Below are positions 1-64,000 of a DNA stretch of 64,000 bases, in pieces (position 1 is the first letter of the stretch; each line of letters starts with the position of its first letter). A model generated the notes under the pieces. It made no database searches, had not been told where the DNA came from, and saw only the letters and a list, made by a program, of their open reading frames with translations. Made by a program: the position numbers and the translations under genes. Source of the DNA: an uncultured Algimonas sp. (GTDB taxonomy: Bacteria; Pseudomonadota; Alphaproteobacteria; Caulobacterales; Maricaulaceae); NCBI RefSeq assembly GCF_947498175.1, contig NZ_CANMJB010000004.1:1-64000 (forward strand), read 5' to 3'.

Positions 1-154
1 TACCCCCGGTGGGGCATGACGAGGATATAATTTCCGCAGAAATCGTGGAAGCGGTTGAAAGGGCGGTGAACTTTCCGGCGCGCAAGAGCGCTATAACGAG
101 GATGGGTCTACGACAGGTTGCAAAGTGGTGGAGGATGGGCCGCGTAGGGATGGG

Positions 155-338
155 CCGCCTGCGGCGGGCTTCTTCAACGGGTCCCCCTCCGACCGCGCTG
201 ACGCGCGCCCACCTCCCCCTCACGGGGGAGGAACTTAGATGGAGAGATGGCCTGACCCCAAGTTCCTCCCCCGCGAGGGGGAGGTGCCGAACGCAGTGAG
301 GCGGAGGGGGACATACGAAAAAGCCCGCCGTCAGGCGG
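155..338. repeat. Long imperfect inverted repeat (paired REP-like element)
   Basis: Left arm 155-236 and right arm 260-338 are inverted copies of each other around a 23-bp spacer. Shared blocks, read outside in, are CCGCCTG, CGGCGGGCTT, GTCCCCCTCCG and AAGTTCCTCCCCC with GAGGGGGAGGT. The innermost part of each arm is itself a palindrome (CCTCCCCC / GGGGGAGG). The pairing would form a hairpin about 80 bp long. This resembles the paired palindromic intergenic repeats of alphaproteobacteria. The family is not named, because copy number elsewhere cannot be seen. Confidence 0.75.
318..338 (-). terminator. Probable rho-independent terminator of the methionine gamma-lyase gene
   Basis: Read on the minus strand, CCGCC-TGAC-GGCGG forms a GC hairpin followed by GCTTTTTC. 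It lies about 95 bases after the lyase stop codon and coincides with the outer end of the inverted repeat. Confidence 0.5.
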
Positions 339-431
339 ACCACTCATGGGCTTCGCGGCGGCGTTGCCTTCGCGTCCTTTGGGACGCGTGTTCCTGCGGA
401 ACAAGGTTTGCGACGATTGCCTTTGGCAATC

Positions 432-1682
432 TTAGACCCGCATGGCGGGACGCAAACCTGTGGGGGCCGGGGTCGAGGGTAGCGACCGCGTCAGATCCGC
501 CACGATGTCCTCCGGCGCTTCAAGCCCGATGGACAGGCGGACCAGGCCGTCGGAGATGCCATGACGCATCCGCTCTTCCGGCGTGTAGGGACTGTGGGTC
601 ATGGAGGCGGGGTGCTGGATGAGGGTTTCGGCGTCGCCGAGCGAGACGGCGCAGTGGATCATGGACAGACCGTCGATCAGCGCCTGGCCCGCGGCCATTC
701 CGCCGTGGAGTTCCAGCGCGATCATGCCGCCGAACGACGCACCGGTGGAGGACTTCATTTGCCGCCGGGCCAACCCGCCTTGGGGGAAGCTGTCCAGGCC
801 GGGATAGAGCACGCGCGCGACGGATGCGTGCGCCTCCAGCGCCCGGGCGACGGTCATCGCGCTGGCGCAATGGCGGTTCATCCGCAGTTCCAGCGTCTTC
901 AACCCGCGCAAGACCAGCATGGCCGTCATCGGTGCCATGACGGCACCGGTCATGTCCTTCAGGCCGTAGAGCCGGATGCGCTCAATCGTCTCCGCCTCGC
1001 CGAGCACGATTCCGCCGACCAGGTCGCCGTGACCGCCGAGATATTTGGTCGCCGAATGCACGACCAGATCGGCGCCGTGTTCGAGGGGCCGGGTCAGAAC
1101 GGGCGTGGCGTAGGTGTTGTCCACCATCGTCAACGCGCCGTGGGCGCGGGCGATGCCGGATACGGCCCGGATGTCGACCAGCCGCATGTTCGGGTTGGCC
1201 GGGGTTTCGAAATAGACGAGCTTGGTCTGCGGCCCGATCGCCGCGGCCAGAGCCTCCGGATCGCCGAGATCGCAATGGGTGATGGTCACGCCGAACCGTT
1301 CCAGACCGTGATGCAGGAAGGAGAAGGTGCAGCCATAGAGGGTTTCGTCCGCGATGATTTCGTCGCCCGGTCCGACCAGCGTCCACAGGCTCGCCGTGAT
1401 CGCGCCGATGCCCGATGCGGTGGCGAGCCCCGCTTCCGCGCCTTCCAGGCACGCCATGCGCCGCTCCAGCAGGTCCAGCGTCGGGTTGGAAATGCGGGAA
1501 TAGGCATGGCCTGCGCGCTCGCCCGCGAAAATGTCCCCGCCCGTTTCCGCGCTGTCGAAGACGAAGGTGGAGGTCATGTGAACGGGCGGGGCGAGCGCGC
1601 CCTCATGGTCCAGCGGATCGTAGCCATGATGGATGGCGCGCGTGGCGAAGCCGGTTTCCACACTATCGTATTTGCCTGACAT
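432..1682 (-). CDS. mdeA: Methionine gamma-lyase (PLP-dependent, Cys/Met metabolism family)
   Basis: This is a 416-residue fold-type I PLP enzyme expected to cleave L-methionine to methanethiol, ammonia and 2-oxobutyrate in the cytoplasm. The PLP lysine lies in SATKYLGG (Lys213). A YGCTF motif (Tyr116, Cys118) matches the tyrosine and cysteine that mark true methionine gamma-lyases rather than cystathionine gamma-lyases. The start at 1682 was chosen because the protein family begins at MSGKYDS; upstream in-frame codons run into the divergent regulator. It faces a Lrp/AsnC regulator across an 82-bp gap holding two palindromes, so control by that regulator is likely. A cystathionine or homocysteine lyase activity remains possible. 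Confidence 0.85.
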   Translation of the reverse strand: MSGKYDSVETGFATRAIHHGYDPLDHEGALAPPVHMTSTFVFDSAETGGDIFAGERAGHAYSRISNPTLDLLERRMACLEGAEAGLATASGIGAITASLWTLVGPGDEIIADETLYGCTFSFLHHGLERFGVTITHCDLGDPEALAAAIGPQTKLVYFETPANPNMRLVDIRAVSGIARAHGALTMVDNTYATPVLTRPLEHGADLVVHSATKYLGGHGDLVGGIVLGEAETIERIRLYGLKDMTGAVMAPMTAMLVLRGLKTLELRMNRHCASAMTVARALEAHASVARVLYPGLDSFPQGGLARRQMKSSTGASFGGMIALELHGGMAAGQALIDGLSMIHCAVSLGDAETLIQHPASMTHSPYTPEERMRHGISDGLVRLSIGLEAPEDIVADLTRSLPSTPAPTGLRPAMRV

Positions 1683-1705
1683 GGTGTCAGGATATGCTGT
1701 CCGGC

Positions 1706-1749
1706 TTGGCATTTTCGTGCCAATGAAGCGCTTCGGCACCAAGTCTTGG
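1706..1749. promoter_or_regulatory. Two palindromes in the mdeA/lrp divergent promoter, probable Lrp-type operator
   Basis: TTGGCATTTTCGTGCCAA (1706-1723) is a perfect 6-bp inverted repeat with a 6-bp centre. CCAAGTCTTGG (1739-1749) is a second palindrome 15 bp further on. Lrp/AsnC proteins commonly bind such dyads next to the gene they control. Binding here is inferred from position and symmetry only. Confidence 0.55.
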
Positions 1750-1764
1750 CAGAAAGTATCGGAA

Positions 1765-2232
1765 ATGGACGCGATCGACCGCAGGATCGTCCGCGCGCTG
1801 CAACGCGACGGACGCATGAGCAACCGCGAGCTGGCCGACCATGTCGGCCTGTCGCCTTCGCCCTGCCTGCGCCGCCTCAAGGCGCTGGAGCGGGACGGCG
1901 TGATCCGCGGCTATCATGCGGAGGTCGATGCGGAGCTCTACGGCCTGCCGATCACGGTCTTCATCCGCGTCCGGCTGGAACGCCATGACGAGGACACGGT
2001 GAGCGGGTTCGAAGCCAAGGTGCGGTCCAACGACAACATCGTGGAATGCCATGTTATGACCGGCCAGGCGGACTATCTGCTGCGGGTGATGGTGGCGGAT
2101 CTGACCGATTACGAACGCTTCGTGCGCCGCGAGCTGCAGCGCATCGGCGGCGTCGCCTCCATCGACACCAGCTTCGCCTACGGCCAGGTCAAACGGCGCG
2201 CCGCCTTTCCCCTCGTCCCGCGCGAGGGATGA
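1765..2232 (+). CDS. Lrp/AsnC family transcriptional regulator
   Basis: A 155-residue protein with the standard Lrp layout. It has an N-terminal winged helix-turn-helix (about residues 5-50, NRELADHVGLSPSPCLRRLK) and a C-terminal RAM/ligand domain (about 65-145, ITVFIRVRL, CHVMTGQADYLL). The ATG at 1765 gives the normal family length. An earlier in-frame ATG at 1723 would lie inside the first palindrome and is less likely. It is divergent from methionine gamma-lyase, an arrangement like mdeR-mdeA in pseudomonads, so it probably senses methionine or a related amino acid and controls mdeA. The ligand is inferred. Confidence 0.88.
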   Translation: MDAIDRRIVRALQRDGRMSNRELADHVGLSPSPCLRRLKALERDGVIRGYHAEVDAELYGLPITVFIRVRLERHDEDTVSGFEAKVRSNDNIVECHVMTGQADYLLRVMVADLTDYERFVRRELQRIGGVASIDTSFAYGQVKRRAAFPLVPREG

Positions 2233-2305
2233 TAGTGGGGCACTCCGGTTTCGATGGCGAGATCCTGGAGCCGTCGCGACGCAAGACCGACGGGATCTTC
2301 GTCCG

Positions 2306-3103
2306 TCAGGCCTCGGTAGAGGTCAGAAACCCGCACAGAACGGCCCGGAACGTCTCGGGCCGGTCCAGATTGGCGAAATGTCCGGCACTCGGAATCACGG
2401 CATGGCGGAAGCCGGGCTTTCCACTCAGCGTGTCGAGGGTCGGGGCGCTTTGGCGGTTGATCGCCTTGTCCATCTCGGCGGACAGGAACAGGATCGGCCC
2501 GTCGAAACGCCGTGCCGTTTCGCGGTAGTCATAGGCGCGGATGGTCTGCTGCACGGCGCGCATGACCTTTGGATCGGCGGTCTCGTACATGTTGCGCAGC
2601 AAGGGCCGGGCCCGCTCCGTCGCCTGCCGGGCGACCAAGGCAGCCAGACGCTTGCGTCCCAGCAGCCGGGCCAACCCGTATTGCAGCGCGGCGACGCCGG
2701 GCGGGTAGGCCAGGCGGTAAGCGGTGCCGAAAGTGCAGAGAGAGGCGATCCGGTCCGGATGCCGACCGCACAGCTCCAGCGCCACCAGCCCGCCCAGCGA
2801 ATTGCCGATCAGATGGACGGGAGGGGCGGCTTCCACGACCAAGGGAGACAGGTCGGCGGCCAGTCTGGCGACCCGCAAAGTCCCGAAGGCGAGCGGGTCC
2901 GGCGGCGTCGACCGTCCGTGTCCGCGCAGGTCCGGCACGAGGACGCGGTAGCCAATATCCGCGAAATGCGCGGCGTCCCCTTCGAACTGGCGTCCATCGG
3001 CGCCGAGCCCGTGCAGGAACAGAAGCGTCCCGCGCGTCCCGCCGTCCCACTCGCGCCAATGCAGGCGGATACCGTCCGCGCCCTGTTCGTCGTGCCGGAT
3101 CAT
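2306..3103 (-). CDS. Alpha/beta hydrolase fold protein
   Basis: A 265-residue cytoplasmic hydrolase with the oxyanion-hole motif HGLG (31-34), the nucleophile elbow GNSLGG (Ser102) and a C-terminal SAGH histidine, together a complete Ser-Asp-His triad set. It resembles the 3-oxoadipate enol-lactonase and peroxidase-like branch of the superfamily, but no catechol-pathway genes surround it, so the substrate is unknown. It begins 15 bases after the stop of the PhoD gene and is probably co-transcribed with it. Confidence 0.82.
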   Translation of the reverse strand: MIRHDEQGADGIRLHWREWDGGTRGTLLFLHGLGADGRQFEGDAAHFADIGYRVLVPDLRGHGRSTPPDPLAFGTLRVARLAADLSPLVVEAAPPVHLIGNSLGGLVALELCGRHPDRIASLCTFGTAYRLAYPPGVAALQYGLARLLGRKRLAALVARQATERARPLLRNMYETADPKVMRAVQQTIRAYDYRETARRFDGPILFLSAEMDKAINRQSAPTLDTLSGKPGFRHAVIPSAGHFANLDRPETFRAVLCGFLTSTEA

Positions 3104-3118
3104 GGAAGGCGGCTTGGC

Positions 3119-4813
3119 TCAGGTCTCCATCCGGCCGAAGGCCAGCGAGCCGTCCTCGCGCACGATGTCGAAAGCGGCTCGGGAGGCGGCCCTGTAGTCG
3201 CGGGTCAGGACGGTGTCGACGGCGACGAATTCGGCGCGGGCACCGTCGCGGGTCAGGTGCAGGTCGATATAGCCCTTGCCTTCGGGATCGTGGTGGCGGA
3301 CCATCGGGTTGGCTTCCGCCAGCAGGCGCGAATAGGTCGCCCCTTCCGCGCCGAAATAGGTGGACGCCCCCGGAGAGGTCACGGCGTTGGTGCCGAGTTC
3401 CACGCCCATGCGGCGGCCCGAAGCGTCGCGCAGCTCGTTGGCCCACCATTCATGCGTGTCGCCCGTCAGCACGATCAGGTCCGTCGCCCCGGCTTCGGCC
3501 ATGGCGGCGTAGAAGCGTTTGCGTGCCGCCGGGTAGCCGTCCCACGCGTCCAGGTTCAGCGGAATGCCCAGGGCGGACAGGGCGATGAAGTCGCGGATCT
3601 GAGGGAAGACCTTCTCGATCTCCGCGATGGCCGGGGAGTTCGCCAACGGGGTGAGGTCCGGCGCCGTGACTTCGGCCATGATGATCTGGTTGGCTATGAC
3701 GCGCCAGCGCGTGCCGTCCTCGACCGACGCCGCCAGGGTCCGCGCCAGCCGCTCGGCCTGCGGACGGCCGAGCAGCTCGCGCCGATCGTCGGGCAGGTCG
3801 ACCTCCTTGAACTGCGCCAGACCTTCCGGCGTGGCCAGCGTCGGGCCGATCACCGCATAGTCCAGCTGCTCGGACCGGGCCATCAGCCGCGTTTCCAGCG
3901 TCGCCAGCGTGACCAGGTCGCCCCACTGGAAGTCGCGCAGCAAATCCTCCGCCGCGCGGCCGGGCGCCGGATCGCGCACGGGCATCCATTCGTAATAGGC
4001 GCGCAGGGCGGCGGCCCGGCGCGTGTCCCAATCGCCTTCGCCCATGTCGGGATCGTGGTTCTCCGCCCCATTCTCCCAGCTATTGTTCGTCGTTTCGTGG
4101 TCGTCCCAGATCGGGATCAGCGGATGGGCGGCGTGCATGGCGCGGCTGCCAGGGTCCGTTTTGTATTGCGCGTGGCGGGTGCGGTAATCGTCCAGCGTGA
4201 CGATCTCGGCATCCGGCGCATGTTCGCGGCCCAGCCGTTTGGAGACTTCGCCGCCATACCCTTGCGTCGAATATTCGTAGATATAGTCGCCCAGATGAAT
4301 GACCGCGTCGATGTCGCCGCGGCGCGACACCGCGTCATAGACGTTGAAATGGCCGAAGGCGTGGTTGGAGCAGGACATGACCGCGAAGCGCGCGGCGTCG
4401 AGACGGCCCGTCGGCAAGGTGCGGCTGCGCCCGGTTTCCGAAGCGGCATCGTCCGTGTGGAAGCGGTAATGGTAGAGGCGCCCCGGCTCCAGCCCGGTGA
4501 CATCCACCTTGAGCGTCCAGTCGCGCGCCGCACTGGTTCGCGCCGTGCCGTCCGCGATCACGTCGGCGAAGTTTGCATCGGTCGCGACTTGCCAGGCGAG
4601 GTCGGCTGGTCCGGTCGTGCCCGCCGGCGGGCTCACGCGTGTCCAGATCAGGAAGCCGTCCGTCGCCGGTTCGCCCGACGCGACGCCGTGACGGAATTCC
4701 GCGCCGCTTAGCGCCGCACCGCGCGTCGCGCCCGTCGTCGTGCAGGCGGCCAGGCCCGTGGCCAGACCGCCGAGCAGTCCGCTTCTCAGCGCGCCGCGTC
4801 TCGAAATCCGCAT
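3119..4813 (-). CDS. phoD: PhoD-family alkaline phosphatase / phosphodiesterase, Tat-exported lipoprotein
   Basis: A 564-residue metallophosphoesterase of the PhoD family, which releases phosphate from organic phosphate esters and diesters outside the cytoplasm. The N-terminus carries twin arginines (SRRGALRS) followed by LAAC, so it looks like a Tat signal combined with a lipobox. Conserved metal-site motifs are SCSN (about residue 147), HLGDYIYE (about 173), WDDHE (about 227) and LTGDTHEWW (near residue 450). No pho-box was recognised upstream. The alpha/beta hydrolase follows closely. Exact substrate preference cannot be told from sequence. Confidence 0.9.
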   Translation of the reverse strand: MRISRRGALRSGLLGGLATGLAACTTTGATRGAALSGAEFRHGVASGEPATDGFLIWTRVSPPAGTTGPADLAWQVATDANFADVIADGTARTSAARDWTLKVDVTGLEPGRLYHYRFHTDDAASETGRSRTLPTGRLDAARFAVMSCSNHAFGHFNVYDAVSRRGDIDAVIHLGDYIYEYSTQGYGGEVSKRLGREHAPDAEIVTLDDYRTRHAQYKTDPGSRAMHAAHPLIPIWDDHETTNNSWENGAENHDPDMGEGDWDTRRAAALRAYYEWMPVRDPAPGRAAEDLLRDFQWGDLVTLATLETRLMARSEQLDYAVIGPTLATPEGLAQFKEVDLPDDRRELLGRPQAERLARTLAASVEDGTRWRVIANQIIMAEVTAPDLTPLANSPAIAEIEKVFPQIRDFIALSALGIPLNLDAWDGYPAARKRFYAAMAEAGATDLIVLTGDTHEWWANELRDASGRRMGVELGTNAVTSPGASTYFGAEGATYSRLLAEANPMVRHHDPEGKGYIDLHLTRDGARAEFVAVDTVLTRDYRAASRAAFDIVREDGSLAFGRMET

Positions 4814-4884
4814 TCCGTTCCTCCCGTGTCTCCGCTTCGTCCCTGCCCGGCTTTCGTGACGCGGATATGTCAGCGGTGATCCGC

Positions 4885-5838
4885 CTATTCGGCGGAGGCG
4901 CCTTCGAACGCGCCGCCGAGCGAACGCCAGGCCGCGGTGATGATGCCGGCCCGGTCGATGAAGCCGTCCATGTCCGCCATGTCGTCCAGCGGCGCAGCGG
5001 CGAGGATCGCCTCCAGACTGTCGCCCGCCTCAAAGCGCAGCTGTACACGCTCGAGAATGGTCTGCAGCGTGTCGCGCGCCTCGCGCAGTCCGGCCGCATC
5101 CGTGATCGGGCCGTGGCCGGGAATGATGACGGTCCGCGGGTCGGACAGGGACAGGGCCTTGTCGTGGGCCGCGATCATGCCCTGCATCGACCCGCCGCTA
5201 TCGACATCGACGAAGGGGAACATGCCGAGAAACAGATTGTCGCCCATGTGGATGACGTTCGGTTCTTCGAACACGACGATGGAATCGCCGTCCGTATGGG
5301 CGGCGGGCATGTGGACGGCCCGTGCCGTCATGCCGTTGAAGTGCAGGCTGGCTTCGTCGGTGAAGGTCACGACCGGCCAGAAATCCTCGCTCTTGGCTTC
5401 GTTCATCCGCCCGAACGCCTTGTTCATGTAGCTTTCGCCCATGCGGATGCGCACATTCTCATGCGCCATGATCATCGCGCCCGCTTCGGCCATTTCGGGG
5501 TTGGACCCGGTATGGTCGCCGTGGATATGCGTGTTGATGACGAACAGCAATTCGTCGTTCTCGCCCGCGATCTGGCCGACATGGTAGAGGATCTCCTCGG
5601 CGTTTCGCGAGAACTTGTCGTCGATCAGCACCACCCCGTCGGGTCCGGAACTGACGCCGATATTGCCGCCGGGACCGAACAGGACATGCAGATTGTCCGT
5701 GATGCGTTCCACGGTCAGCTGCGGATCTTCCGGCGCGGGGCGCTCGGTCGTGTGGGAATGCTGGTCGTGGGCCTGGACCGTCGGCGCGGTCAGGCCCGCC
5801 AGCAGGATTGCGGTGCACAGCAAGGCGGTTCGAGTCAT
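4885..5838 (-). CDS. Periplasmic metallo-beta-lactamase-fold hydrolase
   Basis: A 317-residue protein with a cleavable signal peptide (hydrophobic segment 5-20, ending VQA-H) and the zinc motif THIHGDH (His104, His106, Asp108, His109). Later ligands are in PAAHTDGD and IPGHG. This is the SoxH/cyclase-like branch of the MBL superfamily. A His-rich stretch (HDQHSH) follows the cleavage site. The gene begins 11 bases after the dehydrogenase stop and probably shares its transcript. Substrate unknown; a beta-lactamase role is not implied. Confidence 0.82.
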   Translation of the reverse strand: MTRTALLCTAILLAGLTAPTVQAHDQHSHTTERPAPEDPQLTVERITDNLHVLFGPGGNIGVSSGPDGVVLIDDKFSRNAEEILYHVGQIAGENDELLFVINTHIHGDHTGSNPEMAEAGAMIMAHENVRIRMGESYMNKAFGRMNEAKSEDFWPVVTFTDEASLHFNGMTARAVHMPAAHTDGDSIVVFEEPNVIHMGDNLFLGMFPFVDVDSGGSMQGMIAAHDKALSLSDPRTVIIPGHGPITDAAGLREARDTLQTILERVQLRFEAGDSLEAILAAAPLDDMADMDGFIDRAGIITAAWRSLGGAFEGASAE

Positions 5839-5849
5839 GATGTCTCTTT

Positions 5850-6887
5850 CTATGAGGCGAGCGAGAGCCGCGCGCCGGGCGGCAGCACCCGGTCGGGGCA
5901 GGCGTGATTGTCCATGTGGGCGCGGATGTTGATGAGGACCTTCTCGCCCATTTCGCGACGGCTCTCATGCGTCGCCGATCCGATATGCGGGGCGAGAATC
6001 ACGTTTTCGAGACCGAGAAGGTCCGGATGCGGGCGCGGTTCGTCGGCATAGACGTCCAGGCCCGCCCCGGCCAGGCGGCCCTGGGCCAGCGCGTCGGCCA
6101 GCGCGGCTTCGTCCACGATCCCGCCGCGCGACGTGTTCACCAGATAGCTGTCGGGCTTCATCAGGGCCAGCGTGCGCCCGTCGATCAGGTGACGGGTGGA
6201 CGGGGTCAGCGGCGCGTTGATCGACAGGATGTCGATCTCGGCCAGCATGTCTTCCAGCGTGTCGTGCCAGTTCGCGTCCAGCGCACGTTCCATCGTTTCG
6301 GGGACACGCGTGCGGTTGTGGTAATGGACGGACAGCCCGAACGCGTGGGCGCGGCGCGCCACCGCGCTGCCGATCCGGCCCATGCCCAGAATGCCGAGCC
6401 GTTTGCCGCGCACCCGGTGGCCCAGCATGTGGGTCGGACCCCAACCGTCGAATTGGCCCGCCCGCAGGCGGCGGTCGCCTTCGACCAGGCGGCGCGGCAC
6501 CGCCAGGATCAGCGCCATGGCCAGGTCGGCCGTATCCTCGGTCAGCACGCCGGGCGTGTTGGTCACGGTGATGCCGCGCGCATGCGCGGCGGCGACGTCG
6601 ACATGGTCCGTGCCGGCGCCGAAATTGGCGATCAGGCTCAGCCGGTCGGGGGCGGCCGCGATCACGTCTGCGCCGATGTCGTCCGTCACGGTCGGCACGA
6701 ACACGTCGCAATCGGCGATGGCGGCGATCAGTTCGGCCTGGCTCATGGGCGTGTCGTCATCCCGCAGGACGGCATCGAACAATTCGCTCATCCGCGCTTC
6801 GACGGCATCCGGCAGTTTGCGGGTGAGGCAGACGCGCGGACGGACGGGACGGGACACGGCTCCGGCATCGGTCTGCTTGGACGACAT
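5850..6887 (-). CDS. D-isomer-specific 2-hydroxyacid dehydrogenase (glyoxylate/hydroxypyruvate reductase type)
   Basis: A 345-residue NAD(P)-dependent dehydrogenase. The Rossmann dinucleotide motif GMGRIG is at 168-173. The catalytic set is Arg254 (NTSRGG), Glu283 (YADEP) and His301 (APHIGSAT). A GAGTDHVD motif near residue 91 contributes to substrate binding. It probably reduces glyoxylate or hydroxypyruvate to the D-hydroxyacid in the cytoplasm. It is the first gene of a minus-strand group with the metallo-hydrolase. Formate or phosphoglycerate dehydrogenase roles are less likely, since their extra domains are missing. Confidence 0.87.
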   Translation of the reverse strand: MSSKQTDAGAVSRPVRPRVCLTRKLPDAVEARMSELFDAVLRDDDTPMSQAELIAAIADCDVFVPTVTDDIGADVIAAAPDRLSLIANFGAGTDHVDVAAAHARGITVTNTPGVLTEDTADLAMALILAVPRRLVEGDRRLRAGQFDGWGPTHMLGHRVRGKRLGILGMGRIGSAVARRAHAFGLSVHYHNRTRVPETMERALDANWHDTLEDMLAEIDILSINAPLTPSTRHLIDGRTLALMKPDSYLVNTSRGGIVDEAALADALAQGRLAGAGLDVYADEPRPHPDLLGLENVILAPHIGSATHESRREMGEKVLINIRAHMDNHACPDRVLPPGARLSLAS

Positions 6888-7007
6888 GGGCTCTCTTGGC
6901 GCGGCAGGGGGGGCGGGCGCAAGGGCTGCCCGTGCCGCAGGCGCGGATTCCGGGCATAAACAGTCTGATTAATGACCCCTTAACGACGTTTCGCAATAGG
7001 TGACACC

Positions 7008-7691
7008 ATGCGGACCCCATCCACAGCTCCGTCCCGTTCCATGCGCGGCACCGGTCTGGCAAAGCGAATCACCGGCCCTTTCGGCGGCCCTGTCGGCGGT
7101 CTGGTCGGGAGTCTGGTCGGGAGTCTGGCCGCGGCCTGGCTCCTCGTCGCCTTGCCCGCATCGGCGACCGACCCGGTCCCGCAGACGCGGACCTTGGCCA
7201 TGAACGTCGCCAAGCCGGCGTCGCCCCTCCACGCGTCCGCACCCTTGGGCAGTCTGTACCGGGTGGAGGGTGAGCGCACACCGTCGGGGTTCGACGTGCC
7301 GCGCTTCGTGAGCCTGAAATTCGGCCGGGTGAATGCGCGCACGGGTCCGTCGCGCAACCATTCCATCGCCTATCAGTACCGCCGTCGCGGCCTGCCGTTG
7401 ATCGTGGTGGCCGAAACCGAAATGTGGCGCAAGGTGCGCGATGTGGACGGCGACGAAGCCTGGGTCCGCAAGCCGGCCCTGTCCGGCGAACGTTTCGCCC
7501 TGCTGACGGTGCGAACGGCGGTCCGCGCCCGTCCCGACGCGGACGGCGCGACGATCGCCCGAATCGACCCGAACGTGCTGGTCAGGCTGGATCATTGCGA
7601 TGCGGGCGATTACTGCCGCATCCGCACCGATAACGGCGTGAAGGGGTTCGCCCCGCGCGCGGCGCTCTGGGGCGCGCAGACGATGGACTAG
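7008..7691 (+). CDS. Exported SH3-domain protein (bacterial SH3, DUF1058-like)
   Basis: A 227-residue protein with a basic N-terminus and a long Gly/Leu-rich hydrophobic segment (about 25-50, ending ASA), consistent with a signal peptide. Two bacterial SH3-like repeats follow: one around FVSLKFGRVNARTGPS (about residues 100-155) and one around LLTVRTAVRARPDADG (about 165-220). Such proteins usually bind peptidoglycan or envelope partners. It converges with the DUF4175 gene, leaving only 17 bases between stops. The N-terminus contains an imperfect VGG/VGS repeat. Function not established. Confidence 0.75.
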   Translation: MRTPSTAPSRSMRGTGLAKRITGPFGGPVGGLVGSLVGSLAAAWLLVALPASATDPVPQTRTLAMNVAKPASPLHASAPLGSLYRVEGERTPSGFDVPRFVSLKFGRVNARTGPSRNHSIAYQYRRRGLPLIVVAETEMWRKVRDVDGDEAWVRKPALSGERFALLTVRTAVRARPDADGATIARIDPNVLVRLDHCDAGDYCRIRTDNGVKGFAPRAALWGAQTMD

Positions 7692-7708
7692 CTTCTGTCG
7701 CTGGCGTC

Positions 7709-10378
7709 CTAGAAGCGACGCAACAGACGGTCCAGATAGTCGCGTTCCTGTTGGTCGCGTTCGGCCTCCGAGGCCCTGCGCCGCAGCTCTTCGAGGATCT
7801 CGCGCGACCGCTCCGCATTGTCGCGCGGATCGAGATCGGCCTGGGCATTGTCCGAATCCATCCCGTCCAGACCCCGGCCCAGCGGATCGGTTCCTTCCGC
7901 GCTTTCACCGGAAGCCTCGCGCCGTTCGGCCAGTTCGCGGCCCAGCGCATCGCCCGCGTCGCGCAGGGCGCGGATCGCGTCCATCTGGGCGTTGCGCGAC
8001 TCGCCGAACGAGCCCCGGCCCAGCGCCTCTTCCGACTCGCCCATCGCCTCCAGCGCCCGGCCCAGCGCGTCGCCGGAGGATCTCGCTCCGCCGCTCTCCG
8101 GCGTGCCGTTCGGATTGGGGTCGCCTTCGCTAGTCCCGCCTTGGCCGGGCTCGGGCGATCCGGCGTCGCCCTCCTCGCTCCCGGCTTCGGCGGACCGGTC
8201 GCCCGCTCCGGGGAGCTGCTCGCGCAGACCCTCGACCATGCGTTCGATTTCGGCCTGGCGGTCGGCCAGGTCCTGCGGCGAGGTGGGTTCGCCCGCGCGG
8301 CCCGGTTCGCCGAAGCGCCGCATCAGTTCGTCGCGTTCGGCTTGTCGCGTGCGGTCCTGCAGGTCGCGCTGTTCGCCCAGGCTCTCGGCCAGTTCCTCCA
8401 GCGCTTCGCGCATCTCCTCGCTGATCGCGTCCTCGCTGTCGCCGTCCCCGCCCCCGCCGCCGCCCGGCGTGATCTGCATCTGCATCGTCTCCAGCAGTTC
8501 GGCCAGCTGTTCCAGCGCGCGTCGCGCCCCTTCCGTGTCGCCGACGCGGTTGGCCTCCTCGATCGCGTCCAGCAGCGCCTGGATCTCGTCGGTCGAGCCC
8601 ATGGGCGAACTCCCGCCGCCGCTGGGGTCCGCGATCTCGGCGTTCTTGCGCAGCTCTTCCATATAGGCGTCCACGGCCTGGTTGTAGCGCTCGAACAGCG
8701 TGTCGATCTCGCGCTGCGGCGCGCGGCGGGCAATGCCTTCGCGCAAAGCGGCCTGCGCTTCCTGCATCTCCTGCAGGGCCGTGCCCAGCACACCGAACTC
8801 CGCCCGGTTGGCCAGGGTCCACATATGGTCGGGCAGGCCGTTCAGTGCCTCGGCCGACTTGGCGTAGCGCAGCGTCTTGCCGATATGGCGCAGGCCCAGA
8901 TAGACGACCGGATCGTTGAAGATCGCCGGGTCGGGACGCTCCGTCACGGCGTCGATCAATAGCGCGGCGCGCTGCACCGGTTCGGGCGCGCGGCCCAGCC
9001 GCCACGCGGTCTGGAGCGTGTCGAACGTGCCGTCCGAGGCGTCGTTGTCGGGCCGGTCTTCCGGCGCAGGCCCGTAGTCGCCGGATCCGCGCAGGACCAG
9101 GCCGCGCTGTTCGATGATGGCCTTGGCCAGCGGTTCGACGAAGATCTTGTCGGGCACGGTGGTGAAGAAGGGTTCGCTGACCCCGCGCTGCCCGGCCCCG
9201 TCCACGGCGACCAGCCGCGCGGCCACCTTGCGGCCCGCCAGCGGATGGCGTGTCAGGTCCAGTTTCACGGACCGGTCGGTTGCGTCCTTGAAACCGCCCG
9301 CTTGCGTATCGACGTCGGACGTGTCGCCGTCGAAGACGGTGGCGATATCCATCGCGTCCGGTATCTCGATCATCTCCAGCCGGACTTCCTCGACCCCGTA
9401 ATCGTCGGACGCATCGAATCGCAGCACCAGCCGGTCGCGCTTGTCGGCTTCGGGGTCGTCCAGCGTGTCGATGGTGGGCGGAGCGTCCGGCAGGGCGTCC
9501 ACCGTGAAGACCTTGCGGCGCGGCCCGATGCGCCAGTCCAGCACGCCGGAGCCGTCGATCACCGTGCGCGCTTCCGCGCTGGTCCGGCCCAGCGGGACCG
9601 GATCGATGAAGCGCGTGTCCGCCTCGCCGATATAGCGCGGTCGCGGCAGGACGGACGCGCCCGACGCCCGCACGACCAGCGTGGAGCCGACCGGCGCGCG
9701 GATCGGTCCGTCGCCTTGGGCGTAGATGGGTGGGCGGCCCGTATAGTCGGGCGGATCGACCCAGGCCTCGAAGGTGATGTCGTAGGGGTTCGTCGGCGGC
9801 AGCCAGACCGGCGACAGGGCGCGGCGCGTGCGTTCCAGCGCCAGACCCAGCGTCAGGAACAGGGCCAGGCCCAGCGCGATCGGTGCGACGATGCGCAACC
9901 CATAGCGGTCGATCCGCGACAGGGCCGGTTTGCGCCCCACGCCCCGGATGGCGTCCGCCTGCTCGCCCGCCTGTTTCAGATGGGCGGGCCACAGCTCCGG
10001 CGACAGCGCCGGGGCGTCGCGCAACGTGTCGAGCGGACGATGCGACAGCCCCGCCGTCCTTTCCAGCCGCCGCAGCGCATCCGAGCGGGTCGGCCAGCGT
10101 TTGCGCCGGACCTTGAAGGCCGCGCGCCCGATCAGCGCAAGCGTGCCGGTCAGCGCCAGGAGCCGCAGCGGATCGCCCGCCACTTCCCACGTGCCGAACC
10201 AGGTCAGGATCAGGAAGGCGGCCAGCGCCAGCGCGGGCAGAGCCAGGACCGGGGCGTAGGCCTCCCAGACCAGGCGCGCGCGCGCCAGCACGGCGAGACG
10301 GCGCAGCCGGATCGGCAGGACTGTGTCGGAGGTCGGCACGAAGCCGGGCCTAGCGTAGGCACGGCGCGCCTGTCGCAT
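7709..10378 (-). CDS. Large membrane protein of the DUF4175 / TIGR02302 family
   Basis: An 889-residue protein. The N-terminus holds hydrophobic segments at about 40-60, 75-90 and 165-190. It is followed by an extracytoplasmic domain rich in Pro, Asp and Tyr, and a long C-terminal half of acidic coiled coil with Gly/Ser-rich runs (for example GGGGGGDGDSEDAIS). This layout is that of a family conserved in alphaproteobacteria with no assigned role. The start at 10378 gives the full N-terminal hydrophobic region. It lies alone, converging with the SH3 gene and downstream of the homocysteine methyltransferase. Confidence 0.82.
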   Translation of the reverse strand: MRQARRAYARPGFVPTSDTVLPIRLRRLAVLARARLVWEAYAPVLALPALALAAFLILTWFGTWEVAGDPLRLLALTGTLALIGRAAFKVRRKRWPTRSDALRRLERTAGLSHRPLDTLRDAPALSPELWPAHLKQAGEQADAIRGVGRKPALSRIDRYGLRIVAPIALGLALFLTLGLALERTRRALSPVWLPPTNPYDITFEAWVDPPDYTGRPPIYAQGDGPIRAPVGSTLVVRASGASVLPRPRYIGEADTRFIDPVPLGRTSAEARTVIDGSGVLDWRIGPRRKVFTVDALPDAPPTIDTLDDPEADKRDRLVLRFDASDDYGVEEVRLEMIEIPDAMDIATVFDGDTSDVDTQAGGFKDATDRSVKLDLTRHPLAGRKVAARLVAVDGAGQRGVSEPFFTTVPDKIFVEPLAKAIIEQRGLVLRGSGDYGPAPEDRPDNDASDGTFDTLQTAWRLGRAPEPVQRAALLIDAVTERPDPAIFNDPVVYLGLRHIGKTLRYAKSAEALNGLPDHMWTLANRAEFGVLGTALQEMQEAQAALREGIARRAPQREIDTLFERYNQAVDAYMEELRKNAEIADPSGGGSSPMGSTDEIQALLDAIEEANRVGDTEGARRALEQLAELLETMQMQITPGGGGGGDGDSEDAISEEMREALEELAESLGEQRDLQDRTRQAERDELMRRFGEPGRAGEPTSPQDLADRQAEIERMVEGLREQLPGAGDRSAEAGSEEGDAGSPEPGQGGTSEGDPNPNGTPESGGARSSGDALGRALEAMGESEEALGRGSFGESRNAQMDAIRALRDAGDALGRELAERREASGESAEGTDPLGRGLDGMDSDNAQADLDPRDNAERSREILEELRRRASEAERDQQERDYLDRLLRRF

Positions 10379-10410
10379 AAAATATCAGTTATACGGCGCG
10401 GCGAACCGCC

Positions 10411-11436
10411 CTAGCGCCGCCGTCGCCCGCCTGCGCCGCGTCCGCGGCGCCCCGTCGTGCCCGCTTCCACCGGCGGATTGACCAGCGCACCGAGCGTCTC
10501 CTCCAGGCTCGCGCGCGTCGGTCGCGGTCCGGGCTCGTTGCGCGCGAGATAGTCGTCGATGGAACGGCGCATGGCGGCGACGTGTTCCGGCGCGTTGCCG
10601 CAACACCCGCCGATGATGCGCACGCCCGCGTCGGCCGCGAGCTGGGCATAGTCGTACATCAGCTCCGGCGTGCCGGAATAGACGGTCTCCTTGCCCATGA
10701 CGTGCGGGATGCCGCAATTGGCCTTCCCGACGATCACCGCGTCCGGGTCGGCCGCGGTCATGTCGAGCGTGCCGAGCAACAGGTCGGACGCGCCGACGCC
10801 GCAATTCGATCCGACGGCCAAGGGCGGCTCGGACAGACCGGCGGCGATGTTGTGGATCTGGTCCGGCGCGATGCCCATCATCGTCTTGCCGGCCGTGTCG
10901 AAGCTGGCGGTGTAGACATACGGCATGCCGCAATCGATGGCGGCCTGCGCGGCGGCCTGGATTTCCTCGGCCGCGGACATGGTCTCGATCCAGATCACGT
11001 CCGCCCCGCCGTCGCGCAGGCCCTCGATCTGGGTCTTGAAGGCGGCCACGGCGCCCTCCATCGTCATTTCGCCCATCGGTTCGAACAGCTCGCCCGTCGG
11101 CCCGACGGATCCCGCCACCACGACCGGACGCGTCGCCGCTTCGGCCACCCGGCCCGCGATCTCCGCGCCCGCCTTGTTGATGGCGTAGGTGTCGTCCTGC
11201 GCGTCGTGCAGTTTCAAGCGCGGTGCATTGGCCCCGAACGTGTTGGTCAGGATGATGTCCGACCCGGCCTCGACGAATTGGCGGTGCAACGTCTCCGGCT
11301 TGGACGGTTCGGTCAGGTTCCAGATGTCGGGCGGGAAGCCCGGCTCCAGGCCCATATGCATGAAGTTCGTGCCCGTCGCCCCGTCTGCCAGAAGCAGGGG
11401 CGTGCGTTGCAGCAGGTCATATAAAGAAATTCGCAT
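10411..11436 (-). CDS. bmt: Homocysteine S-methyltransferase (betaine-homocysteine methyltransferase type)
   Basis: A 341-residue zinc-dependent methyltransferase that makes methionine from homocysteine. The zinc ligands are the cysteine in GSNCG and the paired cysteines of IIGGCCG. The N-terminal ADGATGTNF motif is typical. The ATG at 11436 has a GGGAAGGA ribosome site just upstream and fits the family; upstream codons overlap the riboswitch region. The last 25 or so residues are a basic Gly/Arg tail. Methyl donor (betaine, S-methylmethionine or other) is inferred, with betaine favoured by similarity to alphaproteobacterial Bmt proteins. It is divergent from a B12 riboswitch and btuB. Confidence 0.82.
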   Translation of the reverse strand: MRISLYDLLQRTPLLLADGATGTNFMHMGLEPGFPPDIWNLTEPSKPETLHRQFVEAGSDIILTNTFGANAPRLKLHDAQDDTYAINKAGAEIAGRVAEAATRPVVVAGSVGPTGELFEPMGEMTMEGAVAAFKTQIEGLRDGGADVIWIETMSAAEEIQAAAQAAIDCGMPYVYTASFDTAGKTMMGIAPDQIHNIAAGLSEPPLAVGSNCGVGASDLLLGTLDMTAADPDAVIVGKANCGIPHVMGKETVYSGTPELMYDYAQLAADAGVRIIGGCCGNAPEHVAAMRRSIDDYLARNEPGPRPTRASLEETLGALVNPPVEAGTTGRRGRGAGGRRRR

Positions 11437-11502
11437 ATCCTTCCCATGATCGGGCTCTGCGCGCTTGTCAAAGCCTGTTTCGCCCTCTAGGTCGCGCGGC
11501 GT

Positions 11503-11656
11503 TCCGGTCATCTGAAAGGATGTGAATAGGGAACGGGGTGGAAATCCCCGACAGCGCCCGCTGCCGTGTTTGGCGAGGGGCGCCGCATCAGGCCACTGCG
11601 AGAGCGGGAAGGCGCGGCGCACCACTATCAGCCATCAGTCGGAAGACCTGCCGGAT
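11503..11656 (+). promoter_or_regulatory. Cobalamin (B12) riboswitch
   Basis: The segment has the ordered conserved blocks of the AdoCbl class: GGGAAC then GGTGGAAATCCCC, CAGCGCCCGCTGCCGTG, GCCACTG, CGGGAAGGCG, and the closing AGTCGGAAGACCTGCC box. The outer ends TCCGG (11503-11507) and CCGGA (11651-11655) can pair as P1. It sits about 135 bases before a TonB-dependent receptor start, the classical target. Binding of cobalamin should shut off receptor synthesis. Confidence 0.9.
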
Positions 11657-11792
11657 CATGTCGCCAGCGCGCGCGGGCGGGGCCGACCGATGCGCATGGA
11701 TGAGGGGGAGAGGGTCCCGCTCACTCAATGACGACGTCTTTGCAACACCGTGCGACGGGCGAGACCCGCGCGCGACACAGGAGACGTGCGTG

Positions 11793-13667
11793 ATGAAACG
11801 CTTTATTTTGGGAACGGCCTTGGGGATCGCCTCGGCCGTCGCGACGAACGCGGCCGGCTGGGCGCAGGTGCAGGCGGATGTCGATGACCCGGACCTGTTC
11901 GACACGGATGAGGTGGTCGTGTCCGCCACACGGTTGGGCGCCCTGGATGCGGACGAGCTGACGATCGCGTCCTCCGTCCTGACGGAAACCGAGATCGAGG
12001 CCCGCGGCCAGCAATATGTGTCGGACCTGCTGCGGTCCATGCCGGGCATCGCGATCAGCGCGTCCGGATCGCGCGGCAACCTGACCCAGATCCGCGTCCG
12101 CGGGGCCGAAGCCAACCATGTGGTCGTCATCATCGACGGCGTCGAAGTCGCCAACCCCAGCGACGGCGGGTTCGACCTGTCGGGCCTTCGCGCCCAGGAC
12201 ATCGTCAGGATCGAAGTGCTGCGCGGCGAACAGTCCGCGCTCTACGGGTCGGACGCCGTCGCGGGCGTGATCAACGTCGTCACCCGGGCCGGGAACACGG
12301 CCGAGCGCTGGCAGGCCAGCGTGGAAGGCGGATCGCGCGGCACGCTGGAAGGGCAGGCGAGCGCCGTCATCCCGATCGGCACGGCGGCCCTGTCCGTGAA
12401 CGGCAATGCGTTCCGTACGGACGGCTTCGATATCTCCGGGCTCGGCGGCGAAAAGGACGGATCGACTTCCGAAACCATCAATGTCGGCTTGAATGCGGTG
12501 CGTTTCGGCGGTGCGCGTTTCGATGCCAAGTTCGCCCATTCCAACGTGAACGCCGACTTCGACAGCGGGTCGCCCCTGCGCGACACGTCCGACACGTTGG
12601 AGGCCGGGACGACGACGGCGCGCGGCGATGTGAGGTTCAAGACCGGCGTGATCGACCACAAGATCGGCCTGGGCCATCTGGAGCGCAGAACCGATACAAA
12701 GAGCCCGACCGGGACGAGTCGGTCCGTGGGCGAGAGAACGACGGCGAGCTGGGCGGCGGGCCTGACGCGCGAGACGGACAAGTTCACCCTGCTGGGGGAA
12801 TTCGAACGCGAGACCTACAGCAATTCGCCCAACAGCGTCGATCCGGACGGCAAGGCGGAGAACGACACGGCCGCCATCGCGGCCGAATACCGCCGCACGC
12901 TGGGGCCGGCGACGCTGACTGCGTCGGGCCGTTACGACAGCAACGATCTGTTCGACGACGCCGTGACCTGGCGCCTGGGCGCGGCCTATGACTTCTCGTG
13001 GGAGGGCCGTCTGCGCGGCAGTGTCGGCACGGGCATCAAGAATCCCACCTTGATCGAATTGTTCGGCTTTTTCCCGGCCAGCAATTTCATCGGCAACCCC
13101 GATCTGGATCCGGAGAAGTCGATCGGCGTCAATGTCGGCTACCAACAGACGATCGGTGCGTTCGAAGGCTCGGTCGATCTGTTCTATTCCGAACTGCAGG
13201 ACGAAATCGACGGGTTCGTGTTCAACGGCGTGTCCAGTGTCCGCAACCTGGAGCGCGACTCGACCCGGCAGGGCGTCGAACTGGAAGCCAGCTACACGCT
13301 CGGCACCGTCCGGCTGTCAGGCTCCGCGACCTTCCTGGACAGCGACCAGGGCGACGTCGAAGAGCAGCGGCGACCGGACATGCTCGCAAGCGCGACGATC
13401 GACTGGGATGCGACGGACCGGCTGCGCCTGTCGGCCTATGCCGACCATACGGGCAGCCAGCTGGATTCGGACTTCTCGACCTTTCCCGCGCCGCGCGTCA
13501 CGCTCGATGCCTTCACTCTGGTCGGCGCCCGCGCCGCCTATGCCGTGGGCGATCATGCGACGGTGAGCTTGCGGGGCGAGAACCTGTTCGACGCGGATTA
13601 TCAGGAAGTCTTCGGCTACGCCTCGCCGGGCCGGGCCGTCTTCGCCGGGCTGGCGCTCGACTTCTAG
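11793..13667 (+). CDS. btuB: TonB-dependent outer-membrane receptor, BtuB-like (cobalamin uptake)
   Basis: A 624-residue outer-membrane receptor. A signal peptide (1 to about 24) is followed by a TonB-box-like EVVVSATR. Next comes a plug domain with LLRSMPGIAIS, IRVRG and VEVLRGEQSALYGSDAVAGVINVVT motifs. A beta-barrel ends with the family's GRAVFAGLALDF, terminating in Phe. The ATG at 11793 is preceded by AGGAG and follows the cobalamin riboswitch, which is the main reason to assign vitamin B12 as the cargo. No btuFCD transport genes are in the window. It converges with the GumN-type gene 21 bases away. Confidence 0.88.
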   Translation: MKRFILGTALGIASAVATNAAGWAQVQADVDDPDLFDTDEVVVSATRLGALDADELTIASSVLTETEIEARGQQYVSDLLRSMPGIAISASGSRGNLTQIRVRGAEANHVVVIIDGVEVANPSDGGFDLSGLRAQDIVRIEVLRGEQSALYGSDAVAGVINVVTRAGNTAERWQASVEGGSRGTLEGQASAVIPIGTAALSVNGNAFRTDGFDISGLGGEKDGSTSETINVGLNAVRFGGARFDAKFAHSNVNADFDSGSPLRDTSDTLEAGTTTARGDVRFKTGVIDHKIGLGHLERRTDTKSPTGTSRSVGERTTASWAAGLTRETDKFTLLGEFERETYSNSPNSVDPDGKAENDTAAIAAEYRRTLGPATLTASGRYDSNDLFDDAVTWRLGAAYDFSWEGRLRGSVGTGIKNPTLIELFGFFPASNFIGNPDLDPEKSIGVNVGYQQTIGAFEGSVDLFYSELQDEIDGFVFNGVSSVRNLERDSTRQGVELEASYTLGTVRLSGSATFLDSDQGDVEEQRRPDMLASATIDWDATDRLRLSAYADHTGSQLDSDFSTFPAPRVTLDAFTLVGARAAYAVGDHATVSLRGENLFDADYQEVFGYASPGRAVFAGLALDF

Positions 13668-13688
13668 CGGGTCCGCCCGGTCGCGTCT

Positions 13689-14675
13689 TCAATCCGTCGG
13701 CACGTCCGGCAGATCGAGATCGGCCGGGCGGATCACGTCCTCGCCCAGGAAGGCGAGGTAGCGCGAGATATCGTGGCCGCGCGCTTCCAGCGCGTCGATC
13801 AGGCTGTCCTCGCCCAGCAAGTGCGACAGGCCGACGGCCGCGAACCCTGTACCGGATCCGTCCATGAAAGCATCCAGCCGTTCGGCCCAGGCGGCGTTGC
13901 GGTCGGTCAGCACGGCGGCGACGTAGCCGTCCGGCGCGTTTTCCAGCGGTCCGGTCAGGGCCGCTTCCAGCGCATCGACATCGCCCACGGCCCAGTCGCG
14001 CGCGATCGCGGCGAGTGTGTCGTCCATCTCCTCGAAGCGTTCCATCGTATCGGTCAGCAGCTCCAGCTGAACGGCTTCGGGCAAGTCCGCCATCTGGCGG
14101 ATCTGCGCTTCGGCGGTTTCCAGGAAAACGACGTTCTTGCCGGACCGGGCCGCGCGCGATTTCAGCGCTTCGTCCGCCGATAGCTCCGCGCTCAGTCCGG
14201 CCGCGTCCGCCGCGGCCAGCGTCAGGAACTCGCCCGCCAGCCAGGGCCGCATCGAATCGAGTGCCGCCAGGTCGACCCCGCCATTGTTCGCCACCGCTTC
14301 GAGCAGGATGGACTGGTAATTGTCGAGCGTGTCGGTCAGGCGGTGCCCGTCGCGCCGGAACCCCCGTTGCGTGGCCAGCGCCTGTGCGCGCAGGCCCGCC
14401 GCCCCGGCATGGTCGGCTTCGAAGAAGACGGTGCCGCTTTGCGCGAACGCCTCGCGCATGTCGTCGCGCTGCCACCGCAAATCTTCGGGCAGCAGATGGA
14501 CCGTGCCGAACAGATAGAGCGTGCTGTCTTCGTCCTGCAGGCGCCAGAGGGCCGGCCCGTCATTGCGGGCGCGGGCGTCTTCGACCTTGCGCATGGCCCC
14601 GTCCGTGACGGGAACGCGGTCGCAAGCGGCCGTCAGGGTAGCGGCAGCGAGGAAGGATAGGATGAGACGCAGCAT
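13689..14675 (-). CDS. TraB/GumN family lipoprotein
   Basis: A 328-residue protein beginning with a lipoprotein signal (MLRLILSFLAAATLTAAC). It carries the TraB/GumN hallmarks: LYLFGTVHLLP near residue 55, FFEAD, and a C-terminal FAAVGLSHLLGEDSL. The family resembles Tiki-type metalloproteases, and the HLLP and GLSHLLG histidines are the likely metal site. The start at 14675 was chosen because it creates the signal peptide and lipobox; upstream codons add a non-family extension. Cellular role is unknown. Confidence 0.83.
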   Translation of the reverse strand: MLRLILSFLAAATLTAACDRVPVTDGAMRKVEDARARNDGPALWRLQDEDSTLYLFGTVHLLPEDLRWQRDDMREAFAQSGTVFFEADHAGAAGLRAQALATQRGFRRDGHRLTDTLDNYQSILLEAVANNGGVDLAALDSMRPWLAGEFLTLAAADAAGLSAELSADEALKSRAARSGKNVVFLETAEAQIRQMADLPEAVQLELLTDTMERFEEMDDTLAAIARDWAVGDVDALEAALTGPLENAPDGYVAAVLTDRNAAWAERLDAFMDGSGTGFAAVGLSHLLGEDSLIDALEARGHDISRYLAFLGEDVIRPADLDLPDVPTD

Positions 14676-14795
14676 GTCGGCGCGGTCCCTAGGGCGGGGC
14701 GGGGCGCGCTGGCAACGGATTTTCACGTCCGCACAGTGGGGCCCCTCGCGCAAACGTCAGTGGCAAGGCCGCATTTCGCTGCTAGGGCGGCGCCC

Positions 14796-15725
14796 ATGAA
14801 TGCGCCGATCGATCCCGCCAAATTCCGCGATCCTCTCATCACGGCCCAGGGCGACGTCCGGGCGTCCGTCGCCTTCCGGGGCTATGACACGCTCTGGTTC
14901 AATACCGGCTCGCTCTGCAATATCGAATGCGCCAACTGCTATATCGAAAGCAGTCCGACCGCCGACCATTTCGTCTATTTGACGCCCGGGGACGTCGCGC
15001 CGTTCCTGGACGAACTGGAGGCGCCCATCGAGATCGGCTTCACCGGCGGGGAGCCGTTCCTGAACCCACACATGATCCGCCTGTCCGAGATGGCGCTGGA
15101 GCGCGGCCACCGGATCCTGATCCTGACCAACGCCATGCGGCCGATGATGCGGCCGCGGGTGCAGGCGGGTCTGCTGGATCTGAAGGCGCGCTTTCCCGCC
15201 CGCGTCACGATGCGGGTCAGCCTCGATCACTACACGGCCGAAGGCCATGACGCGGAACGCGGCGCGGGCGCCTTCGCCAAAGCCCTGCCGGGCGTGGATT
15301 GGCTGGCCGCGCAAGGCTTTGCGCTCCACATCGCCGGGCGGGCCGTGTTCGCGGACTCGGAGGTTTCGGCGCGCAGCGGCTACCGCGCCCTGGTCGCGGA
15401 TCGCGGCTGGCCTGTCGATGCCGACGACCCGGCGGCGCTGATGCTGTTTCCGGAAATGGACGACCGCGCCGACGTGCCGGAAATCACGACCGCCTGCTGG
15501 GACATCCTGTCTGTTTCACCGGACAGCCTGATGTGCGCCAACTCCCGCATGGTGGTCCGGCGCAAGGGGGAAGGCCGCGCCCGCGTGCTGGCTTGCACGC
15601 TTCTCTGGGACGATCCGCAGTTCGACATGGGCGCCACGCTGGACGAAGCGGCACGGACCGTCAGCCTGAACCATCCGCACTGCGCCACCTTCTGCGTCCT
15701 CGGCGGGGCGAGCTGTTCGGCCTAA
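14796..15725 (+). CDS. Radical SAM protein of unknown function
   Basis: A 309-residue enzyme with the 4Fe-4S motif CNIECANC (Cys41, Cys45, Cys48) and the SAM-binding GGEP (84-87). After the barrel the C-terminal third adds eight further cysteines, in TTACWD, LMCANS, LACTLL and the end HPHCATFCVLGGASCS, suggesting an auxiliary SPASM/twitch-like iron-sulfur cluster. The ATG at 14796 gives the family N-terminus. Its stop overlaps that of convergent dCTP deaminase by 4 bases. No precursor peptide, sulfatase or quinone gene is adjacent, so the substrate is open. Confidence 0.78.
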   Translation: MNAPIDPAKFRDPLITAQGDVRASVAFRGYDTLWFNTGSLCNIECANCYIESSPTADHFVYLTPGDVAPFLDELEAPIEIGFTGGEPFLNPHMIRLSEMALERGHRILILTNAMRPMMRPRVQAGLLDLKARFPARVTMRVSLDHYTAEGHDAERGAGAFAKALPGVDWLAAQGFALHIAGRAVFADSEVSARSGYRALVADRGWPVDADDPAALMLFPEMDDRADVPEITTACWDILSVSPDSLMCANSRMVVRRKGEGRARVLACTLLWDDPQFDMGATLDEAARTVSLNHPHCATFCVLGGASCSA

Positions 15726-16741
15726 TCCCGGAAGTGCTTGGACAATCGCAGGCCCTGCGCCTGGTAGGAGCTGCCGTTCGCCCCGTAGAGATCGGTCGGT
15801 TCCTCGGTCAGCGCTTCGAAGACGAGATGGGCGACGGGTTGGCCGTGGGACAGCAGGAAGGGCACGTCGCGGCCGCGCACTTCCAGCACGGCGCGGCTGC
15901 CTTCTCCTCCTGCCGACGCCACGCCGAAACCGGGATCGAAAAAGCCGGCGTAATGCGCGCGGAACTCGCCGATTTCCGTGTCGATCGGCGCCATTTCGGC
16001 GGCTTGGCCAACCGGTATCTCGACGGCTTCCCGGCTCGCGAGGATGTAGAACTCCTCCGGTTCGAGAATCAGACCGCCATTGGTCAATCGCACCGGCTCC
16101 CAATAGTCGAGCGCGGCATGCGCCCCGATCCCGCGCAGATCCACAAGGCCGGAATGGCGGCGGGCGCGGTAGCCGACGACCGGCGCCTCCGGCGACAGGT
16201 CGAGCGACACGGTCTGGCGGTGCAGCGGTGCGGGCGGAGCGTCGCGGAAGCGGATCTGGGACAGCCGGTCGCCCGTTCGCACCAGCACCGGGAAGGTTCG
16301 CGGCGCGACTTCCAGCCATAAAGGCCCGCGATAGCCCGCGGGCAGCGCATCGAACCGGTCCGACGCTTCGCCGATGGCGCGCGCGAACACGTCCAGCCGC
16401 CCGGTCGAGCTTTTCGGGTTGGCGAGCGCGGAAACATGGTCCGGCAGGTCCAGCGTCTCGCGCAGTTCGATCAGGTAGATGCAGCCCGTTTCCAGGACCG
16501 CGCCGGCATCCAGGTCGATTTCGTGCAGATGCAGCGCCTCGATCCCGTCGGCCACGCGCCCGCCCGCTCCCGGCAGGAAGGAAGCGCGCATCCGGTAGGC
16601 GCGGCGACCCAGCGTCAGGTCGAGCGAGGCGGGTTGCAGCGTCTGCGGCAGGATTTCGCCCGGAGCCAAAGGCACGGGCGGAGCGACGCGGACACGGCCC
16701 GCCTCGATCAGCGCGGCGATCTGCTGTGAGGGCAGGATCAT
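15722..16741 (-). CDS. dcd: 2'-deoxycytidine 5'-triphosphate deaminase (long alphaproteobacterial form)
   Basis: A 339-residue protein made of two dUTPase-fold halves. The first (about 1-165) contains QPASLDLTLG and SALANPKSSTGRLDVFAR. The second (about 170-339) contains GLVDLRG, FDPGFG and a C-terminal HFRD. It deaminates dCTP to dUTP for thymidylate synthesis. Enterobacterial Dcd is about 190 residues, and the double-length form is typical of alphaproteobacteria. It converges on the radical SAM gene with a 4-base overlap. No thymidylate gene is adjacent. Confidence 0.85.
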   Translation of the reverse strand: MILPSQQIAALIEAGRVRVAPPVPLAPGEILPQTLQPASLDLTLGRRAYRMRASFLPGAGGRVADGIEALHLHEIDLDAGAVLETGCIYLIELRETLDLPDHVSALANPKSSTGRLDVFARAIGEASDRFDALPAGYRGPLWLEVAPRTFPVLVRTGDRLSQIRFRDAPPAPLHRQTVSLDLSPEAPVVGYRARRHSGLVDLRGIGAHAALDYWEPVRLTNGGLILEPEEFYILASREAVEIPVGQAAEMAPIDTEIGEFRAHYAGFFDPGFGVASAGGEGSRAVLEVRGRDVPFLLSHGQPVAHLVFEALTEEPTDLYGANGSSYQAQGLRLSKHFRD

Positions 16742-16997
16742 GGGGCCTGCCTAGGCGTCCCTCCGCTCCGTCTCAAGGCCGCATCTGCCGGAATCCGGTT
16801 GATTTTTCGGGCATGACCCGGGGTCCGGCGCAGGATGCCGGTCCGCTTCGCCGGTTAGGTGATCACTGTTAAAACATGGAAGTTGGCATGCTAAAACAGT
16901 TGCAAGCCCGCAGTCGTCGTGGAAGCGTGAGGGCGCTCGGCAGACACAGAGCCGGACTCGGGATGGGTCCGGTCCGGCCGGGCCTGGAGGGGTCGCG

Positions 16998-17453
16998 ATG
17001 GACAAGACGATGGAACAGGACGCCGCCGAAGCCGGCTCCGTGCCTCCGGGGCTTCCGAGCCTGTTCGAGCAGCGCACCAAGGACGTCATCGTCCGGGTCG
17101 AACCCGAATATCTCGCCGAGCAGAGCAGCCCGTCCGACGGGCGCTTCATCTGGGCCTATACGGTTGAAATCGACAACCAGTCCGACGACGATCTGCGCGT
17201 GACGGGGCGCTATTGGCATATCGCCGACAGCCGCGGCCAGGTGCAGGAAGTGCGCGGCCAGGGCGTGGTCGGCGAGAAGCCGGTCGTGCGCGCGGGCGAA
17301 CAGTTCCGCTACACCTCCGGCGCGCCGCTATCGGCCCCGTCCGGCATGATGAGCGGTTCCTACCGCGTGGAATCCGATGCGGGCGACGCCTACGACATCG
17401 ACATCCCCGTTTTCGTGCTGGACAGCCCCTTCGAAGGGACGATGTTCAACTAG
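16998..17453 (+). CDS. apaG: ApaG/DUF525 family protein
   Basis: A 151-residue single-domain protein. Signatures include VRVEPEYL, IWAYTVEIDNQS, LTGRYWHI-like (VTGRYWHIAD), GQGVVGEKPVVRAGE, and the glycine-rich YTSGAPLSAPSGMMSGSY. The family folds as an FNIII-like sandwich and is linked genetically to cobalt resistance and magnesium efflux, though the molecular function is unsettled. The first 20 residues are an acidic extension; a start at the internal Met5 (17010) is equally possible. Next gene on the strand is rlmN, 184 bases on. Confidence 0.9.
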   Translation: MDKTMEQDAAEAGSVPPGLPSLFEQRTKDVIVRVEPEYLAEQSSPSDGRFIWAYTVEIDNQSDDDLRVTGRYWHIADSRGQVQEVRGQGVVGEKPVVRAGEQFRYTSGAPLSAPSGMMSGSYRVESDAGDAYDIDIPVFVLDSPFEGTMFN

Positions 17454-17637
17454 CTGCAGACTTTCAGGCCCCAAGCCGAGGGCGGTTTTCCCGGGTCGGC
17501 ATCTTACGTTCCGGCTGACGGCCGGGCTTTCTCCGTCTTCCTGTTCCGCCATACGCTTCCCGCCCGATCGGCGAGGGAACGCGCTTCTGTGAGCCCGCCT
17601 TCCGTTCACGGTGCTTTGCGCCTATATCGCCTCCACC

Positions 17638-18840
17638 ATGCCCACCACGCTTCTCGATACCAAGGCCGCGACGCCGCTCGCCGGACGCACGGCGGATGGC
17701 CGCGTGCGCCTGCCGGGGCTGAGTCGCGCCGAGATCGCCGCGCACCTCGCCGAGATGGGCGTCGAGGCGAAAAAAGTGCGCATGCGCGCCAATCAGATCT
17801 TCAACTGGGTCTATCATTGGGGCGTGACCGATTTCGCGGCGATGACCAACATCGCCAAGGGATTCCGGGCCGATCTGGAAGCCCATTTCACGCTGGCGCG
17901 GCCCGGAGTGATCGAACGCCAGGTCAGCCGCGACGGCACGCGCAAATACCTCATCCGCATGGCGCCGGGCATCGAAGTGGAATCCGTCTTCATCCCGGAC
18001 GTGTCGCGCAGCGGGGCGCTGTGCGTCAGCTCTCAGGTCGGCTGCACCCTGACCTGCACTTTCTGCCATACCGGCACGCAGAGGCTGGTCCGCAACCTCA
18101 CGCCGGCCGAGATCGTGCTGCAGGTCATGGCTTGCCGCGACGATCTGGGCGAATGGCCGGCGGCCAAGGGGCGCGAAGGGACCGACGTGACCGAATGGCG
18201 GCATGGTGGCGACCGCAAGCTCGTCAACATCGTCTTCATGGGCATGGGCGAACCGCTCTACAACACCGATAACGTCATCGAGTCGATCGACCTGATCAGC
18301 GACGACCAGGGCCTGTCCATCGGGCGCCGCCGCATCACGGTCAGCACATCCGGCGTCGTGCCCGACATCGCCAAGGTCGGCGCCGCCAATCCGATGCTCG
18401 CCATTTCGCTGCACGCGGCGGATGACGAGACGCGCACCCGGATCATGCCGATCAACAAGAAATATCCGCTGGACGACCTGCTGCAGGCGTGCCGCGACTA
18501 TCCCGGCCTGTCCAACGCCCGCCGCATCACGTTCGAATATGTCATGCTCAAGGGCGTCAACGACACGCCGCAACATGCGCGCAACCTGATCACCAAGCTG
18601 CAGGGCATTCCGGCCAAGGTGAACCTGATCCCGTTCAATCCCTGGCCCGGTTCTCCTTACGAATGTTCCGACATGGACGTCATCGAGGACTTCGCCCGCC
18701 GCCTGAAAAAGGCCGGCCTCGCCGCCCCGGTCCGCAAGACCCGCGGCGAGGACATCATGGCGGCGTGCGGGCAGCTGAAATCCGAAAGCGAAAAGCAGCG
18801 GGCGAGCGTGTTGCGCAAGGCGGCCAAGGCTGCACCCTGA
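17638..18840 (+). CDS. rlmN: Dual-specificity 23S rRNA/tRNA adenine-C2 methyltransferase RlmN
   Basis: A 400-residue radical SAM enzyme that methylates C2 of A2503 in 23S rRNA and A37 in some tRNAs. The cluster motif is CTLTCTFC (Cys136, Cys140, Cys143), followed by [12 protein letters not shown], the GMGEPL motif, and the C-terminal MAACGQL whose cysteine carries the methyl intermediate. The ATG at 17638 is preferred over an in-frame GTG at 17611, which lacks a ribosome site. The stop codon is the first of three tandem 14-bp repeats at the gene's end. Confidence 0.93.
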
Positions 18841-18874
18841 CCGCCGCGCCCTGACCGCCGCGCCCTGACCGCCC
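18833..18874 (+). repeat. Three tandem 14-bp repeats across the rlmN stop codon
   Basis: Units at 18833-18846, 18847-18860 and 18861-18874 share the core CCCTGACCGCC. The first contains the rlmN TGA stop. Because the unit is 14 bp, each extra copy shifts the frame. A partial fourth copy (CGCCCC) follows. It looks like a local replication-slippage expansion. Confidence 0.8.
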
Positions 18875-18895
18875 CGCCCCCTAATTGCCCTGTCC

Positions 18896-19324
18896 CTAAT
18901 CGTTCCGTTCAACGCGGCGCACGCTGCGGATGATCGCCGCATGGTCGCGGCATTCCGCCTCGGTTGGCACGATGGCCCCTGCGGATGTCGCGCGCAGAGT
19001 GAGCGCCAGCGTGAGGCCGTTGAGCGAAAACCACCAGTCGGTCCGGCTGTCGTCCCGGTCGTAACCGCCCACGCGCAAGCCCGGCAGGCCGCCCGCATCG
19101 AACTCCGTGGCGCGATTTCCGGCGTCGAAGGCCTCCCGGCTGAGATCGTGCAGCCCCCGCACCGCGTCCAGCGCCGCAGTCATTTCGAAACGGCCGAGCC
19201 CGATCCGCCACACCGTGCCGACGCGCATGTTGGAGAAAAGCGGGCTGGGTGCGGCGACTTCGGCCTTCACCTGGGCCTGATCGGGCAGGTCGAGTTCAAA
19301 CCAGGCGAGTTCGAGCGTGAACAC
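18896..19324 (-). CDS. Hypothetical protein
   Basis: A 142-residue protein with no recognised domain. It has no signal peptide or membrane segment. It is rich in Trp, Leu and charged residues, with repeated short strands (LELAWFELDL, VGTVWRIGLG, DWWFSLNGLTLALTL) suggesting a beta-rich fold. It starts 4 bases after the TPR-protein stop, so the two are almost certainly one operon and probably translationally coupled. Function unknown. Confidence 0.6.
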   Translation of the reverse strand: MFTLELAWFELDLPDQAQVKAEVAAPSPLFSNMRVGTVWRIGLGRFEMTAALDAVRGLHDLSREAFDAGNRATEFDAGGLPGLRVGGYDRDDSRTDWWFSLNGLTLALTLRATSAGAIVPTEAECRDHAAIIRSVRRVERND

Positions 19325-19328
19325 CGGG

Positions 19329-20087
19329 CTACTCTTCCACTTCTTCCGTATTGAGCAGGCCGCGCGAGACTACGCGCAAGGCCTGCGGATCGTCGATGAC
19401 GGCGAGCAGGCGCAGCAGGCGGGCGCGCGTCTCGGCTTCCGTCGCCCCGTCCGGCGCGGTCGCCGCGATCCGGCGCAGCAGCGCTTCGGCACGCGGCAGC
19501 AAGGCGGGGTCTTCCAGCACGATCAGCGAGAAGGCGTAATTGCCCATCACGACGATGTCGTCGGGCCGGGCCGCTACGGCCGCATCGTAATGGCCCATCC
19601 CCTCTTCCAGCGACGCGCCGAACCGTCCGTCGCCCGCGCCCCGAACGATGCCCAGATGCCAGGCGCCGTAGAGCGCATCGGCGCGCCCGTCGTCCGGCGC
19701 GGCGCGCTCGAACGCCGCGATGGCGTCATGCGTCTTGCCGACCAGCCCGTGCATCACGATGCCCAGCGGACTGCTCGACCGGGTGCGGAAGCCCATGTGC
19801 AGCGCGTGCAGGAACAGGCTTTCCGCATTGTCGGGATCGCGGGCCAGGGCGGCTTCCGTCAGGTCGAGCGCGTCCTTGGCGTGGTCCTTGGGGTCGTCGA
19901 TCTTCAGCAGCATAATCTCCGCCGCCATGGCTTCGGCGGCGAGGTTGAGCCCCGCGACCGTATCGGCCTCCAGCGCCACTGTCCGCGCATCCGCATAGGC
20001 CCCTTGGTCGATCAACGCCCGCGCCGACTCGGACGCTTGGGCGGGCAGCGGCAGAAGCAGGGCGAGAAGGACGAGCAGACGGGTCAT
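19329..20087 (-). CDS. Exported TPR-like repeat protein
   Basis: A 252-residue protein with a signal peptide (MTRLLVLLALLLPLPAQAS) and alpha-helical repeats of the tetratricopeptide type, for example ALDLTEAALARDPDNAESLFLHALHM and MGHYDAAVAARPDDIVVMGNYAF. It is expected in the periplasm, where TPRs scaffold protein complexes. No partner is known; the small hypothetical gene directly downstream is the best candidate. Repeat boundaries are approximate. Confidence 0.72.
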   Translation of the reverse strand: MTRLLVLLALLLPLPAQASESARALIDQGAYADARTVALEADTVAGLNLAAEAMAAEIMLLKIDDPKDHAKDALDLTEAALARDPDNAESLFLHALHMGFRTRSSSPLGIVMHGLVGKTHDAIAAFERAAPDDGRADALYGAWHLGIVRGAGDGRFGASLEEGMGHYDAAVAARPDDIVVMGNYAFSLIVLEDPALLPRAEALLRRIAATAPDGATEAETRARLLRLLAVIDDPQALRVVSRGLLNTEEVEE

Positions 20088-20179
20088 GGCGGTCCTGTAT
20101 CACATCCCATTGCGACAGGCATGAAGGGCGTACATCAATGACCGTCCCCGGCACTCATTGAACCTGCGCTCGGATCGAC

Positions 20180-20259
20180 CGGATTTGGGAGTCTCCATCC
20201 TCAGCAGCTGCGTCCTAGGATGAAGCTCCCCCCGGAATAAAGGCCGGGGACCAAATCCG
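20180..20259. repeat. Structured intergenic palindromic element
   Basis: An outer stem (CGGATTTGG at 20180-20188 with CCAAATCCG at 20251-20259) encloses two inner hairpins: CATCCT/AGGATG (20196-20222) and CCCCGG/CCGGGG (20230-20249). The three stems together make a cloverleaf-like fold. It lies between the lysK stop and the start of the TPR gene. It is probably a dispersed palindromic repeat or a processed-RNA element; it lacks tRNA features. Confidence 0.55.
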
Positions 20260-20276
20260 CAGGCAGGATCCGTCCC

Positions 20277-21890
20277 TTATTCCAACCGCGCCTCGATCAT
20301 GTCCGCCGTTTCGTGCGGACCATAGATCGCCACGAAGGACCCAAAGCGCGGGCCCTGGCTCTGGCCCATCGTGACTTCGTAGATGGCGGTGAACCAGTCG
20401 CGCAGATTCTCGAAATCATGGTCCTTGCCGATCGTGAAGGTCAGAGTCTGCAGCGCTTCGCCGTCCTTGACCGCAGACGGATCGACGGCGCGCAGGCGGG
20501 TCGCCAGATCGGCCAGCGCCGCGCGCTCCGCATCCGTCGGATCGCGATACGCCTTGGTCGGGGCGACGAAATCCTGGTAATAGCGCACCGCATAATCGCA
20601 CAGCCGGTCCATTTCCGGGTTGGCGTCCGGCGTCGCGTCAGGCGCATAGCGCGTGATGAACCCCCACAGAATGTCCTTGGACGAGGCGTTCGCCGCACTG
20701 ACCAGATTGAGCAGCAACTGATAGGAGAGCGGCGGCACATAGTCCGGCGGTTGCCCGGAATGGATATGCCAGACCGGATTGTTCAGCCGCGCCTTCTCGT
20801 CCTGATCCGCATAGGCGGCCAGATGCTGATAATATTCATCGACCATCTTCGGGATCACATCGAAATAGAGACGCTTGGCCACGCGCGGGCGCAGAAACTG
20901 GAACAGGGACAGCGATTCGGCGGGGGCGTAGGTCAGCCAGTCCTCGACCGAAATGCCGTTGCCCTTGGTCTTGGAAATCTTCTCGCCGCGTTCGTCGAGA
21001 AACAGCTCATAGACATATTGCACGGGCGGCTCGCCGCCCAGGATGCGGCAGATCTTGGAATAGATCGGCGCATTGTCCTGATGGTCTTTGCCGAACATTT
21101 CGAAATCCACGCCCAAAGCCGCCCAGCGCATCCCGAAATCCGGCTTCCATTGCAGCTTGGCGTTACCGCCCGTCACGGACTGGGTCACTTCGGTCCCGTC
21201 TTCATCATCGAACGTGACCGTTCCGGCCTTTGCGTCGACGGCTTTCATCGGCACATAGAGGACGCGGCCCGTCGTCGGGCTGATCGGCAGGATCGGCGAA
21301 TAGGTGGCGCGCCGCTCCTCGCCCAATGTCGGCAGCATGACCGCCATGATCGCGTCGAACTGTTCCAGCGTCCTGATCAGCCACGGATCGAACGCGCCGC
21401 TTTTATACAGCGCCGTCGCGCTGCGAAATTTATAGTCGAACCCAAACCCGTCGAGGAAGCTCTGCAGGCGGGCATTCATATTGTCGCCGAAACTGTCATG
21501 CGTGCCGAACGGGTCGGGCACGCGCGTCAGCGGTTGCTGCAGATAGGGCTCCAGCGCAACGGGGTCGGGCACGGTGCCCGGGATCTTGCGCATCCCGTCC
21601 ATGTCGTCGGACACGCACAATATCGTCGTGTCGATCTGCCCGCCCGTCATGGCGACGAAGGCATGGCGCACCATCGTCGTCCGCACCACTTCGCCGAACG
21701 TCCCGATATGCGGCAGGCCGCTGGGTCCGTAGCCGGTTTCGAACGTGACGGGACCGTCGCGCTTTATTCCGCGCTTGCCCTCGATGAACAGCCGCTTGAG
21801 AATGTTGCGCGCTTCCTCGATGGGCCAGGCCTTGGACTTGGCGAAGGCGGGGTCAAGGTCCTTGAGGTCGATATTTTCGGGGTCGATCAT
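20277..21890 (-). CDS. lysK: Lysyl-tRNA synthetase, class I (archaeal type)
   Basis: A 537-residue class I synthetase that charges tRNA-Lys. The nucleotide-binding motifs are HIGT (in [11 protein letters not shown]) and KISKTKGNG, the KMSKS equivalent. Most bacteria use an unrelated class II LysRS, while class I is characteristic of archaea, spirochaetes and many alphaproteobacteria, so this supports the taxonomic placement. The ATG at 21890 begins the family N-terminus; the upstream extension is not conserved. Confidence 0.92.
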
Positions 21891-22049
21891 GGGGCGGGCG
21901 CTTACGGGGTTGGCGGGGGGTTGTATAGCGTTGTGGCGGGGGACGTGGCGGTGACGGTCTGCTTTCATGCCTCCAAACCCCTCCCGCAGACTTGGTCGGC
22001 GGGTCCATGACAGTGCCGTTTCGGCTGACCTTCAGGGTTGGGCCATGGG

Positions 22050-22070
22050 CTCGCCGGTCAAGCCGGCGAG
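22050..22070. repeat. REP-like palindrome between maeB and lysK
   Basis: CTCGCCGG (22050-22057) and CCGGCGAG (22063-22070) form a perfect 8-bp stem around TCAAG, followed by AGTGG. The CCGG-TCAAG-CCGG core resembles the common proteobacterial intergenic palindrome. It lies in the 312-bp gap between the maeB stop and the lysK start, could also act as a maeB terminator, and no gene is seen in that gap. Confidence 0.6.
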
Positions 22071-22202
22071 AGTGGATGATTGTGAGGGTGTTGCTCTCTA
22101 TCTGTCGTCCGCCCAGCCGATGGCGAGAGCAGATTGGGCCTGCGCCGAGAGCATCCTTCTTCGCGCGCTTTAGCTCCGCACGCGTGAAGCAAATCCGTGG
22201 GG

Positions 22203-24500
22203 CTAGACGGTTTCGTGCCCCGGCGCATAAGCCGCCAAGGTCGCCATCTGCAAAATCTCCGATGCCGCCGCACCGAGCGAGCAGATTTGCACCGGTTTTT
22301 CCAACCCCGTCAGGAACGGCCCCAGCACGGTGGCGCCGCCGACGGCGTCGAGCAGCTTGGTCGAGATCGACGCCGAATGGATGGCCGGCATGACCAGCAC
22401 ATTGGCCGCGTCGGTCAGGCGCGAGAACGGATAGGTGAGCTGGTGCATCGGGTCGAGCGCGACGTCGGCCGCCATGTCGCCTTCATATTCGAAATCGACC
22501 TGGCGGTTGTCGAGGATGTTGACCGCCTCGCGCACCTTCATCATCCGTTCGCCGACCGGATTGCCGAAGGTCGAATAGGACAGCATCGCCACACGCGGCT
22601 CGAACCCGAAAGTGGCCGCGAAATTGGCGGTGGTTTCGGCGATGTCGGCCAGATCCTCGGCGGTCGGCAACTCGGTGATGTTGGTGTCGGCGATGAACAG
22701 CGTGCGCTGCTTGTTGACCACGACCGACACGCCCATCGTGCGTTCGCGCCGCCGGTGGGACAGCACCAGCCGCACATCGCGCAGCACGACGTCGTAGCTG
22801 CGCGTCACGCCGCTGACCATGCCGTCGGCGAGGCCGTGATGCATCAGCAGGGCCGAGAAGACGTTCCGGTCGTTATTGACCAGCCGTTGCGCGTCCCGGC
22901 GCAGGAAGCCGCGCCGCTGCAGCCGCGAATAGAGATATTCCGTGAATTCCGCATTGCGGTCGAACAGGCGGGCGTTGAGGACGCTCAGGCTCTCGGGGTT
23001 CTCGATGCCCAGCAATTTCATATTGTCGTAGATCGGCTTGTCCCGGCCGATCAGGATCGCCTTGCCCAGTCCGCGCTGCTGGAAGGCCTGGGCGGCGCGG
23101 ATGACGGCGGGTTCTTCGCCTTCCGCGAAGACGATGGTCTTGGGCTCCTCGACCACGGCGGCGGTGATGCCTTGCAGGATGGCGGCGGTCGGATCCTGGC
23201 GCCGGGCGAGCGACCGCTTGTAGGCGTCCATGTCCTCGATGGGCTTGCGGGCCTGTCCGGTGTCCATCGCGGCCTGGGCCACATAGGGCGGAATGTCGGA
23301 AATCAGGCGCGGATCGAACGGGGCCGGAATGATGTAGTCGGGTCCGTACTTCGGGCGGTTGCCGTGATAGGCGGCGGCGACTTCCTCGGGCACGTCCTGG
23401 CGGGCGAGATCGGCCAGCGCGTGGGCGCAGGCGAGCTTCATTTCGTCGTTGACGTTGCGGGCCCGCACGTCGAGCGCGCCCCTGAAGATATAGGGAAAAC
23501 CGAGGACGTTGTTGACCTGGTTGGGATAGTCGGACCGGCCCGTCGCGATGATGGCGTCGTCGCGGACCGACTTGATGATTTCCGGCGTCACTTCCGGATC
23601 CGGGTTGGCCATGGCGAAGATGATCGGATTGGGCGCCATGGACGCGATCATGTCGGCATCGACGATGCCCGCGACCGACAGGCCGAGAAAGACATCCGCG
23701 CCCTCCATCGCCTCGGCCAGGGTGCGCTTGTCGGTCTCCACCGCGTGCGGCGCTTTCCACTGGTCCATATAGACGGTGCGCCCCTGGTAGATCACGCCCT
23801 TGCTGTCCAGAACCAGGCAATTGTCGTCGCGCACGCCAAGGGACTTGATGAGGTTCAGCACGGACAGGCCCGCCGCACCCGCGCCCGATAGCACCACCTT
23901 CATGTCCTCGAATTTGCGGCCTGTCAGATGCGCGGCGTTGATGAGGCCGGCCGTCGCGATGATGGCCGTGCCGTGCTGGTCGTCGTGAAAAACGGGGATA
24001 TCGACGAGGTCGCGCAGTTCCTGTTCGATGATGAAACATTCAGGCGAGCCGATGTCTTCGAGGTTGATGCCGCCGAAGGAGTTGCCGATGCGCTTGATGC
24101 ATTCGATGAAGGCCTGGGCGTCCTCCTCCTCGACCTCGATGTCGAAACTGTCGATGTCGGCGAAGCGTTTGAACAGGACGGATTTGCCCTCCATGACGGG
24201 TTTGGAAGCAGCGGCGCCCAGATTACCGAGGCCCAGAATGGCCGTTCCGTTGGAGATGACGGCGACCGTGTTGCCCTTGGACGTGTAGTCGTAGACCGTG
24301 TCCGGATCGGCGGCGATGGCTTCGACGGGGATCGCCACGCCGGGGGAGTAGGCGAGGCTCAGGTCGCGCTGCGTCGCCATCGGCTTGGTCGGCAGCATGG
24401 AGATCTTGCCGGGCGTCGGCTCGGCGTGGAAGCGCAAGGCCTGTTCGTCGGTGATGTAGGGCTTTTTGGGCGGGCGGGGGGTGAGTTTCTTGGAAGCCAT
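22203..24500 (-). CDS. maeB: NADP-dependent malic enzyme with phosphotransacetylase-like domain
   Basis: A 765-residue bifunctional-type enzyme that decarboxylates malate to pyruvate with reduction of NADP. Residues about 1-430 are the malic enzyme. They show YSPGVA, the NGTAILGLGNLG nucleotide motif, the metal-site DDQHGTA and VLSGAGAAG. Residues about 440-765 are a phosphate acetyltransferase-like domain, usually inactive as an enzyme and thought to mediate allosteric control by acetyl-CoA. The ATG at 24500 matches the family start (MASKKLTPRPPKKP). The 5' region carries repeats (24527-24661). Confidence 0.92.
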   Translation of the reverse strand: MASKKLTPRPPKKPYITDEQALRFHAEPTPGKISMLPTKPMATQRDLSLAYSPGVAIPVEAIAADPDTVYDYTSKGNTVAVISNGTAILGLGNLGAAASKPVMEGKSVLFKRFADIDSFDIEVEEEDAQAFIECIKRIGNSFGGINLEDIGSPECFIIEQELRDLVDIPVFHDDQHGTAIIATAGLINAAHLTGRKFEDMKVVLSGAGAAGLSVLNLIKSLGVRDDNCLVLDSKGVIYQGRTVYMDQWKAPHAVETDKRTLAEAMEGADVFLGLSVAGIVDADMIASMAPNPIIFAMANPDPEVTPEIIKSVRDDAIIATGRSDYPNQVNNVLGFPYIFRGALDVRARNVNDEMKLACAHALADLARQDVPEEVAAAYHGNRPKYGPDYIIPAPFDPRLISDIPPYVAQAAMDTGQARKPIEDMDAYKRSLARRQDPTAAILQGITAAVVEEPKTIVFAEGEEPAVIRAAQAFQQRGLGKAILIGRDKPIYDNMKLLGIENPESLSVLNARLFDRNAEFTEYLYSRLQRRGFLRRDAQRLVNNDRNVFSALLMHHGLADGMVSGVTRSYDVVLRDVRLVLSHRRRERTMGVSVVVNKQRTLFIADTNITELPTAEDLADIAETTANFAATFGFEPRVAMLSYSTFGNPVGERMMKVREAVNILDNRQVDFEYEGDMAADVALDPMHQLTYPFSRLTDAANVLVMPAIHSASISTKLLDAVGGATVLGPFLTGLEKPVQICSLGAAASEILQMATLAAYAPGHETV

Positions 24501-25290
<790 letters not shown>

Positions 25291-25360
25291 GCACAGGCTC
25301 CCAGCCTAGACTGAAATACCCAGATCGAAACCAAACCGACTTCCCAGGACGACGATACCC

Positions 25361-26782
25361 ATGGCCGATAAACCCATCACCCAGGACGATGTGCTCAAGA
25401 CGATCAAGGACGAGGAGATCGGCTTCGTCGATCTGCGCTTCACCGATCCGAAGGGCAAGATGCAGCATGTCACCTTCCATGCCAGCATGGTGGACGAAGA
25501 CCTGTTCGCCGACGGCACCATGTTCGACGGCAGTTCCATTGCCGGCTGGAAGAGCATCAACGAGTCCGACATGGTGCTGATGCCCGATCCATCGACCGCC
25601 AAGATGGACCCGTTCTACCAGCAGGACACGATGGCCATCTTCTGCGACATATTGGAGCCCGACGACGCTTCCGCCTATAATCGCGACCCGCGCGGCACGG
25701 CCAAGGCGGCGGAAAACTACATGCGATCCGCCAATGTCGGCGACGAGGTCTATTTCGGCCCCGAAGCCGAATTCTTCGTCTTCGACGATGTGCGCTGGAC
25801 CACGGACCAGAACCGCACAGGCTACGAGTTTGATTCCACGGAAGGTCCCTACAATACGGGCACGATGTATACGGGCGGGAACATGGGACACCGGCCGGGA
25901 CCCAAGGGCGGCTACTTCCCCGTCCCGCCCGTGGACAGCCAGCAGGACATGCGTTCCGAAATGCTCGCCATCATGGCCGAGCTCGGCCTGCGCCCTGAAA
26001 AGCATCACCACGAGGTCGCGCCGTCCCAGCATGAACTCGGCATGAAGTTCGACACGCTGGTCAACATGGCCGACAGCATGCAGCTCTACAAATACATCGT
26101 GCACAATGTCGCTCACGCCTATGGCAAGAGCGCGACCTTCATGCCCAAGCCGGTCCACGGCGACAACGGCACCGGCATGCATGTGCACATGTCGATCTGG
26201 AAGGACGAACAGCCGCTCTTCGCCGGCGACGGCTATGCCGGTCTGTCCGATTCTTGCCTCCATTATATCGGCGGCGTCATCAAGCATGCCAAGGCGATCA
26301 ATGCCTTCGCCAACGCGTCCACTAACTCCTACAAGCGCCTGGTGCCGGGGTTCGAAGCCCCCGTTATGCTGGCCTACTCCAGCCGCAACCGTTCCGCCTC
26401 GATCCGGATTCCGTGGACGGCCAGCCGCAACGGCAAGCGCCTCGAAGCGCGCTTCCCCGACCCGGCGGGCAATCCGTACCTGACCTACACGGCGCTGCTG
26501 ATGGCGGGTCTGGACGGGATCAAGAACAAGATCCATCCAGGCGATCCGATGGACATGGACCTGTACGAACTGTCGGCCGAAGAGGCCAAGGACATCCCGC
26601 AAGTCTGCGGCAGCTTGCGCGAGGCGCTGGAAGCTCTCGACGGCGACCGGTCCTTCCTGACGGCGGGCGGCGTGTTCGACGACGACCAGATCGACGCCTA
26701 TATCGAGATGAAGATGGAAGAGGTCCACCGCCTCGCCATGCATCCGCATCCGGTGGAGTTCGACATGTATTACAAGTGCTAG
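25361..26782 (+). CDS. glnA: Glutamine synthetase, type I
   Basis: A 473-residue dodecameric ligase making glutamine from glutamate, ammonia and ATP. Conserved sites are the Asp50-type latch ([10 protein letters not shown]), metal ligands in [34 protein letters not shown], and the adenylylation loop [13 protein letters not shown] near residue 400, so covalent control by AMP is expected. It is co-transcribed with glnB. Two hairpins follow the stop. Confidence 0.95.
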
Positions 26783-26828
26783 CCACGCGGATTGGCTTCA
26801 CCAAAGGTGTCTTTGGGCCGTGAAGCGG

Positions 26829-26852
26829 AGCGGGATGGGATCCAATCCCGCC
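26829..26852 (+). terminator. Hairpin after glnA
   Basis: GCGGGAT (26830-26836) pairs with ATCCCGC (26845-26851) around an 8-base loop, 48 bases after the glnA stop. It has no T-run, so it is probably an attenuating or RNA-protecting hairpin before the stronger terminator at 26904. Confidence 0.45.
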
Positions 26853-26903
26853 CACAGGGCGACTGTCCCCAAGGCTAATAAGGAACGCCCCGGCGCAAGC
26901 CTC

Positions 26904-26934
26904 AAAAGCCGCTTCCACCCGGAGCGGCTTTCTC
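26904..26934 (+). terminator. Probable rho-independent terminator
   Basis: AAAGCCGCT (26905-26913) and AGCGGCTTT (26923-26931) form a 9-bp stem with a 9-base loop ending in TTTCT. It follows glnA by about 120 bases and is symmetric, so it may work in both directions. Confidence 0.7.
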
Positions 26935-27012
26935 ATGCCCGCACACCTCCCCCAAAATTGATTTGCGCTGTCCCCGCGCCTGCGCCAGTCTTCGCCACGA
27001 GGAGACTTGCCC

Positions 27013-27486
27013 ATGCGCCTAACCGTCCTGACCTGCCTCGCCGCGCTCGGCATGAATGCCTGCATGACCGTTCCCGCAGTCGAGAGTCCGCAAGTTGCAG
27101 AGCTCGCCGCCATACCCGGTGCAACCCCCGGTATGGTCGCCGCCGCGCAGGCCACGACGCTCTACCAGGGTCAACAGGCGCAGTTGCGCGATATCCGCAA
27201 CGCCGAAGCCCGCGTCGACCTAGCCCGCGCCCGTCTGGACTTCGACACGGTTCGCAACCGCGCCTCTGACGATGGCGAGGTGCGCGAATTCCTCGATGCA
27301 CGACGCTCCCTGCGGCGCCTGCGCAATGTCTACGGCCCCACGAATACGGGCCGCCGCGACTTCCACTTCAATCCGTTCGGCTACGGTCGTCATTGGCCGC
27401 GCCGCGATGGATGGCTTGGTCAATATTCCAATGGACGCGACAATGACGAATTTTCGCCTGTACACGGCGACATGCCGACACTGTGA
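27013..27486 (+). CDS. Small putative lipoprotein
   Basis: A 157-residue protein with a short lipoprotein-type signal (MRLTVLTCLAALGMNAC, Cys17). A helical, Ala/Arg-rich middle (about residues 45-110, with RNAEARVDLARARLDF) looks like a coiled coil. The C-terminus is rich in Arg, Tyr, Asn and aromatic residues. The ATG at 27013 is preceded by GGAGA; an earlier TTG is unlikely. No family recognised. It marks the end of the GC-rich housekeeping block; the sequence after it becomes AT-rich. Confidence 0.6.
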   Translation: MRLTVLTCLAALGMNACMTVPAVESPQVAELAAIPGATPGMVAAAQATTLYQGQQAQLRDIRNAEARVDLARARLDFDTVRNRASDDGEVREFLDARRSLRRLRNVYGPTNTGRRDFHFNPFGYGRHWPRRDGWLGQYSNGRDNDEFSPVHGDMPTL

Positions 27487-27677
27487 CACGGTGAGACAGT
27501 TTGGGGCCAATCTAGTAAGTGGTTTCCCATACGGTCGACTTATTAGCTTATCGGATTTGAACCAAAAGTCAGGGCTGTCGTCCGTGGTTCCAGATGATGA
27601 AAAGCGATAGAACGGCCATGCCATTCGAGTATGGATGCTTTATAAGGATCGGGATTTGGCATTCTCAAGGTGCACAC

Positions 27678-27707
27678 TTGAAAATTGTCCCTCACTATGA
27701 TTATACT
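27678..27707 (+). promoter_or_regulatory. Sigma-70-like promoter of the double-glycine peptide gene
   Basis: TTGAAA (27678-27683) and TATACT (27702-27707), separated by 18 bases, each match five of six consensus positions. Transcription would begin near 27714. Confidence 0.6.
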
Positions 27708-27715
27708 TTAAGATA

Positions 27716-27753
27716 GGTGGAATGTCTGGTCCACCGAAATCATGATCAAGGAG
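27716..27753 (+). promoter_or_regulatory. 5' hairpin and strong ribosome-binding site
   Basis: GGTGGA (27716-27721) pairs with TCCACC (27730-27735) right at the expected 5' end of the transcript, a position where hairpins stabilise mRNA. A consensus AAGGAG site (27748-27753) follows, 8 bases before the ATG at 27762. Confidence 0.55.
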
Positions 27754-27761
27754 ATCTTCTT

Positions 27762-27947
27762 ATGGCTTTTAGAGAATTGAGTGCAGATGATATGAAGGCC
27801 GTATCCGGCGGTAATCCAGCTCCAGGTCAGTCTTGGGTCGATTATTTGGAGAAGAAATTCCCATTGGGTGAATGGCATAATGGATCTTTCTATCCAAATG
27901 GAGTGCCCGGAAATATCGCTCAGGGTCCGAATTCAACCGGCCATTAA
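27762..27947 (+). CDS. Double-glycine leader peptide (bacteriocin- or signal-like precursor)
   Basis: A 61-residue peptide. Residues 1-17 (MAFRELSADDMKAVSGG) form a textbook double-glycine leader: an ELS..DM..VSGG pattern ending in Gly-Gly, the site cut by C39-peptidase ABC exporters. The predicted 44-residue core is rich in Gly, Pro, Asn, Trp and Tyr, ends NSTGH, has no cysteine and is not strongly hydrophobic. The start at 27762 is fixed by a strong AAGGAG; an upstream in-frame GTG is ignored. The gene has its own promoter and terminator and lies in AT-rich DNA, suggesting transfer. No exporter or immunity gene is in the window. The alternative is a secreted signalling peptide. Confidence 0.68.
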   Translation: MAFRELSADDMKAVSGGNPAPGQSWVDYLEKKFPLGEWHNGSFYPNGVPGNIAQGPNSTGH

Positions 27948-27961
27948 AACCGTAATTTGTC

Positions 27962-27996
27962 TTGATCGAAGGTGTCTCAGCACCTTCGATCAATTC
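27962..27996 (+). terminator. Strong terminator of the double-glycine peptide gene
   Basis: TTGATCGAAGGTG (27962-27974) and CACCTTCGATCAA (27981-27993) are a perfect 13-bp stem with a 6-base loop, followed by TTCCTGGTTTT. It lies 14 bases after the stop codon. Confidence 0.75.
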
Positions 27997-28062
27997 CTGG
28001 TTTTGGCTAATCCATATCTATTGAGCCCTTAATCTGTCAGGCCCTTCTGCAGTCGTGATGGA

Positions 28063-28445
28063 TCATGGACGTCCAGCCGGCTCGGTCTTCGCTTTAGCGG
28101 CCCAGATCATCCCCATCTCGGTCGGCCAGAACCCGAACCGCGCAAGGCCCGACGGTATCTCGGCATTGAAGCCTTTAGCGCCCTCCGCCGTGTCGGACAC
28201 GTCGGCCCGCTTGCCATAGGGTTGCCCGCCGTCGCTGGTGAACGACCAGAAGGCAGGGACCTTGTCCGCATTCAGGCCGTAATGCGCGATCTCGGAGTAG
28301 GTCTTCTTCTCTTGCTAATGTCCCAGTCCGCCTACAGGCGGATGAATTTGCCGTCCGAAATCGGCTCATAGTGCCGGATGCACTCCACTCGACCCATAGG
28401 CGTATCAGGGTCTATCGCCAGCCATCGTCCGATAAAGGAGTGCAT
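28063..28445 (-). pseudogene. Broken gene for a small unknown protein (third gene of a decayed ArsR operon)
   Basis: From the ATG at 28445 the frame reads MHSFIGRWLAIDPDTPMGRV and on to KFIRL, then hits an in-frame TAG at 28332-28334. Past the stop the same frame gives ADWDISK. After a one-base shift it continues as KKTYSEIAHYGLNADKVPAF, FWSFTSDGGQPYGKRADVSD and FWPTEMGMIWAAKA to a TGA at 28063. Joined together this is a coherent protein of about 125 residues with repeated aromatic strands, probably a small beta-barrel. The family name is not recognised. One nonsense and one frameshift mutation make it inactive. Confidence 0.7.
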
Positions 28446-29030
28446 GACCCCAGCTTGCCCCGGCCCTCTTTCCACTGTTGCACCCTTCTGCGTTCCCCCG
28501 CTTTGCAATACCGCCAGACGCTCTCTGTATTCATCTTCCGCTGTTTCATGGCGGACAAGAAAGTTGGGCGCGAGCCGGTATGACAGGCGGCATTCCAGCC
28601 GTTCCAGATGCGTCTGCCACCCGGCGGCTGCCCCGACCCTGTCTCCGGGACGCGCAAGACGTTCATGCACCAGTCCCAGATTGGTGCCGTCGCCGGCCGG
28701 AGTGAGCGTGATCGTGACGAGCGAGTCTTGCGAACTCTTCTCCCCCGGCCATTCGAGCGCCAACTTGCGATATTCCCATGTGTTACGACGCGACCCTCGA
28801 AAGCGGCCGTGTAGGCAGTGGACGATGCGCCGTCCGGGTAGGAATTGCCAAAAGCCTCCGGGTCGAACTTGAATTGGACACGGCCGCCCTCGCGTGGCTC
28901 GACCAATCCCCAGCGTAGTCACTCCTCCGCGTTTTTCGTCCTCGACGAGGAATCGCCAGGCCGTCATCGGCGGAGCCGACAGGTGTCGCCGGAAGACCAA
29001 CCGGCTTGCGTCGACCGTTTATGCTTCATG
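28446..29030 (-). pseudogene. Broken SRPBCC / AHSA1-type gene
   Basis: Pieces of an activator-of-Hsp90-like START-domain protein are spread over two frames. They are VFRRHLSAPPMTAWRFLVED, then in another frame VEPREGGRVQFKFDPEAFG and YTAAFEGRV, then back in the first frame TWEYRKLALEWPGE, SLVTITLTPAGDGTNLGLVH and LERL. The original start was probably the ATG at 29030, directly after the ArsR stop, which is also out of frame. At least three frameshifts are needed to restore it, so it is not functional. Such SRPBCC genes typically sit downstream of an ArsR regulator, as here. Confidence 0.75.
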
Positions 29031-29040
29031 GTCCCGGCCC

Positions 29041-29307
29041 TTAATTCGCATGGCGTATCACGGCGTCGTCCAGTGACTCCAGCCGGTCCGACCAGAAGAC
29101 GGCGTAGCAGTCCAGTCAGTCGCGCATTTCTGCCATGGGTCTGGGGTCGAGCGTGAAGACCTGCTGCCGCCTCTCCATGCGCCTGTGGATGAGCTGGGCC
29201 TTGACGAGCACACCGACATGTTTGGACGCTCCGGCAAAACTCATGTCCAGAGGGTCCGCCAGCCTTGAAAGCAAGACGAGTTCGGTATTCGGAATTCGTT
29301 CAACTAT
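29041..29307 (-). pseudogene. Broken ArsR-family regulator gene
   Basis: The minus strand reads VERIPNTELV, then LADPLDMSFAGASKHVGVL and VFTLDPRPMAEMRD, then a TGA, then LDCYAVFWSDRLESLDD. This is an ArsR helix-turn-helix regulator of the type paired with SRPBCC proteins. The start codon has changed from ATG to ATA (29305-29307). Roughly 25 residues of the N-terminal helices are missing. An internal stop (TGA) follows MAEMRD. Three separate lesions make inactivity nearly certain. Confidence 0.75.
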
Positions 29308-29325
29308 ATGGTTGAATATTCAACC
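29299..29325. promoter_or_regulatory. Relict ArsR operator palindrome
   Basis: TTCAAC (29299-29304) and GTTGAA (29311-29316) flank TATATG, the dyad that overlaps the start codon in ArsR-SRPBCC operons. It merges with a second perfect palindrome, GGTTGAATATTCAACC (29310-29325). The operator survives although the gene is dead. Confidence 0.6.
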
Positions 29326-29363
29326 GGAAAGCTGAACGACTATTCCCAGCATGAAGGTCCGGA

Positions 29364-29966
29364 CTATTGCCGATCTCGCCATTCGGCGTGGCGGCTCGCC
29401 ATCAGCAGGCTGACGCGGTAGGATTGCTCCTCGGCCATTTCGGCCATGATGACACCGGCGCGGGCACTGTCGATCTCGCGCAGGAAACCGGCAGCGAACG
29501 CTGGGTCCATGCGGTTGAAGATGGCGGCGGCCTTTTTGGGCTTCATGGTCGAATACATGTCGACCAGATGGGTGATGTCCTCATTGGCGGTCACGTCCAG
29601 CCGGTCGGTCATGGCTTGGAGTGTGTCGCGCGTGGCCTGCAGGTCTTCCAGTCGCGTTTGCAGCGTCGTTTCCAGCGCTTCCAGTTCGGCTTCGCGCTGG
29701 TCCAGCCCGGTGGCGCGGTCCAGCAAGGCCTTGTGGCGCGGCTCGAACGCGGCGACGAGCGCCGGGGTCAGGCAGGCCTGTTTCGGATCGGCGGCGGTCT
29801 TCGGAGTCTTCGCCCCGGATATGTCGGGGCTGGGGGCGGCGTCCGTCTCTGCAGCCGGGGCGTCCAGCTCGGCGGCATCATCGGCGCCGGGATTGAGGGC
29901 GGCGACTTCGAGCGCGCCGAAACCGGCGAAACCCAAGGCAAGGACGATCAGGATGGAAGATTTCAT
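29364..29966 (-). CDS. motE: MotE-like flagellar motility protein (MgtE intracellular-N-like domain)
   Basis: A 200-residue protein with an N-terminal signal or anchor (about 1-25), an Ala/Asp/Pro linker with one cysteine (about 65), a coiled coil (about 80-125, REAELEALETTLQTRLEDL), and a C-terminal helical domain with YSTMKPKKAAAIFNRMDPAFA, the MgtE-N-like motif of MotE. In rhizobia MotE is a periplasmic chaperone that stabilises MotC. Its start overlaps the DUF6468 stop by 4 bases. A MotC-like candidate lies at 43962. Confidence 0.78.
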   Translation of the reverse strand: MKSSILIVLALGFAGFGALEVAALNPGADDAAELDAPAAETDAAPSPDISGAKTPKTAADPKQACLTPALVAAFEPRHKALLDRATGLDQREAELEALETTLQTRLEDLQATRDTLQAMTDRLDVTANEDITHLVDMYSTMKPKKAAAIFNRMDPAFAAGFLREIDSARAGVIMAEMAEEQSYRVSLLMASRHAEWRDRQ

Positions 29967-30517
29967 GCCACGGTCCTCGACGGTGCGGGCTCACCCGTTT
30001 CCGCGGCCGGTGTGGGGTCTGTCCCTGACATGTCCGTCCCTGGAATGGGCTCCGTGCCCGGCTCAGCTGTCGCTTGGGGCACGACGGTCGGCATGGCCAT
30101 GTTCAGGCGTTTCAGGTCGGCCATGACTTTCAAAAGGCCTTCGGTCGTTTTCAGGGCCTTGCGCCGCGCGTCCGGCACGGCCACGTCGATGACGTCGTTC
30201 AACAGGGCGGTGGCGCGTTCGGTCTCAATGACCTTGGCGGTGGCGCGGTCCATGGCGGTTTCCAGCCGGTCGGACCGGGTCTCGGCGTCGGCCAGCAGCC
30301 CCTTTATCTCCTTGATCGATTCGAACAGTTCCGTGCGCGCCGTGCTGGCGGCCGCATGAGTGCGCTCGATGGCTTCCGTCAGCGTCACGATCGACGCGCC
30401 GACCCCGCTCTTGAGGTTGTTCAAACGCTTGAGCCGATGCGACAGCATCCAGCAATAGAACGCCGATGCCGCGCAGAGCGCGATCAGCAGAACGTCCTTT
30501 ATGAATTCGATCTCCAT
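29963..30517 (-). CDS. DUF6468 flagellar-locus membrane protein
   Basis: A 184-residue protein with one N-terminal membrane helix (about 6-24, FIKDVLLIALCAASAFYCWML). A long coiled-coil region (30-140) includes LNNLKSGVGASIVTLTEAIE, which marks the DUF6468 family of alphaproteobacterial flagellar clusters. The Pro/Thr-rich tail is disordered. It lies between fliL and motE, 16 bases after the fliL stop. Role unknown; stator or basal-body association is plausible from context. Confidence 0.78.
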   Translation of the reverse strand: MEIEFIKDVLLIALCAASAFYCWMLSHRLKRLNNLKSGVGASIVTLTEAIERTHAAASTARTELFESIKEIKGLLADAETRSDRLETAMDRATAKVIETERATALLNDVIDVAVPDARRKALKTTEGLLKVMADLKRLNMAMPTVVPQATAEPGTEPIPGTDMSGTDPTPAAETGEPAPSRTVA

Positions 30518-30533
30518 GGCGCCCCCCGGGCCT

Positions 30534-31058
30534 TTAGCTGGTCAGTAGAAAGTCGGTGATGAGAACGTCCGCGACCACGTCTTGGCCGGCCACGACGCGC
30601 GCCCGGTGGACAAGCGCCCGTTTGAGGCGGACATGAAAACTGGGATCGGACAATTGCGCCGGATCGAGCGCCCTTAGATATGTGGTGAACACGTCGCGCA
30701 GTCGGGCCGCGTCGATTTCGGTCGTGTCGTCCCAGACCTCGATGGCCAGCCCGATGCGCAGCGTCTGCCCCTTGGGCCCGGCCGTCAGCACCATCGTGTC
30801 CAGCGCCAGCGTGCGGGCGGGCTCGGACGGCGTCCAGTCCGCGGAATGGGTCGCGGCGGTCGGGGCCGGGGCGGGCGCCGGAGGCGGGGCGGGCGGTTCG
30901 CCCATGAACCAGCTGGCCCCGAAGGCGGCGGCGAACACAAGGACCGGCGCCAACACGGCGAGGATCAGCCCGCCTTTGCTTTTTCCAGAGCCTTTCCCGG
31001 ACGCATCGCCACTTGCGGGCAGCGCCGGGTCGCCTTTCTTTTTCTTCAGCAGGGCCAT
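30534..31058 (-). CDS. fliL: Flagellar basal body-associated protein FliL
   Basis: A 174-residue inner-membrane protein: basic cytoplasmic N-terminus (ALLKKKK), a membrane helix (about 30-48), a Pro/Ala-rich linker (PPAPPPAPAPAP) and the periplasmic FliL domain ending DVVADVLITDFLLTS. FliL associates with stators and raises torque. The ATG at 31058 places the basic residues first, as in the family. It is divergent from fliF across a region containing a CtrA-like box. Confidence 0.87.
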   Translation of the reverse strand: MALLKKKKGDPALPASGDASGKGSGKSKGGLILAVLAPVLVFAAAFGASWFMGEPPAPPPAPAPAPTAATHSADWTPSEPARTLALDTMVLTAGPKGQTLRIGLAIEVWDDTTEIDAARLRDVFTTYLRALDPAQLSDPSFHVRLKRALVHRARVVAGQDVVADVLITDFLLTS

Positions 31059-31135
31059 GGTCGGTGATCGGTCTTTCTGCGCGGGCATACCGCGAACGAG
31101 GTTAACAGCTCGGAAACCGCTTTGGGCGGTTACGG

Positions 31136-31150
31136 TAAACACTAGATTAA
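31136..31150. promoter_or_regulatory. CtrA-like box between fliL and fliF
   Basis: TAAA-N7-TTAA (31136-31139 and 31147-31150) differs at one position from the CtrA consensus TTAA-N7-TTAA. It lies 64 bases before fliF and 78 before fliL, so it could serve both operons. Other TTAAC copies lie at 31112. Confidence 0.5.
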
Positions 31151-31213
31151 CGAATTGGGTTCTAAGGCTGAATCGCAAGGGGTGTGCAGGATGCACGATC
31201 AAGCGAGTTCAGG

Positions 31214-32893
31214 ATGAATCCGATTGCAATATTGCGGTCCATGTCGATGCGGCAGAAGGTCGTCACCGCCGCGTCGGTGCTGGCGACGCTGTTCCTGCTC
31301 GTCCTGATCGGCCAGCAGGTCTCCAAACCGACCCTGTCATTGCTTTATGCCGACCTGGAACCGCAGACGGCGGGTGAAATCATTGCGCGACTGGACAATC
31401 TGGGCGTCGATTACCGCGTCCAGGGCGGAGCCATCTATGCGGATGCGTCGCGTCGCGACAGCCTGCGACTCGAACTCGCCCGCGACGGGCTGCCGCGCCA
31501 AGATATGGTCGGCTACGAATTGTTCGACAATCTCAACAGCTTCGCCATGAGCTCGGACATGTTCGACACGGCCTATTGGCGCGCCAAGGAAGGCGAACTG
31601 GCCCGCACTATCCTGGCCATGCCGACCGTTCGCGCTGCGCGCGTGCATATCGGGCAGGGCTCGGGCCGCGGCCTGACGGCCCGCCGCCAGCCTTCCACCG
31701 CCTCCGTCACGCTCACCTCCGAACCCCCGATCGACGGCCGCCGCGCCCAGGCCGTGCAATATCTCGTCGCGCTCGCCGTGCCGGGACTGAAGCCCGAAGA
31801 CGTCGCTGTGATCGATACGCGCGCCGGGCTGCTGGCCGGACCTGGCCTGGACGACCGCAGCGCGCCGGATGCAACCGGCGAACTGGGCCGCGCGGCCGCT
31901 TTGAAATCCGAATTGCTGAACCTGCTCGAAGCGCGGGTCGGCCCCGGCAATGTGCGGGTCAATGTCGCGTTGGATGTGGAAACGGAAACGGTCAACCGGA
32001 CCGAGCGCCGTTTCGATCCCGACGGGCAGGTGCTGCGCTCCACGACGATCTCGGACCGGACCGGCCAGAGCGACGGCACGACCGGCGCGGTGACGGTCGC
32101 CTCCAACCTGCCCGAAGGCGCGGGCGGGGGCGGCAATTCGTCCAGCGAGTCCAGCGAGACGACCGAGACGACGCGCTACGAGATTTCCGAAATCCTGACC
32201 ACGACCGAAAGCCTGCCGGGCAAGGTGACGCGCATGAGCGTGGCCGTGCTGCTTGATCATGTGCGCAACGTGGCCGAGGACGGCACGATCACCTACGCGC
32301 CGCGCGCAGAGGAAGAACTTGCCACCTTGCGCGATCTGGCGAGTGCGGCCGCCGGTCTGGATACGCAGCGCGGCGACGTGCTGCGCGTGGACACGCTGGC
32401 TTTCGACCGGCCCGAAGCGGGCGAGATGGTCGTCCCGCCCGGAACGATGGACCGGTTCATCGAATTGCATGGCGGCCGCCTGGCGCAACTCTCCATCCTC
32501 AGCCTGCTGGCGCTCGGTCTGGGTTTCCTCGTCGTGCGGCCCTTGCTGCGCGCTTCGCGCGGCGGCGTGGTGGACCCGCCCGGCGCCGTGGCGGGCGGGG
32601 CGCTGGAGCCGATGAGCCTAGGCGGCCTGCCGGACCTGAGCGGCGCGGGCGGCGGCATGCCGACCTTGGCCGAAATGGGCGGCATGGACGGGATGGGCGG
32701 CATGAACGGGATCGGCATGGATGGCGGCGGGCTCGGCCTGCCCGAACCCGACCCGCGCGCCGAACTGAACGAAGCCGTGGAAGGCGGCGTGGACGACGCA
32801 GCCGCGTTGCTCGCCAGCTGGCTCGACACGGAGCGGCCGGCCGCTCCGTCGTCCGACGCCGCACTGTCTTCCAACGAGGGCCTGGCAGCATGA
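31214..32893 (+). CDS. fliF: Flagellar MS-ring protein FliF
   Basis: A 559-residue protein that forms the MS ring in the inner membrane. An N-terminal membrane helix (about 15-35) and a C-terminal one (about 428-448, ILSLLALGLGFLVVRPLL) bracket the periplasmic ring-building motifs, with YADLEPQTAGEI, QDMVGYELFD and LARTILAMPTVRAARVHI. The cytoplasmic tail contains a Met/Gly-rich linker (EMGGMDGMGGMNGIGMDGGG) before the conserved FliG-binding helix (AAALLASWLD). It leads a fliF-flbE-fliN-fliP-fliG operon. Confidence 0.93.
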   Translation: MNPIAILRSMSMRQKVVTAASVLATLFLLVLIGQQVSKPTLSLLYADLEPQTAGEIIARLDNLGVDYRVQGGAIYADASRRDSLRLELARDGLPRQDMVGYELFDNLNSFAMSSDMFDTAYWRAKEGELARTILAMPTVRAARVHIGQGSGRGLTARRQPSTASVTLTSEPPIDGRRAQAVQYLVALAVPGLKPEDVAVIDTRAGLLAGPGLDDRSAPDATGELGRAAALKSELLNLLEARVGPGNVRVNVALDVETETVNRTERRFDPDGQVLRSTTISDRTGQSDGTTGAVTVASNLPEGAGGGGNSSSESSETTETTRYEISEILTTTESLPGKVTRMSVAVLLDHVRNVAEDGTITYAPRAEEELATLRDLASAAAGLDTQRGDVLRVDTLAFDRPEAGEMVVPPGTMDRFIELHGGRLAQLSILSLLALGLGFLVVRPLLRASRGGVVDPPGAVAGGALEPMSLGGLPDLSGAGGGMPTLAEMGGMDGMGGMNGIGMDGGGLGLPEPDPRAELNEAVEGGVDDAAALLASWLDTERPAAPSSDAALSSNEGLAA

Positions 32894-32943
32894 CCGCGCT
32901 GCGCCGAGACATGGAAGGCCCGTACATGGAAGGCCCGTCATGA
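32890..32943 (+). CDS. 17-codon mini-ORF linking fliF to flbE
   Basis: The ATG at 32890 overlaps the fliF stop as ATGA, and its own TGA (32941-32943) overlaps the flbE start as ATGA. It would encode MTALRRDMEGPYMEGPS. It contains two tandem copies of ACATGGAAGGCCCGT (32909-32923, 32924-32938), each with a GGAAGG ribosome-site core. It may be a translational-coupling relay rather than a functional peptide; a chance ORF is possible. Confidence 0.4.
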   Translation: MTALRRDMEGPYMEGPS

Positions 32944-33530
32944 GCGATATCGTCCGCCTGCACGCCCCGCCGTTCGAACCGGCGGCGCCGACCTCGTTGA
33001 AGGCCTTGCACCGCCCGCTGGTCGCGCCCGACGCGTCGCATTGCGAGGCCCATTGCCGCCCCTGTCCGGCCTGCCGCGCCGCGCAGGCCGCAGAGGTCGA
33101 CGCCGCATCGAAGATGTCCGCAGACCTCGGCCTGCGCCTGTCGCAACTGGTCGAGGACGCGCTGGCCCAGCATGTGGCGCGGCTCGAAGCCGAACAGGCC
33201 GAACTGGTGGCGACCATATTGCGCGGTCTGCTGCCCGCGCTCGGCGATGCGGCCTTGCGCTCTGCGCTGGCCGAAGAACTGTCGGCGGCGTCACAGCCGC
33301 TGCGATCCGCGACGCTGCGCTTGCGCAAACCTCCCGGTCTCGATCTCGGACCAATCCCGGAAGGCGGACGATTGCAGATCGAAGACGATGCGTCGCAACC
33401 GATGCACACTCTGTCGCTGGCCGACGGAGACGCCGTCACCACGCTCGACGCGCAGGCGCTGATCGACGCCTGCGCGTCGCGCCTGGGCGGCCGTGATCCG
33501 GCTCCCTTTTCCGCAGAGGCATCCCAATGA
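32940..33530 (+). CDS. flbE: FliH-like flagellar export regulator (FlbE)
   Basis: A 196-residue protein in the position of fliH/flbE after fliF. A low-complexity N-terminus with a cysteine cluster (HCEAHCRPCPACRAAQ, about residues 34-49) precedes a helical segment (about 60-100, LSQLVEDALAQHVARLEAEQ) and a small C-terminal domain like the FliH V1/V0-E fold. FliH binds and restrains the export ATPase FliI. The assignment rests mainly on context and helical pattern; sequence similarity is weak, as is usual for FliH. It overlaps fliN by 4 bases. Confidence 0.65.
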   Translation: MSDIVRLHAPPFEPAAPTSLKALHRPLVAPDASHCEAHCRPCPACRAAQAAEVDAASKMSADLGLRLSQLVEDALAQHVARLEAEQAELVATILRGLLPALGDAALRSALAEELSAASQPLRSATLRLRKPPGLDLGPIPEGGRLQIEDDASQPMHTLSLADGDAVTTLDAQALIDACASRLGGRDPAPFSAEASQ

Positions 33531-34165
33531 CCCACGATACGCCGCCCGACGCCCCCGAATTGCCTGAGCTGCCCGACATGCCGGCCATGGACGTCCCGGA
33601 TTTGGGCGGTCCGGGTCCGGATGCTCCGGCCATGGATGCCGCGCCGCTCCCCGACCTTCCGGCGCTCGACATGCCGGGCGGCGAGCTGCCCGCCATGGGC
33701 GGAGAAATGGGCGGCGGCATGCCGGACATGGGCGAGGGCATGGCCGGAAACATGGATGCAAACATGGATGCAAACATGGGTGGAGATCTGCCCGCACTCG
33801 ACAGCCCGGCGCCCGATCTGCCGCCTCAATCGCCGCAATTGCCACCTCTGGACGCCGCAGCGGCGGACGCGCCGGTGCTGGAGCGCCGCGAGGATGCGGG
33901 CGGCGCCAAGTTCAAGCGCTCCATCTATGCCCTGCCCGTGACCGTGGACGTCGTCATCGGCCGGGCGCGCCCGACCGTGACCGAATTGCTCGACCTCGAC
34001 GAAGGCAGTCTGCTGGCGCTCGACCGCGGGGTCGAGGACCCGGTCGATCTGTGCGTGGACGGCCGCGTCATCGCGCGCGGCGAATTGATGGAAATGGAAG
34101 ACGGAAGCGGCATCGGCGTGCGCATCACGCAGGTCGTGGACGTCGCCGAAGACGTCTTCGGGTGA
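33527..34165 (+). CDS. fliN: Flagellar motor switch protein FliN with a long N-terminal extension
   Basis: A 212-residue protein. The C-terminal 85 residues are the SpoA/FliN domain (YALPVTVDVVIGRARPTVTE, GSLLALDRGVEDPVDLCVDG, VIARGELM) that forms the lower C ring. The first 120 residues are a Pro/Met/Asp/Gly low-complexity extension with repeats such as LPDMPAMDVPDL and NMDANMDANMGG; E. coli FliN is 137 residues. A 12-bp DNA repeat (33748-33783) encodes the NMDA units. Its stop overlaps the GTG start of fliP. Confidence 0.9.
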   Translation: MTHDTPPDAPELPELPDMPAMDVPDLGGPGPDAPAMDAAPLPDLPALDMPGGELPAMGGEMGGGMPDMGEGMAGNMDANMDANMGGDLPALDSPAPDLPPQSPQLPPLDAAAADAPVLERREDAGGAKFKRSIYALPVTVDVVIGRARPTVTELLDLDEGSLLALDRGVEDPVDLCVDGRVIARGELMEMEDGSGIGVRITQVVDVAEDVFG

Positions 34166-34962
34166 GCCTGGCCCGGCTGGCATATGCGGCCGCGCTAGGC
34201 GGCCTGACGCTGTGGTTCGCGCCGGACGTGCTGGCGCAGGTCGCGCCGAACGTGCCCGATGCGCCCACGGCATCCGACGCGGCCGAAGCGCTGCGTAACG
34301 GCGTGGAACAGGTGACCGACGCACCGGTCGCGCTGGACGTTTCCATCGTGCAGCTCTTCCTGCTGGTGACCGTGCTCAGCCTTGCGCCGGGTCTGGCCAT
34401 GATGATCACCTGCCTGCCGCTGATCGTGATCGTGCTGTCCTTCTTGCGCCAGGCGCTGGGCCTGCAGCAGACGCCGCCCAATTCCATGATCATGGGTCTT
34501 GGCCTGATCCTGACATTTTTCATCATGGAGCCTGTCTTCGCCCAGAGTTGGGACGCCGGAGTGCAGCCCTACATGGACGGCGTGCTGGACGAGACAGCCG
34601 CTTTCGACATGGCGATCGAACCGTTCCGCGCCTTCATGAGCGGGCGCGTCGAAGCCGACACGATCCAGCGCCTGGCCGACAGCCTGCCGGGGCGCGAGTG
34701 GGCGCCGGGCGAAGAGCCTTCGCTCGGCCTACTGACGAGCGCCTTCATGCTGTCGGAGATCAAGACGGCTTTCCAGATCGGCTTCGCCATCTTCCTGCCT
34801 TTCCTGGCCATCGATCTGGCTGTCGCGTCGGTCCTGATGGCGATGGGCATGATGATGGTGCCGCCGGCGGTCGTCTCGCTGCCCTTCAAGCTCGGCTTCT
34901 TCGTGCTGGCCGACGGGTGGCTGAAGATCACCGAAGCCCTGTTGCAGGGATACGCCTTATGA
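34162..34962 (+). CDS. fliP: Flagellar export gate protein FliP
   Basis: A 266-residue polytopic membrane protein of the export gate. It has a signal-like N-terminal segment (LARLAYAAALGGLTLWF), and membrane helices at about 55-85 (LFLLVTVLSLAPGLAMMITC), 95-115, 200-225 and 235-260. FliP signatures include LGLQQTPPNSMIMGL, LSEIKTAFQIGF and FLPFLAIDLAVASVLMAMGM. The GTG start at 34162 overlaps the fliN stop (GTGA). FliO, normally upstream, is absent. Confidence 0.93.
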   Translation: MSLARLAYAAALGGLTLWFAPDVLAQVAPNVPDAPTASDAAEALRNGVEQVTDAPVALDVSIVQLFLLVTVLSLAPGLAMMITCLPLIVIVLSFLRQALGLQQTPPNSMIMGLGLILTFFIMEPVFAQSWDAGVQPYMDGVLDETAAFDMAIEPFRAFMSGRVEADTIQRLADSLPGREWAPGEEPSLGLLTSAFMLSEIKTAFQIGFAIFLPFLAIDLAVASVLMAMGMMMVPPAVVSLPFKLGFFVLADGWLKITEALLQGYAL

Positions 34963-35984
34963 CGACCTCCATGTCCCGCCTGACGCCCGGACAGCGCGCC
35001 GCCGTCGTGCTTGTGTCGCTAAATCCCGAACAGGCCAAGCCACTGGCCGAAATGCTCGGCATGCCCGCCATGCGGCGCGTCCAGAAAGTGCTGGCCGACC
35101 TGCCGCATATTTCCGAAGCCGACGTGCTGGCGTCATTCGCCGATTTCATCACCCAGCTCGCGGCCTGGCGCTCCGGTCTGCGCGGCGGGGAGGCGGAATC
35201 CTTCGACTTGCTGACGAAAGCCGTCGGCGATGCGTTGGTCGAGAAGATCCGCGGGCCCGTCGCCTTCGGGGACCAGCAGACCGATACATGGACCAAGTTC
35301 GGCCAATTGTCGCCGGACGTGATCGCGGACTATATCGGCACGCAGCATGCATCCGTCGCCGCGATCATGATGAGCCAGCTGCCGGGGGACCGTATTCCCG
35401 TCGTGCTCGGACTGATGCCGAAGGACGCGGCCGTCGAGGCGATCGGCCAGCTCTCCCGGCCCGAAGATCCGGCCTTGGGGGCGGTCGCGATCGCCGAACG
35501 TCTGGTCGAAACGGAATTGCTGGCGTCCGCGATCGATCCGATGAGCGACCCCAAGATCGTCATGATCGGCGAAACGCTGGGTACGCTGCCGCGCGAACTG
35601 CGCGACGCGGCGCTGGAACGGCTCGAGCAGGAAGACGAAGCGCGCGCCGCTGCCATCCGTTCGACTCTGTTGCGGATCGAGGATCTTCCCCTGCGCCTGC
35701 CGACCAAGTCGGTCCAGGTCGTGTTCCGCGAGATCGGGCGCGAAATCCTGGTCAAGGGCCTGGCGGCCATCGGCAACGACGCGCCGGAAGTGTCGACCTT
35801 TCTGCTGGGCAACATCGCCCAGCGCATGGCCGACCAGTACCGCGAAGACGTTGCCGAGATCGGCGATCTGGACGATGCCGCGAAGGACCGTGCCATCGGC
35901 AATCTGGTCCGCGAAGTCCTCGGCCTCTCCCGCCGCGGCTCCATCGCCCTGATATCGCTATCCGGAGACGCCGAAACCGACTGA
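34959..35984 (+). CDS. fliG: Flagellar motor switch protein FliG
   Basis: A 341-residue rotor protein. The middle domain shows QHASVAAIMMSQLPGDRIPV, matching the EHPQ-type armadillo repeat. The C-terminal torque domain shows VFREIGREILVKGLAAIG, and DVAEIGDLDDAAKDRAIGN, keeping the charged torque helix. The start ATGA overlaps the fliP stop. The sequence is divergent. In most species fliG directly follows fliF; here it is three genes away at the operon end. Confidence 0.87.
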   Translation: MTTSMSRLTPGQRAAVVLVSLNPEQAKPLAEMLGMPAMRRVQKVLADLPHISEADVLASFADFITQLAAWRSGLRGGEAESFDLLTKAVGDALVEKIRGPVAFGDQQTDTWTKFGQLSPDVIADYIGTQHASVAAIMMSQLPGDRIPVVLGLMPKDAAVEAIGQLSRPEDPALGAVAIAERLVETELLASAIDPMSDPKIVMIGETLGTLPRELRDAALERLEQEDEARAAAIRSTLLRIEDLPLRLPTKSVQVVFREIGREILVKGLAAIGNDAPEVSTFLLGNIAQRMADQYREDVAEIGDLDDAAKDRAIGNLVREVLGLSRRGSIALISLSGDAETD

Positions 35985-36019
35985 TCCGGACCCGCCGCTC
36001 TTTCGGTGCGTCTTCTGCG

Positions 36020-37147
36020 TTATTGCAGGACCAGTTCGGCATGCAGCGCGCCGGCGCTCTTGATCGCCTTGAGGATGTCGATCATCTCGCGCGGCGAGAC
36101 GCCCAGCGCGTTGAGGCCGGCGACGAGGTCGGGCAGTTCCACCGCTTCGTTGACGATGGCCATCTGGCCGATCCGGCCGTCATCCACCGCGATCTGGGTG
36201 CGCGGCAGGACGACCGTTTCGCCGAAACCGAACGGGTTGGGCTGCGAGGCGACAGGCGTCTCGGCGATCTTGATGGTCAGGTTGCCTTGGGCCACGGCGA
36301 CGGAAGACACCTTAACGGCCTCGCCCAGAACGATCGTGCCGGAGCGTTGGTCGATGACGACGCGGGCGATTTCGGCGGATCTCAGGGTCAGGTTCTCGAT
36401 CCGGCCCATGGCATGGGCCGGACTGCCGCCCAGCGCGCGCAGATCGACCTCGACCGTGCCGGGATCCAGCAGCGTGGCGACCGGGCGGCCGATCGCGGTG
36501 TTGATGCTCTGCTCGACGCGGCCCGCGGTCGTGAAATCGGGATCGCGCAAGGCTAGGCGAACGCTTTGTTGCGAGCGGAAATCGTAAGGGATCTCGCGTT
36601 CCACCCGGGCGCCGTTCGGGATCGTGCCGGCGGTCGGCACGCCCTGCGTAATGCTCGCGCCCGCGCCTTCGGCGTCGAACCCGCTGATCAGGATGTTGCC
36701 CTGGGCGATGGCGAAGATCTGTCCGTTGGGTGCGTTGAGCGGCGTCATGACGAGCGTGCCGCCTGCCAAGCTCGACGCATCGCCGATTGAGGCGACGTTG
36801 ATGTCGATGCGCGACCCTTCGCGCGCGAATGGCGGCAATGTCGACGTGACCAGCACGGCGGCGATATTGTCGGGGCGGAAGTCGCTGTCCTGGACGTTGA
36901 CGCCGAGGCGTTCCAGCAGGTTGGTCAGCGCTTCTTCCGTATAGGGGGAGTTGCGGATCGTATCGCCCGTCCCGTTCAGGCCGATGACCAGGCCGTAGCC
37001 GACCAGATCGTTGCCGCGAACGCCCTGTACGTCGGCGATATCCTTGATCCGGACCTGGGCGGCCGTGGCCTGAAGGGCGGGAGCGAGCATGAGCGTCGCC
37101 AGGAAAAGGGCCAGGACGGGACGGAAGAAAGAACGGGGCATCATCAC
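36020..37147 (-). CDS. flgI: Flagellar P-ring protein FlgI
   Basis: A 375-residue periplasmic protein that forms the P ring around the rod in peptidoglycan. It has a signal peptide (about 1-30, ending ATAA) and signatures VRIKDIADVQGVRGNDLVGY, GLVIGLNGTGD, SIGDASSLAGGTLVMTPL and a C-terminal PREMIDILKAIKSAGALHAE. It overlaps flgL by 4 bases and ends the motB-flgE-flgK-flgL-flgI run. The gene converges with fliG. Confidence 0.95.
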   Translation of the reverse strand: MMMPRSFFRPVLALFLATLMLAPALQATAAQVRIKDIADVQGVRGNDLVGYGLVIGLNGTGDTIRNSPYTEEALTNLLERLGVNVQDSDFRPDNIAAVLVTSTLPPFAREGSRIDINVASIGDASSLAGGTLVMTPLNAPNGQIFAIAQGNILISGFDAEGAGASITQGVPTAGTIPNGARVEREIPYDFRSQQSVRLALRDPDFTTAGRVEQSINTAIGRPVATLLDPGTVEVDLRALGGSPAHAMGRIENLTLRSAEIARVVIDQRSGTIVLGEAVKVSSVAVAQGNLTIKIAETPVASQPNPFGFGETVVLPRTQIAVDDGRIGQMAIVNEAVELPDLVAGLNALGVSPREMIDILKAIKSAGALHAELVLQ

Positions 37148-38145
37148 CTCAGGAAATTGGCGAGAGACAGGGAGCCGAGGCGTCCGGTCACGGTGTAGCT
37201 GGCTTGGAGCTGTTGCTCGAGCGCCTGGATCTCGGAGGCCGCTTCGAACGGGTCCCGTCCGAGCATGTCGTTCTGGGCGATGGCGATCAGGCTGGCCTCG
37301 CGGTCGAAGCTTTCGGTCGCGCGCTCCAGGCTCTGCTGTGCCGCGCCGAGGCGGGTTTCCATGACGATCGCGCTGTCCCCGGCTTTTTCCAGCAGGCTGA
37401 GACCTGCATCCATCATGGCAATGCGGTCGGCCTTGGACGCGAACTGGGTCGCCCCGGCGATCATGGCGTAGCCACGCATGATGTCGCGGAACAACGGATC
37501 GTCGCCTTTCGGAATCGGGTCGTAGCTCAGATCGTCGGAAATATGCAGCCGGGGCCCGTCCTCGACGCTGCCTTGGTAGATATCGGTTTCGAATCCGGCG
37601 CCGGCATCGTTGAAATAGCGTTCGATGGCGGCGATGGCAGACGCAGCGTCAGGCGCCGCGGCGATTTCGGCGTTGACCGCCGCCTGGAGCGTTTCCGTCG
37701 CCGCCAGCGGCCCGCCGACCGTGTTCGTGCCGGAAAAGAGATGACGCGTGCCCGACCGCCGTCCCAGCGCGCTCATGGTCTGGGCGAGACGGTCGGCCGC
37801 ATTATCGGCCAGCAGGACGATGTCGTTGGGTCCGCCCTGGGACAGGGTGACGCGACCTTCGGCCCCGAGTCCCGTCACCGTTTCGCGGATGAGCGTGATC
37901 GCCCCGGCCGCCGTGTCCATCCGCGATTTGGCGAGCTTCGCCGTGCCGCGCTGACGGTCGAGGTCGGCGGCCGCCTTGTCGAGCAGAAAGGCATCCCCGA
38001 CCCGGCCGTTCGTGGCCGCGACGACGTCGCTGCGCTTGCCCGTGATCGCTTCCTGACCAGCCGTTTCCAACCGCGACCGTATGAGAGCGTTCTGACGCGC
38101 TTGGCGGTTGTTGAACAGCACGTCCGGGGTCATTGAAAGGTTCAT
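37144..38145 (-). CDS. flgL: Hook-filament junction protein FlgL
   Basis: A 333-residue flagellin-like protein at the hook-filament junction. The N-terminal D0 helix (SMTPDVLFNNRQARQNALIR) and C-terminal helix (ASEIQALEQQLQASYTVTGR, SLANFL) pair as in flagellins, and LFSGTNT is a FlgL hallmark. It lies between flgK (18 bases) and flgI (overlap). Its length is similar to enteric FlgL. Confidence 0.88.
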   Translation of the reverse strand: MNLSMTPDVLFNNRQARQNALIRSRLETAGQEAITGKRSDVVAATNGRVGDAFLLDKAAADLDRQRGTAKLAKSRMDTAAGAITLIRETVTGLGAEGRVTLSQGGPNDIVLLADNAADRLAQTMSALGRRSGTRHLFSGTNTVGGPLAATETLQAAVNAEIAAAPDAASAIAAIERYFNDAGAGFETDIYQGSVEDGPRLHISDDLSYDPIPKGDDPLFRDIMRGYAMIAGATQFASKADRIAMMDAGLSLLEKAGDSAIVMETRLGAAQQSLERATESFDREASLIAIAQNDMLGRDPFEAASEIQALEQQLQASYTVTGRLGSLSLANFLR

Positions 38146-38163
38146 GTCGGATCCTTGCCCATG

Positions 38164-39546
38164 TTAGATCCTCGCCAACGTATCGAACATGTCGCTGACC
38201 GCCTGGATGATCTTGGCGTTGGCCGTGTAGGCTTGTTCGATCGCCAACAGGTTTTGCAGCTCGTAATCCAGATCGACACCGGTCAGCTGATTGTGCGCTT
38301 CGTCCAGCGTGGTCACGCGCGCCAGATTGCCCGCATGGATGCGGCTTGCCCGGAAGGCGACGGTCGAAACGTCGCTGATCAGCGTGCCGAGCTGTCCGGC
38401 GAAAGGCGCCAGCGTTTCCGTCAGACGGGACAGGCCGACATCGTTGCCGGGCGCGCCGGGCGCGACCGAAGCCAGACCGTCGCGCAGCCGCCGCGGTTCG
38501 CCGCCTCGCAAGGGGTCGATGAGGGCGTTGACGCCCAGCCGCTCCGCCAGGCCTTTCTTGTTCGCGGCCAGCACGGGCGCGCCCGTATCGAGCAGCAGGG
38601 GCTCGCCGATGGCGTCGAAGGCCGAGGCGAGGTCGAAGGCGAACGTATCGAGCGCATCGGCCTGGGTCGGCAGCTGGTCGTCGCGCAGCTCGAGCCAGGC
38701 GGCGATCCGGCCTTCGCCGACGCCGTGCGGTCCGGACCCGGGTGCGATGGGCTCGCCGTGAAGCGTGGGGATGGACAGGCGTCCGCCACTTGCGGTCGTC
38801 GTATCGGCCGACCCGATGCGGAAGGCCGGCTGGAATTCGATCTTGGTGACGGTCGGCCCGACCAGGGTCAGGCCGGTGGCGGTCCTGATGGTGACGGCCC
38901 CCGAATCCTCGTAATCGACCTTGACGGGCAGGCGTTTCGAGATTTCGCCGATCATCGCATCGCGCTGGTCGAGCAGGGCGGCCGTGTCGCCACCCGCCGC
39001 ACCGGCTTTGCGGATATGGCCGTTGAGTTCGTACAGGTCTTCGGCGATCTCGTTGACCTGCGAGATATCGGTGGCCAGCCGCGCATCGGCTTGGGTCCGC
39101 TCGGCCTGCAGGTCCTGCGCCGCCTTGGTCAGGCTACGGGTCAGATCTTTCAGCGAATCCACGGTGACATTCTGCGCGGCCGCCGACTCGGGCGTGCTGC
39201 GCAAGGTCTGGAGGTCGGTCTCGAACTGGGTGAGCCGCCCGAAAATGCCGGTCTGGCTGCCGGGTTCGCCGAAAGCGGACAGGGCGCGCTTCAGCGAGGC
39301 GTCGATGACCTCCGATCCCGCGCTCTGGGCCTGGGCGTCGCGGCGCGACTGCAGCAGGATCTTGTCCTGGACGCGCGATACGCCCGTGACCGTGACGCCG
39401 GTCTGGCCGGATTGCGACAGGACGACTTCGCGCCGGACATAGCCGGTCGTCGAGACGTTGGCGATATTGGCGGACGTGACCTGGGCCCGCACGCCGGTCG
39501 CCGACATGCCGGAGCGCGCATTGGCCAGGCTTGCGATGATCGACAT
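38164..39546 (-). CDS. flgK: Hook-associated protein FlgK
   Basis: A 460-residue junction protein. The N-terminus SIIASLANARSGMSATGVRA with ANIANVSTTGYVRREVVLSQ and the C-terminus GVDLDYELQNLLAIEQAYTA, ANAKIIQAVSDMFDTLARI are the standard FlgK terminal helices. The middle is variable. It follows flgE by 28 bases. It is shorter than enteric FlgK (547 residues), mostly by loss of central domain. Confidence 0.92.
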   Translation of the reverse strand: MSIIASLANARSGMSATGVRAQVTSANIANVSTTGYVRREVVLSQSGQTGVTVTGVSRVQDKILLQSRRDAQAQSAGSEVIDASLKRALSAFGEPGSQTGIFGRLTQFETDLQTLRSTPESAAAQNVTVDSLKDLTRSLTKAAQDLQAERTQADARLATDISQVNEIAEDLYELNGHIRKAGAAGGDTAALLDQRDAMIGEISKRLPVKVDYEDSGAVTIRTATGLTLVGPTVTKIEFQPAFRIGSADTTTASGGRLSIPTLHGEPIAPGSGPHGVGEGRIAAWLELRDDQLPTQADALDTFAFDLASAFDAIGEPLLLDTGAPVLAANKKGLAERLGVNALIDPLRGGEPRRLRDGLASVAPGAPGNDVGLSRLTETLAPFAGQLGTLISDVSTVAFRASRIHAGNLARVTTLDEAHNQLTGVDLDYELQNLLAIEQAYTANAKIIQAVSDMFDTLARI

Positions 39547-39574
39547 GACTTAGCGGCCCCCCGTATTCACAGCC

Positions 39575-40849
39575 CTATCGTTTCAGATTGGTCGTTTCCT
39601 GCAGCATCTCGTCGACGGTCTGAACGATCTTGGCATTGGACGAATAGGCCCGCTGCGTTTCGATCAGGTTGGTCAGTTCGGCGGCGATGTCCGTGTTGGA
39701 TTCCATCAACGTGTATCCGACCACGCTGCCGGACGATCCTTCGCCCGCGTCCCACAGATAGAAGTCTCCGCTATCGCGCGAGACGCTGTAGGCCTGGTTG
39801 CCGGTCGGGGTCAGCCCGTCGGGATTGTTCACCGTGGCGACCGGGATCTGGAACAGGGTGCGCCGCGCGCCGGTGTTGTAGATGGCTTCGAGAGAGCCGT
39901 CGGCGGTGATCTCCACGCTCTGGAGCTCGCCGGCGGCCGAACCGTTCACGGCGGCGTTCTGCGTCTGGAAGGTCGAGCCGATCTGCGTCAGTCCCTGCGA
40001 CGTGCCCTGTCGGCCGACGAACATGCTGACGGGCCCGCTGGGAATGTTGATCGCGACTTCGCCGGTCGTGGCATTGTAGGTCGCGCCGGTGCCGTTGGTT
40101 ACGGTGCCGAGCGTGCCGTCCGCGCCGAACGTGACGTTGAACGTGGCGACCTGGGCCGAGGCGCCGGTCGAGAAGTCGTTGACGGTCACGGTCCAGTCAC
40201 CGCCCGTATTGCGCGTGAAGACGGTTTCCATCTTCTCCGGCAAACCCAGGGGATCGAAATATTCGACGGGCAACGTCAGCGAGTTGCTGGCCGGAAGAAC
40301 CGAGGGGTCGCCTGGCAGATTGACGCCGAGCTTCACCTCGCTGGTGCGCTCCGCGCTGAACTGGCCGGACGACAGGTTGACGGGGACCATGCCGGTCTGG
40401 CTGGTGCGGCCCGTGGTGATCGGTTCGCCGTTCGCGTCGAGTTCCCAGCCGAGCAGGAACAGGCCGCTCTTGGTCCGCATATAGCCTTCCGCATCGGGCG
40501 TGAAGCTGCCGGTCGGCACCATCATGAAGTCCCGTTCGGCGGGCGCGGAGCTGATACCGGTCACGTTGGTGACGGGCAGCATGCCGTTGCCGTTGATGGC
40601 CAGATCGGTCGCGCTGCCGGTGGAGATCAGCGATCCTGGGTCCGCGACCTGGCGGATGGTCGTGGCGCGCACGCCGCCGGCGGAATAGACGGCCGGGCGC
40701 TGGTTCACGACCAGCGAGGAGAACTCCACGTCGGCGCGCTTGTAGCCGTATGTGGCCGAGTTGGCGATGTTGTCGGAAATTGTGGCCAGGCGCGTGGCAT
40801 TCACGTTCAGGCCCATGACGCCCGCATTGAGCGAAGAGGAAATTGTCAT
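39575..40849 (-). CDS. flgE: Flagellar hook protein FlgE
   Basis: A 424-residue hook subunit. The N-terminus has SLNAGVMGLNVNATRLATIS and DNIANSATYGYKRADVEF. The C-terminus has VGYTLMESNTDIAAELTNLI, ETQRAYSSNAKIVQTVDEML. The ATG at 40849 has an AAGGA ribosome site and gives the family start. A CtrA-like box lies about 105 bases upstream. Confidence 0.93.
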   Translation of the reverse strand: MTISSSLNAGVMGLNVNATRLATISDNIANSATYGYKRADVEFSSLVVNQRPAVYSAGGVRATTIRQVADPGSLISTGSATDLAINGNGMLPVTNVTGISSAPAERDFMMVPTGSFTPDAEGYMRTKSGLFLLGWELDANGEPITTGRTSQTGMVPVNLSSGQFSAERTSEVKLGVNLPGDPSVLPASNSLTLPVEYFDPLGLPEKMETVFTRNTGGDWTVTVNDFSTGASAQVATFNVTFGADGTLGTVTNGTGATYNATTGEVAINIPSGPVSMFVGRQGTSQGLTQIGSTFQTQNAAVNGSAAGELQSVEITADGSLEAIYNTGARRTLFQIPVATVNNPDGLTPTGNQAYSVSRDSGDFYLWDAGEGSSGSVVGYTLMESNTDIAAELTNLIETQRAYSSNAKIVQTVDEMLQETTNLKR

Positions 40850-40950
40850 CGTTTCAATCCTTGAAACCTTCTCCGGCAACAGGCCGGATCCCGGGGTTCT
40901 ACTGAACCGACGACAGGATTAGGGATGCGGTCTTAAGAAAACGTATAGGG

Positions 40951-40965
40951 TGAACCGGACGTTAA
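40951..40965 (-). promoter_or_regulatory. CtrA-like box upstream of flgE
   Basis: On the minus strand TTAA-N7-TTCA (40965-40951) matches the CtrA consensus with one mismatch. It lies between the motB stop and flgE, suggesting that flgE-flgK-flgL-flgI has its own promoter. Confidence 0.45.
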
Positions 40966-40978
40966 ATCCGGATGTCCG

Positions 40979-41881
40979 TCAGAGCCGCGAAGCCGGGCCT
41001 TCATCCGCGCCGGTGACGACCGCCGGTGGGTTCGCTTCGGCGTCGCGCGTCTTTGGCTCCGTCCGAGGTGATGACGGCTCGACCCGCAACACGGTGACGG
41101 AAATGCGCCGGTTGCGCGGGTCCACCGGATCGGCCACCAGCGGCATGGTCGCCGCGCGGCCCGACACTTCGGTGATGCGCGCTTCAGGCAGTCCGGCGTC
41201 TTTCATCAGGCGCCGCGCGACGTTGGCCCGGTCGCCCGACAGCTCCCAATTGCTGTAGCCGCGCGTATTGGGGTAGCGGCGGCTATCGGTATGGCCGACG
41301 ATCTTGATCGGGTTTTCGACCGAATCCAGCGCCTGCGCCACGGCGGCCGCCAGTTTCATGAGCACAGGCGAGGGCTCCGCACTGCCCGAAGCGAAGAGCG
41401 GACGGGAGTCCCGGTCGGTCAGTTCCACGACCAGCCCTTCCGGGGTCATGCGGATGGTGATGTGTTCGCCCAGTTCGGCGGACTCGCCGACGAGCGCGGC
41501 TTCCAACGCTTCGCTGACGGCGGCGTCGGTCTCGGAGTCGATCGGCGCCGTGGCATCCGTCGGACGGCCGATTTCGACATCGTTGGTCTCCCGCGTCGTC
41601 TGGACCGACGACAAGGCCGGGGCCTGCACCACCTCTTCGCCGAAGAGAGCTTCCGCCCCGCCCCCGGATACGGCGGCGATCGGGATGGACGGGTTGAAAT
41701 AGTCGGCCAGGCCCTGGCGCTGTTCCTCCGTCGTGGCGTTGAGCAGCCACATCAGCAGGAAGAAGGCCATCATGGCCGTGACGAAGTCGGCATAGGCGAC
41801 TTTCCACGCGCCGCCGTGATGGTCGTCGCCCGCTACGATCTTCGGACGTTTGATAATGATGGTTGGCGGCAGGCTGCTCAT
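40979..41881 (-). CDS. motB: Flagellar stator protein MotB
   Basis: A 300-residue stator subunit. The single membrane helix (about 30-48, YADFVTAMMAFFLLMWLL) carries the proton-binding Asp32. A linker is followed by the OmpA-like peptidoglycan domain (IKIVGHTDSRRYPN, GYSNWELSGDRANVARRL, PRNRRISVTV). The ATG at 41881 gives the standard N-terminus. motB is divergent from fliM and separated from motA, an unusual split since motA and motB are normally adjacent. Confidence 0.92.
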   Translation of the reverse strand: MSSLPPTIIIKRPKIVAGDDHHGGAWKVAYADFVTAMMAFFLLMWLLNATTEEQRQGLADYFNPSIPIAAVSGGGAEALFGEEVVQAPALSSVQTTRETNDVEIGRPTDATAPIDSETDAAVSEALEAALVGESAELGEHITIRMTPEGLVVELTDRDSRPLFASGSAEPSPVLMKLAAAVAQALDSVENPIKIVGHTDSRRYPNTRGYSNWELSGDRANVARRLMKDAGLPEARITEVSGRAATMPLVADPVDPRNRRISVTVLRVEPSSPRTEPKTRDAEANPPAVVTGADEGPASRL

Positions 41882-42049
41882 GATGCGTCCTTGATGGAAC
41901 CGTGAGTGAGCCGACGATGAAGGCCCCCCGGCAAGGCCGTGATAGCGCCACATGGTTTGGAAAATGACAGCGAACATGGTTGACGTTTCGTGAAGCCGTT
42001 CGGAGCCATCAACCTTTTCGCAACCATTTGGTGGGATCGCCGGTCTTCA

Positions 42050-42991
42050 ATGCCGGGTCCAGGAAGGGCTCGGGAAAGCGAAAGATTCGTCTTGTCAGTC
42101 ATCGCCCGGAAAATCGCATTGGCCAACCGGCCTGCATCGGATCATCCCGATGCGGCGGATGTGGCCGACGCGCTGCTGGAGCAACTGAAGCCCGCCTTGG
42201 CGGAATGGCTGTCCGCCGATTACATCGATGCCGAAATCCTCCGCGCGGACTGGTCCGCGCCCGATCCAGACCTGTTTAACGGTCCTCTCATGGGCTGTCA
42301 GGGCAAGCAGCGCTCGCAGCGCGCCGTCATGTCGGTCAATGCCGCGCTGGCGGAACGGGCCGCACTCGACCTGCTGCGCATCAGTGGCGATCCGACCGAA
42401 GAGGACCGCGCCTCGCTCCGACCTTTCTTCCGGGAAAACCTGTTCGCTTTCGGGGCTGTCCTCAACGAAACTCAACTGGGGCGGGCCGCCGGTGCACCGG
42501 ACTGGCAGGCGCTCGAGCCCGACGAGGCCCAAGCCGATCTTGTTGCTTATGAAACCGTCTGGTTCGAAGCCCGGCTACAGGACGGGGGAAATGAAGATCT
42601 GCGCATCGCCGTCGTCCTGAGCGCCGACCTGTTCGGCGCGGCCAAGCTGGACGGCGACATGCCGACCGTGCCGCAAGTCTCGGGGAAGCCGCCGTCCTTG
42701 GAATCCTGCCATGTCAGGATCCGCGCGGTCGGAGACAGGCTGGAGATGAGCGTCGCCGACTGCACGCGGCTGGCTATCGGACAGGTCGTCGGCCTGCCGG
42801 GTCTTCGGTTCGACAAACTCGAACTCGATGTCGAAATGGGCGACGGTCCGCTCCCTTTGACGGATGCGGCACTCGGTGCGGACAAAGGCCGCAAGGCCGT
42901 TCGCCTCAATCGCGGCCTCGACCCGGATTTCCGCGTCCGACCGCCCGGCATTTCCGCCGACGTCGCCCTGCCGCGAACCGCTCCGGCATGA
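42050..42991 (+). CDS. fliM: Divergent motor switch protein FliM
   Basis: About 313 residues. The C-terminus looks like a SpoA domain (LEMSVADCTRLAIGQVVGLP, FDKLELDVEMGDGPL, DKGRKAVRLNRGL) and the middle like a FliM CheC-like domain. The N-terminal CheY-binding LSQxEIDAL motif is not visible. Divergent FliM proteins of this kind sit by motA in rhizobia. No other fliM is in the window. The start is uncertain: ATG 42050 was chosen, with TTG 42092 or GTG 41990 possible. Confidence 0.62.
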   Translation: MPGPGRARESERFVLSVIARKIALANRPASDHPDAADVADALLEQLKPALAEWLSADYIDAEILRADWSAPDPDLFNGPLMGCQGKQRSQRAVMSVNAALAERAALDLLRISGDPTEEDRASLRPFFRENLFAFGAVLNETQLGRAAGAPDWQALEPDEAQADLVAYETVWFEARLQDGGNEDLRIAVVLSADLFGAAKLDGDMPTVPQVSGKPPSLESCHVRIRAVGDRLEMSVADCTRLAIGQVVGLPGLRFDKLELDVEMGDGPLPLTDAALGADKGRKAVRLNRGLDPDFRVRPPGISADVALPRTAPA

Positions 42992-43059
42992 TCCGCGCCC
43001 CGCTTTCGCCATATGCCGCCCTGTCATGCGCTGCCGCCCCATACGCGGCGCCGTCACAC

Positions 43060-43074
43060 TTAGCGTTGAATTAA
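43060..43074 (+). promoter_or_regulatory. CtrA-like box upstream of motA
   Basis: TTAG-N7-TTAA (43060-43063, 43071-43074) has one mismatch to the CtrA consensus and lies 25 bases before the motA start, where a repressor or overlapping activator site would act. Confidence 0.5.
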
Positions 43075-43098
43075 CGTGTCCCGGTGTAGCCCAGTCCC

Positions 43099-43965
43099 AT
43101 GAACTCAATCATTGGCATCGTTCTTACCGTGATCTGCGTCTTCGGCGGCTACATGCTGGCGGGCGGGAAACTGGAAATCATCCTGCACTCCCTGCCATAC
43201 GAGATGATGATCATCGGCGGCGCGGCCGTCGGCGCGTTCTTCTGCGCCAACGACATGCACACGGTCAAGGCGACGCTGGGCGATCTGGTCTCCGTCTTCA
43301 AGGGTCCGAAGTGGAAGCGTCAGGATTATGCCGACCTGCTCTGCCTGATGCACGAGCTGGTCCGGATCTCCGAGGAAAGCCCGGTCGAGATCGAAGGCCA
43401 TATCGAAGATCCGGATAATTCCGATCTGTTCCAGAAATATCCGCGCATCCTGGCGTCGAAGGATTTCGTCGAACTGATCTGCGACACGATGCGGTCCATG
43501 CTGATGAACTTCGACAATGTGTACCAGGTCGAGGAGCTGCTCGACAAACAGCTCGAAACCATGAAGGAAGAGGGGCTGCACGGCAGCCATGCGCTGCGCA
43601 ACATCGCCGACGCGCTGCCTGCGCTGGGCATCGTCGCCGCTGTCCTGGGCGTGATCAAGACGATGGCCTCGATCGACAAGCCGCCGGAAGTGCTGGGCGA
43701 AATGATCGGCGGTGCGCTGGTCGGGACGTTCCTCGGCGTGTTCCTGGCCTATAGTTTCGTTGGCCCGCTCGCCAACCGCATCAAGCAGATCCGCGACCAG
43801 GAAGCCTACTTTTATTCCCTGATGCGCGAAGTGCTGGTGTCCAGCCTGCACAAGAACGAAACCACGCTTTGCATAGAAGTCGCCCGGCGCAGTGCGCCGC
43901 ATGGCTTCCGGCCCAGTTTTTCCGAAGTCGAAGATGCCATCAAGGCGCTCAAACAGGCGGCGTGA
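43099..43965 (+). CDS. motA: Flagellar stator protein MotA
   Basis: A 288-residue proton-channel subunit with four membrane helices (about 1-22, 33-52, 170-195, 205-228). Functional prolines are in ALPALGIVAAVLGVIKTM, and the loop carries the charged torque residues. The length fits proton-type MotA of alphaproteobacteria. The stop overlaps the GTG of the next gene (GTGA). Confidence 0.95.
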   Translation: MNSIIGIVLTVICVFGGYMLAGGKLEIILHSLPYEMMIIGGAAVGAFFCANDMHTVKATLGDLVSVFKGPKWKRQDYADLLCLMHELVRISEESPVEIEGHIEDPDNSDLFQKYPRILASKDFVELICDTMRSMLMNFDNVYQVEELLDKQLETMKEEGLHGSHALRNIADALPALGIVAAVLGVIKTMASIDKPPEVLGEMIGGALVGTFLGVFLAYSFVGPLANRIKQIRDQEAYFYSLMREVLVSSLHKNETTLCIEVARRSAPHGFRPSFSEVEDAIKALKQAA

Positions 43966-45293
43966 GACAGGACCGGCGCATATCGAACCGCCTTCTGGCA
44001 ACCGGCCTGAGCGTTTTCGCGCTCGGGCTTTTGGCGTCCGGATCCCGCGCCTTTGCGGAAGATCCCGCCGAAGTCGTAGCGCCCGCCATCGAAAGCCGTG
44101 TGGACGGGGAAAATCGTGTCGACGGGCAGGTGGACAATCTGCGAAACCTGTTCGAAGCCGCCAGCCGGAACGGCCTGTTGCAAATGCGCGACGACATGGC
44201 ACCGGCCAGCGCGGACTCCGAAGCGGGTTCGGCGGAACGCCTGCTGGGTCCCGCCCTGGATTGCACGCGGCTCGCGCCGCTGACCGGAGGCGGCCGGGAC
44301 GGTTTCGCCACTGGCCTGTTCGCCGAACGTGCCACCGACGACCCGGACACGGCCGGTCTCGCACGGACCCTGGCCGACCTGATCGATCCGTCCTATGACG
44401 GCCGCCTTCTGGAACCGGATCTGCGGACCGCCGGCGATTGCGGACCGTCCTTCCTGCCGTGGCAGGTGCTGGCCGATCCGGGCCGCGACATCGGGGCGGG
44501 CGGCGAAGCCGACCTGACCGCCGCGCTGGCTCTGATGAACCCCCTTCTACGCCGCCCGCTCGGAGTTCAGATCGCCATCCGCGCCAACTTGTCCGGCAAT
44601 GCCCGATTGATGCGGCGCGTCTCCGACACATTGATCGATGGGGGCCTGCACGGCCGGGCCCATCACGACCGCGATCCCGACCATGTGTTGCTCGACGCGA
44701 TGCTGTTGCGGTCGCGCGATCCAGTCGGCGCCCGCGCGCGGCTGGCTTGGCTCGCCGAACGCGACGGCCCCGAACAGATGACCGCGCTCGACCTGATGCG
44801 CACGCTCGACGCCGCCCCGGCGGCGCGCTCGGAACTCAAACGCCTGTCGGACAGCCCCGATGCGGGTGTGCGCCTGAGCGCACAGCAACGCCTGTTGGCG
44901 ACCGCGATCGAGGAGGCGGATATCGAACTGGTCGCCGAGATGGTGACGTCGCAGAACAATCTCTCCGAAGACGACCTCAGCCGGGAGCGTCTCGCCGCCC
45001 GTCTGGAAGAGGCGATAGAGACCGGCGATCCCCTGACGATCGTCCAGGCGCTGGACGTGATCGACCGTCTGGAAGCCAAAGGCGTTCGCTTCACGCCCGA
45101 ACTCAAAGCCAAGGTCGCCGCACGGATCGCGCGACTGTCCGAGGATGTCGCCGTGGCACAAGCGGATTTCGCCGCCGCAAGTCTCCCCGTTTCCGCCAGG
45201 CCGGACAGGCTGAGCGGTCCTGAGCTGAACGACTATCTGGGCACGCTGTCGGACGACATGGATGCCTATCGGGAGGTGCTGAGCCGTGGATAA
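43962..45293 (+). CDS. Exported flagellar-locus protein, MotC-like candidate
   Basis: A 443-residue protein with a signal peptide (about 10-35, LLATGLSVFALGLLASGSRA-F). The mature part is alpha-helical and has two central cysteines (LDCTRLAP, AGDCGPSF). The C-terminal half is solenoid-like (AGVRLSAQQRLLATAIEEAD) with a coiled coil. The GTG start overlaps motA (GTGA), and it overlaps flgF by 8 bases, so it is tightly coupled to stator and rod genes. Rhizobial MotC is a periplasmic protein of similar size near motA/motB that binds MotB and needs MotE, which is present at 29364. The link is inferred from context and architecture, not from sequence identity. Confidence 0.55.
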   Translation: MRQDRRISNRLLATGLSVFALGLLASGSRAFAEDPAEVVAPAIESRVDGENRVDGQVDNLRNLFEAASRNGLLQMRDDMAPASADSEAGSAERLLGPALDCTRLAPLTGGGRDGFATGLFAERATDDPDTAGLARTLADLIDPSYDGRLLEPDLRTAGDCGPSFLPWQVLADPGRDIGAGGEADLTAALALMNPLLRRPLGVQIAIRANLSGNARLMRRVSDTLIDGGLHGRAHHDRDPDHVLLDAMLLRSRDPVGARARLAWLAERDGPEQMTALDLMRTLDAAPAARSELKRLSDSPDAGVRLSAQQRLLATAIEEADIELVAEMVTSQNNLSEDDLSRERLAARLEEAIETGDPLTIVQALDVIDRLEAKGVRFTPELKAKVAARIARLSEDVAVAQADFAAASLPVSARPDRLSGPELNDYLGTLSDDMDAYREVLSRG

Positions 45294-46014
45294 CGCCATC
45301 TACACCATGATCACCCGCCAGTCGGGGCTGATGCGCGAATTTTCCAGCATCGCGAACAACGTCGCCAATATGGCCACGACCGGCTTCAAGGCCGAACATG
45401 GCGTGTTCTCGGAATATATCCGCGAGATCGAAGCCGCCGGAGACGCACCGCAAGGCGCGACGAGCCTGTCCATGGGACGTCTGGCCGGACACGCGACCGA
45501 TCTGTCGGACGGCGTCCTGGCAGCCACGGGCGGCGAATTCGACATGGCTTTGACGGGAGAAGGATTCTTCCAGGTGCGCACGCCCGCCGGCGACCGCCTG
45601 ACCCGCGCCGGGCATTTCATGCTGAACGCGGAGCGCAACCTCGTGGATGCGCAGGGCAATGCGGTGCTGGGCGCTGGCGGCGGCGAAATCAACATTCCGC
45701 AAGAGGTGGGCAATGTCTCCGTCGCGCGCGACGGCACGATATCCGCCGGCGGCATCGAATATGGCCGCGTCGGTGTCTTCACCGCGCCGGTCGGGGAGCT
45801 CCGCCGCGAAGGCGGCAATCTGTGGAGCGCGCAGACCGTCCGCCCCATCGAGACACCCGACATCGCGTCGGGGTTCCTGGAAGGCAGCAACGTCAATCCG
45901 GTGCTGGAAATGGCGCGCATGATCGAAGTGCAGCGACATTATGATGCCGGACAATCGCTCATGGACCTCGAACATGAACGCATTCGCAGTGTCGCCCGGG
46001 CGATGCGGTCATGA
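45286..46014 (+). CDS. flgF: Flagellar basal-body rod protein FlgF
   Basis: A 242-residue proximal-rod subunit. The N-terminus MDNAIYTMITRQSGLMREFS with ANNVANMATTGFKAEHGVF and the C-terminus MARMIEVQRHYDAGQSLMDL are typical. Start is GTG at 45286, overlapping the preceding gene by 8 bases. flgG follows after 67 bases. Confidence 0.93.
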   Translation: MDNAIYTMITRQSGLMREFSSIANNVANMATTGFKAEHGVFSEYIREIEAAGDAPQGATSLSMGRLAGHATDLSDGVLAATGGEFDMALTGEGFFQVRTPAGDRLTRAGHFMLNAERNLVDAQGNAVLGAGGGEINIPQEVGNVSVARDGTISAGGIEYGRVGVFTAPVGELRREGGNLWSAQTVRPIETPDIASGFLEGSNVNPVLEMARMIEVQRHYDAGQSLMDLEHERIRSVARAMRS

Positions 46015-46081
46015 TGCGACTGATCGACAAACAGGACTTTCACCCGAATAGGATCTAAAGCAGGAAAAGGGGGGCTTCAGG

Positions 46082-46867
46082 ATGAACGCCTTGAAAATCG
46101 CGGCGACCGGAATGGCCGCACAGCAGATGCGCGTCGACGTCATCTCAAACAACATCGCCAATATGAGCACCACGGCCTATCAGCCGCGCGTCGCCGAATT
46201 CGCGGATCTCATCTACCAACAGTACCAGACGCCGGGCACGCTGACGTCCCAGACCGGATCGGTCGTGCCGGCCGGCATCCAGATCGGCATGGGCGTGCGC
46301 CCCACGACGGTGTCGATGGAGATCGTCCAGGGCGCGCTATCGCAGACGGGCGGCGATTTCGATCTGGCCATCGAGGGCAAGGGCTTCTTCGAAATCATCC
46401 AGCCCGACGGCGAGTCGGCCTTCACGCGCGACGGCAAGTTCTACATCGACGCCGAAGGGCTGCTGGTCAATTCGGACGGCAATGCGCTGGCCGACCAGAT
46501 CACCGTCCCGACCGATGCGCAGCGTATCACCATCTCCAATGACGGCGAGGTCATGGCCTATTTCGGCGACGCGGTCGAAGGCCAGACGATCGGCAATATC
46601 TCGCTGACCGTGTTCGCCAACACCAAGGGTCTCGAGGCGCTGGGCGGCAATCTCTACCGCGAGACCGAAGCGTCCGGCGCACCCATCAACGGCGCGGCCG
46701 GCACGGAAGGGATCGGCATCATGCGCCAAGGCTATCTGGAAGATAGCGGCGTGGACGTGGTCGAGGAAATCTCCGAACTGATCGAAGCGCAGCGCGGCTA
46801 CGAGCTGAACTCCAAGATCATCACGGCGGCGGACGAAATGTACGCCACCACGACGCGGCTGCGCTGA
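46082..46867 (+). CDS. flgG: Flagellar basal-body rod protein FlgG
   Basis: A 261-residue distal-rod subunit. It has MNALKIAATGMAAQQMRVDV, SNNIANMSTTAYQPRVAEF, GKGFFEI and the C-terminal VVEEISELIEAQRGYELNSK. It has the normal length for FlgG. flgA starts 2 bases after its stop. Confidence 0.95.
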   Translation: MNALKIAATGMAAQQMRVDVISNNIANMSTTAYQPRVAEFADLIYQQYQTPGTLTSQTGSVVPAGIQIGMGVRPTTVSMEIVQGALSQTGGDFDLAIEGKGFFEIIQPDGESAFTRDGKFYIDAEGLLVNSDGNALADQITVPTDAQRITISNDGEVMAYFGDAVEGQTIGNISLTVFANTKGLEALGGNLYRETEASGAPINGAAGTEGIGIMRQGYLEDSGVDVVEEISELIEAQRGYELNSKIITAADEMYATTTRLR

Positions 46868-46869
46868 TC

Positions 46870-47289
46870 ATGGCCCGGTTTCTTCTTGTCATCGCCTTCG
46901 TGATCGGTCTCGCCGCCGCGCCGCAAGCCGTCATGGCCGCCGATGCGGACCAGTCCGTGACCACTCGTGCGTTGCAGCGCGGCGCGATCCTGCGCGAAGG
47001 CGACGTGTCCGGCCCCCATGCCGTGCAGGATTATGTCGGACTGGAGCTCGTGCGCTCCGTTCGCGCCGGGGCGGTCCTGTCGCCGCGCAACGTCCGCACG
47101 CCCTTGATGGTCAAGCGCAACGAAACCGTGACGCTGATCTACCGTCAGGGGCCGTTGACCATGGAAACCATGGGCCGCTCGCTCGGCGAAGGCTCCCAGG
47201 GCGACCGCATCTCCGTCATGAATACATCGTCGCGCAAGCGCATCACGGGCCGCATCGCCGGCGAAGGATTGGTCGAGGTCACGTCATGA
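46870..47289 (+). CDS. flgA: Flagella basal-body P-ring formation protein FlgA
   Basis: A 139-residue periplasmic chaperone for P-ring assembly: signal peptide (about 1-23), then a SAF domain (TRALQRGAILREGDV, NVRTPLMVKRNETVTLIYRQ, GDRISVMNTSSRKRITGRI). It is short compared with enteric FlgA (219 residues), lacking the N-terminal domain. It overlaps flgH by 4 bases. Confidence 0.87.
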   Translation: MARFLLVIAFVIGLAAAPQAVMAADADQSVTTRALQRGAILREGDVSGPHAVQDYVGLELVRSVRAGAVLSPRNVRTPLMVKRNETVTLIYRQGPLTMETMGRSLGEGSQGDRISVMNTSSRKRITGRIAGEGLVEVTS

Positions 47290-47999
47290 AATCTGCAAGA
47301 CCGATTATCCTGCTTGTCGGGGCCGGACTGCTATGCGCCTGCGGGACGACCGGCGCGCCGCAGCGTGCGGCTGCGCCCGTGCAGACCGCGCCGCTGGCCT
47401 ATGCGGACCCTGTCATGGAGCCGGCCTTCGTTCCGGCCATGACGGCTTCGCTCTGGACAAACAGCCCGCAATCGCTGTTCGGCGACCGCCGCGCCCGCGG
47501 CCCGGGCGATATCCTGACGGTCAAGATCGATATCGACGACCGGGCCGAGATGCGCGCCTCCGTGGCGACGGACCGCCAAGCCAATGAAGGCTTCTCCGTG
47601 TCCAACCTGTTCGGTCTGAAAGGCGTGATCGAGGACATCCTGCCGAATGACGCGACACTGGATCCGGCCGTCGGCCTCAACCGCACCTCGAACGTGGACG
47701 GCAGCGGACGGCTGCGCCGCGGCGAAACCCTGTCGCTGACGCTCGCCGCACAGGTCGCGGAAATCACGCCGAACGGCGATCTCGTCATCATCGGCCGCCA
47801 GAACGTGCAGGTCGAAGGCGAAGCCCGCACCCTGTTCGTCTCCGGCATCGTCCGGCGCGAGGATATCAGCCGCCGCAACATCGTCACGCTCGACAAGATC
47901 GCCAACGCCCAGGTCGGTTACGACGGCAGCGGCGCAGTCGCGCGCACCACCCGCGACCGGGCCGGGACACGTATCCTGGACAAAGTCATCCCCTTCTAG
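47286..47999 (+). CDS. flgH: Flagellar L-ring lipoprotein FlgH
   Basis: A 237-residue outer-membrane lipoprotein with the lipobox LLCAC (Cys20). L-ring motifs include SLWTNSPQSLFGDRRARGPG, DILTVKIDIDDRAEM and the C-terminal VSGIVRREDISRRNIVTLDK, IANAQVGYDGSG. It forms the L ring with FlgI's P ring. A FliL-like gene follows after 11 bases. Confidence 0.95.
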   Translation: MKSARPIILLVGAGLLCACGTTGAPQRAAAPVQTAPLAYADPVMEPAFVPAMTASLWTNSPQSLFGDRRARGPGDILTVKIDIDDRAEMRASVATDRQANEGFSVSNLFGLKGVIEDILPNDATLDPAVGLNRTSNVDGSGRLRRGETLSLTLAAQVAEITPNGDLVIIGRQNVQVEGEARTLFVSGIVRREDISRRNIVTLDKIANAQVGYDGSGAVARTTRDRAGTRILDKVIPF

Positions 48000-48010
48000 G
48001 AGCCGCTTCG

Positions 48011-48559
48011 ATGAAAGCCATCATCCTTCCCGTCGTCATGGCGGTCAGCGCGGCCGGCGGCGTCTTTGCGGCGGACATGATCCGCGGCGACGGCGGCCAT
48101 TCTGCGCCGTCCGCCGATCATGCGAAGGCCGACGGCCATGACACGGACGGCCATGACACGAAGGACAAGGGTCATGCCAAGGCGGACCATGCCGGCAAGG
48201 GCCATGACGATGCGTCCGAATACAAGTCGGGCGGGAAGATGGATTTCATCAAGTTCAAGCGCCAATTCGTCGTGCCCGTCGTCAAGCAGGGCGAAATCGA
48301 CGCGCTGGTTTTGCTGAACCTCGGTCTGGAAGTGCCCGACGACAAACGCGAGGCGATGTTCCGGATGGAACCTCGGTTCCGCGACGCGTTCATCCGCGAA
48401 TTGCTGCAATTGTCGGATGACGGCTATTTCGACGAAGCCCTGACGTCGCCCGGCACATACGAGGTTCTGCGCGAAACCCTGACCCGTGCGGCGCAGGATA
48501 TCAGCGAAGATGGTGTGTCGGGTGTCCTGATCCTGGATCTGTCGCGTCAGGACAATTAG
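48011..48559 (+). CDS. Second FliL-like protein with a His/Asp-rich linker
   Basis: A 182-residue exported or anchored protein: hydrophobic N-terminus (MKAIILPVVMAVSAAGGVFA), a His/Asp/Lys-rich linker (DGHDTDGHDTKDKGHAKADH; about residues 33-68 with around ten histidines), then a domain resembling FliL (FVVPVVKQGEIDALVLLNLG, FRDAFIRELLQLSDDGYFD, GVSGVLILDLSRQDN). The linker could bind Zn or Ni. A second FliL-like gene after flgH also occurs in other alphaproteobacteria. Not assigned a symbol because fliL is at 30534. Confidence 0.66.
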   Translation: MKAIILPVVMAVSAAGGVFAADMIRGDGGHSAPSADHAKADGHDTDGHDTKDKGHAKADHAGKGHDDASEYKSGGKMDFIKFKRQFVVPVVKQGEIDALVLLNLGLEVPDDKREAMFRMEPRFRDAFIRELLQLSDDGYFDEALTSPGTYEVLRETLTRAAQDISEDGVSGVLILDLSRQDN

Positions 48560-48587
48560 GTGCGACTTCCGGAAAGCCTGTCGACGG

Positions 48588-48932
48588 CTAGCTGTCGTTA
48601 GCGGGTTCGGTCGGGTTCGGAGCGGCGGGCCCGGAATTGATCTGGCTGGACAGGAGATTGGCGATCCCTTCGAGGATCGTGTTGCTCTTCGCCTGCAGCT
48701 CCAACCCCGAAAAGGTCGCCAACTGTTCGACGAACTGCGTCGAGTCGAGCGGCTCCAACGGATCCTGGTTGCGGATCTGCGCCGTCAGAAGATTGAGGAA
48801 CGTGTCGAAATCCTCGGCCCGCGACTGACTGCCGGACGTGGATGGGGGCGTGTTTCCAGCTGGTGTGCCGGCCGGACTGGCCGGGGCCGCAGGAGGTTTC
48901 TGCGTGGAATTGAGGAGGGGCGAAAAGTCCAT
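48588..48932 (-). CDS. flgD: Short flagellar hook-assembly protein FlgD
   Basis: A 114-residue hook-cap protein carrying only the N-terminal part: FDTFLNLLTAQIRNQDPLEP, LDSTQFVEQLATFSGLELQA. Enteric FlgD is 231 residues; the C-terminal FLG/Tudor domains are missing. The Pro/Thr/Asn-rich ends look disordered. It follows fliK by 21 bases on the minus strand. Confidence 0.87.
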   Translation of the reverse strand: MDFSPLLNSTQKPPAAPASPAGTPAGNTPPSTSGSQSRAEDFDTFLNLLTAQIRNQDPLEPLDSTQFVEQLATFSGLELQAKSNTILEGIANLLSSQINSGPAAPNPTEPANDS

Positions 48933-48953
48933 CGGTTTGTTCCTTCGGCGTTC

Positions 48954-50333
48954 TCAGACCCGGATATGCAGACGGTCGGAGCCGCCGGTCCGGAGCCGTA
49001 CGGGTTGCGATATCGCCAGAACCGGAGTCTCGGCTTCCCGCAACAGATGATCGTCGCCAGACCCGTTTCCGGTACCGTCCTCGCCGTCTTGCGCCTGTTG
49101 TTCGAATTGCGCGCCGAAATCGCGTGACTCGCCCAACTGCACATCGACCTTGGAACCCGAGCCCTGTTCCAGCGCGGCTGTGATCGTCGCCATGCGATCG
49201 GCCAGCGCGGCCCGCGCCGCATCGGTTTCCGGCGTCAGCGTCACGACCGTGCGGCCCTGGGTGTCGAACTGGTAGTCGAGCTGGATGCGGCCGAGTTCGG
49301 GCGGGTCGATCTGCAATGTCGCGCTTCTGGCCGACAGGGCCACGGCGACGACGGCTTGCGGGATCCGGTCCATCGGCACTGCGGCATTGGCCTGTGTCGT
49401 CTGGAGAATGGTGGCGGCGAGCCGTTCGCTCATGCCCGAAACGGGCGTCAACGGTACGAGCGAAACGGTCGTGATGCTGCTCGGCAGGAGAGCCGTTTCG
49501 CCGACGGAAATGAGAGAGCCTTGAGGGGCCTTGATGTCGGAGATGCGCAACTCGGTCATCCGCGTGGGATCATGAGGAATATCGGTTCCGATGTCCGGGG
49601 AGACGGGGCGCCCCCGTTGCGGCGCGTCCGCCTGTTCGGTGAAGCGGGCCGGTCCGGTTTCGGCGCGAAGCCCGGTCTGTGCGGCGTCGCTGCCAGATAT
49701 GGCTTCATTCGACCGGTCGCCGGTCGGGACGTTTGTCGCGGCCGTGACGATATCGGTTCTCGCCTCTGCCGGACCGCCTTCGGCAGAGACCGGCGCGGTG
49801 GTCGGGACTGCCTTGGCAGGGTCTGACGCGGCGGAACGACTCGCCCCTACATCCTCAGCCGTCGCGGACAAGTCCGGCGTAGTCGGCAAAGCCGTATCGG
49901 GAGCATCGCTGGAAATCGTATGTGTTTCAGCCAAGTCCGCATCGCCGCCGTTTTCCACAAGAGCTGCAGCCGTTTCGTCTGTATTGTTCGGAACCGCTAG
50001 CGCAAGTTCATCCACCGGTATGAGGCCGGGTAATGGCGTTTCTGGCAAGGGTTCGATCGTGAGATGCGTCGCGTCCGGATCGGGTGCTTCGGCGAGCAGG
50101 AACGAAAGCGTCGCATCGTCCGATGGATCCGCAGCGAGGTCGCCGCCGGACTCATCGCCGGTTAAGGGTTCGATGTCCGAGCGCTCCTGTTCGGCAACTG
50201 CATCCTGGAAGCGTGTGTCGGATTGATCATTCTGCGGATTGGCCGGCGCTGCGCCGGGATTGTCGGATCGGGCCGCCGAATTCGGATTCCGGCCGGAAGA
50301 TTGCGGTGCGAAGATCTGGGCCAGAGCTGACAT
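48954..50333 (-). CDS. fliK: Flagellar hook-length control protein FliK
   Basis: About 459 residues. A long disordered, acidic Ala/Asp/Thr/Pro-rich ruler domain (1 to about 310) precedes the C-terminal FliK switch domain (about 330-420: SARSATLQIDPPELGRIQLD, YQFDTQGRTVVTLTPETDAA). It measures the hook and switches export specificity. The ATG at 50333 is preferred because GGAGG lies just upstream. It is divergent from flgJ. Confidence 0.83.
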   Translation of the reverse strand: MSALAQIFAPQSSGRNPNSAARSDNPGAAPANPQNDQSDTRFQDAVAEQERSDIEPLTGDESGGDLAADPSDDATLSFLLAEAPDPDATHLTIEPLPETPLPGLIPVDELALAVPNNTDETAAALVENGGDADLAETHTISSDAPDTALPTTPDLSATAEDVGASRSAASDPAKAVPTTAPVSAEGGPAEARTDIVTAATNVPTGDRSNEAISGSDAAQTGLRAETGPARFTEQADAPQRGRPVSPDIGTDIPHDPTRMTELRISDIKAPQGSLISVGETALLPSSITTVSLVPLTPVSGMSERLAATILQTTQANAAVPMDRIPQAVVAVALSARSATLQIDPPELGRIQLDYQFDTQGRTVVTLTPETDAARAALADRMATITAALEQGSGSKVDVQLGESRDFGAQFEQQAQDGEDGTGNGSGDDHLLREAETPVLAISQPVRLRTGGSDRLHIRV

Positions 50334-50357
50334 GACATCCTCCATGGCCGAATATGG

Positions 50358-50372
50358 TTTACCGAGTGTTTA
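50358..50372. promoter_or_regulatory. Weak CtrA-like box in the fliK/flgJ divergent promoter
   Basis: TTTA-N7-TTTA (50358-50361, 50369-50372) has one mismatch in each half from TTAA-N7-TTAA and is centred 32 bases from either start codon. It is weaker than the other boxes in this locus. Confidence 0.3.
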
Positions 50373-50395
50373 CGCCCGTGCGGCATGATCGGCCC

Positions 50396-50746
50396 ATGAT
50401 TCCGAACGGCCTACCTCTTCCATCCGTCCCGTTGGCGACCACGCCGAGCCCAGCTCAGGCGGCACAGGCAAGCGCCGATGGTGCGTTGCGCGCCGTCGCC
50501 GAAGATTTCGAAGCCGCCTTCATCGCCCAGATGCTGACCCATTCGGGCCTGGCCGAGTCGATGACGTCTGGAGAGGGCAAGATGGCCGAGGCGTTCGGCA
50601 GCTTCTATGTCGAACAACTCGCCGAACGCCTCACCAATGCCGGCGGGTTCGGCATGGCCGACTCTATATATAGGCAGCTGGAGCGATATGCCGAACCCGG
50701 CACTCCGGCGACCGCAACCGATCCGAAAACCAATGGAGGCCCTTGA
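50396..50746 (+). CDS. flgJ: Rod-binding protein FlgJ, N-terminal domain only
   Basis: A 116-residue rod-cap domain: RAVAEDFEAAFIAQMLTHSG, GKMAEAFGSFYVEQLAERLT. The muramidase domain found in enteric FlgJ is absent, as in many alphaproteobacteria. The ATG at 50396 gives the family length; an upstream ATG at 50354 lies inside the fliK promoter region. Its TGA overlaps the next ATG by one base (TGATG). Confidence 0.85.
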   Translation: MIPNGLPLPSVPLATTPSPAQAAQASADGALRAVAEDFEAAFIAQMLTHSGLAESMTSGEGKMAEAFGSFYVEQLAERLTNAGGFGMADSIYRQLERYAEPGTPATATDPKTNGGP

Positions 50747-51132
50747 TGACCGACGCCCGTATCATGACATTGCTCGACCGTATCGACCGGGCCTTGCTGG
50801 CCGAGATCGAAGTCGTTCAAGACGGCCGGTTCGACGAACTCCGCGCCGTGCAGGAAGAAACCGCCGCGGCGATGCGGGAACTGGACGGTTCGCGTGACGC
50901 CATGCGCGCGCCGGGTCTCGACAAGCCGGGCATCGAAGCTGCCATGGCGCGCATCCGCCAGCGGGCGGACCAGGCGCGCGGCCTGATCGGCGCGGCCATG
51001 CACGGGGCGCGCGACGCCCGCACCCGGCTCGAAGCGCTGATCCGCGCGGACGGCGACGTGGGCGCCTATGACCGCTCTGGCGGGCAGTTGCGGATGAAGG
51101 CGATCGGTTCGCCCTATAACAAAACCCTCTAG
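50746..51132 (+). CDS. FlgN-like flagellar chaperone
   Basis: A 128-residue helical protein: IMTLLDRIDRALLAEIEVVQ, DELRAVQEETAAAMRELDG, and a C-terminal GGQLRMKAIGSPYNKTL. It resembles the FlgN export chaperone for FlgK/FlgL in length, helicity and placement after flgJ, but sequence similarity is low. It is coupled to flgJ and precedes the flagellin gene. Confidence 0.6.
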   Translation: MTDARIMTLLDRIDRALLAEIEVVQDGRFDELRAVQEETAAAMRELDGSRDAMRAPGLDKPGIEAAMARIRQRADQARGLIGAAMHGARDARTRLEALIRADGDVGAYDRSGGQLRMKAIGSPYNKTL

Positions 51133-51148
51133 CTTCACCTCTTGTTAG

Positions 51149-51300
51149 GGTCCGGCCCCTATACGGACCGCATAGCTCAGGAGAGCGCCGATCGGGAAAC
51201 CGGTCACTCGTCAGGACGACTTGGTCACCTTCGACTGCACCGCTTCATGGATATGAATGGGGGGCGCACCGAAGCCATTTCAACGCGGGAACCGTCCCGC
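51149..51300 (+). promoter_or_regulatory. Flagellin 5' region with two hairpins (possible FlbT target)
   Basis: GGTCCG/CGGACC (51149-51154, 51164-51169) and GCGGGA/TCCCGC (51285-51290, 51295-51300, 4-base loop) are perfect stems. The second ends 17 bases before the flagellin ATG. FlbT, encoded downstream, controls flagellin mRNA through its 5' UTR in Caulobacter. No sigma-54 site with correct spacing was found. Confidence 0.45.
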
Positions 51301-51317
51301 TCATTAGGTGAAATCCA

Positions 51318-52505
51318 ATGTCCAGTATCAATACAAACCTTGGTGCCATGGTGGCACTCGACACCCTCAAGGGTATCAACAGAAACCTCGGTCAGGTTCA
51401 AAACGAAATCTCGACCGGTAAAATGATCAACTCTGCGCGTGACAACGCCGCCATCTGGTCCATCGCCACAACGATGGAATCCGATGTCGACGGTTTCGAG
51501 CAGATTTCCAACTCGCTGAACCTCGGTTCCGCAACGGTTGGCGTGGCCCGTACGGCCGCCGAAGATGTCGTTTCGAACCTCAAGAGCATCCGTAACAACA
51601 TCATTGCCGCTCAGGAAAACAACGTCGATCGCGCCAAGATCCAGACCGACATCGATGAGTCTGTGGCTCAGATCAAGTCGACCGTGGCCGGCGCCCAGTT
51701 CAACGGCGCAAACCTGCTCGATAGCAGCGGTTCCATCGACATCCTGTCGTCTCTGAACCGGTCCAGCGACGGCACGGTCACAGCCGCCAAGATCAATGTC
51801 GCCAAAGTCAACATGACGACCAATGAGACAGCCGTCACGGCAGGTGCGACTGTCACGGGTGATGGGCAGGCGATCTATGCAGCCTCGGGTCTGAACTCCA
51901 ACCCATCCGGCGCAACAGCGATCACTGTCGCTGCCACTGCGGATGGCGGCAACACCACATACACCTTCTCGGTCAATGGTGCGGCAGATCCGATCGTCTA
52001 TAATGCACAAGCCGGTCAGGATCAGGATGCCATCGCTACCGGTATCAAAGCCGCGATCGATGCGGCAGGCGTTACAGGTCTGACGACTGCGATCTCGGGC
52101 GGTAACGCGATCACCTTCTCGGGTACGGGCGACTTCTCCGTCACAGCCGGAACGACGACCGTGACCGAAACGCAAACGGTCGGCACACTGGCTGGCATCG
52201 ACGATATCGATGTCACGTCGGATGCCAATGCCGCCACGGCTCTGACGAACATCGAAGGCTTCCTGAAGTCCGCGATCGACGCCGCCGCCGCGTTCGGTTC
52301 CAAGCAGAAGCGTCTGGAAAGCCAGAGCGACTTCGTCTCTTCCATCGGCGACAGCCTGAAGGCCGGTGTCTCGACACTCACGGACGCCAACCTGGAAGAA
52401 GCCTCGGCCCGTCTGCAGGCCCTGCAGGTCCAGCAGCAGCTGGGTGTCCAGGCCCTGTCGATCGCCAACCAGGCGCCGCAGGCCCTGCTCAGCCTGTTCC
52501 GATAG
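51318..52505 (+). CDS. fljK: Flagellin
   Basis: A 395-residue filament subunit. The N-terminal D0/D1 helices are SSINTNLGAMVALDTLKGIN and QNEISTGKMINSARDNAAIW. The C-terminal helix is LQALQVQQQLGVQALSIANQ, SLLSLF-type end. The central domain (about 160-300) is Thr/Ala-rich and variable. It is the only flagellin in the window, where Caulobacter has six genes; others elsewhere cannot be excluded. The paralogue letter is by analogy. Confidence 0.9.
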   Translation: MSSINTNLGAMVALDTLKGINRNLGQVQNEISTGKMINSARDNAAIWSIATTMESDVDGFEQISNSLNLGSATVGVARTAAEDVVSNLKSIRNNIIAAQENNVDRAKIQTDIDESVAQIKSTVAGAQFNGANLLDSSGSIDILSSLNRSSDGTVTAAKINVAKVNMTTNETAVTAGATVTGDGQAIYAASGLNSNPSGATAITVAATADGGNTTYTFSVNGAADPIVYNAQAGQDQDAIATGIKAAIDAAGVTGLTTAISGGNAITFSGTGDFSVTAGTTTVTETQTVGTLAGIDDIDVTSDANAATALTNIEGFLKSAIDAAAAFGSKQKRLESQSDFVSSIGDSLKAGVSTLTDANLEEASARLQALQVQQQLGVQALSIANQAPQALLSLFR

Positions 52506-52515
52506 GATACGGCTT

Positions 52516-52554
52516 CGGTCAGGCCTCCCGCCTGACCGCCTAAGACTTTTCCTT
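52516..52554 (+). terminator. Flagellin terminator
   Basis: CGGTCAGGC (52516-52524) and GCCTGACCG (52530-52538) form a perfect 9-bp stem with a 5-base loop, followed by CTAAGACTTTTCC, 10 bases after the flagellin stop. Confidence 0.75.
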
Positions 52555-52642
52555 CGGCCTTCCGGGCCGGGGGACCAGATGACGCCGGCGCGACTGAACC
52601 CGCGACGCACACGAACACACTTCGCCTGCACAGGATTTCGCA

Positions 52643-53053
52643 ATGGCCCTCATGACCGCCCACGCCTTCAACGCACAAAGCGCATACGGCAATTCAGGGC
52701 GAGCCATCGGATCGGACCGCGACGTCGAAGTCCAGGTCTTCCGCACCGCCATTACCCGCCTCCGGCCCCTTGCCGGACCCGATTTCAAACTCGATGCCAG
52801 CTCCGCACCCGTCTTGGCTGACAATTTGCGCCTTTGGGACATGCTGGTCGTCGATCTGGCCCATCCCGACAATCCCATCGACACGGCCCTCAACGCCCAG
52901 CTTCTCGGTCTCGCCCGTTTCGTCCGCGCCCACACGCAGGGACTTTATGCCGGAACCGGGACGGTCGATGTTTTGATAGATATCAACACCGCCATACTCC
53001 AGGGCCTGATGGGCCAGACCGGTGATGCATCCGGCGCCAGCCAAGCCGCATAG
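52643..53053 (+). CDS. flaF: Flagellar regulator FlaF
   Basis: A 136-residue FlaF protein needed for flagellin synthesis or secretion. It shows NAQSAYGNSGRAIGSDRDVE, DNLRLWDMLVVDLAHPDNPI and LNAQLLGLARFVRAHTQGLY. It lies downstream of flagellin and before flbT, the standard alphaproteobacterial order. Confidence 0.9.
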   Translation: MALMTAHAFNAQSAYGNSGRAIGSDRDVEVQVFRTAITRLRPLAGPDFKLDASSAPVLADNLRLWDMLVVDLAHPDNPIDTALNAQLLGLARFVRAHTQGLYAGTGTVDVLIDINTAILQGLMGQTGDASGASQAA

Positions 53054-53064
53054 GAATCCAGCAT

Positions 53065-53511
53065 ATGTCCGGACTGCTCATCAGCCTGAAACCGAACGAG
53101 AAATTCCTCGTCAACGGCGCGCTTCTGTCCAATGGGCCGAAACGCGGCCAGATCTGCGTGGAAGGCGAGGCCGTCAACGTGCTGCGCCTGTCCGACGTGA
53201 TCCATCCCGACGATGTGCGCACGCCCGTGACCCGCCTTTACAGCGCGGTTCAGACTCTGTTGTCCGGCGACTGTACCGGCCCGGAAGCCAGCGACGCGAT
53301 CGAGCAGCAATACCGAACGCTGGAAGACATTTTCGCCAATACGGATCTGTCCGAGACGCTGCTCAAATCCTACAAGGCGTGGGTCGATGGGCGGATCTAT
53401 TCCGCGCTGTGCCGCCTCAAGCCTCTCATCCCGATCGAAGCCGAATTGCTCGGGCTCGCCCCAAAATCGCAGGAGCAGCCCGAAGCGCCGCTCCGTGCCG
53501 CTGCCGGGTAG
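53065..53511 (+). CDS. flbT: Flagellar biosynthesis repressor FlbT
   Basis: A 148-residue post-transcriptional regulator that binds flagellin mRNA. Signatures: ISLKPNEKFLVNGALLSNGP, VLRLSDVIHPDDVRTPVTRL, YRTLEDIFANTDLSETLLKS. It lies 11 bases after flaF. Flagellin 5' hairpins (51149-51300) are possible targets. Confidence 0.93.
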   Translation: MSGLLISLKPNEKFLVNGALLSNGPKRGQICVEGEAVNVLRLSDVIHPDDVRTPVTRLYSAVQTLLSGDCTGPEASDAIEQQYRTLEDIFANTDLSETLLKSYKAWVDGRIYSALCRLKPLIPIEAELLGLAPKSQEQPEAPLRAAAG

Positions 53512-53515
53512 GCAT

Positions 53516-54355
53516 ATGGCGATCCAACCCAGTATCGTCGGCACCGACCTGCCCGGCTATCTGTTCCTGAAAGCGACGCAGGACCGTCAGCAGACGGCGT
53601 TCGAGAAATCCACCGAAGTCAAACGCGACGTCGAGACCCTTCGCGAGAAACTGGCCCAGCCCTTCAAGCTCGACGAGCTGATGGGCGACCGCTCGCTGCT
53701 GCGGCCGGTGCTGCAAAGCTTCGGGCTGGAAGAGGAATTGGACAAGGGCGCTTTCGTCCGCCGCATCATCCAGGAAGGTCCGGACGATCCCAAAGGTTTC
53801 GCCCGCCGCCTCAACAATGCCGACTATCTGGAACTGTCGCAGGCCTTCAAGGCCGACACGGAAGGCCAGATCCGTCTCAGCCACGGCCAGATCGAAGACA
53901 TCGTCGAAAACTACAAAGAGCGCGCTTTCCAGATCGCGGTCGGCGAACAGGATCAGGACATGCGGCTGGCGCTGAACTTCGAAAAGGAAGTCAGCGACCT
54001 TGCCGCGGACAGCAGTTCCGACAAGGCCTTCTGGTTCAAGGTCATCGGCAACGCGCCGTTGATGGAAGTCTTCAAATCCGCATTGATCGTGCCGGACGGG
54101 CTGGCCAATCTCGATGTCGACAAGCAGGCGGACTATCTGCAGGAGCGCGCCGAGAAAGTGATCGGCGACGATCCGCGCGCGGTGCTGGCGACGAAAGAGG
54201 GCGTGGAAACCACGATCCGCAAATTCCTCGTCCAGAACCAGATCGCAAACGGCCCCAGCGCCCTGACACCGGGTGCCAGTGCGCTGACCCTGTTGGGCGC
54301 GGGCGGCGGTCTCGGATCGCAGAGCCTGTTCGGCCTGTTGCTGTCCAACGCCTAG
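53516..54355 (+). CDS. DUF1217 flagellar-locus protein
   Basis: A 279-residue helical protein beginning GTDLPGYLFLKATQDRQQTA with KPFKLDELMGDRSLLRPVLQ-type (QPFKLDELMGDRSLLRPVLQ) and DYLELSQAFKADTEGQIRL. The C-terminal GGGLGSQSLFGLLLSNA is flexible. The DUF1217 family is tied to flagellar clusters of alphaproteobacteria, but its role is not settled. It starts 4 bases after flbT and converges with fliI. Confidence 0.82.
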   Translation: MAIQPSIVGTDLPGYLFLKATQDRQQTAFEKSTEVKRDVETLREKLAQPFKLDELMGDRSLLRPVLQSFGLEEELDKGAFVRRIIQEGPDDPKGFARRLNNADYLELSQAFKADTEGQIRLSHGQIEDIVENYKERAFQIAVGEQDQDMRLALNFEKEVSDLAADSSSDKAFWFKVIGNAPLMEVFKSALIVPDGLANLDVDKQADYLQERAEKVIGDDPRAVLATKEGVETTIRKFLVQNQIANGPSALTPGASALTLLGAGGGLGSQSLFGLLLSNA

Positions 54356-54374
54356 GGCGCACGCGACGAAGTCA

Positions 54375-55712
54375 TCACGTTATGGCGGTTTCCAACGCCT
54401 CGAAGCTTTCCGCAACGCTCGGCCGTCCGGATTCGGACAGGAAAGTTTCGATTTTCGCATGGCACTGCACGGCCTTGTCGAGCACCGGATCCGTTCCGGC
54501 GACATAAAGCCCTGACTGGACCATCAGCCGCCCGTCTTCATAAGCCCGGATGAGGCCGCGTCCACGCGACAGGACGGCATTTTCCTCTTCCGTTGCGGCG
54601 TCCGGCAGAGAGCGCGAGACGCTCCGCCCGATATCGATGGCTGGATAGCGGCCGGCTTCGGCGATGGCGCGGTCCATGATGACATGGCCGTCGAGAATGC
54701 CGCGCACCGTATCGGCGACGGGCTCTTCCATGTCCGACCCCTGAACCAGCACTGAAAAGACCGCCGTGATGTCGCCGGTCGTGCCCTCGGGGCCGGGCCC
54801 GGCCCGTTCGCACAGACCGGCCAGAGCAGGGAATGTGGATGGCGGATAGGCGCGCAAGGCGGGCGTCTCGCCCACGGATAGCGCCACCTCTCTATGGGCC
54901 TGGGCGAACCGGGTCAGGCTGTCGAACAGGAACAGCACATGCCGGCCCTGGTCGCGGAAGCTTTCCGCCGTTGCCATGGCCAGGCGCGCGGCCCGCAGCT
55001 TGGCGGCGGGCGGCTGGTCGGAGGTCGCGGCGAAGACGACCGTGTTGCGCATGGCTTCGGGGCCGACCACGTCCTGGACGAAGCTCCTGACCTCGCGACC
55101 GCGTTCGCCGATCAGGGCGATGACGGTCACGTCGGCGCTGCCGTCCTGATCCGCGCGGCCCGTGCTGCGTGCCAGCCCGCCCAGCAGCGAGGTCTTGCCG
55201 ACACCGGATCCAGCGAACAGTCCGATCCGTTGCCCGCGGCAGAGCGGCAGGAAAGTGTCGAGTGCGCCGTAGCCCGTGCAAAGCCGTCCGCCGAGCGTGC
55301 GTCGGTGACCGGCGGCGGGCGGCGGGGCGTTCAGGTCGGCGGCGATCGGGCCGGGTCGCGGCCGGTTGCCGAACGCATCGCGCCCGTCATAATCCAGAAC
55401 CTTGCCGAGCCAGTCCGGGCCGGGCTGCAGCGCCGTATCGGGGACGAGATCGGCGCGCATGCCCGAAGTCAGCCCTTGGCCGGAGCCGTAGAGCGCGACC
55501 GTCAGCTTTTCGCCGTCATCGGCGATGACGTCGCCGCGGCGGCCACCTTCGATCATGAGGCTCGCCCCGATGCCCGCCCGGCCGCACAGGCCGGCGACTT
55601 CGACCGTCTGGCCGGCGCAGGACAGGACGCGCCCCGAATGAGTGACCATCGGGGGTAGGGGCCGCTGGAAGGCGTCGGTCAGCGCGGCGAATGTCTTGTC
55701 CGATGTCGGCAT
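54375..55712 (-). CDS. fliI: Flagellar export ATPase FliI
   Basis: A 445-residue ATPase that energises flagellar export. The Walker A is GSGVGKT (168-174), with VIALIGERGREV and LFLFDSLTRFAQAHREVALS. It is expressed alone on the minus strand, divergent from flgB, sharing a promoter region with a CtrA-like box. Confidence 0.95.
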   Translation of the reverse strand: MPTSDKTFAALTDAFQRPLPPMVTHSGRVLSCAGQTVEVAGLCGRAGIGASLMIEGGRRGDVIADDGEKLTVALYGSGQGLTSGMRADLVPDTALQPGPDWLGKVLDYDGRDAFGNRPRPGPIAADLNAPPPAAGHRRTLGGRLCTGYGALDTFLPLCRGQRIGLFAGSGVGKTSLLGGLARSTGRADQDGSADVTVIALIGERGREVRSFVQDVVGPEAMRNTVVFAATSDQPPAAKLRAARLAMATAESFRDQGRHVLFLFDSLTRFAQAHREVALSVGETPALRAYPPSTFPALAGLCERAGPGPEGTTGDITAVFSVLVQGSDMEEPVADTVRGILDGHVIMDRAIAEAGRYPAIDIGRSVSRSLPDAATEEENAVLSRGRGLIRAYEDGRLMVQSGLYVAGTDPVLDKAVQCHAKIETFLSESGRPSVAESFEALETAIT

Positions 55713-55754
55713 GGGCGCTCATGAGGGCGGGCGGCACGGACCGTTACAGGTCTG

Positions 55755-55769
55755 TTAACCATCTGTTGA
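55755..55769. promoter_or_regulatory. CtrA-like box between fliI and flgB
   Basis: TTAA-N7-TTGA (55755-55758, 55766-55769) has one mismatch, and its left half extends to the full TTAACCAT half-site. It lies 43 bases from fliI and 56 from flgB. Confidence 0.58.
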
Positions 55770-55824
55770 ACCTTCTGCCCTAATCCTCAACACAGCATTA
55801 ACGCCCTTTGCAAGGATTGCAGTC

Positions 55825-56181
55825 ATGGCGCACCCGGTTTCGATTCTGGACTTGTCGTCCACCATGGCCCGCCACGCGGCCACGCGGCACTCCCTGATCT
55901 CCCAGAACATCGCCAATGCGGACACGCCCGGCTACAAGGCGCGCGACGTCGCTGACTTTGCCGACGTCATGAAAGCCAAGACCCTGTCGGGGTCCGAAGC
56001 GTCCATCGATCCGTTGGCCGTCATGAACCGCGCTGCGCTCGGGTCGCCCAACGGAAACACGGTCAGCCTCGAAGAGGAATTGATGCGCGGCGCCAAGGCG
56101 CAGCAGGATCACGAAATGGCGGTGTCCCTCTACCGTTCCACCTTGACCATGATGAAAACGGCGGTCGGCAAGAACCTCTAG
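55825..56181 (+). CDS. flgB: Flagellar basal-body rod protein FlgB
   Basis: A 118-residue rod subunit. Signatures: RHSLISQNIANADTPGYKAR, DVADFADVM and a C-terminal LYRSTLTMMKTAVGKN. It leads the flgB-flgC-fliE-fliQ-flhA-fliR-flhB operon. Confidence 0.92.
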   Translation: MAHPVSILDLSSTMARHAATRHSLISQNIANADTPGYKARDVADFADVMKAKTLSGSEASIDPLAVMNRAALGSPNGNTVSLEEELMRGAKAQQDHEMAVSLYRSTLTMMKTAVGKNL

Positions 56182-56222
56182 CCGGACCTTAATGAACGCT
56201 CGCACGACAGGATTTCGCGCCG

Positions 56223-56615
56223 ATGATCGACCCCATTTCCCAGACCATGAACGCCGCCGCCGCCGGCATGCGCGCCCAGTCGCAGCGCCTCTCGGTCGCG
56301 TCCGAGAACCTGTCCAACGCCGATACGCATGGCTATAAGCGCAAGACGCTGAGCTTCACCGAACAGATGGACGGCACGAACGGGACTTCCACGGTCGGTG
56401 TCTCGCGACCGCAGCTCGACCGTTCCCAAGGCGAGATGATCTTCGATCCCAACCACCCGCTTGCCAATGAGCAGGGTATGGTGGAGTCGTCCAATGTCGA
56501 CATGATCATCGAGATGGCGGATGCGCGCGAAGCCAATCGCAGTTTCGAGGCCAACCTGACCACTTTCAAACAGGCAGGCGAAATGTATCGCGGTCTGCTC
56601 GGGCTTCTGAGGTAG
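56223..56615 (+). CDS. flgC: Flagellar basal-body rod protein FlgC
   Basis: A 130-residue rod subunit with AAAGMRAQSQRLSVASENLS, NADTHGYKRK, NVDMIIEMADAREANRSFEA and a C-terminal FKQAGEMYRGLLGLLR. It follows flgB by 41 bases and fliE by 5. Confidence 0.93.
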   Translation: MIDPISQTMNAAAAGMRAQSQRLSVASENLSNADTHGYKRKTLSFTEQMDGTNGTSTVGVSRPQLDRSQGEMIFDPNHPLANEQGMVESSNVDMIIEMADAREANRSFEANLTTFKQAGEMYRGLLGLLR

Positions 56616-56620
56616 TCATC

Positions 56621-56938
56621 ATGGATATCACCTCGAACTCCGCCGCCCTCTCCGGCGCGGCCCGCCATTACGGCACCGCCAAGCGCGTCACGGCGCCCAA
56701 CCCGGCCGAAGGGGCCGCGAACCAGAGCGATGGCGGCATGGTCGCCAAGGGCGTGGAAAGCTTCTCCGACGTCTTGAAAACGGTTGAGACCACGACCCAC
56801 CAATATGCCGCCGGGGCGACCGACGCCCAATCCGTCGTCGAAGCCTTGGCCAATGCCGAAATGGCGCTGGAGACGGCCGTGACGGTGCGCAACCGCGTGG
56901 TCGAAGCCTATCAGGAACTCTTGCGAATGCCGATCTGA
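56621..56938 (+). CDS. fliE: Flagellar hook-basal body protein FliE
   Basis: A 105-residue MS ring-rod junction protein. The C-terminus has SVVEALANAEMALETAVTVR, NRVVEAYQELLRMPI. Signature length and order after flgC confirm it. Confidence 0.93.
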   Translation: MDITSNSAALSGAARHYGTAKRVTAPNPAEGAANQSDGGMVAKGVESFSDVLKTVETTTHQYAAGATDAQSVVEALANAEMALETAVTVRNRVVEAYQELLRMPI

Positions 56939-56959
56939 TGGCTGCCGGGGGGCGCTCAC

Positions 56960-57226
56960 ATGGATGAATTCGGCGTTCTTTCGCTGCTACGCGAAGCGCT
57001 CTGGGCGACCGCGCTCATGGCCATGCCCTTGCTGATCTCGGCACTGGTCGTCGGGCTGATCGTCGGTCTGGTGCAGGCTCTGACCTCGATCCAGGAAATG
57101 ACGCTGACTTTCGTGCCGAAGCTCGCCGCCATGCTGGTCGTGCTGTTCCTGACGCTCGGTTTCATGACGAATATCTGCCTGTCGCTGTTCGACAACCAGG
57201 TCCTGCCCGCCATCGTCGGCGGATAG
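56960..57226 (+). CDS. fliQ: Flagellar export gate protein FliQ
   Basis: An 88-residue two-helix membrane protein: LMAMPLLISALVVGLIVGLV, QALTSIQEMTLTFVPKLAAM. Standard FliQ. Confidence 0.95.
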   Translation: MDEFGVLSLLREALWATALMAMPLLISALVVGLIVGLVQALTSIQEMTLTFVPKLAAMLVVLFLTLGFMTNICLSLFDNQVLPAIVGG

Positions 57227-57257
57227 GCTCGAAACAAGGAAAGGGCTGGGGAGCCTG

Positions 57258-59321
57258 ATGAATTCACGGGGTGCAACGGTCGGCCTTGCCGTCGGTCTGA
57301 TGGCGATCATCGTCATGATGATCCTGCCCATGCCCGCATGGGTGTTGGACATGGGCGTGGCGGCGTCGTTCGCCTTCGCCATCCTGATCTTCACCATGAC
57401 GTTGTTCGTGGAAAAGCCGCTGGACTTCTCCGCCTTCGCCTCGGTTCTCCTCGCCTCGCTGCTGCTGCGTCTTTCGCTCAACGTGTCTTCGACCAAGCTG
57501 ATCATCGGGCAGGGCCACACCGGCACGGACGCCGCCGGGTCGATCATCGAAGGCTTCGCCATGTTCGTGATGGGCGGCAATATCGCGATCGGGCTGATCG
57601 TGTTCTCCGTGCTGGTGATCGTCAATTTCATGGTCATCACCAAGGGTGCGGGCCGCATGGCCGAAGTCGGCGCACGGTTCGCGCTCGATGCCATGCCCGG
57701 CAAGCAGATGGCGATCGACGCCGACCTCGCAGCCGGAGCCATCTCCCATCAGGAAGCGTCTGCGCGGCGCGAACGCGAACAGGAAGAAACCGCCTTCCTC
57801 GGCAGCCTCGACGGCGTGTCGAAATTCATGAAGGGCGACGCCATCGCCGGCATTCTCATCACCTTGCTCAATCTGTTCGCCGGCATGGCGATCGGCGTCG
57901 GCGTGCACGGCCTGTCCTTCGGGCAGGCAATTTCCAACTACGCCATCCTGACCGTGGGCGACGGCCTCGTCAGCCAGATTCCGGCCGTCATCATCTCGGT
58001 CGCAGCGGGCCTGCTATTGTCGCGCGGGCGCGGCGACGGCGCGGTCGATCTGGCGCTATTGGACCAGTTCGGACGCCATCCGGCCGCGCTCGCAGCCGTG
58101 GCCGGGATCATGGTCGTCTTCGCTGCCTTCCCGGGCTTGCCATTGGTTCCGTTTCTGATCGGCGCGATCGGCCTGGGCATCGCCGCCTTCCTGAGCTGGC
58201 AGAAAGGCCAACTCGACCGGAAGAAGGATGCCGAAGACGCCAACGCGCAAGCCCCTGTCGCGGAACCGAGCCTGGGCGATATGCTGGATCTGGACGAACT
58301 GTCCGTGGAACTGTCGCGCGATCTGGTCGCGACCGTCATGGATACGGGGTTCGGCGTGGACAAAAGGGTGCAGAAGATCCGCAAATACGTCGCCACGCAA
58401 TATGGTTTCATCCTGCCGCCGATCCGGCTGTCGGACGATGCCGCCCTGCCGCGGCACAGCTACCGCCTCCGCCTGCACGGAGCCGACATGGCGACGCAGA
58501 CGCTGATGGCCGACAGGAAGCTGGCTCTGATCGAAGCAGGCGAACATCCGCACATTCCCGGCGACGCGACGCAGGAGCCGGTCTTCAAGGCGCCGGCGCG
58601 CTGGGTCGATGTGGATCATGAGAACGAACTCACCTTGCTGGGCATCACCACGGTCGCGCCGGTCGAGGTGCTGGCGACGCATCTGCTGGAAGTGATCCAG
58701 GACAATCTGCCCGCCTTGATGACCCGACGCGCCCTGCGCGAAACGCTGGATGCCTTCAAGAACGTGACGGAAGGCGAACGGGCCGACGGCAATCGCCGCC
58801 TGATGGAGGAATTCTTCCCCGACAAGGCACCGGTCGAATTGCTGCATTCGGTCATGCGGCTGTTGCTCGAAGAGCGGATTTCGGTGCGCAATCTTCCATT
58901 GCTGCTGGAGACGGTCGCGGACGGCAAGTCCGCCAATCTCAATGCCGAAGCGATCACGGATGTCGCGCGCCAGAGGCTGTCGCGCCATTTCGTCGGCCAG
59001 TACCGCAACGATAACGGACAATTGCCGATCATCCGCATCGGCGACAACTGGGCAGCCCGGCTGGGCGAGCGCGAAACGCGCGACGAAACTGGCCGGGCCG
59101 ACATCGCCCTGTCGCCGGACGAGTTCAATCAGTTTGCCCACGATGTGCGCGCACAGCTCGACACGGCCGCGCGTTCGGGCAGCTACGCCGTCATCGCCGC
59201 GCCCGGCCATTGGCGGCGCTTCATCCGTTCCGTGCTGAAGACGAAAGGGGTCAAGAACCCCGTCCTATCTTATGCGGAAATCGCCGCAAACGAGAAACCG
59301 CTCATTCTCGGATCGGCGTAA
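57258..59321 (+). CDS. flhA: Flagellar export apparatus protein FlhA
   Basis: A 687-residue export-gate protein. About eight membrane helices lie in 1-320, including the FHIPEP-like loop (RFALDAMPGKQMAIDADL). The cytoplasmic C-domain (about 350-687) binds chaperone-substrate complexes; RPIRLSDDAALP-type and VRNLPLLLETVADG mark it. Its start follows fliQ by 31 bases. Confidence 0.96.
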   Translation: MNSRGATVGLAVGLMAIIVMMILPMPAWVLDMGVAASFAFAILIFTMTLFVEKPLDFSAFASVLLASLLLRLSLNVSSTKLIIGQGHTGTDAAGSIIEGFAMFVMGGNIAIGLIVFSVLVIVNFMVITKGAGRMAEVGARFALDAMPGKQMAIDADLAAGAISHQEASARREREQEETAFLGSLDGVSKFMKGDAIAGILITLLNLFAGMAIGVGVHGLSFGQAISNYAILTVGDGLVSQIPAVIISVAAGLLLSRGRGDGAVDLALLDQFGRHPAALAAVAGIMVVFAAFPGLPLVPFLIGAIGLGIAAFLSWQKGQLDRKKDAEDANAQAPVAEPSLGDMLDLDELSVELSRDLVATVMDTGFGVDKRVQKIRKYVATQYGFILPPIRLSDDAALPRHSYRLRLHGADMATQTLMADRKLALIEAGEHPHIPGDATQEPVFKAPARWVDVDHENELTLLGITTVAPVEVLATHLLEVIQDNLPALMTRRALRETLDAFKNVTEGERADGNRRLMEEFFPDKAPVELLHSVMRLLLEERISVRNLPLLLETVADGKSANLNAEAITDVARQRLSRHFVGQYRNDNGQLPIIRIGDNWAARLGERETRDETGRADIALSPDEFNQFAHDVRAQLDTAARSGSYAVIAAPGHWRRFIRSVLKTKGVKNPVLSYAEIAANEKPLILGSA

Positions 59322-59327
59322 CCGCTC

Positions 59328-60110
59328 GTGGGTGGGGCCGGGGAACTGCTCGTCGCGCTGGCCGAGGCCTTCGGACCGCTAGTCGAACTCGTCTGGCCAA
59401 TCTTCGGGCTGTTCGCGCGCCTGTCGCTCTTTTTCATGCTGGTGCCGGTGATCGGGGAACGCGCCGTCCCGGCGCGCATCCGGATCGGCTTTGCGATCAT
59501 GACGACGTTCCTGCTCTATCCGGTCTTGCAGGAGGATCTCCTCGCCCTGCGCGATGCCGGGGTGGTGCAGTTGGTCGCAACCGAGGCATTGACCGGCTTT
59601 GTGCTCGGTTTCGCGCTGCGTCTGGCCGTTCACGCGCTGCAGATATTGGGCATGGTGGTGTCGCAGTCCCTGTCCCTGTCACAGCCGCTTGGCGAAGGGA
59701 TCGCCTCGGAACCCAACACGACCATCAGCACGATGCTGATGCTGGCAGGGGTGACGCTGCTCGTCTCGATGAATTTGCATGTCGCCCTGATCGGCGTCTT
59801 GGCGGACAGTTTCGCCACCATGCCGCTGGGGACCGCGCTGGACCTGCAGGCCTCGGCCAGCTGGTTGACCCAGATCACGGTCGGGCTGCTGCGCTTTTGC
59901 CTGTCGCTGGCGCTGCCTTTCGTCATCCTCAACTTCGCCTACAACCTGATCCTGGGTTTTCTGAACCGGGCGATGCCGCAGCTTCTCGTCTCCTTCGTGG
60001 GCCTGCCCGGCATGACGCTGGCCGGGTTGTTCCTGCTGGTCATCTGCGCCGGTGCCATGATGACGGGCTGGGTGGAGATGTTCGTCTCCCTCATGGCGGA
60101 GGCAGGTTGA
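59328..60110 (+). CDS. fliR: Flagellar export gate protein FliR
   Basis: A 260-residue polytopic membrane protein. Signatures: VWPIFGLFARLSLFFMLVPV, TGFVLGFALRLAVHALQILG, LSLSQPLGEG and ALPFVILNFAYNLILGFLNR. Start is GTG at 59328, 6 bases after flhA. flhB starts one base after the stop. Confidence 0.95.
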   Translation: MGGAGELLVALAEAFGPLVELVWPIFGLFARLSLFFMLVPVIGERAVPARIRIGFAIMTTFLLYPVLQEDLLALRDAGVVQLVATEALTGFVLGFALRLAVHALQILGMVVSQSLSLSQPLGEGIASEPNTTISTMLMLAGVTLLVSMNLHVALIGVLADSFATMPLGTALDLQASASWLTQITVGLLRFCLSLALPFVILNFAYNLILGFLNRAMPQLLVSFVGLPGMTLAGLFLLVICAGAMMTGWVEMFVSLMAEAG

Positions 60111-60111
60111 G

Positions 60112-61185
60112 ATGTCCGAAGACAATGACAGCGGCCAGGAAAAGAGTTTCGAAGCTACGCAGGGCAAGATCGACGAGGCCCGCAGGAAAGGGGATGTCGC
60201 CAAGTCTTCGGAAATCGCCTCCGTCGCCCTCTATGCGGGGCTGGCCATTTCAGTCATGACATTGGGCGGCACGGTCGGGATGCAGATGCTGTCCCGTCTG
60301 TCGGGATTGCTCGAATATCCGGAACGCGCGAGCGAACTGGTGCTGGAAGGCGGCGCTGGGGCAGACCTCCTCGGATCGGTTGCACTTGTCCTGGTGCCGA
60401 TCCTGCTGATCATGATGGCCTCCGTCCTCGCCGCATTGGCCGTGCAGCGCAGCATCATCTTCGCACCCGACAAGATAATGCCGAAACTGTCCAAGATCAG
60501 CCCGATCTCCAACGCCAAACAGAAATACGGACGCGACGGCATGGCGGAATTCGCCAAGCGTGCCGTCAAACTGATCATCATCTGCGTGGCGGCCGGCGCC
60601 TATCTGATCCGTCTGGCCGGGGACGTCAGCAACGAGATCGGTCGACCAGAAGGTTATCTGTTCTCCAAGCTGGCCGGGGAGAGCCTGTTGCTGCTGGGTT
60701 GGATGATCGCGGCGACCTGCTTGATCGCGGCGGTCGACATGCCGTTCGCGCAATGGTCGCACCTGCTAAAGCTGCGCATGACCCGCGAAGAGGTGAAGGA
60801 CGAAAACAAGAAGAACGAGGGCGATCCTCTGATGAAGAGCCAGCGCCGCGCCAAGGCGCGCGAGATCGCCAACAGCACAATGCTCGCCGATGTCGCGACG
60901 GCCAACGTCGTCATCGTCAACCCGACGCACTATTCGGTCGCGCTGCGTTGGAACCGCGAAGCGGGCGGTGCGCCGGTCTGTGTGGCCAAGGGCGTGGACA
61001 GCCTCGCCTTCGCCATCCGCGAACGCGCGAAGGCGCATGGCGTGCTGATCCATTCCGACCCGCCATGCGCCCGCGCCGTCCATGCGACCGTGGAAGTCGG
61101 CGCGGAAATCCGGCCAGAACATTACGCGGCCGTCGCCTCGGCCATCCATCTGGCCGAAACGCTGTCGCGCAAAGGGGATTACTAG
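60112..61185 (+). CDS. flhB: Flagellar export switch protein FlhB
   Basis: A 357-residue protein with four membrane helices and the autocleavage motif NPTH (Asn270-Pro271), flanked by ADVATANVVIVNPTHYSVAL. It switches export from hook to filament substrates, working with FliK. The N-terminus shows EKSFEATQGKIDEARRKGDV. Standard length. Confidence 0.96.
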   Translation: MSEDNDSGQEKSFEATQGKIDEARRKGDVAKSSEIASVALYAGLAISVMTLGGTVGMQMLSRLSGLLEYPERASELVLEGGAGADLLGSVALVLVPILLIMMASVLAALAVQRSIIFAPDKIMPKLSKISPISNAKQKYGRDGMAEFAKRAVKLIIICVAAGAYLIRLAGDVSNEIGRPEGYLFSKLAGESLLLLGWMIAATCLIAAVDMPFAQWSHLLKLRMTREEVKDENKKNEGDPLMKSQRRAKAREIANSTMLADVATANVVIVNPTHYSVALRWNREAGGAPVCVAKGVDSLAFAIRERAKAHGVLIHSDPPCARAVHATVEVGAEIRPEHYAAVASAIHLAETLSRKGDY

Positions 61186-61188
61186 GCC

Positions 61189-61536
61189 GTGTCGGTCCGG
61201 CGCATCCTGTCGCTTAAGCGCGCCTCGATCCGTTCGCGCATCGACGCGGTCGCGGCCAAGGAGGCGGCGCTGACGCAGCGCATCGCGTCGCTGAACGGCC
61301 AAAGCGACGGATTGGGCGTCGGGGAGGCCGGATCCGATTTCCAGGTCGCCGCCATGACCATGAGCCGCGCGCGCGCAATCGCTGTGCGGCTGGACGCGCA
61401 GCGAACGAAGCTGCGCGCGCAGCGCACCGGATTGGCGCGCGAATTGCTGTCGCTGGATGTCGCGGACAGGACGCTCGCCGACGAAGAGGCCAAAGCCGCC
61501 CGGTTGGCCGCCTCGCGCGCCGCCGACAGAGCCTAG
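61189..61536 (+). CDS. FliJ-like coiled-coil protein
   Basis: A 115-residue, entirely helical coiled-coil protein rich in Ala, Arg and Leu (LKRASIRSRIDAVAAKEAAL, LARELLSLDVADRTLADEEA). Start is GTG, 3 bases after flhB. FliJ, the export-ATPase stalk protein, is the missing coiled-coil component in this locus and is usually next to fliI, so this is the most plausible candidate. Evidence is positional and structural only. Confidence 0.5.
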   Translation: MSVRRILSLKRASIRSRIDAVAAKEAALTQRIASLNGQSDGLGVGEAGSDFQVAAMTMSRARAIAVRLDAQRTKLRAQRTGLARELLSLDVADRTLADEEAKAARLAASRAADRA

Positions 61537-61567
61537 CCGCGCGCGGCGCAAACGCCTATCAGGCGGT

Positions 61568-62287
61568 GTGCCGACCCGATCGCCCCGCCCGCCCAGACCC
61601 GAGTCACCGCGCCTGCCGGCTGCGCAATTCTGGGGACTGGTCGTCGCCGTCTTCATGATGATGCAGCTGCCTTTCGTGCGGCTTCCGGTGCTGTTCCTGT
61701 CCACTTGGGCGCATGAACTCGGACACGGTCTCGGCGCGCTGATGACAGGCGGGCGGTTTCTGGAACTGACCGTCTATCCTGACTTCTCCGGCGTTGCGCT
61801 GACGCAGACATATGGCGTCGTCTCGCGCGCGGCGGTCATCATCGTCGGCCTGATAGGGCCGAGCGTGCTCGGTGTGTTGATGATCGGGCTGACCCGGGGG
61901 CTGGGGCGCTACAGGCTGGCGATGATGGGGCTGTCGGCCCTGTTGGCAACATCGCTGATCTGGGCGGCGGATCTCTTCACGTTCGCCGCGGTCGGTGCAG
62001 GAGCGCTGTTGACGGGTCTAGTGGGGTGGATGCTGCCGGACCGGGCATTGCTCTATGTCGCCTATATCCTCGCCATCGCGCTCTGCCTCAGCGCACTGAC
62101 GGGCTTCGGCTATTTCTTCATCGGCAACGCCGAAGTGGCGGGGGCCGAATACCGGTCCGATACGGGCGTGCTCGCCGATCTGTGGGGCGGGCCGTATTGG
62201 CTTTGGGGCGGCCTGCTGGCCTTGCTGTCGGTCGGTCTTCTGGCCGTCGGGGTGATCGCCTCCGACCGGTTGGCGCGGCAGCGCTGA
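61568..62287 (+). CDS. M50B-type membrane metallopeptidase
   Basis: A 239-residue membrane protein with the zinc site HELGH (49-53, AHELGHGLGALMTGG) inside a helix, and about six membrane segments. A downstream ASDRLARQR tail is cytoplasmic. The peptidase M50B family includes site-2-like proteases. Start is GTG at 61568 (VPTRSP); a downstream start would cut the first helix. It follows the flagellar operon but has no evident flagellar role. Confidence 0.8.
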   Translation: MPTRSPRPPRPESPRLPAAQFWGLVVAVFMMMQLPFVRLPVLFLSTWAHELGHGLGALMTGGRFLELTVYPDFSGVALTQTYGVVSRAAVIIVGLIGPSVLGVLMIGLTRGLGRYRLAMMGLSALLATSLIWAADLFTFAAVGAGALLTGLVGWMLPDRALLYVAYILAIALCLSALTGFGYFFIGNAEVAGAEYRSDTGVLADLWGGPYWLWGGLLALLSVGLLAVGVIASDRLARQR

Positions 62288-62291
62288 ACTT

Positions 62292-62954
62292 CTATCGTCT
62301 CGGTTTGGAAGAGCCGAAGATCTTGCGCCAGCGCGACTGCACCCGGTCCGTGCCCGCATCGACCGACCGTCCGACTTCGCGCGCCGCGTCGCCGATGCTG
62401 TCGCCGACCGCGTCCAGCGTCGGATCGATGCGCTTGGCCTTCCAGCGCCGGACGCTGCGCCAGATCGTGAACCACAGGCCCAGCAACAGGCCGATGAACA
62501 CAATGTTGAACCAGGGGATCAGCATCGCATCCGGCCCGGTGACGCGGCGGAAAGACGTCGCATTGGGATAGACGGAGAACATTTTGATGCGCCAGCCATA
62601 ATGGCGCACCGCAACCCATGTGTCGTCCTCGCGCGCCAGGCTTTGCGCATCCGCCGTCAGGTCGCCGCTATCGAACTTGAAATAGGGCGGGAAGCCCCAG
62701 CCCGTATCCTCATTGCGGTAGACGCGGGCGCGTCCGGTCTCCGTCCGGGCGTTGATGAAGCGCACGTCGCGCGTACCGCCTTCGACCGTGCCGATGTCCG
62801 CGCGGTCCCAGAACGGCGCGCTTGAGCCGACATCGATGCGTTTGACTTCGGTCCCGACGATCTGAACCACGTCCCGGTCGGGAAGGTAGTAGTTGAGCAG
62901 CACGGCGCCGACGGTGAACAGCAACAACGCCGGCAAATGTCTGAGATATTTCAT
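62292..62954 (-). CDS. DUF1523 family membrane protein
   Basis: A 220-residue protein with a membrane helix at the N-terminus (about 5-25) and one near residues 147-167 (IPWFNIVFIGLLLGLWFTIW). Between them is a periplasmic domain with GVPYFKFDSGDL-like (FPPYFKFDSGDLTADAQSL) and VRHYGWRIKMFSVYPNA. The C-terminus is basic and amphipathic. Family function unknown. It is the last of three minus-strand genes. Confidence 0.82.
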   Translation of the reverse strand: MKYLRHLPALLLFTVGAVLLNYYLPDRDVVQIVGTEVKRIDVGSSAPFWDRADIGTVEGGTRDVRFINARTETGRARVYRNEDTGWGFPPYFKFDSGDLTADAQSLAREDDTWVAVRHYGWRIKMFSVYPNATSFRRVTGPDAMLIPWFNIVFIGLLLGLWFTIWRSVRRWKAKRIDPTLDAVGDSIGDAAREVGRSVDAGTDRVQSRWRKIFGSSKPRR

Positions 62955-62969
62955 GACAGTCTCCTCGGT

Positions 62970-63248
62970 CTATCCGTACTGGGCCAGCCAGACCAGAAAG
63001 GTCGCGAGCGCACCGGGGATGGCATAGACGAACAGGAACAGCTTCGGACGCAGGGAGCGGCTGTAATCGGTCATTCCGCGCGCGACATATTCGTCCTCGG
63101 TCCCGGTACGGCGCAACAGGTCCGTTCCGGCCTCGTATTCGTCCCGCAGACGTGCGCGTTCGCGCCAGCGGCTCCATTGGCTGAGCGCGATATAGACCAC
63201 GGTCAGGATCGCGAAAATGATGACGATGCCGCGTATCAGTCCGATCAT
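62970..63248 (-). CDS. Small membrane protein
   Basis: A 92-residue protein with two membrane helices (about 5-20 and 70-90) and a charged cytoplasmic middle (WRERARLRDEYEAGTDLLRR). It starts by overlapping the upstream gene's stop by 4 bases and ends 15 bases before the DUF1523 start, so all three are one operon. No family recognised. Confidence 0.68.
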   Translation of the reverse strand: MIGLIRGIVIIFAILTVVYIALSQWSRWRERARLRDEYEAGTDLLRRTGTEDEYVARGMTDYSRSLRPKLFLFVYAIPGALATFLVWLAQYG

Positions 63249-64000
63249 CGGCGTTTCCCCTTCTTGCGCTTCTTGCCGCTATCCTTCTGGCGCTTGTCGT
63301 AGGCGCGGCGCTGCTTGGAACGGTGGCGCCAATCATCGTCGTCGCGGTCGTCGTCATCGTCATCGCCGCGCCCGGCCCAGCCGCGGCTTTCCGCCCAGGG
63401 ATTGGCGCGCCGGGCCTTGCGGTCACCGCGCGAACGACGGCGGCGTTCCGGTTCTTCCTCCATGCTTGGTTCGCGCCCGAACAGGGCTTCACGCGCGCCC
63501 GCCTTGTCCATCGCATATTCCTCTTCCAGGAATTGCACGACGAAAGCGCGCTTGCTCTCCGACCAGCCGCGATAGGCGTCGTAGAAGAGTGGCTTGTGGC
63601 AGATGTAGAGCTGGCGGAAATCGAGCCGTGACAGATCGGTCAGCAGCATGTTGACCAGATCGCGGTCGCGGTGGCTTGATCCGCGCAGCGCGTAGAAGAA
63701 GGCCGGATGGTCGGGGCCGAGCTTGGGCACGCGCCCGCCCATCGAGGCCCAACGCCACACATCCATCAGCCCGTCATATTCCGGCGGGAGTTTCTTGGCG
63801 TAACGGCGTTCCAGCTGGCGCATGTTGCGCCGTGACAGGCCGTCAAGATCGTGCCCGGCCTCGGCGGCCGTCATGGCGACGATGAAGTCCATCTTCTGGC
63901 GGATGATCAACGCGCTGTCCTGATTGGGCCGCTGCACGATCAGTTCGGTCAGCCCCTCGGCATAAAGCCAGTCGGACATCTCCGCGCGCTGATCGAAGGT
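63245..64000 (-). CDS. Partial gene, protein of unknown function with charged tail (5' end outside the window)
   Basis: The frame is open to the window edge. An internal ATG at 63979 gives 244 residues, but seven more codons (TFDQRAE) continue upstream, so the true start may be outside. Residues are mostly hydrophilic, with SRRNMRQLERRYAKKLP and LICHKPL-type (LYICHKPLFYDAYRGW). The C-terminus is low-complexity: an acidic run (GDDDDDDRDDDDW) then a very basic end (KDSGKKRKKGKRR). No family recognised. It overlaps the small membrane gene. Confidence 0.6.
   Translation of the reverse strand, partial: TFDQRAEMSDWLYAEGLTELIVQRPNQDSALIIRQKMDFIVAMTAAEAGHDLDGLSRRNMRQLERRYAKKLPPEYDGLMDVWRWASMGGRVPKLGPDHPAFFYALRGSSHRDRDLVNMLLTDLSRLDFRQLYICHKPLFYDAYRGWSESKRAFVVQFLEEEYAMDKAGAREALFGREPSMEEEPERRRRSRGDRKARRANPWAESRGWAGRGDDDDDDRDDDDWRHRSKQRRAYDKRQKDSGKKRKKGKRR

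What the first reader, a model, noticed from the sequence alone, without database searches (positions are those of the whole stretch)
27678..27996. Self-contained double-glycine leader peptide cassette
A 61-codon ORF has a textbook GG leader (ELSADDMKAVSGG) and a 44-residue core without cysteines. Everything needed for expression is packed around it: near-consensus promoter, 5'-end hairpin, AAGGAG site, and a perfect 13-bp terminator. Base composition is AT-rich against GC-rich neighbours, and it sits next to decayed DNA, pointing to recent acquisition. There is no C39 exporter or immunity gene in the window. The core sequence is not one I recognise, so it may be a new bacteriocin, microcin-like or signalling peptide.
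Basis: partly seen in the sequence, partly recalled or inferred. Interest (0 to 1): 0.85.

Follow-up and report, generated by a model that had tools for sequence, protein, structure and literature searches.

The report
Orphan secreted peptide with double-glycine leader
A marine bacterium carries a small stand-alone gene for a secreted peptide of a new family, probably exported by machinery encoded elsewhere in its genome, and following it up uncovered what looks like an undescribed peptide-signal system in its relatives.

Summary
The ORF is real: window 27762-27947 (+), 61 aa, MAFRELSADDMKAVSGG|NPAPGQSW... A leader model made from other species' GG leaders finds it as the one strong hit in the window (17.2 bits; best in 1.02 Mb of reversed DNA 10.4). 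The core has one relative, in another alphaproteobacterial order: 20 of its first 32 residues identical, leader diverged, Gly-Gly at the same junction. The genome has three C39-domain transporters, two with the catalytic motif, so cutting and export in trans is the best reading. Its job is open: microcin-like or cell-interaction peptide; no immunity gene was seen beside it. The 'terminator' is a perfect 13-bp hairpin without a T run; the 5' hairpin is no better than chance. Tracing the leader gave the larger result: this genome and 20 related loci carry a C39 exporter followed by a GG precursor (mature e.g. YPIIVDF; tandemly repeated in some), with a stub HlyD in all 20 loci with upstream DNA, and a histidine kinase whose sensor is predicted as a TPR solenoid in 20 of 21. 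This is a candidate peptide-pheromone system; eight paper searches showed none like it.

The parts
27013..27486 (+). lipoprotein-like gene upstream (lipobox by eye); neighbour, not part of the cassette
   Evidence: 67% identical over 129 aa to a gene just after glnA in Algimonas arctica (L071), where the peptide is absent
27678..27707 (+). sigma-70-like promoter match TTGAAA-18-TATACT
   Evidence: 10 of 12 consensus positions; 3 such sites in the kilobase against 0.8 expected; consensus match only
27716..27735 (+). 6-bp hairpin in the presumed 5' UTR
   Evidence: fold z -0.93, not better than shuffles
27748..27753 (+). AAGGAG ribosome-binding site
   Evidence: sequence, 8 nt before the ATG
27762..27812 (+). 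double-glycine leader, MAFRELSADDMKAVSGG
   Evidence: 31-leader HMM from other species 17.2 bits; weak sub-cutoff matches to Pfam Mersacidin E 0.011, NCBIfam lichenicidin E 0.0096 and bacteriocin_sig E 0.13
27813..27944 (+). 44-residue core peptide NPAPGQSWVDYLEKKFPLGEWHNGSFYPNGVPGNIAQGPNSTGH
   Evidence: homologue in G587 E 5e-9, 63% identity over residues 1-32; 20 of the first 32 residues identical
27945..27947 (+). stop codon
27962..27993 (+). perfect 13-bp inverted repeat with 6-nt loop; possible terminator or 3' end stabiliser
   Evidence: fold z -5.87; no T run, not called a terminator
28063..29274 (-). decayed remnants of an ArsR-type regulator, an AHSA1-type gene and a third gene; neighbours, not part of the cassette
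   Evidence: tblastn matches to three open adjacent ORFs of Algimonas porphyrae; AHSA1 E 7.4e-9, HTH_20 E 0.0028 below cut-off

Best explanation
It is an orphan (exporter-less) double-glycine peptide gene. The 61-aa precursor is recognised by its leader, cut after Gly17 by the C39 peptidase domain of an ABC exporter encoded elsewhere in the genome, and the 44-aa core, whose first 32 residues are the conserved part, is released from the cell in trans. The exporter at C3:373.5 kb (C39 + full HlyD, beside its own glycine-zipper GG peptide) is the likelier route, because the other active C39 exporter, at C3:310.9 kb, has only a stub HlyD and sits beside its own tiny peptide. Outside, the hydrophilic, tryptophan-rich, cysteine-free core most likely acts on neighbouring cells: microcin-like competition (about 45%), or a signal, adhesion or biofilm peptide (about 40%). 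Shown: the ORF, a leader above controls, a core homologue with GG at the same junction, active-type C39 exporters in both genomes. Inferred: cleavage, export, which exporter, and the function.
For: Leader HMM from other species: 17.2 bits, only strong hit in 64 kb, control 10.4. Core homologue in another order, E 5e-9 in one of 384 other genomes sampled; GG junction kept while the leader diverged. Own genome: three C39 places; L007 and L008 exporters keep ECGLAC, L009 does not. L008 exporter is followed by HlyD. G587 also has two C39 proteins; one is a 706-aa exporter with ECGLAS beside a 410-aa HlyD-like ORF and several GG-leader-like ORFs, and its homologue too lies without an exporter in the 19 kb fetched. 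Four further GG-type peptides in the own genome, two of them likewise without an exporter in the 19 kb fetched (L053, L086). Precedent for GG proteins needing a C39 transporter for a non-bacteriocin role: EbfG1-4/PteB (PMC4997328, passages).
Against: No transcript or product data. Only one homologue, so the family rests on two sequences; the G587 leader scores only 10.0 bits, below the best control. A leader HMM of pheromone-type leaders does not find the window peptide at E up to 20. Pfam and NCBIfam leader matches are all below their cut-offs. No immunity gene was seen beside either copy, and the core is hydrophilic (GRAVY -0.90), unlike a typical membrane-active bacteriocin. AlphaFold gives no confident fold (pLDDT 63, single sequence).
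Confidence: 0.75

Rival explanations
1. It is a secreted signal or biofilm/adhesion peptide rather than an antibacterial one, one output of the genome's GG-peptide repertoire.
For: No immunity gene seen at either locus; hydrophilic, neutral to acidic cores; the same genome has a candidate pheromone locus with a related leader; EbfG precedent in a cyanobacterium.
Against: Patchy occurrence (one of 384 other class genomes sampled; no convincing match among 17 congeners) and orphan, AT-rich setting fit a competition gene better; no receptor was found or sought for this peptide.
Confidence: 0.4
2. It is a class II microcin/bacteriocin with its immunity gene elsewhere or with a target that the producer lacks.
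For: Bacteriocin-type leader; sister peptide at C1:372.9 kb is followed by a membrane-protein ORF, and the one at C3:373 kb by a 64-aa ORF with two hydrophobic stretches, both in the place of immunity genes.
Against: No immunity candidate seen beside this one; not hydrophobic, no glycine zipper, no cysteine.
Confidence: 0.45
3. It is a recently gained, now useless relic: a degraded cassette stranded next to decayed DNA.
For: Neighbouring genes are decayed; no homologue in the genus; C-terminal tail of 12 residues beyond the conserved core, which the homologue lacks.
Against: Frame, start, ribosome-binding site and conserved core positions are all intact; 20 of the first 32 core residues kept across orders.
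Confidence: 0.12
4. It is a chance ORF.
For: Short; no homologue in the genus or in the order-level sample.
Against: Core homologue at E 5e-9 with its own GG leader; leader score above 1.02 Mb of control DNA.
Confidence: 0.03

Closest known systems
Double-glycine (C39-processed) peptides, class II microcin/bacteriocin type
   Same: 17-residue leader ending in VSGG, short core, active-type C39 exporters in the genome
   Different: orphan locus, no immunity gene seen, no recognised core; export and cleavage untested
Cdz contact-dependent glycine-zipper proteins of Caulobacter (PMC5380434; passages)
   Same: order Caulobacterales, type I export, GG-type leader; the genome's C3:373 kb locus has that kind of layout (C39, HlyD, divergent glycine-rich peptide, small ORF)
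   Different: the window core has no glycine zipper and no immunity gene beside it; it is not a Cdz protein
EbfG1-4 / PteB of Synechococcus elongatus (PMC4997328; passages)
   Same: small GG-motif proteins that need a C39 transporter, without known homology
   Different: unrelated sequence as far as seen by eye; role there is biofilm formation
Lanthipeptide leaders (Mersacidin/lichenicidin families)
   Same: weak leader similarity, E about 0.01, below cut-off
   Different: no cysteine, so no lanthionine; no modification enzyme sought genome-wide
For the pheromone module found on the way: ComAB/ComC/ComD-type and RNPP (Rap, NprR) peptide signalling (recalled; Rap and NprR appear among Foldseek matches)
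   Same: GG precursor + C39 exporter + histidine kinase; TPR-type predicted sensor fold
   Different: Gram-negative, sensor predicted outside the inner membrane, kinase rather than cytoplasmic regulator, stub HlyD, 5-9-residue or tandemly repeated cores

Membership tests
Double-glycine leader peptide (C39 substrate) | leader with the spaced hydrophobic/acidic pattern ending in GG, GA or GS | tested here: met
   31-leader HMM 17.2 bits, control best 10.4; curated models below cut-off
Double-glycine leader peptide (C39 substrate) | C39 exporter with catalytic Cys in the genome | tested here: met
   three C39 places; two keep ECGLAC
Double-glycine leader peptide (C39 substrate) | Gly-Gly conserved at the leader-core junction in homologues | tested here: met
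   one homologue, GG directly before NP in both; n = 2
Double-glycine leader peptide (C39 substrate) | cleavage after GG and release of the core | not testable with these tools
   needs mass spectrometry
Class II microcin/bacteriocin | immunity gene beside the peptide | tested here: not met
   ORF list around 27.76 kb and around the G587 copy shows no small membrane protein beside it, read by eye
Class II microcin/bacteriocin | antibacterial activity | not testable with these tools
   bench only
Cdz glycine-zipper protein | glycine-zipper core | tested here: not met
   core read by eye; feature as described in PMC5380434 passages
Lanthipeptide | cysteines for lanthionine rings | tested here: not met
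   no cysteine in the core
Pheromone-type GG precursors of the L007 locus | MREL[ST]xEE[LIV]xxVxGG leader with 5-9-residue core, next to C39 exporter and kinase | tested here: not met
   pheromone-leader HMM does not find the window peptide at E up to 20; core 44 aa; no exporter or kinase beside it

The most novel reading that the evidence does not exclude
Robiginitomaculaceae, this genome included, run an undescribed peptide-pheromone circuit: a C39 exporter with a stub HlyD releases a GG-led, 5-9-residue (or tandemly repeated) peptide such as YPIIVDF, and a kinase with a TPR-solenoid sensor outside the inner membrane reads it; sensor and peptide diverge together as pherotypes. The window peptide is a secreted product of the same GG-peptide repertoire, possibly an effector under that circuit.
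Probability: 0.55. Interest if true: 0.9.

Novelty: new member of a known kind. Interest (0 to 1): 0.68.

Why it matters
The window peptide founds a new two-member family of secreted GG peptides with a conserved 32-residue core and shows that orphan GG peptides in Gram-negative genomes can be recognised by leader plus core, away from any exporter. The module met on the way matters more: short linear peptide pheromones read by a kinase are textbook for Gram-positive bacteria (recalled), and PMC5380434 says that no quorum-sensing-type system had been described for Caulobacter crescentus. A conserved exporter-precursor-kinase module with variable short peptides in the sister family Robiginitomaculaceae makes peptide signalling in Alphaproteobacteria directly testable, with a cultured, fully sequenced type strain (Algimonas porphyrae LMG 26424) at hand.

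Tried and rejected
Homologues by the full 61 aa: none in the genome-contig scan (41 pattern stretches, none confirmed; close relatives only), viral contigs, phages; 17 congeners gave only E 0.35 and 0.45; of 298 other relatives 24 had weak matches, best E 0.0028, 13 of those 24 were read and none showed a GG leader. Plasmids: a Rhizobium phaseoli match at E 1 lies in an unannotated intergenic stretch and has no GG leader; 15 weak matches at E 1-10, eleven of them inside a phosphodiesterase gene; a Methylobacterium match at E 0.9 lies in a kinase gene. Rejected.

Lanthipeptide: rejected, no cysteine. Rfam: one hit in the window, a cobalamin riboswitch far away. PHROGs and solved structures: nothing useful. 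Single-sequence fold of the peptide: pLDDT 63, not used.

TIGR01847 over the own genome finds the window leader below cut-off and not the other four. The leader search with A2 is partly circular for this genome, because A2 holds three of its own leaders, the window's among them; one search is the independent test. There the C3:373 kb peptide scores only 8.7 bits, below the best control, and rests on context alone. 'TPR' for the kinase sensor was first my guess by eye; Pfam gave only one weak TPR match (E 0.0066) in five kinases; the fold prediction and Foldseek carry it, at modest TM-scores.

Mean kinase identity printed (0.42) is too low: 19 of the 190 pairs count as zero because L082 ends before the kinase; without them it is 0.47 by arithmetic.

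Full report
Observation. The ORF is at window 27762-27947 (+) as described: 61 aa, leader MAFRELSADDMKAVSGG, 44-aa core without cysteine, AAGGAG 8 nt upstream. It is AT-rich (GC3 0.39 against 0.71-0.84 in four window genes). The 13-bp inverted repeat is exact and folds far better than shuffles (z -5.87), but no T run follows and the scan does not call a terminator. The 5' hairpin is no better than chance. The promoter match is fair (10 of 12), in a stretch with more matches than expected (3 against 0.8).

Is the leader real? Curated models give weak, sub-cutoff matches (Mersacidin E 0.011, lichenicidin E 0.0096, bacteriocin_sig E 0.13). I built an HMM from 31 leaders of other species, picked by eye from the C39-neighbour list, none from this genome. 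It scores the ORF 17.2 bits (E 3.3e-4 in the window; the next hit has E 0.76). In 1.02 Mb of reversed DNA the best score was 10.4. An HMM of 19 leaders of the L007-type precursors and their neighbours does not find it at E up to 20, so its leader is of the general GG kind.

Is the core real? The full peptide has no convincing match in 17 congeners or among 298 other relatives. The 44-aa core found one relative among 384 other genomes drawn from the class: G587, another order, E 5e-9, 63% over residues 1-32. Its ORF reads MTVNTILDLNVIEISSVAGG|NPEDGQSWYDYLNDRFPGGEWVGNSFFPNGAPEFP: 20 of the first 32 core residues are identical, the leader has diverged, and Gly-Gly stands at the same junction. Against this: its leader scores only 10.0 bits with my HMM, below the best control, and n is two. 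Shared core pattern: NPxxGQSWxDYLxxxFPxGEWxxxSFxPNGxP.

Export. The own genome (2.85 Mb, 26 contigs) has three C39 places. Two are peptidase-type exporters with ECGLAC (L007, L008); the third (L009) lacks the cysteine by eye and sits with a second HlyD protein. L008 pairs its exporter with a full HlyD. G587 has two C39 proteins; one is an exporter with HlyD and a run of GG-leader-like ORFs, three scoring above the control and three below. Both copies of the peptide lie without an exporter in the stretches read (window; L200), so export in trans is the simplest reading. It is inferred, not shown.

Neighbourhood. The lipoprotein-like gene before it follows glnA in Algimonas arctica too, without the peptide (L071). 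After it lie pieces of three genes (ArsR-type, AHSA1-type and a third) that are three open adjacent ORFs in A. porphyrae. No flanking repeats were found. Gain by transfer is plausible but not shown. Lineage: contig lengths identify G001 as Algimonas arctica (414,984 bases) and G003 as A. porphyrae LMG 26424 (3,169,281 bases), so the window is from the same genus as grouped by the tool.

The genome's other GG peptides. A leader pattern gave six places, of which four are GG precursors and two lie in long unrelated ORFs; the control pattern gave one place. A leader search added a fifth precursor. They are: the window peptide; C3:233.5 kb (MRELKTEEMRDVSGG|FLILL..., no exporter among the listed neighbours); C1:372.9 kb (MRNLSLAEMSSVSGG|GGCSD..., followed by a 175-aa membrane ORF without a Pfam or NCBIfam match); C3:373 kb (glycine-rich, beside C39 and HlyD, with a 64-aa ORF); and C3:309 kb (MRELTVEELDVVVGG|YPIIVDF). 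In the independent HMM four of the five score 17.2-19.8 bits; the C3:373 kb one scores 8.7.

The pheromone-like module. In 12 of 18 genomes of the genus, this one included, a tiny GG precursor lies 191-266 bp after a C39 exporter; five genomes gave no such hit and one (G013) a longer peptide. Nine more loci came from the genome-contig scan with the L007 exporter (80 loci kept of 538). Cores: YPIIVDF, APIIVDF, NPIVIDF, LPIIIDEF, VPIIVGQDF, LPIVIDF, GPIVIDF, QPIIVGDF, QPIVIWL, NPITIEI, MPILTGGIGEN, KIVVD, QPVIVEF, VPIVIRN, LPIVIEN, TPIVIRN, SPIVIDF; one (L098) is about 31 aa long. Tandem repeats occur in FPIIIG x3, RSIKT x4 and IPVIDF x4, and in FPIDIEV x2 and GPVIIET x3 from a wider search whose neighbours I did not check. 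That search, over 398 genomes drawn from the order, found 36 at E up to 0.01; of 30 loci, 27 were printed, 23 of them of the short or repeat type and four longer.

Upstream of the exporter lies a stub HlyD, 60-73 residues from the motif to the stop, in 20 of 20 of these loci that have upstream DNA (L085 begins at a contig edge); L100 and L101, with full HlyD, lack the kinase. Downstream, 20 of 21 loci hold a kinase related to that of L007 (one cut by a contig end after the sensor); in the other (L099) the contig ends too early. Three of five kinases scanned carry a receiver domain; L007 and G001 do not. A hydrophobic stretch before the kinase is seen in 11 of 11 and one at the N-terminus in 9 of 11 (not L007, L143), which puts the sensor outside the inner membrane. 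Its model is an all-helical solenoid (pLDDT 78, 11 sequences); Foldseek's two matches with E up to 0.001 are designed TPR proteins, and Rap and NprR, which bind pheromones, are among the next (E 0.003 and more, TM-scores 0.2-0.5). This shows the fold class, not binding. Sensors are 16-32% identical to that of L007, kinase domains 38-67% (18 of 19 rows): faster change on the sensing side, as expected of pherotypes but also of many sensors.

Literature. Eight searches of open-licence papers listed nothing that describes this module or this peptide; I saw listings only, apart from PMC5380434 and PMC4997328 (passages) and PMC11556061 (whole text). Subscription papers are largely missing; a 2004 in-silico screen for GG peptides in Gram-negatives (Dirix and others) is recalled, not seen.

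Verdict. The window finding is a real orphan GG-peptide gene of a new two-member family, most likely exported in trans; its action is unknown, with microcin-like and interaction/signal readings about equal. As a thing it is a new member of a known kind. The module found through its leader is the part that a specialist would find surprising; it raised the interest score.

Noticed in passing
L007 (G000 C3:303000-322000), exporter 6224-8317 (-), precursor 5949-6014 (-), kinase 3673-5835 (-), stub HlyD upstream; relatives L075-L085, L091-L094, L096-L099, L143: Candidate peptide-pheromone module: stub HlyD, C39 exporter, tiny GG precursor (YPIIVDF; repeats in some relatives) and a histidine kinase with a predicted TPR-solenoid sensor.
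   Followed up: partly
L008 (G000 C3:365000-384000), 7440-11841: Cdz-like locus: C39 exporter and HlyD, divergent glycine-rich peptide MRELTTDEMHKTGG|AIWANVAGG..., and a 64-aa ORF with two hydrophobic stretches in the place of an immunity gene.
   Followed up: partly
L086 (G000 C1:363000-382000), 9945-10739: Further GG peptide, AT-rich, followed by a 175-aa membrane-protein ORF (CPBP-like by eye; no Pfam or NCBIfam match), with similar lipoprotein-like sequence on either side.
   Followed up: partly
L053 (G000 C3:224000-243000), 9453-9593: Further orphan GG peptide with a hydrophobic start of the core (FLILLAILMPGEV...) and a 9-bp hairpin before its ribosome-binding site (z -2.24).
   Followed up: no
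L203 (G587 C1:1060000-1078000), about 10800-13700 (-): Run of GG-leader-like ORFs beside C39 and HlyD, one with a glycine-rich core and one with a strikingly proline-rich core (PYPLPFPYPQPSPFPEP...).
   Followed up: no
L087 (G013 C28), L190, L193, L195: Longer GG-leader proteins of about 130-240 aa; two cores begin with EIVVTATR- or TVIVTAHR-like stretches that recall TonB-receptor plugs (recalled, not tested).
   Followed up: no
window 11488-11669 (+): Cobalamin riboswitch, 101 bits.
   Followed up: no
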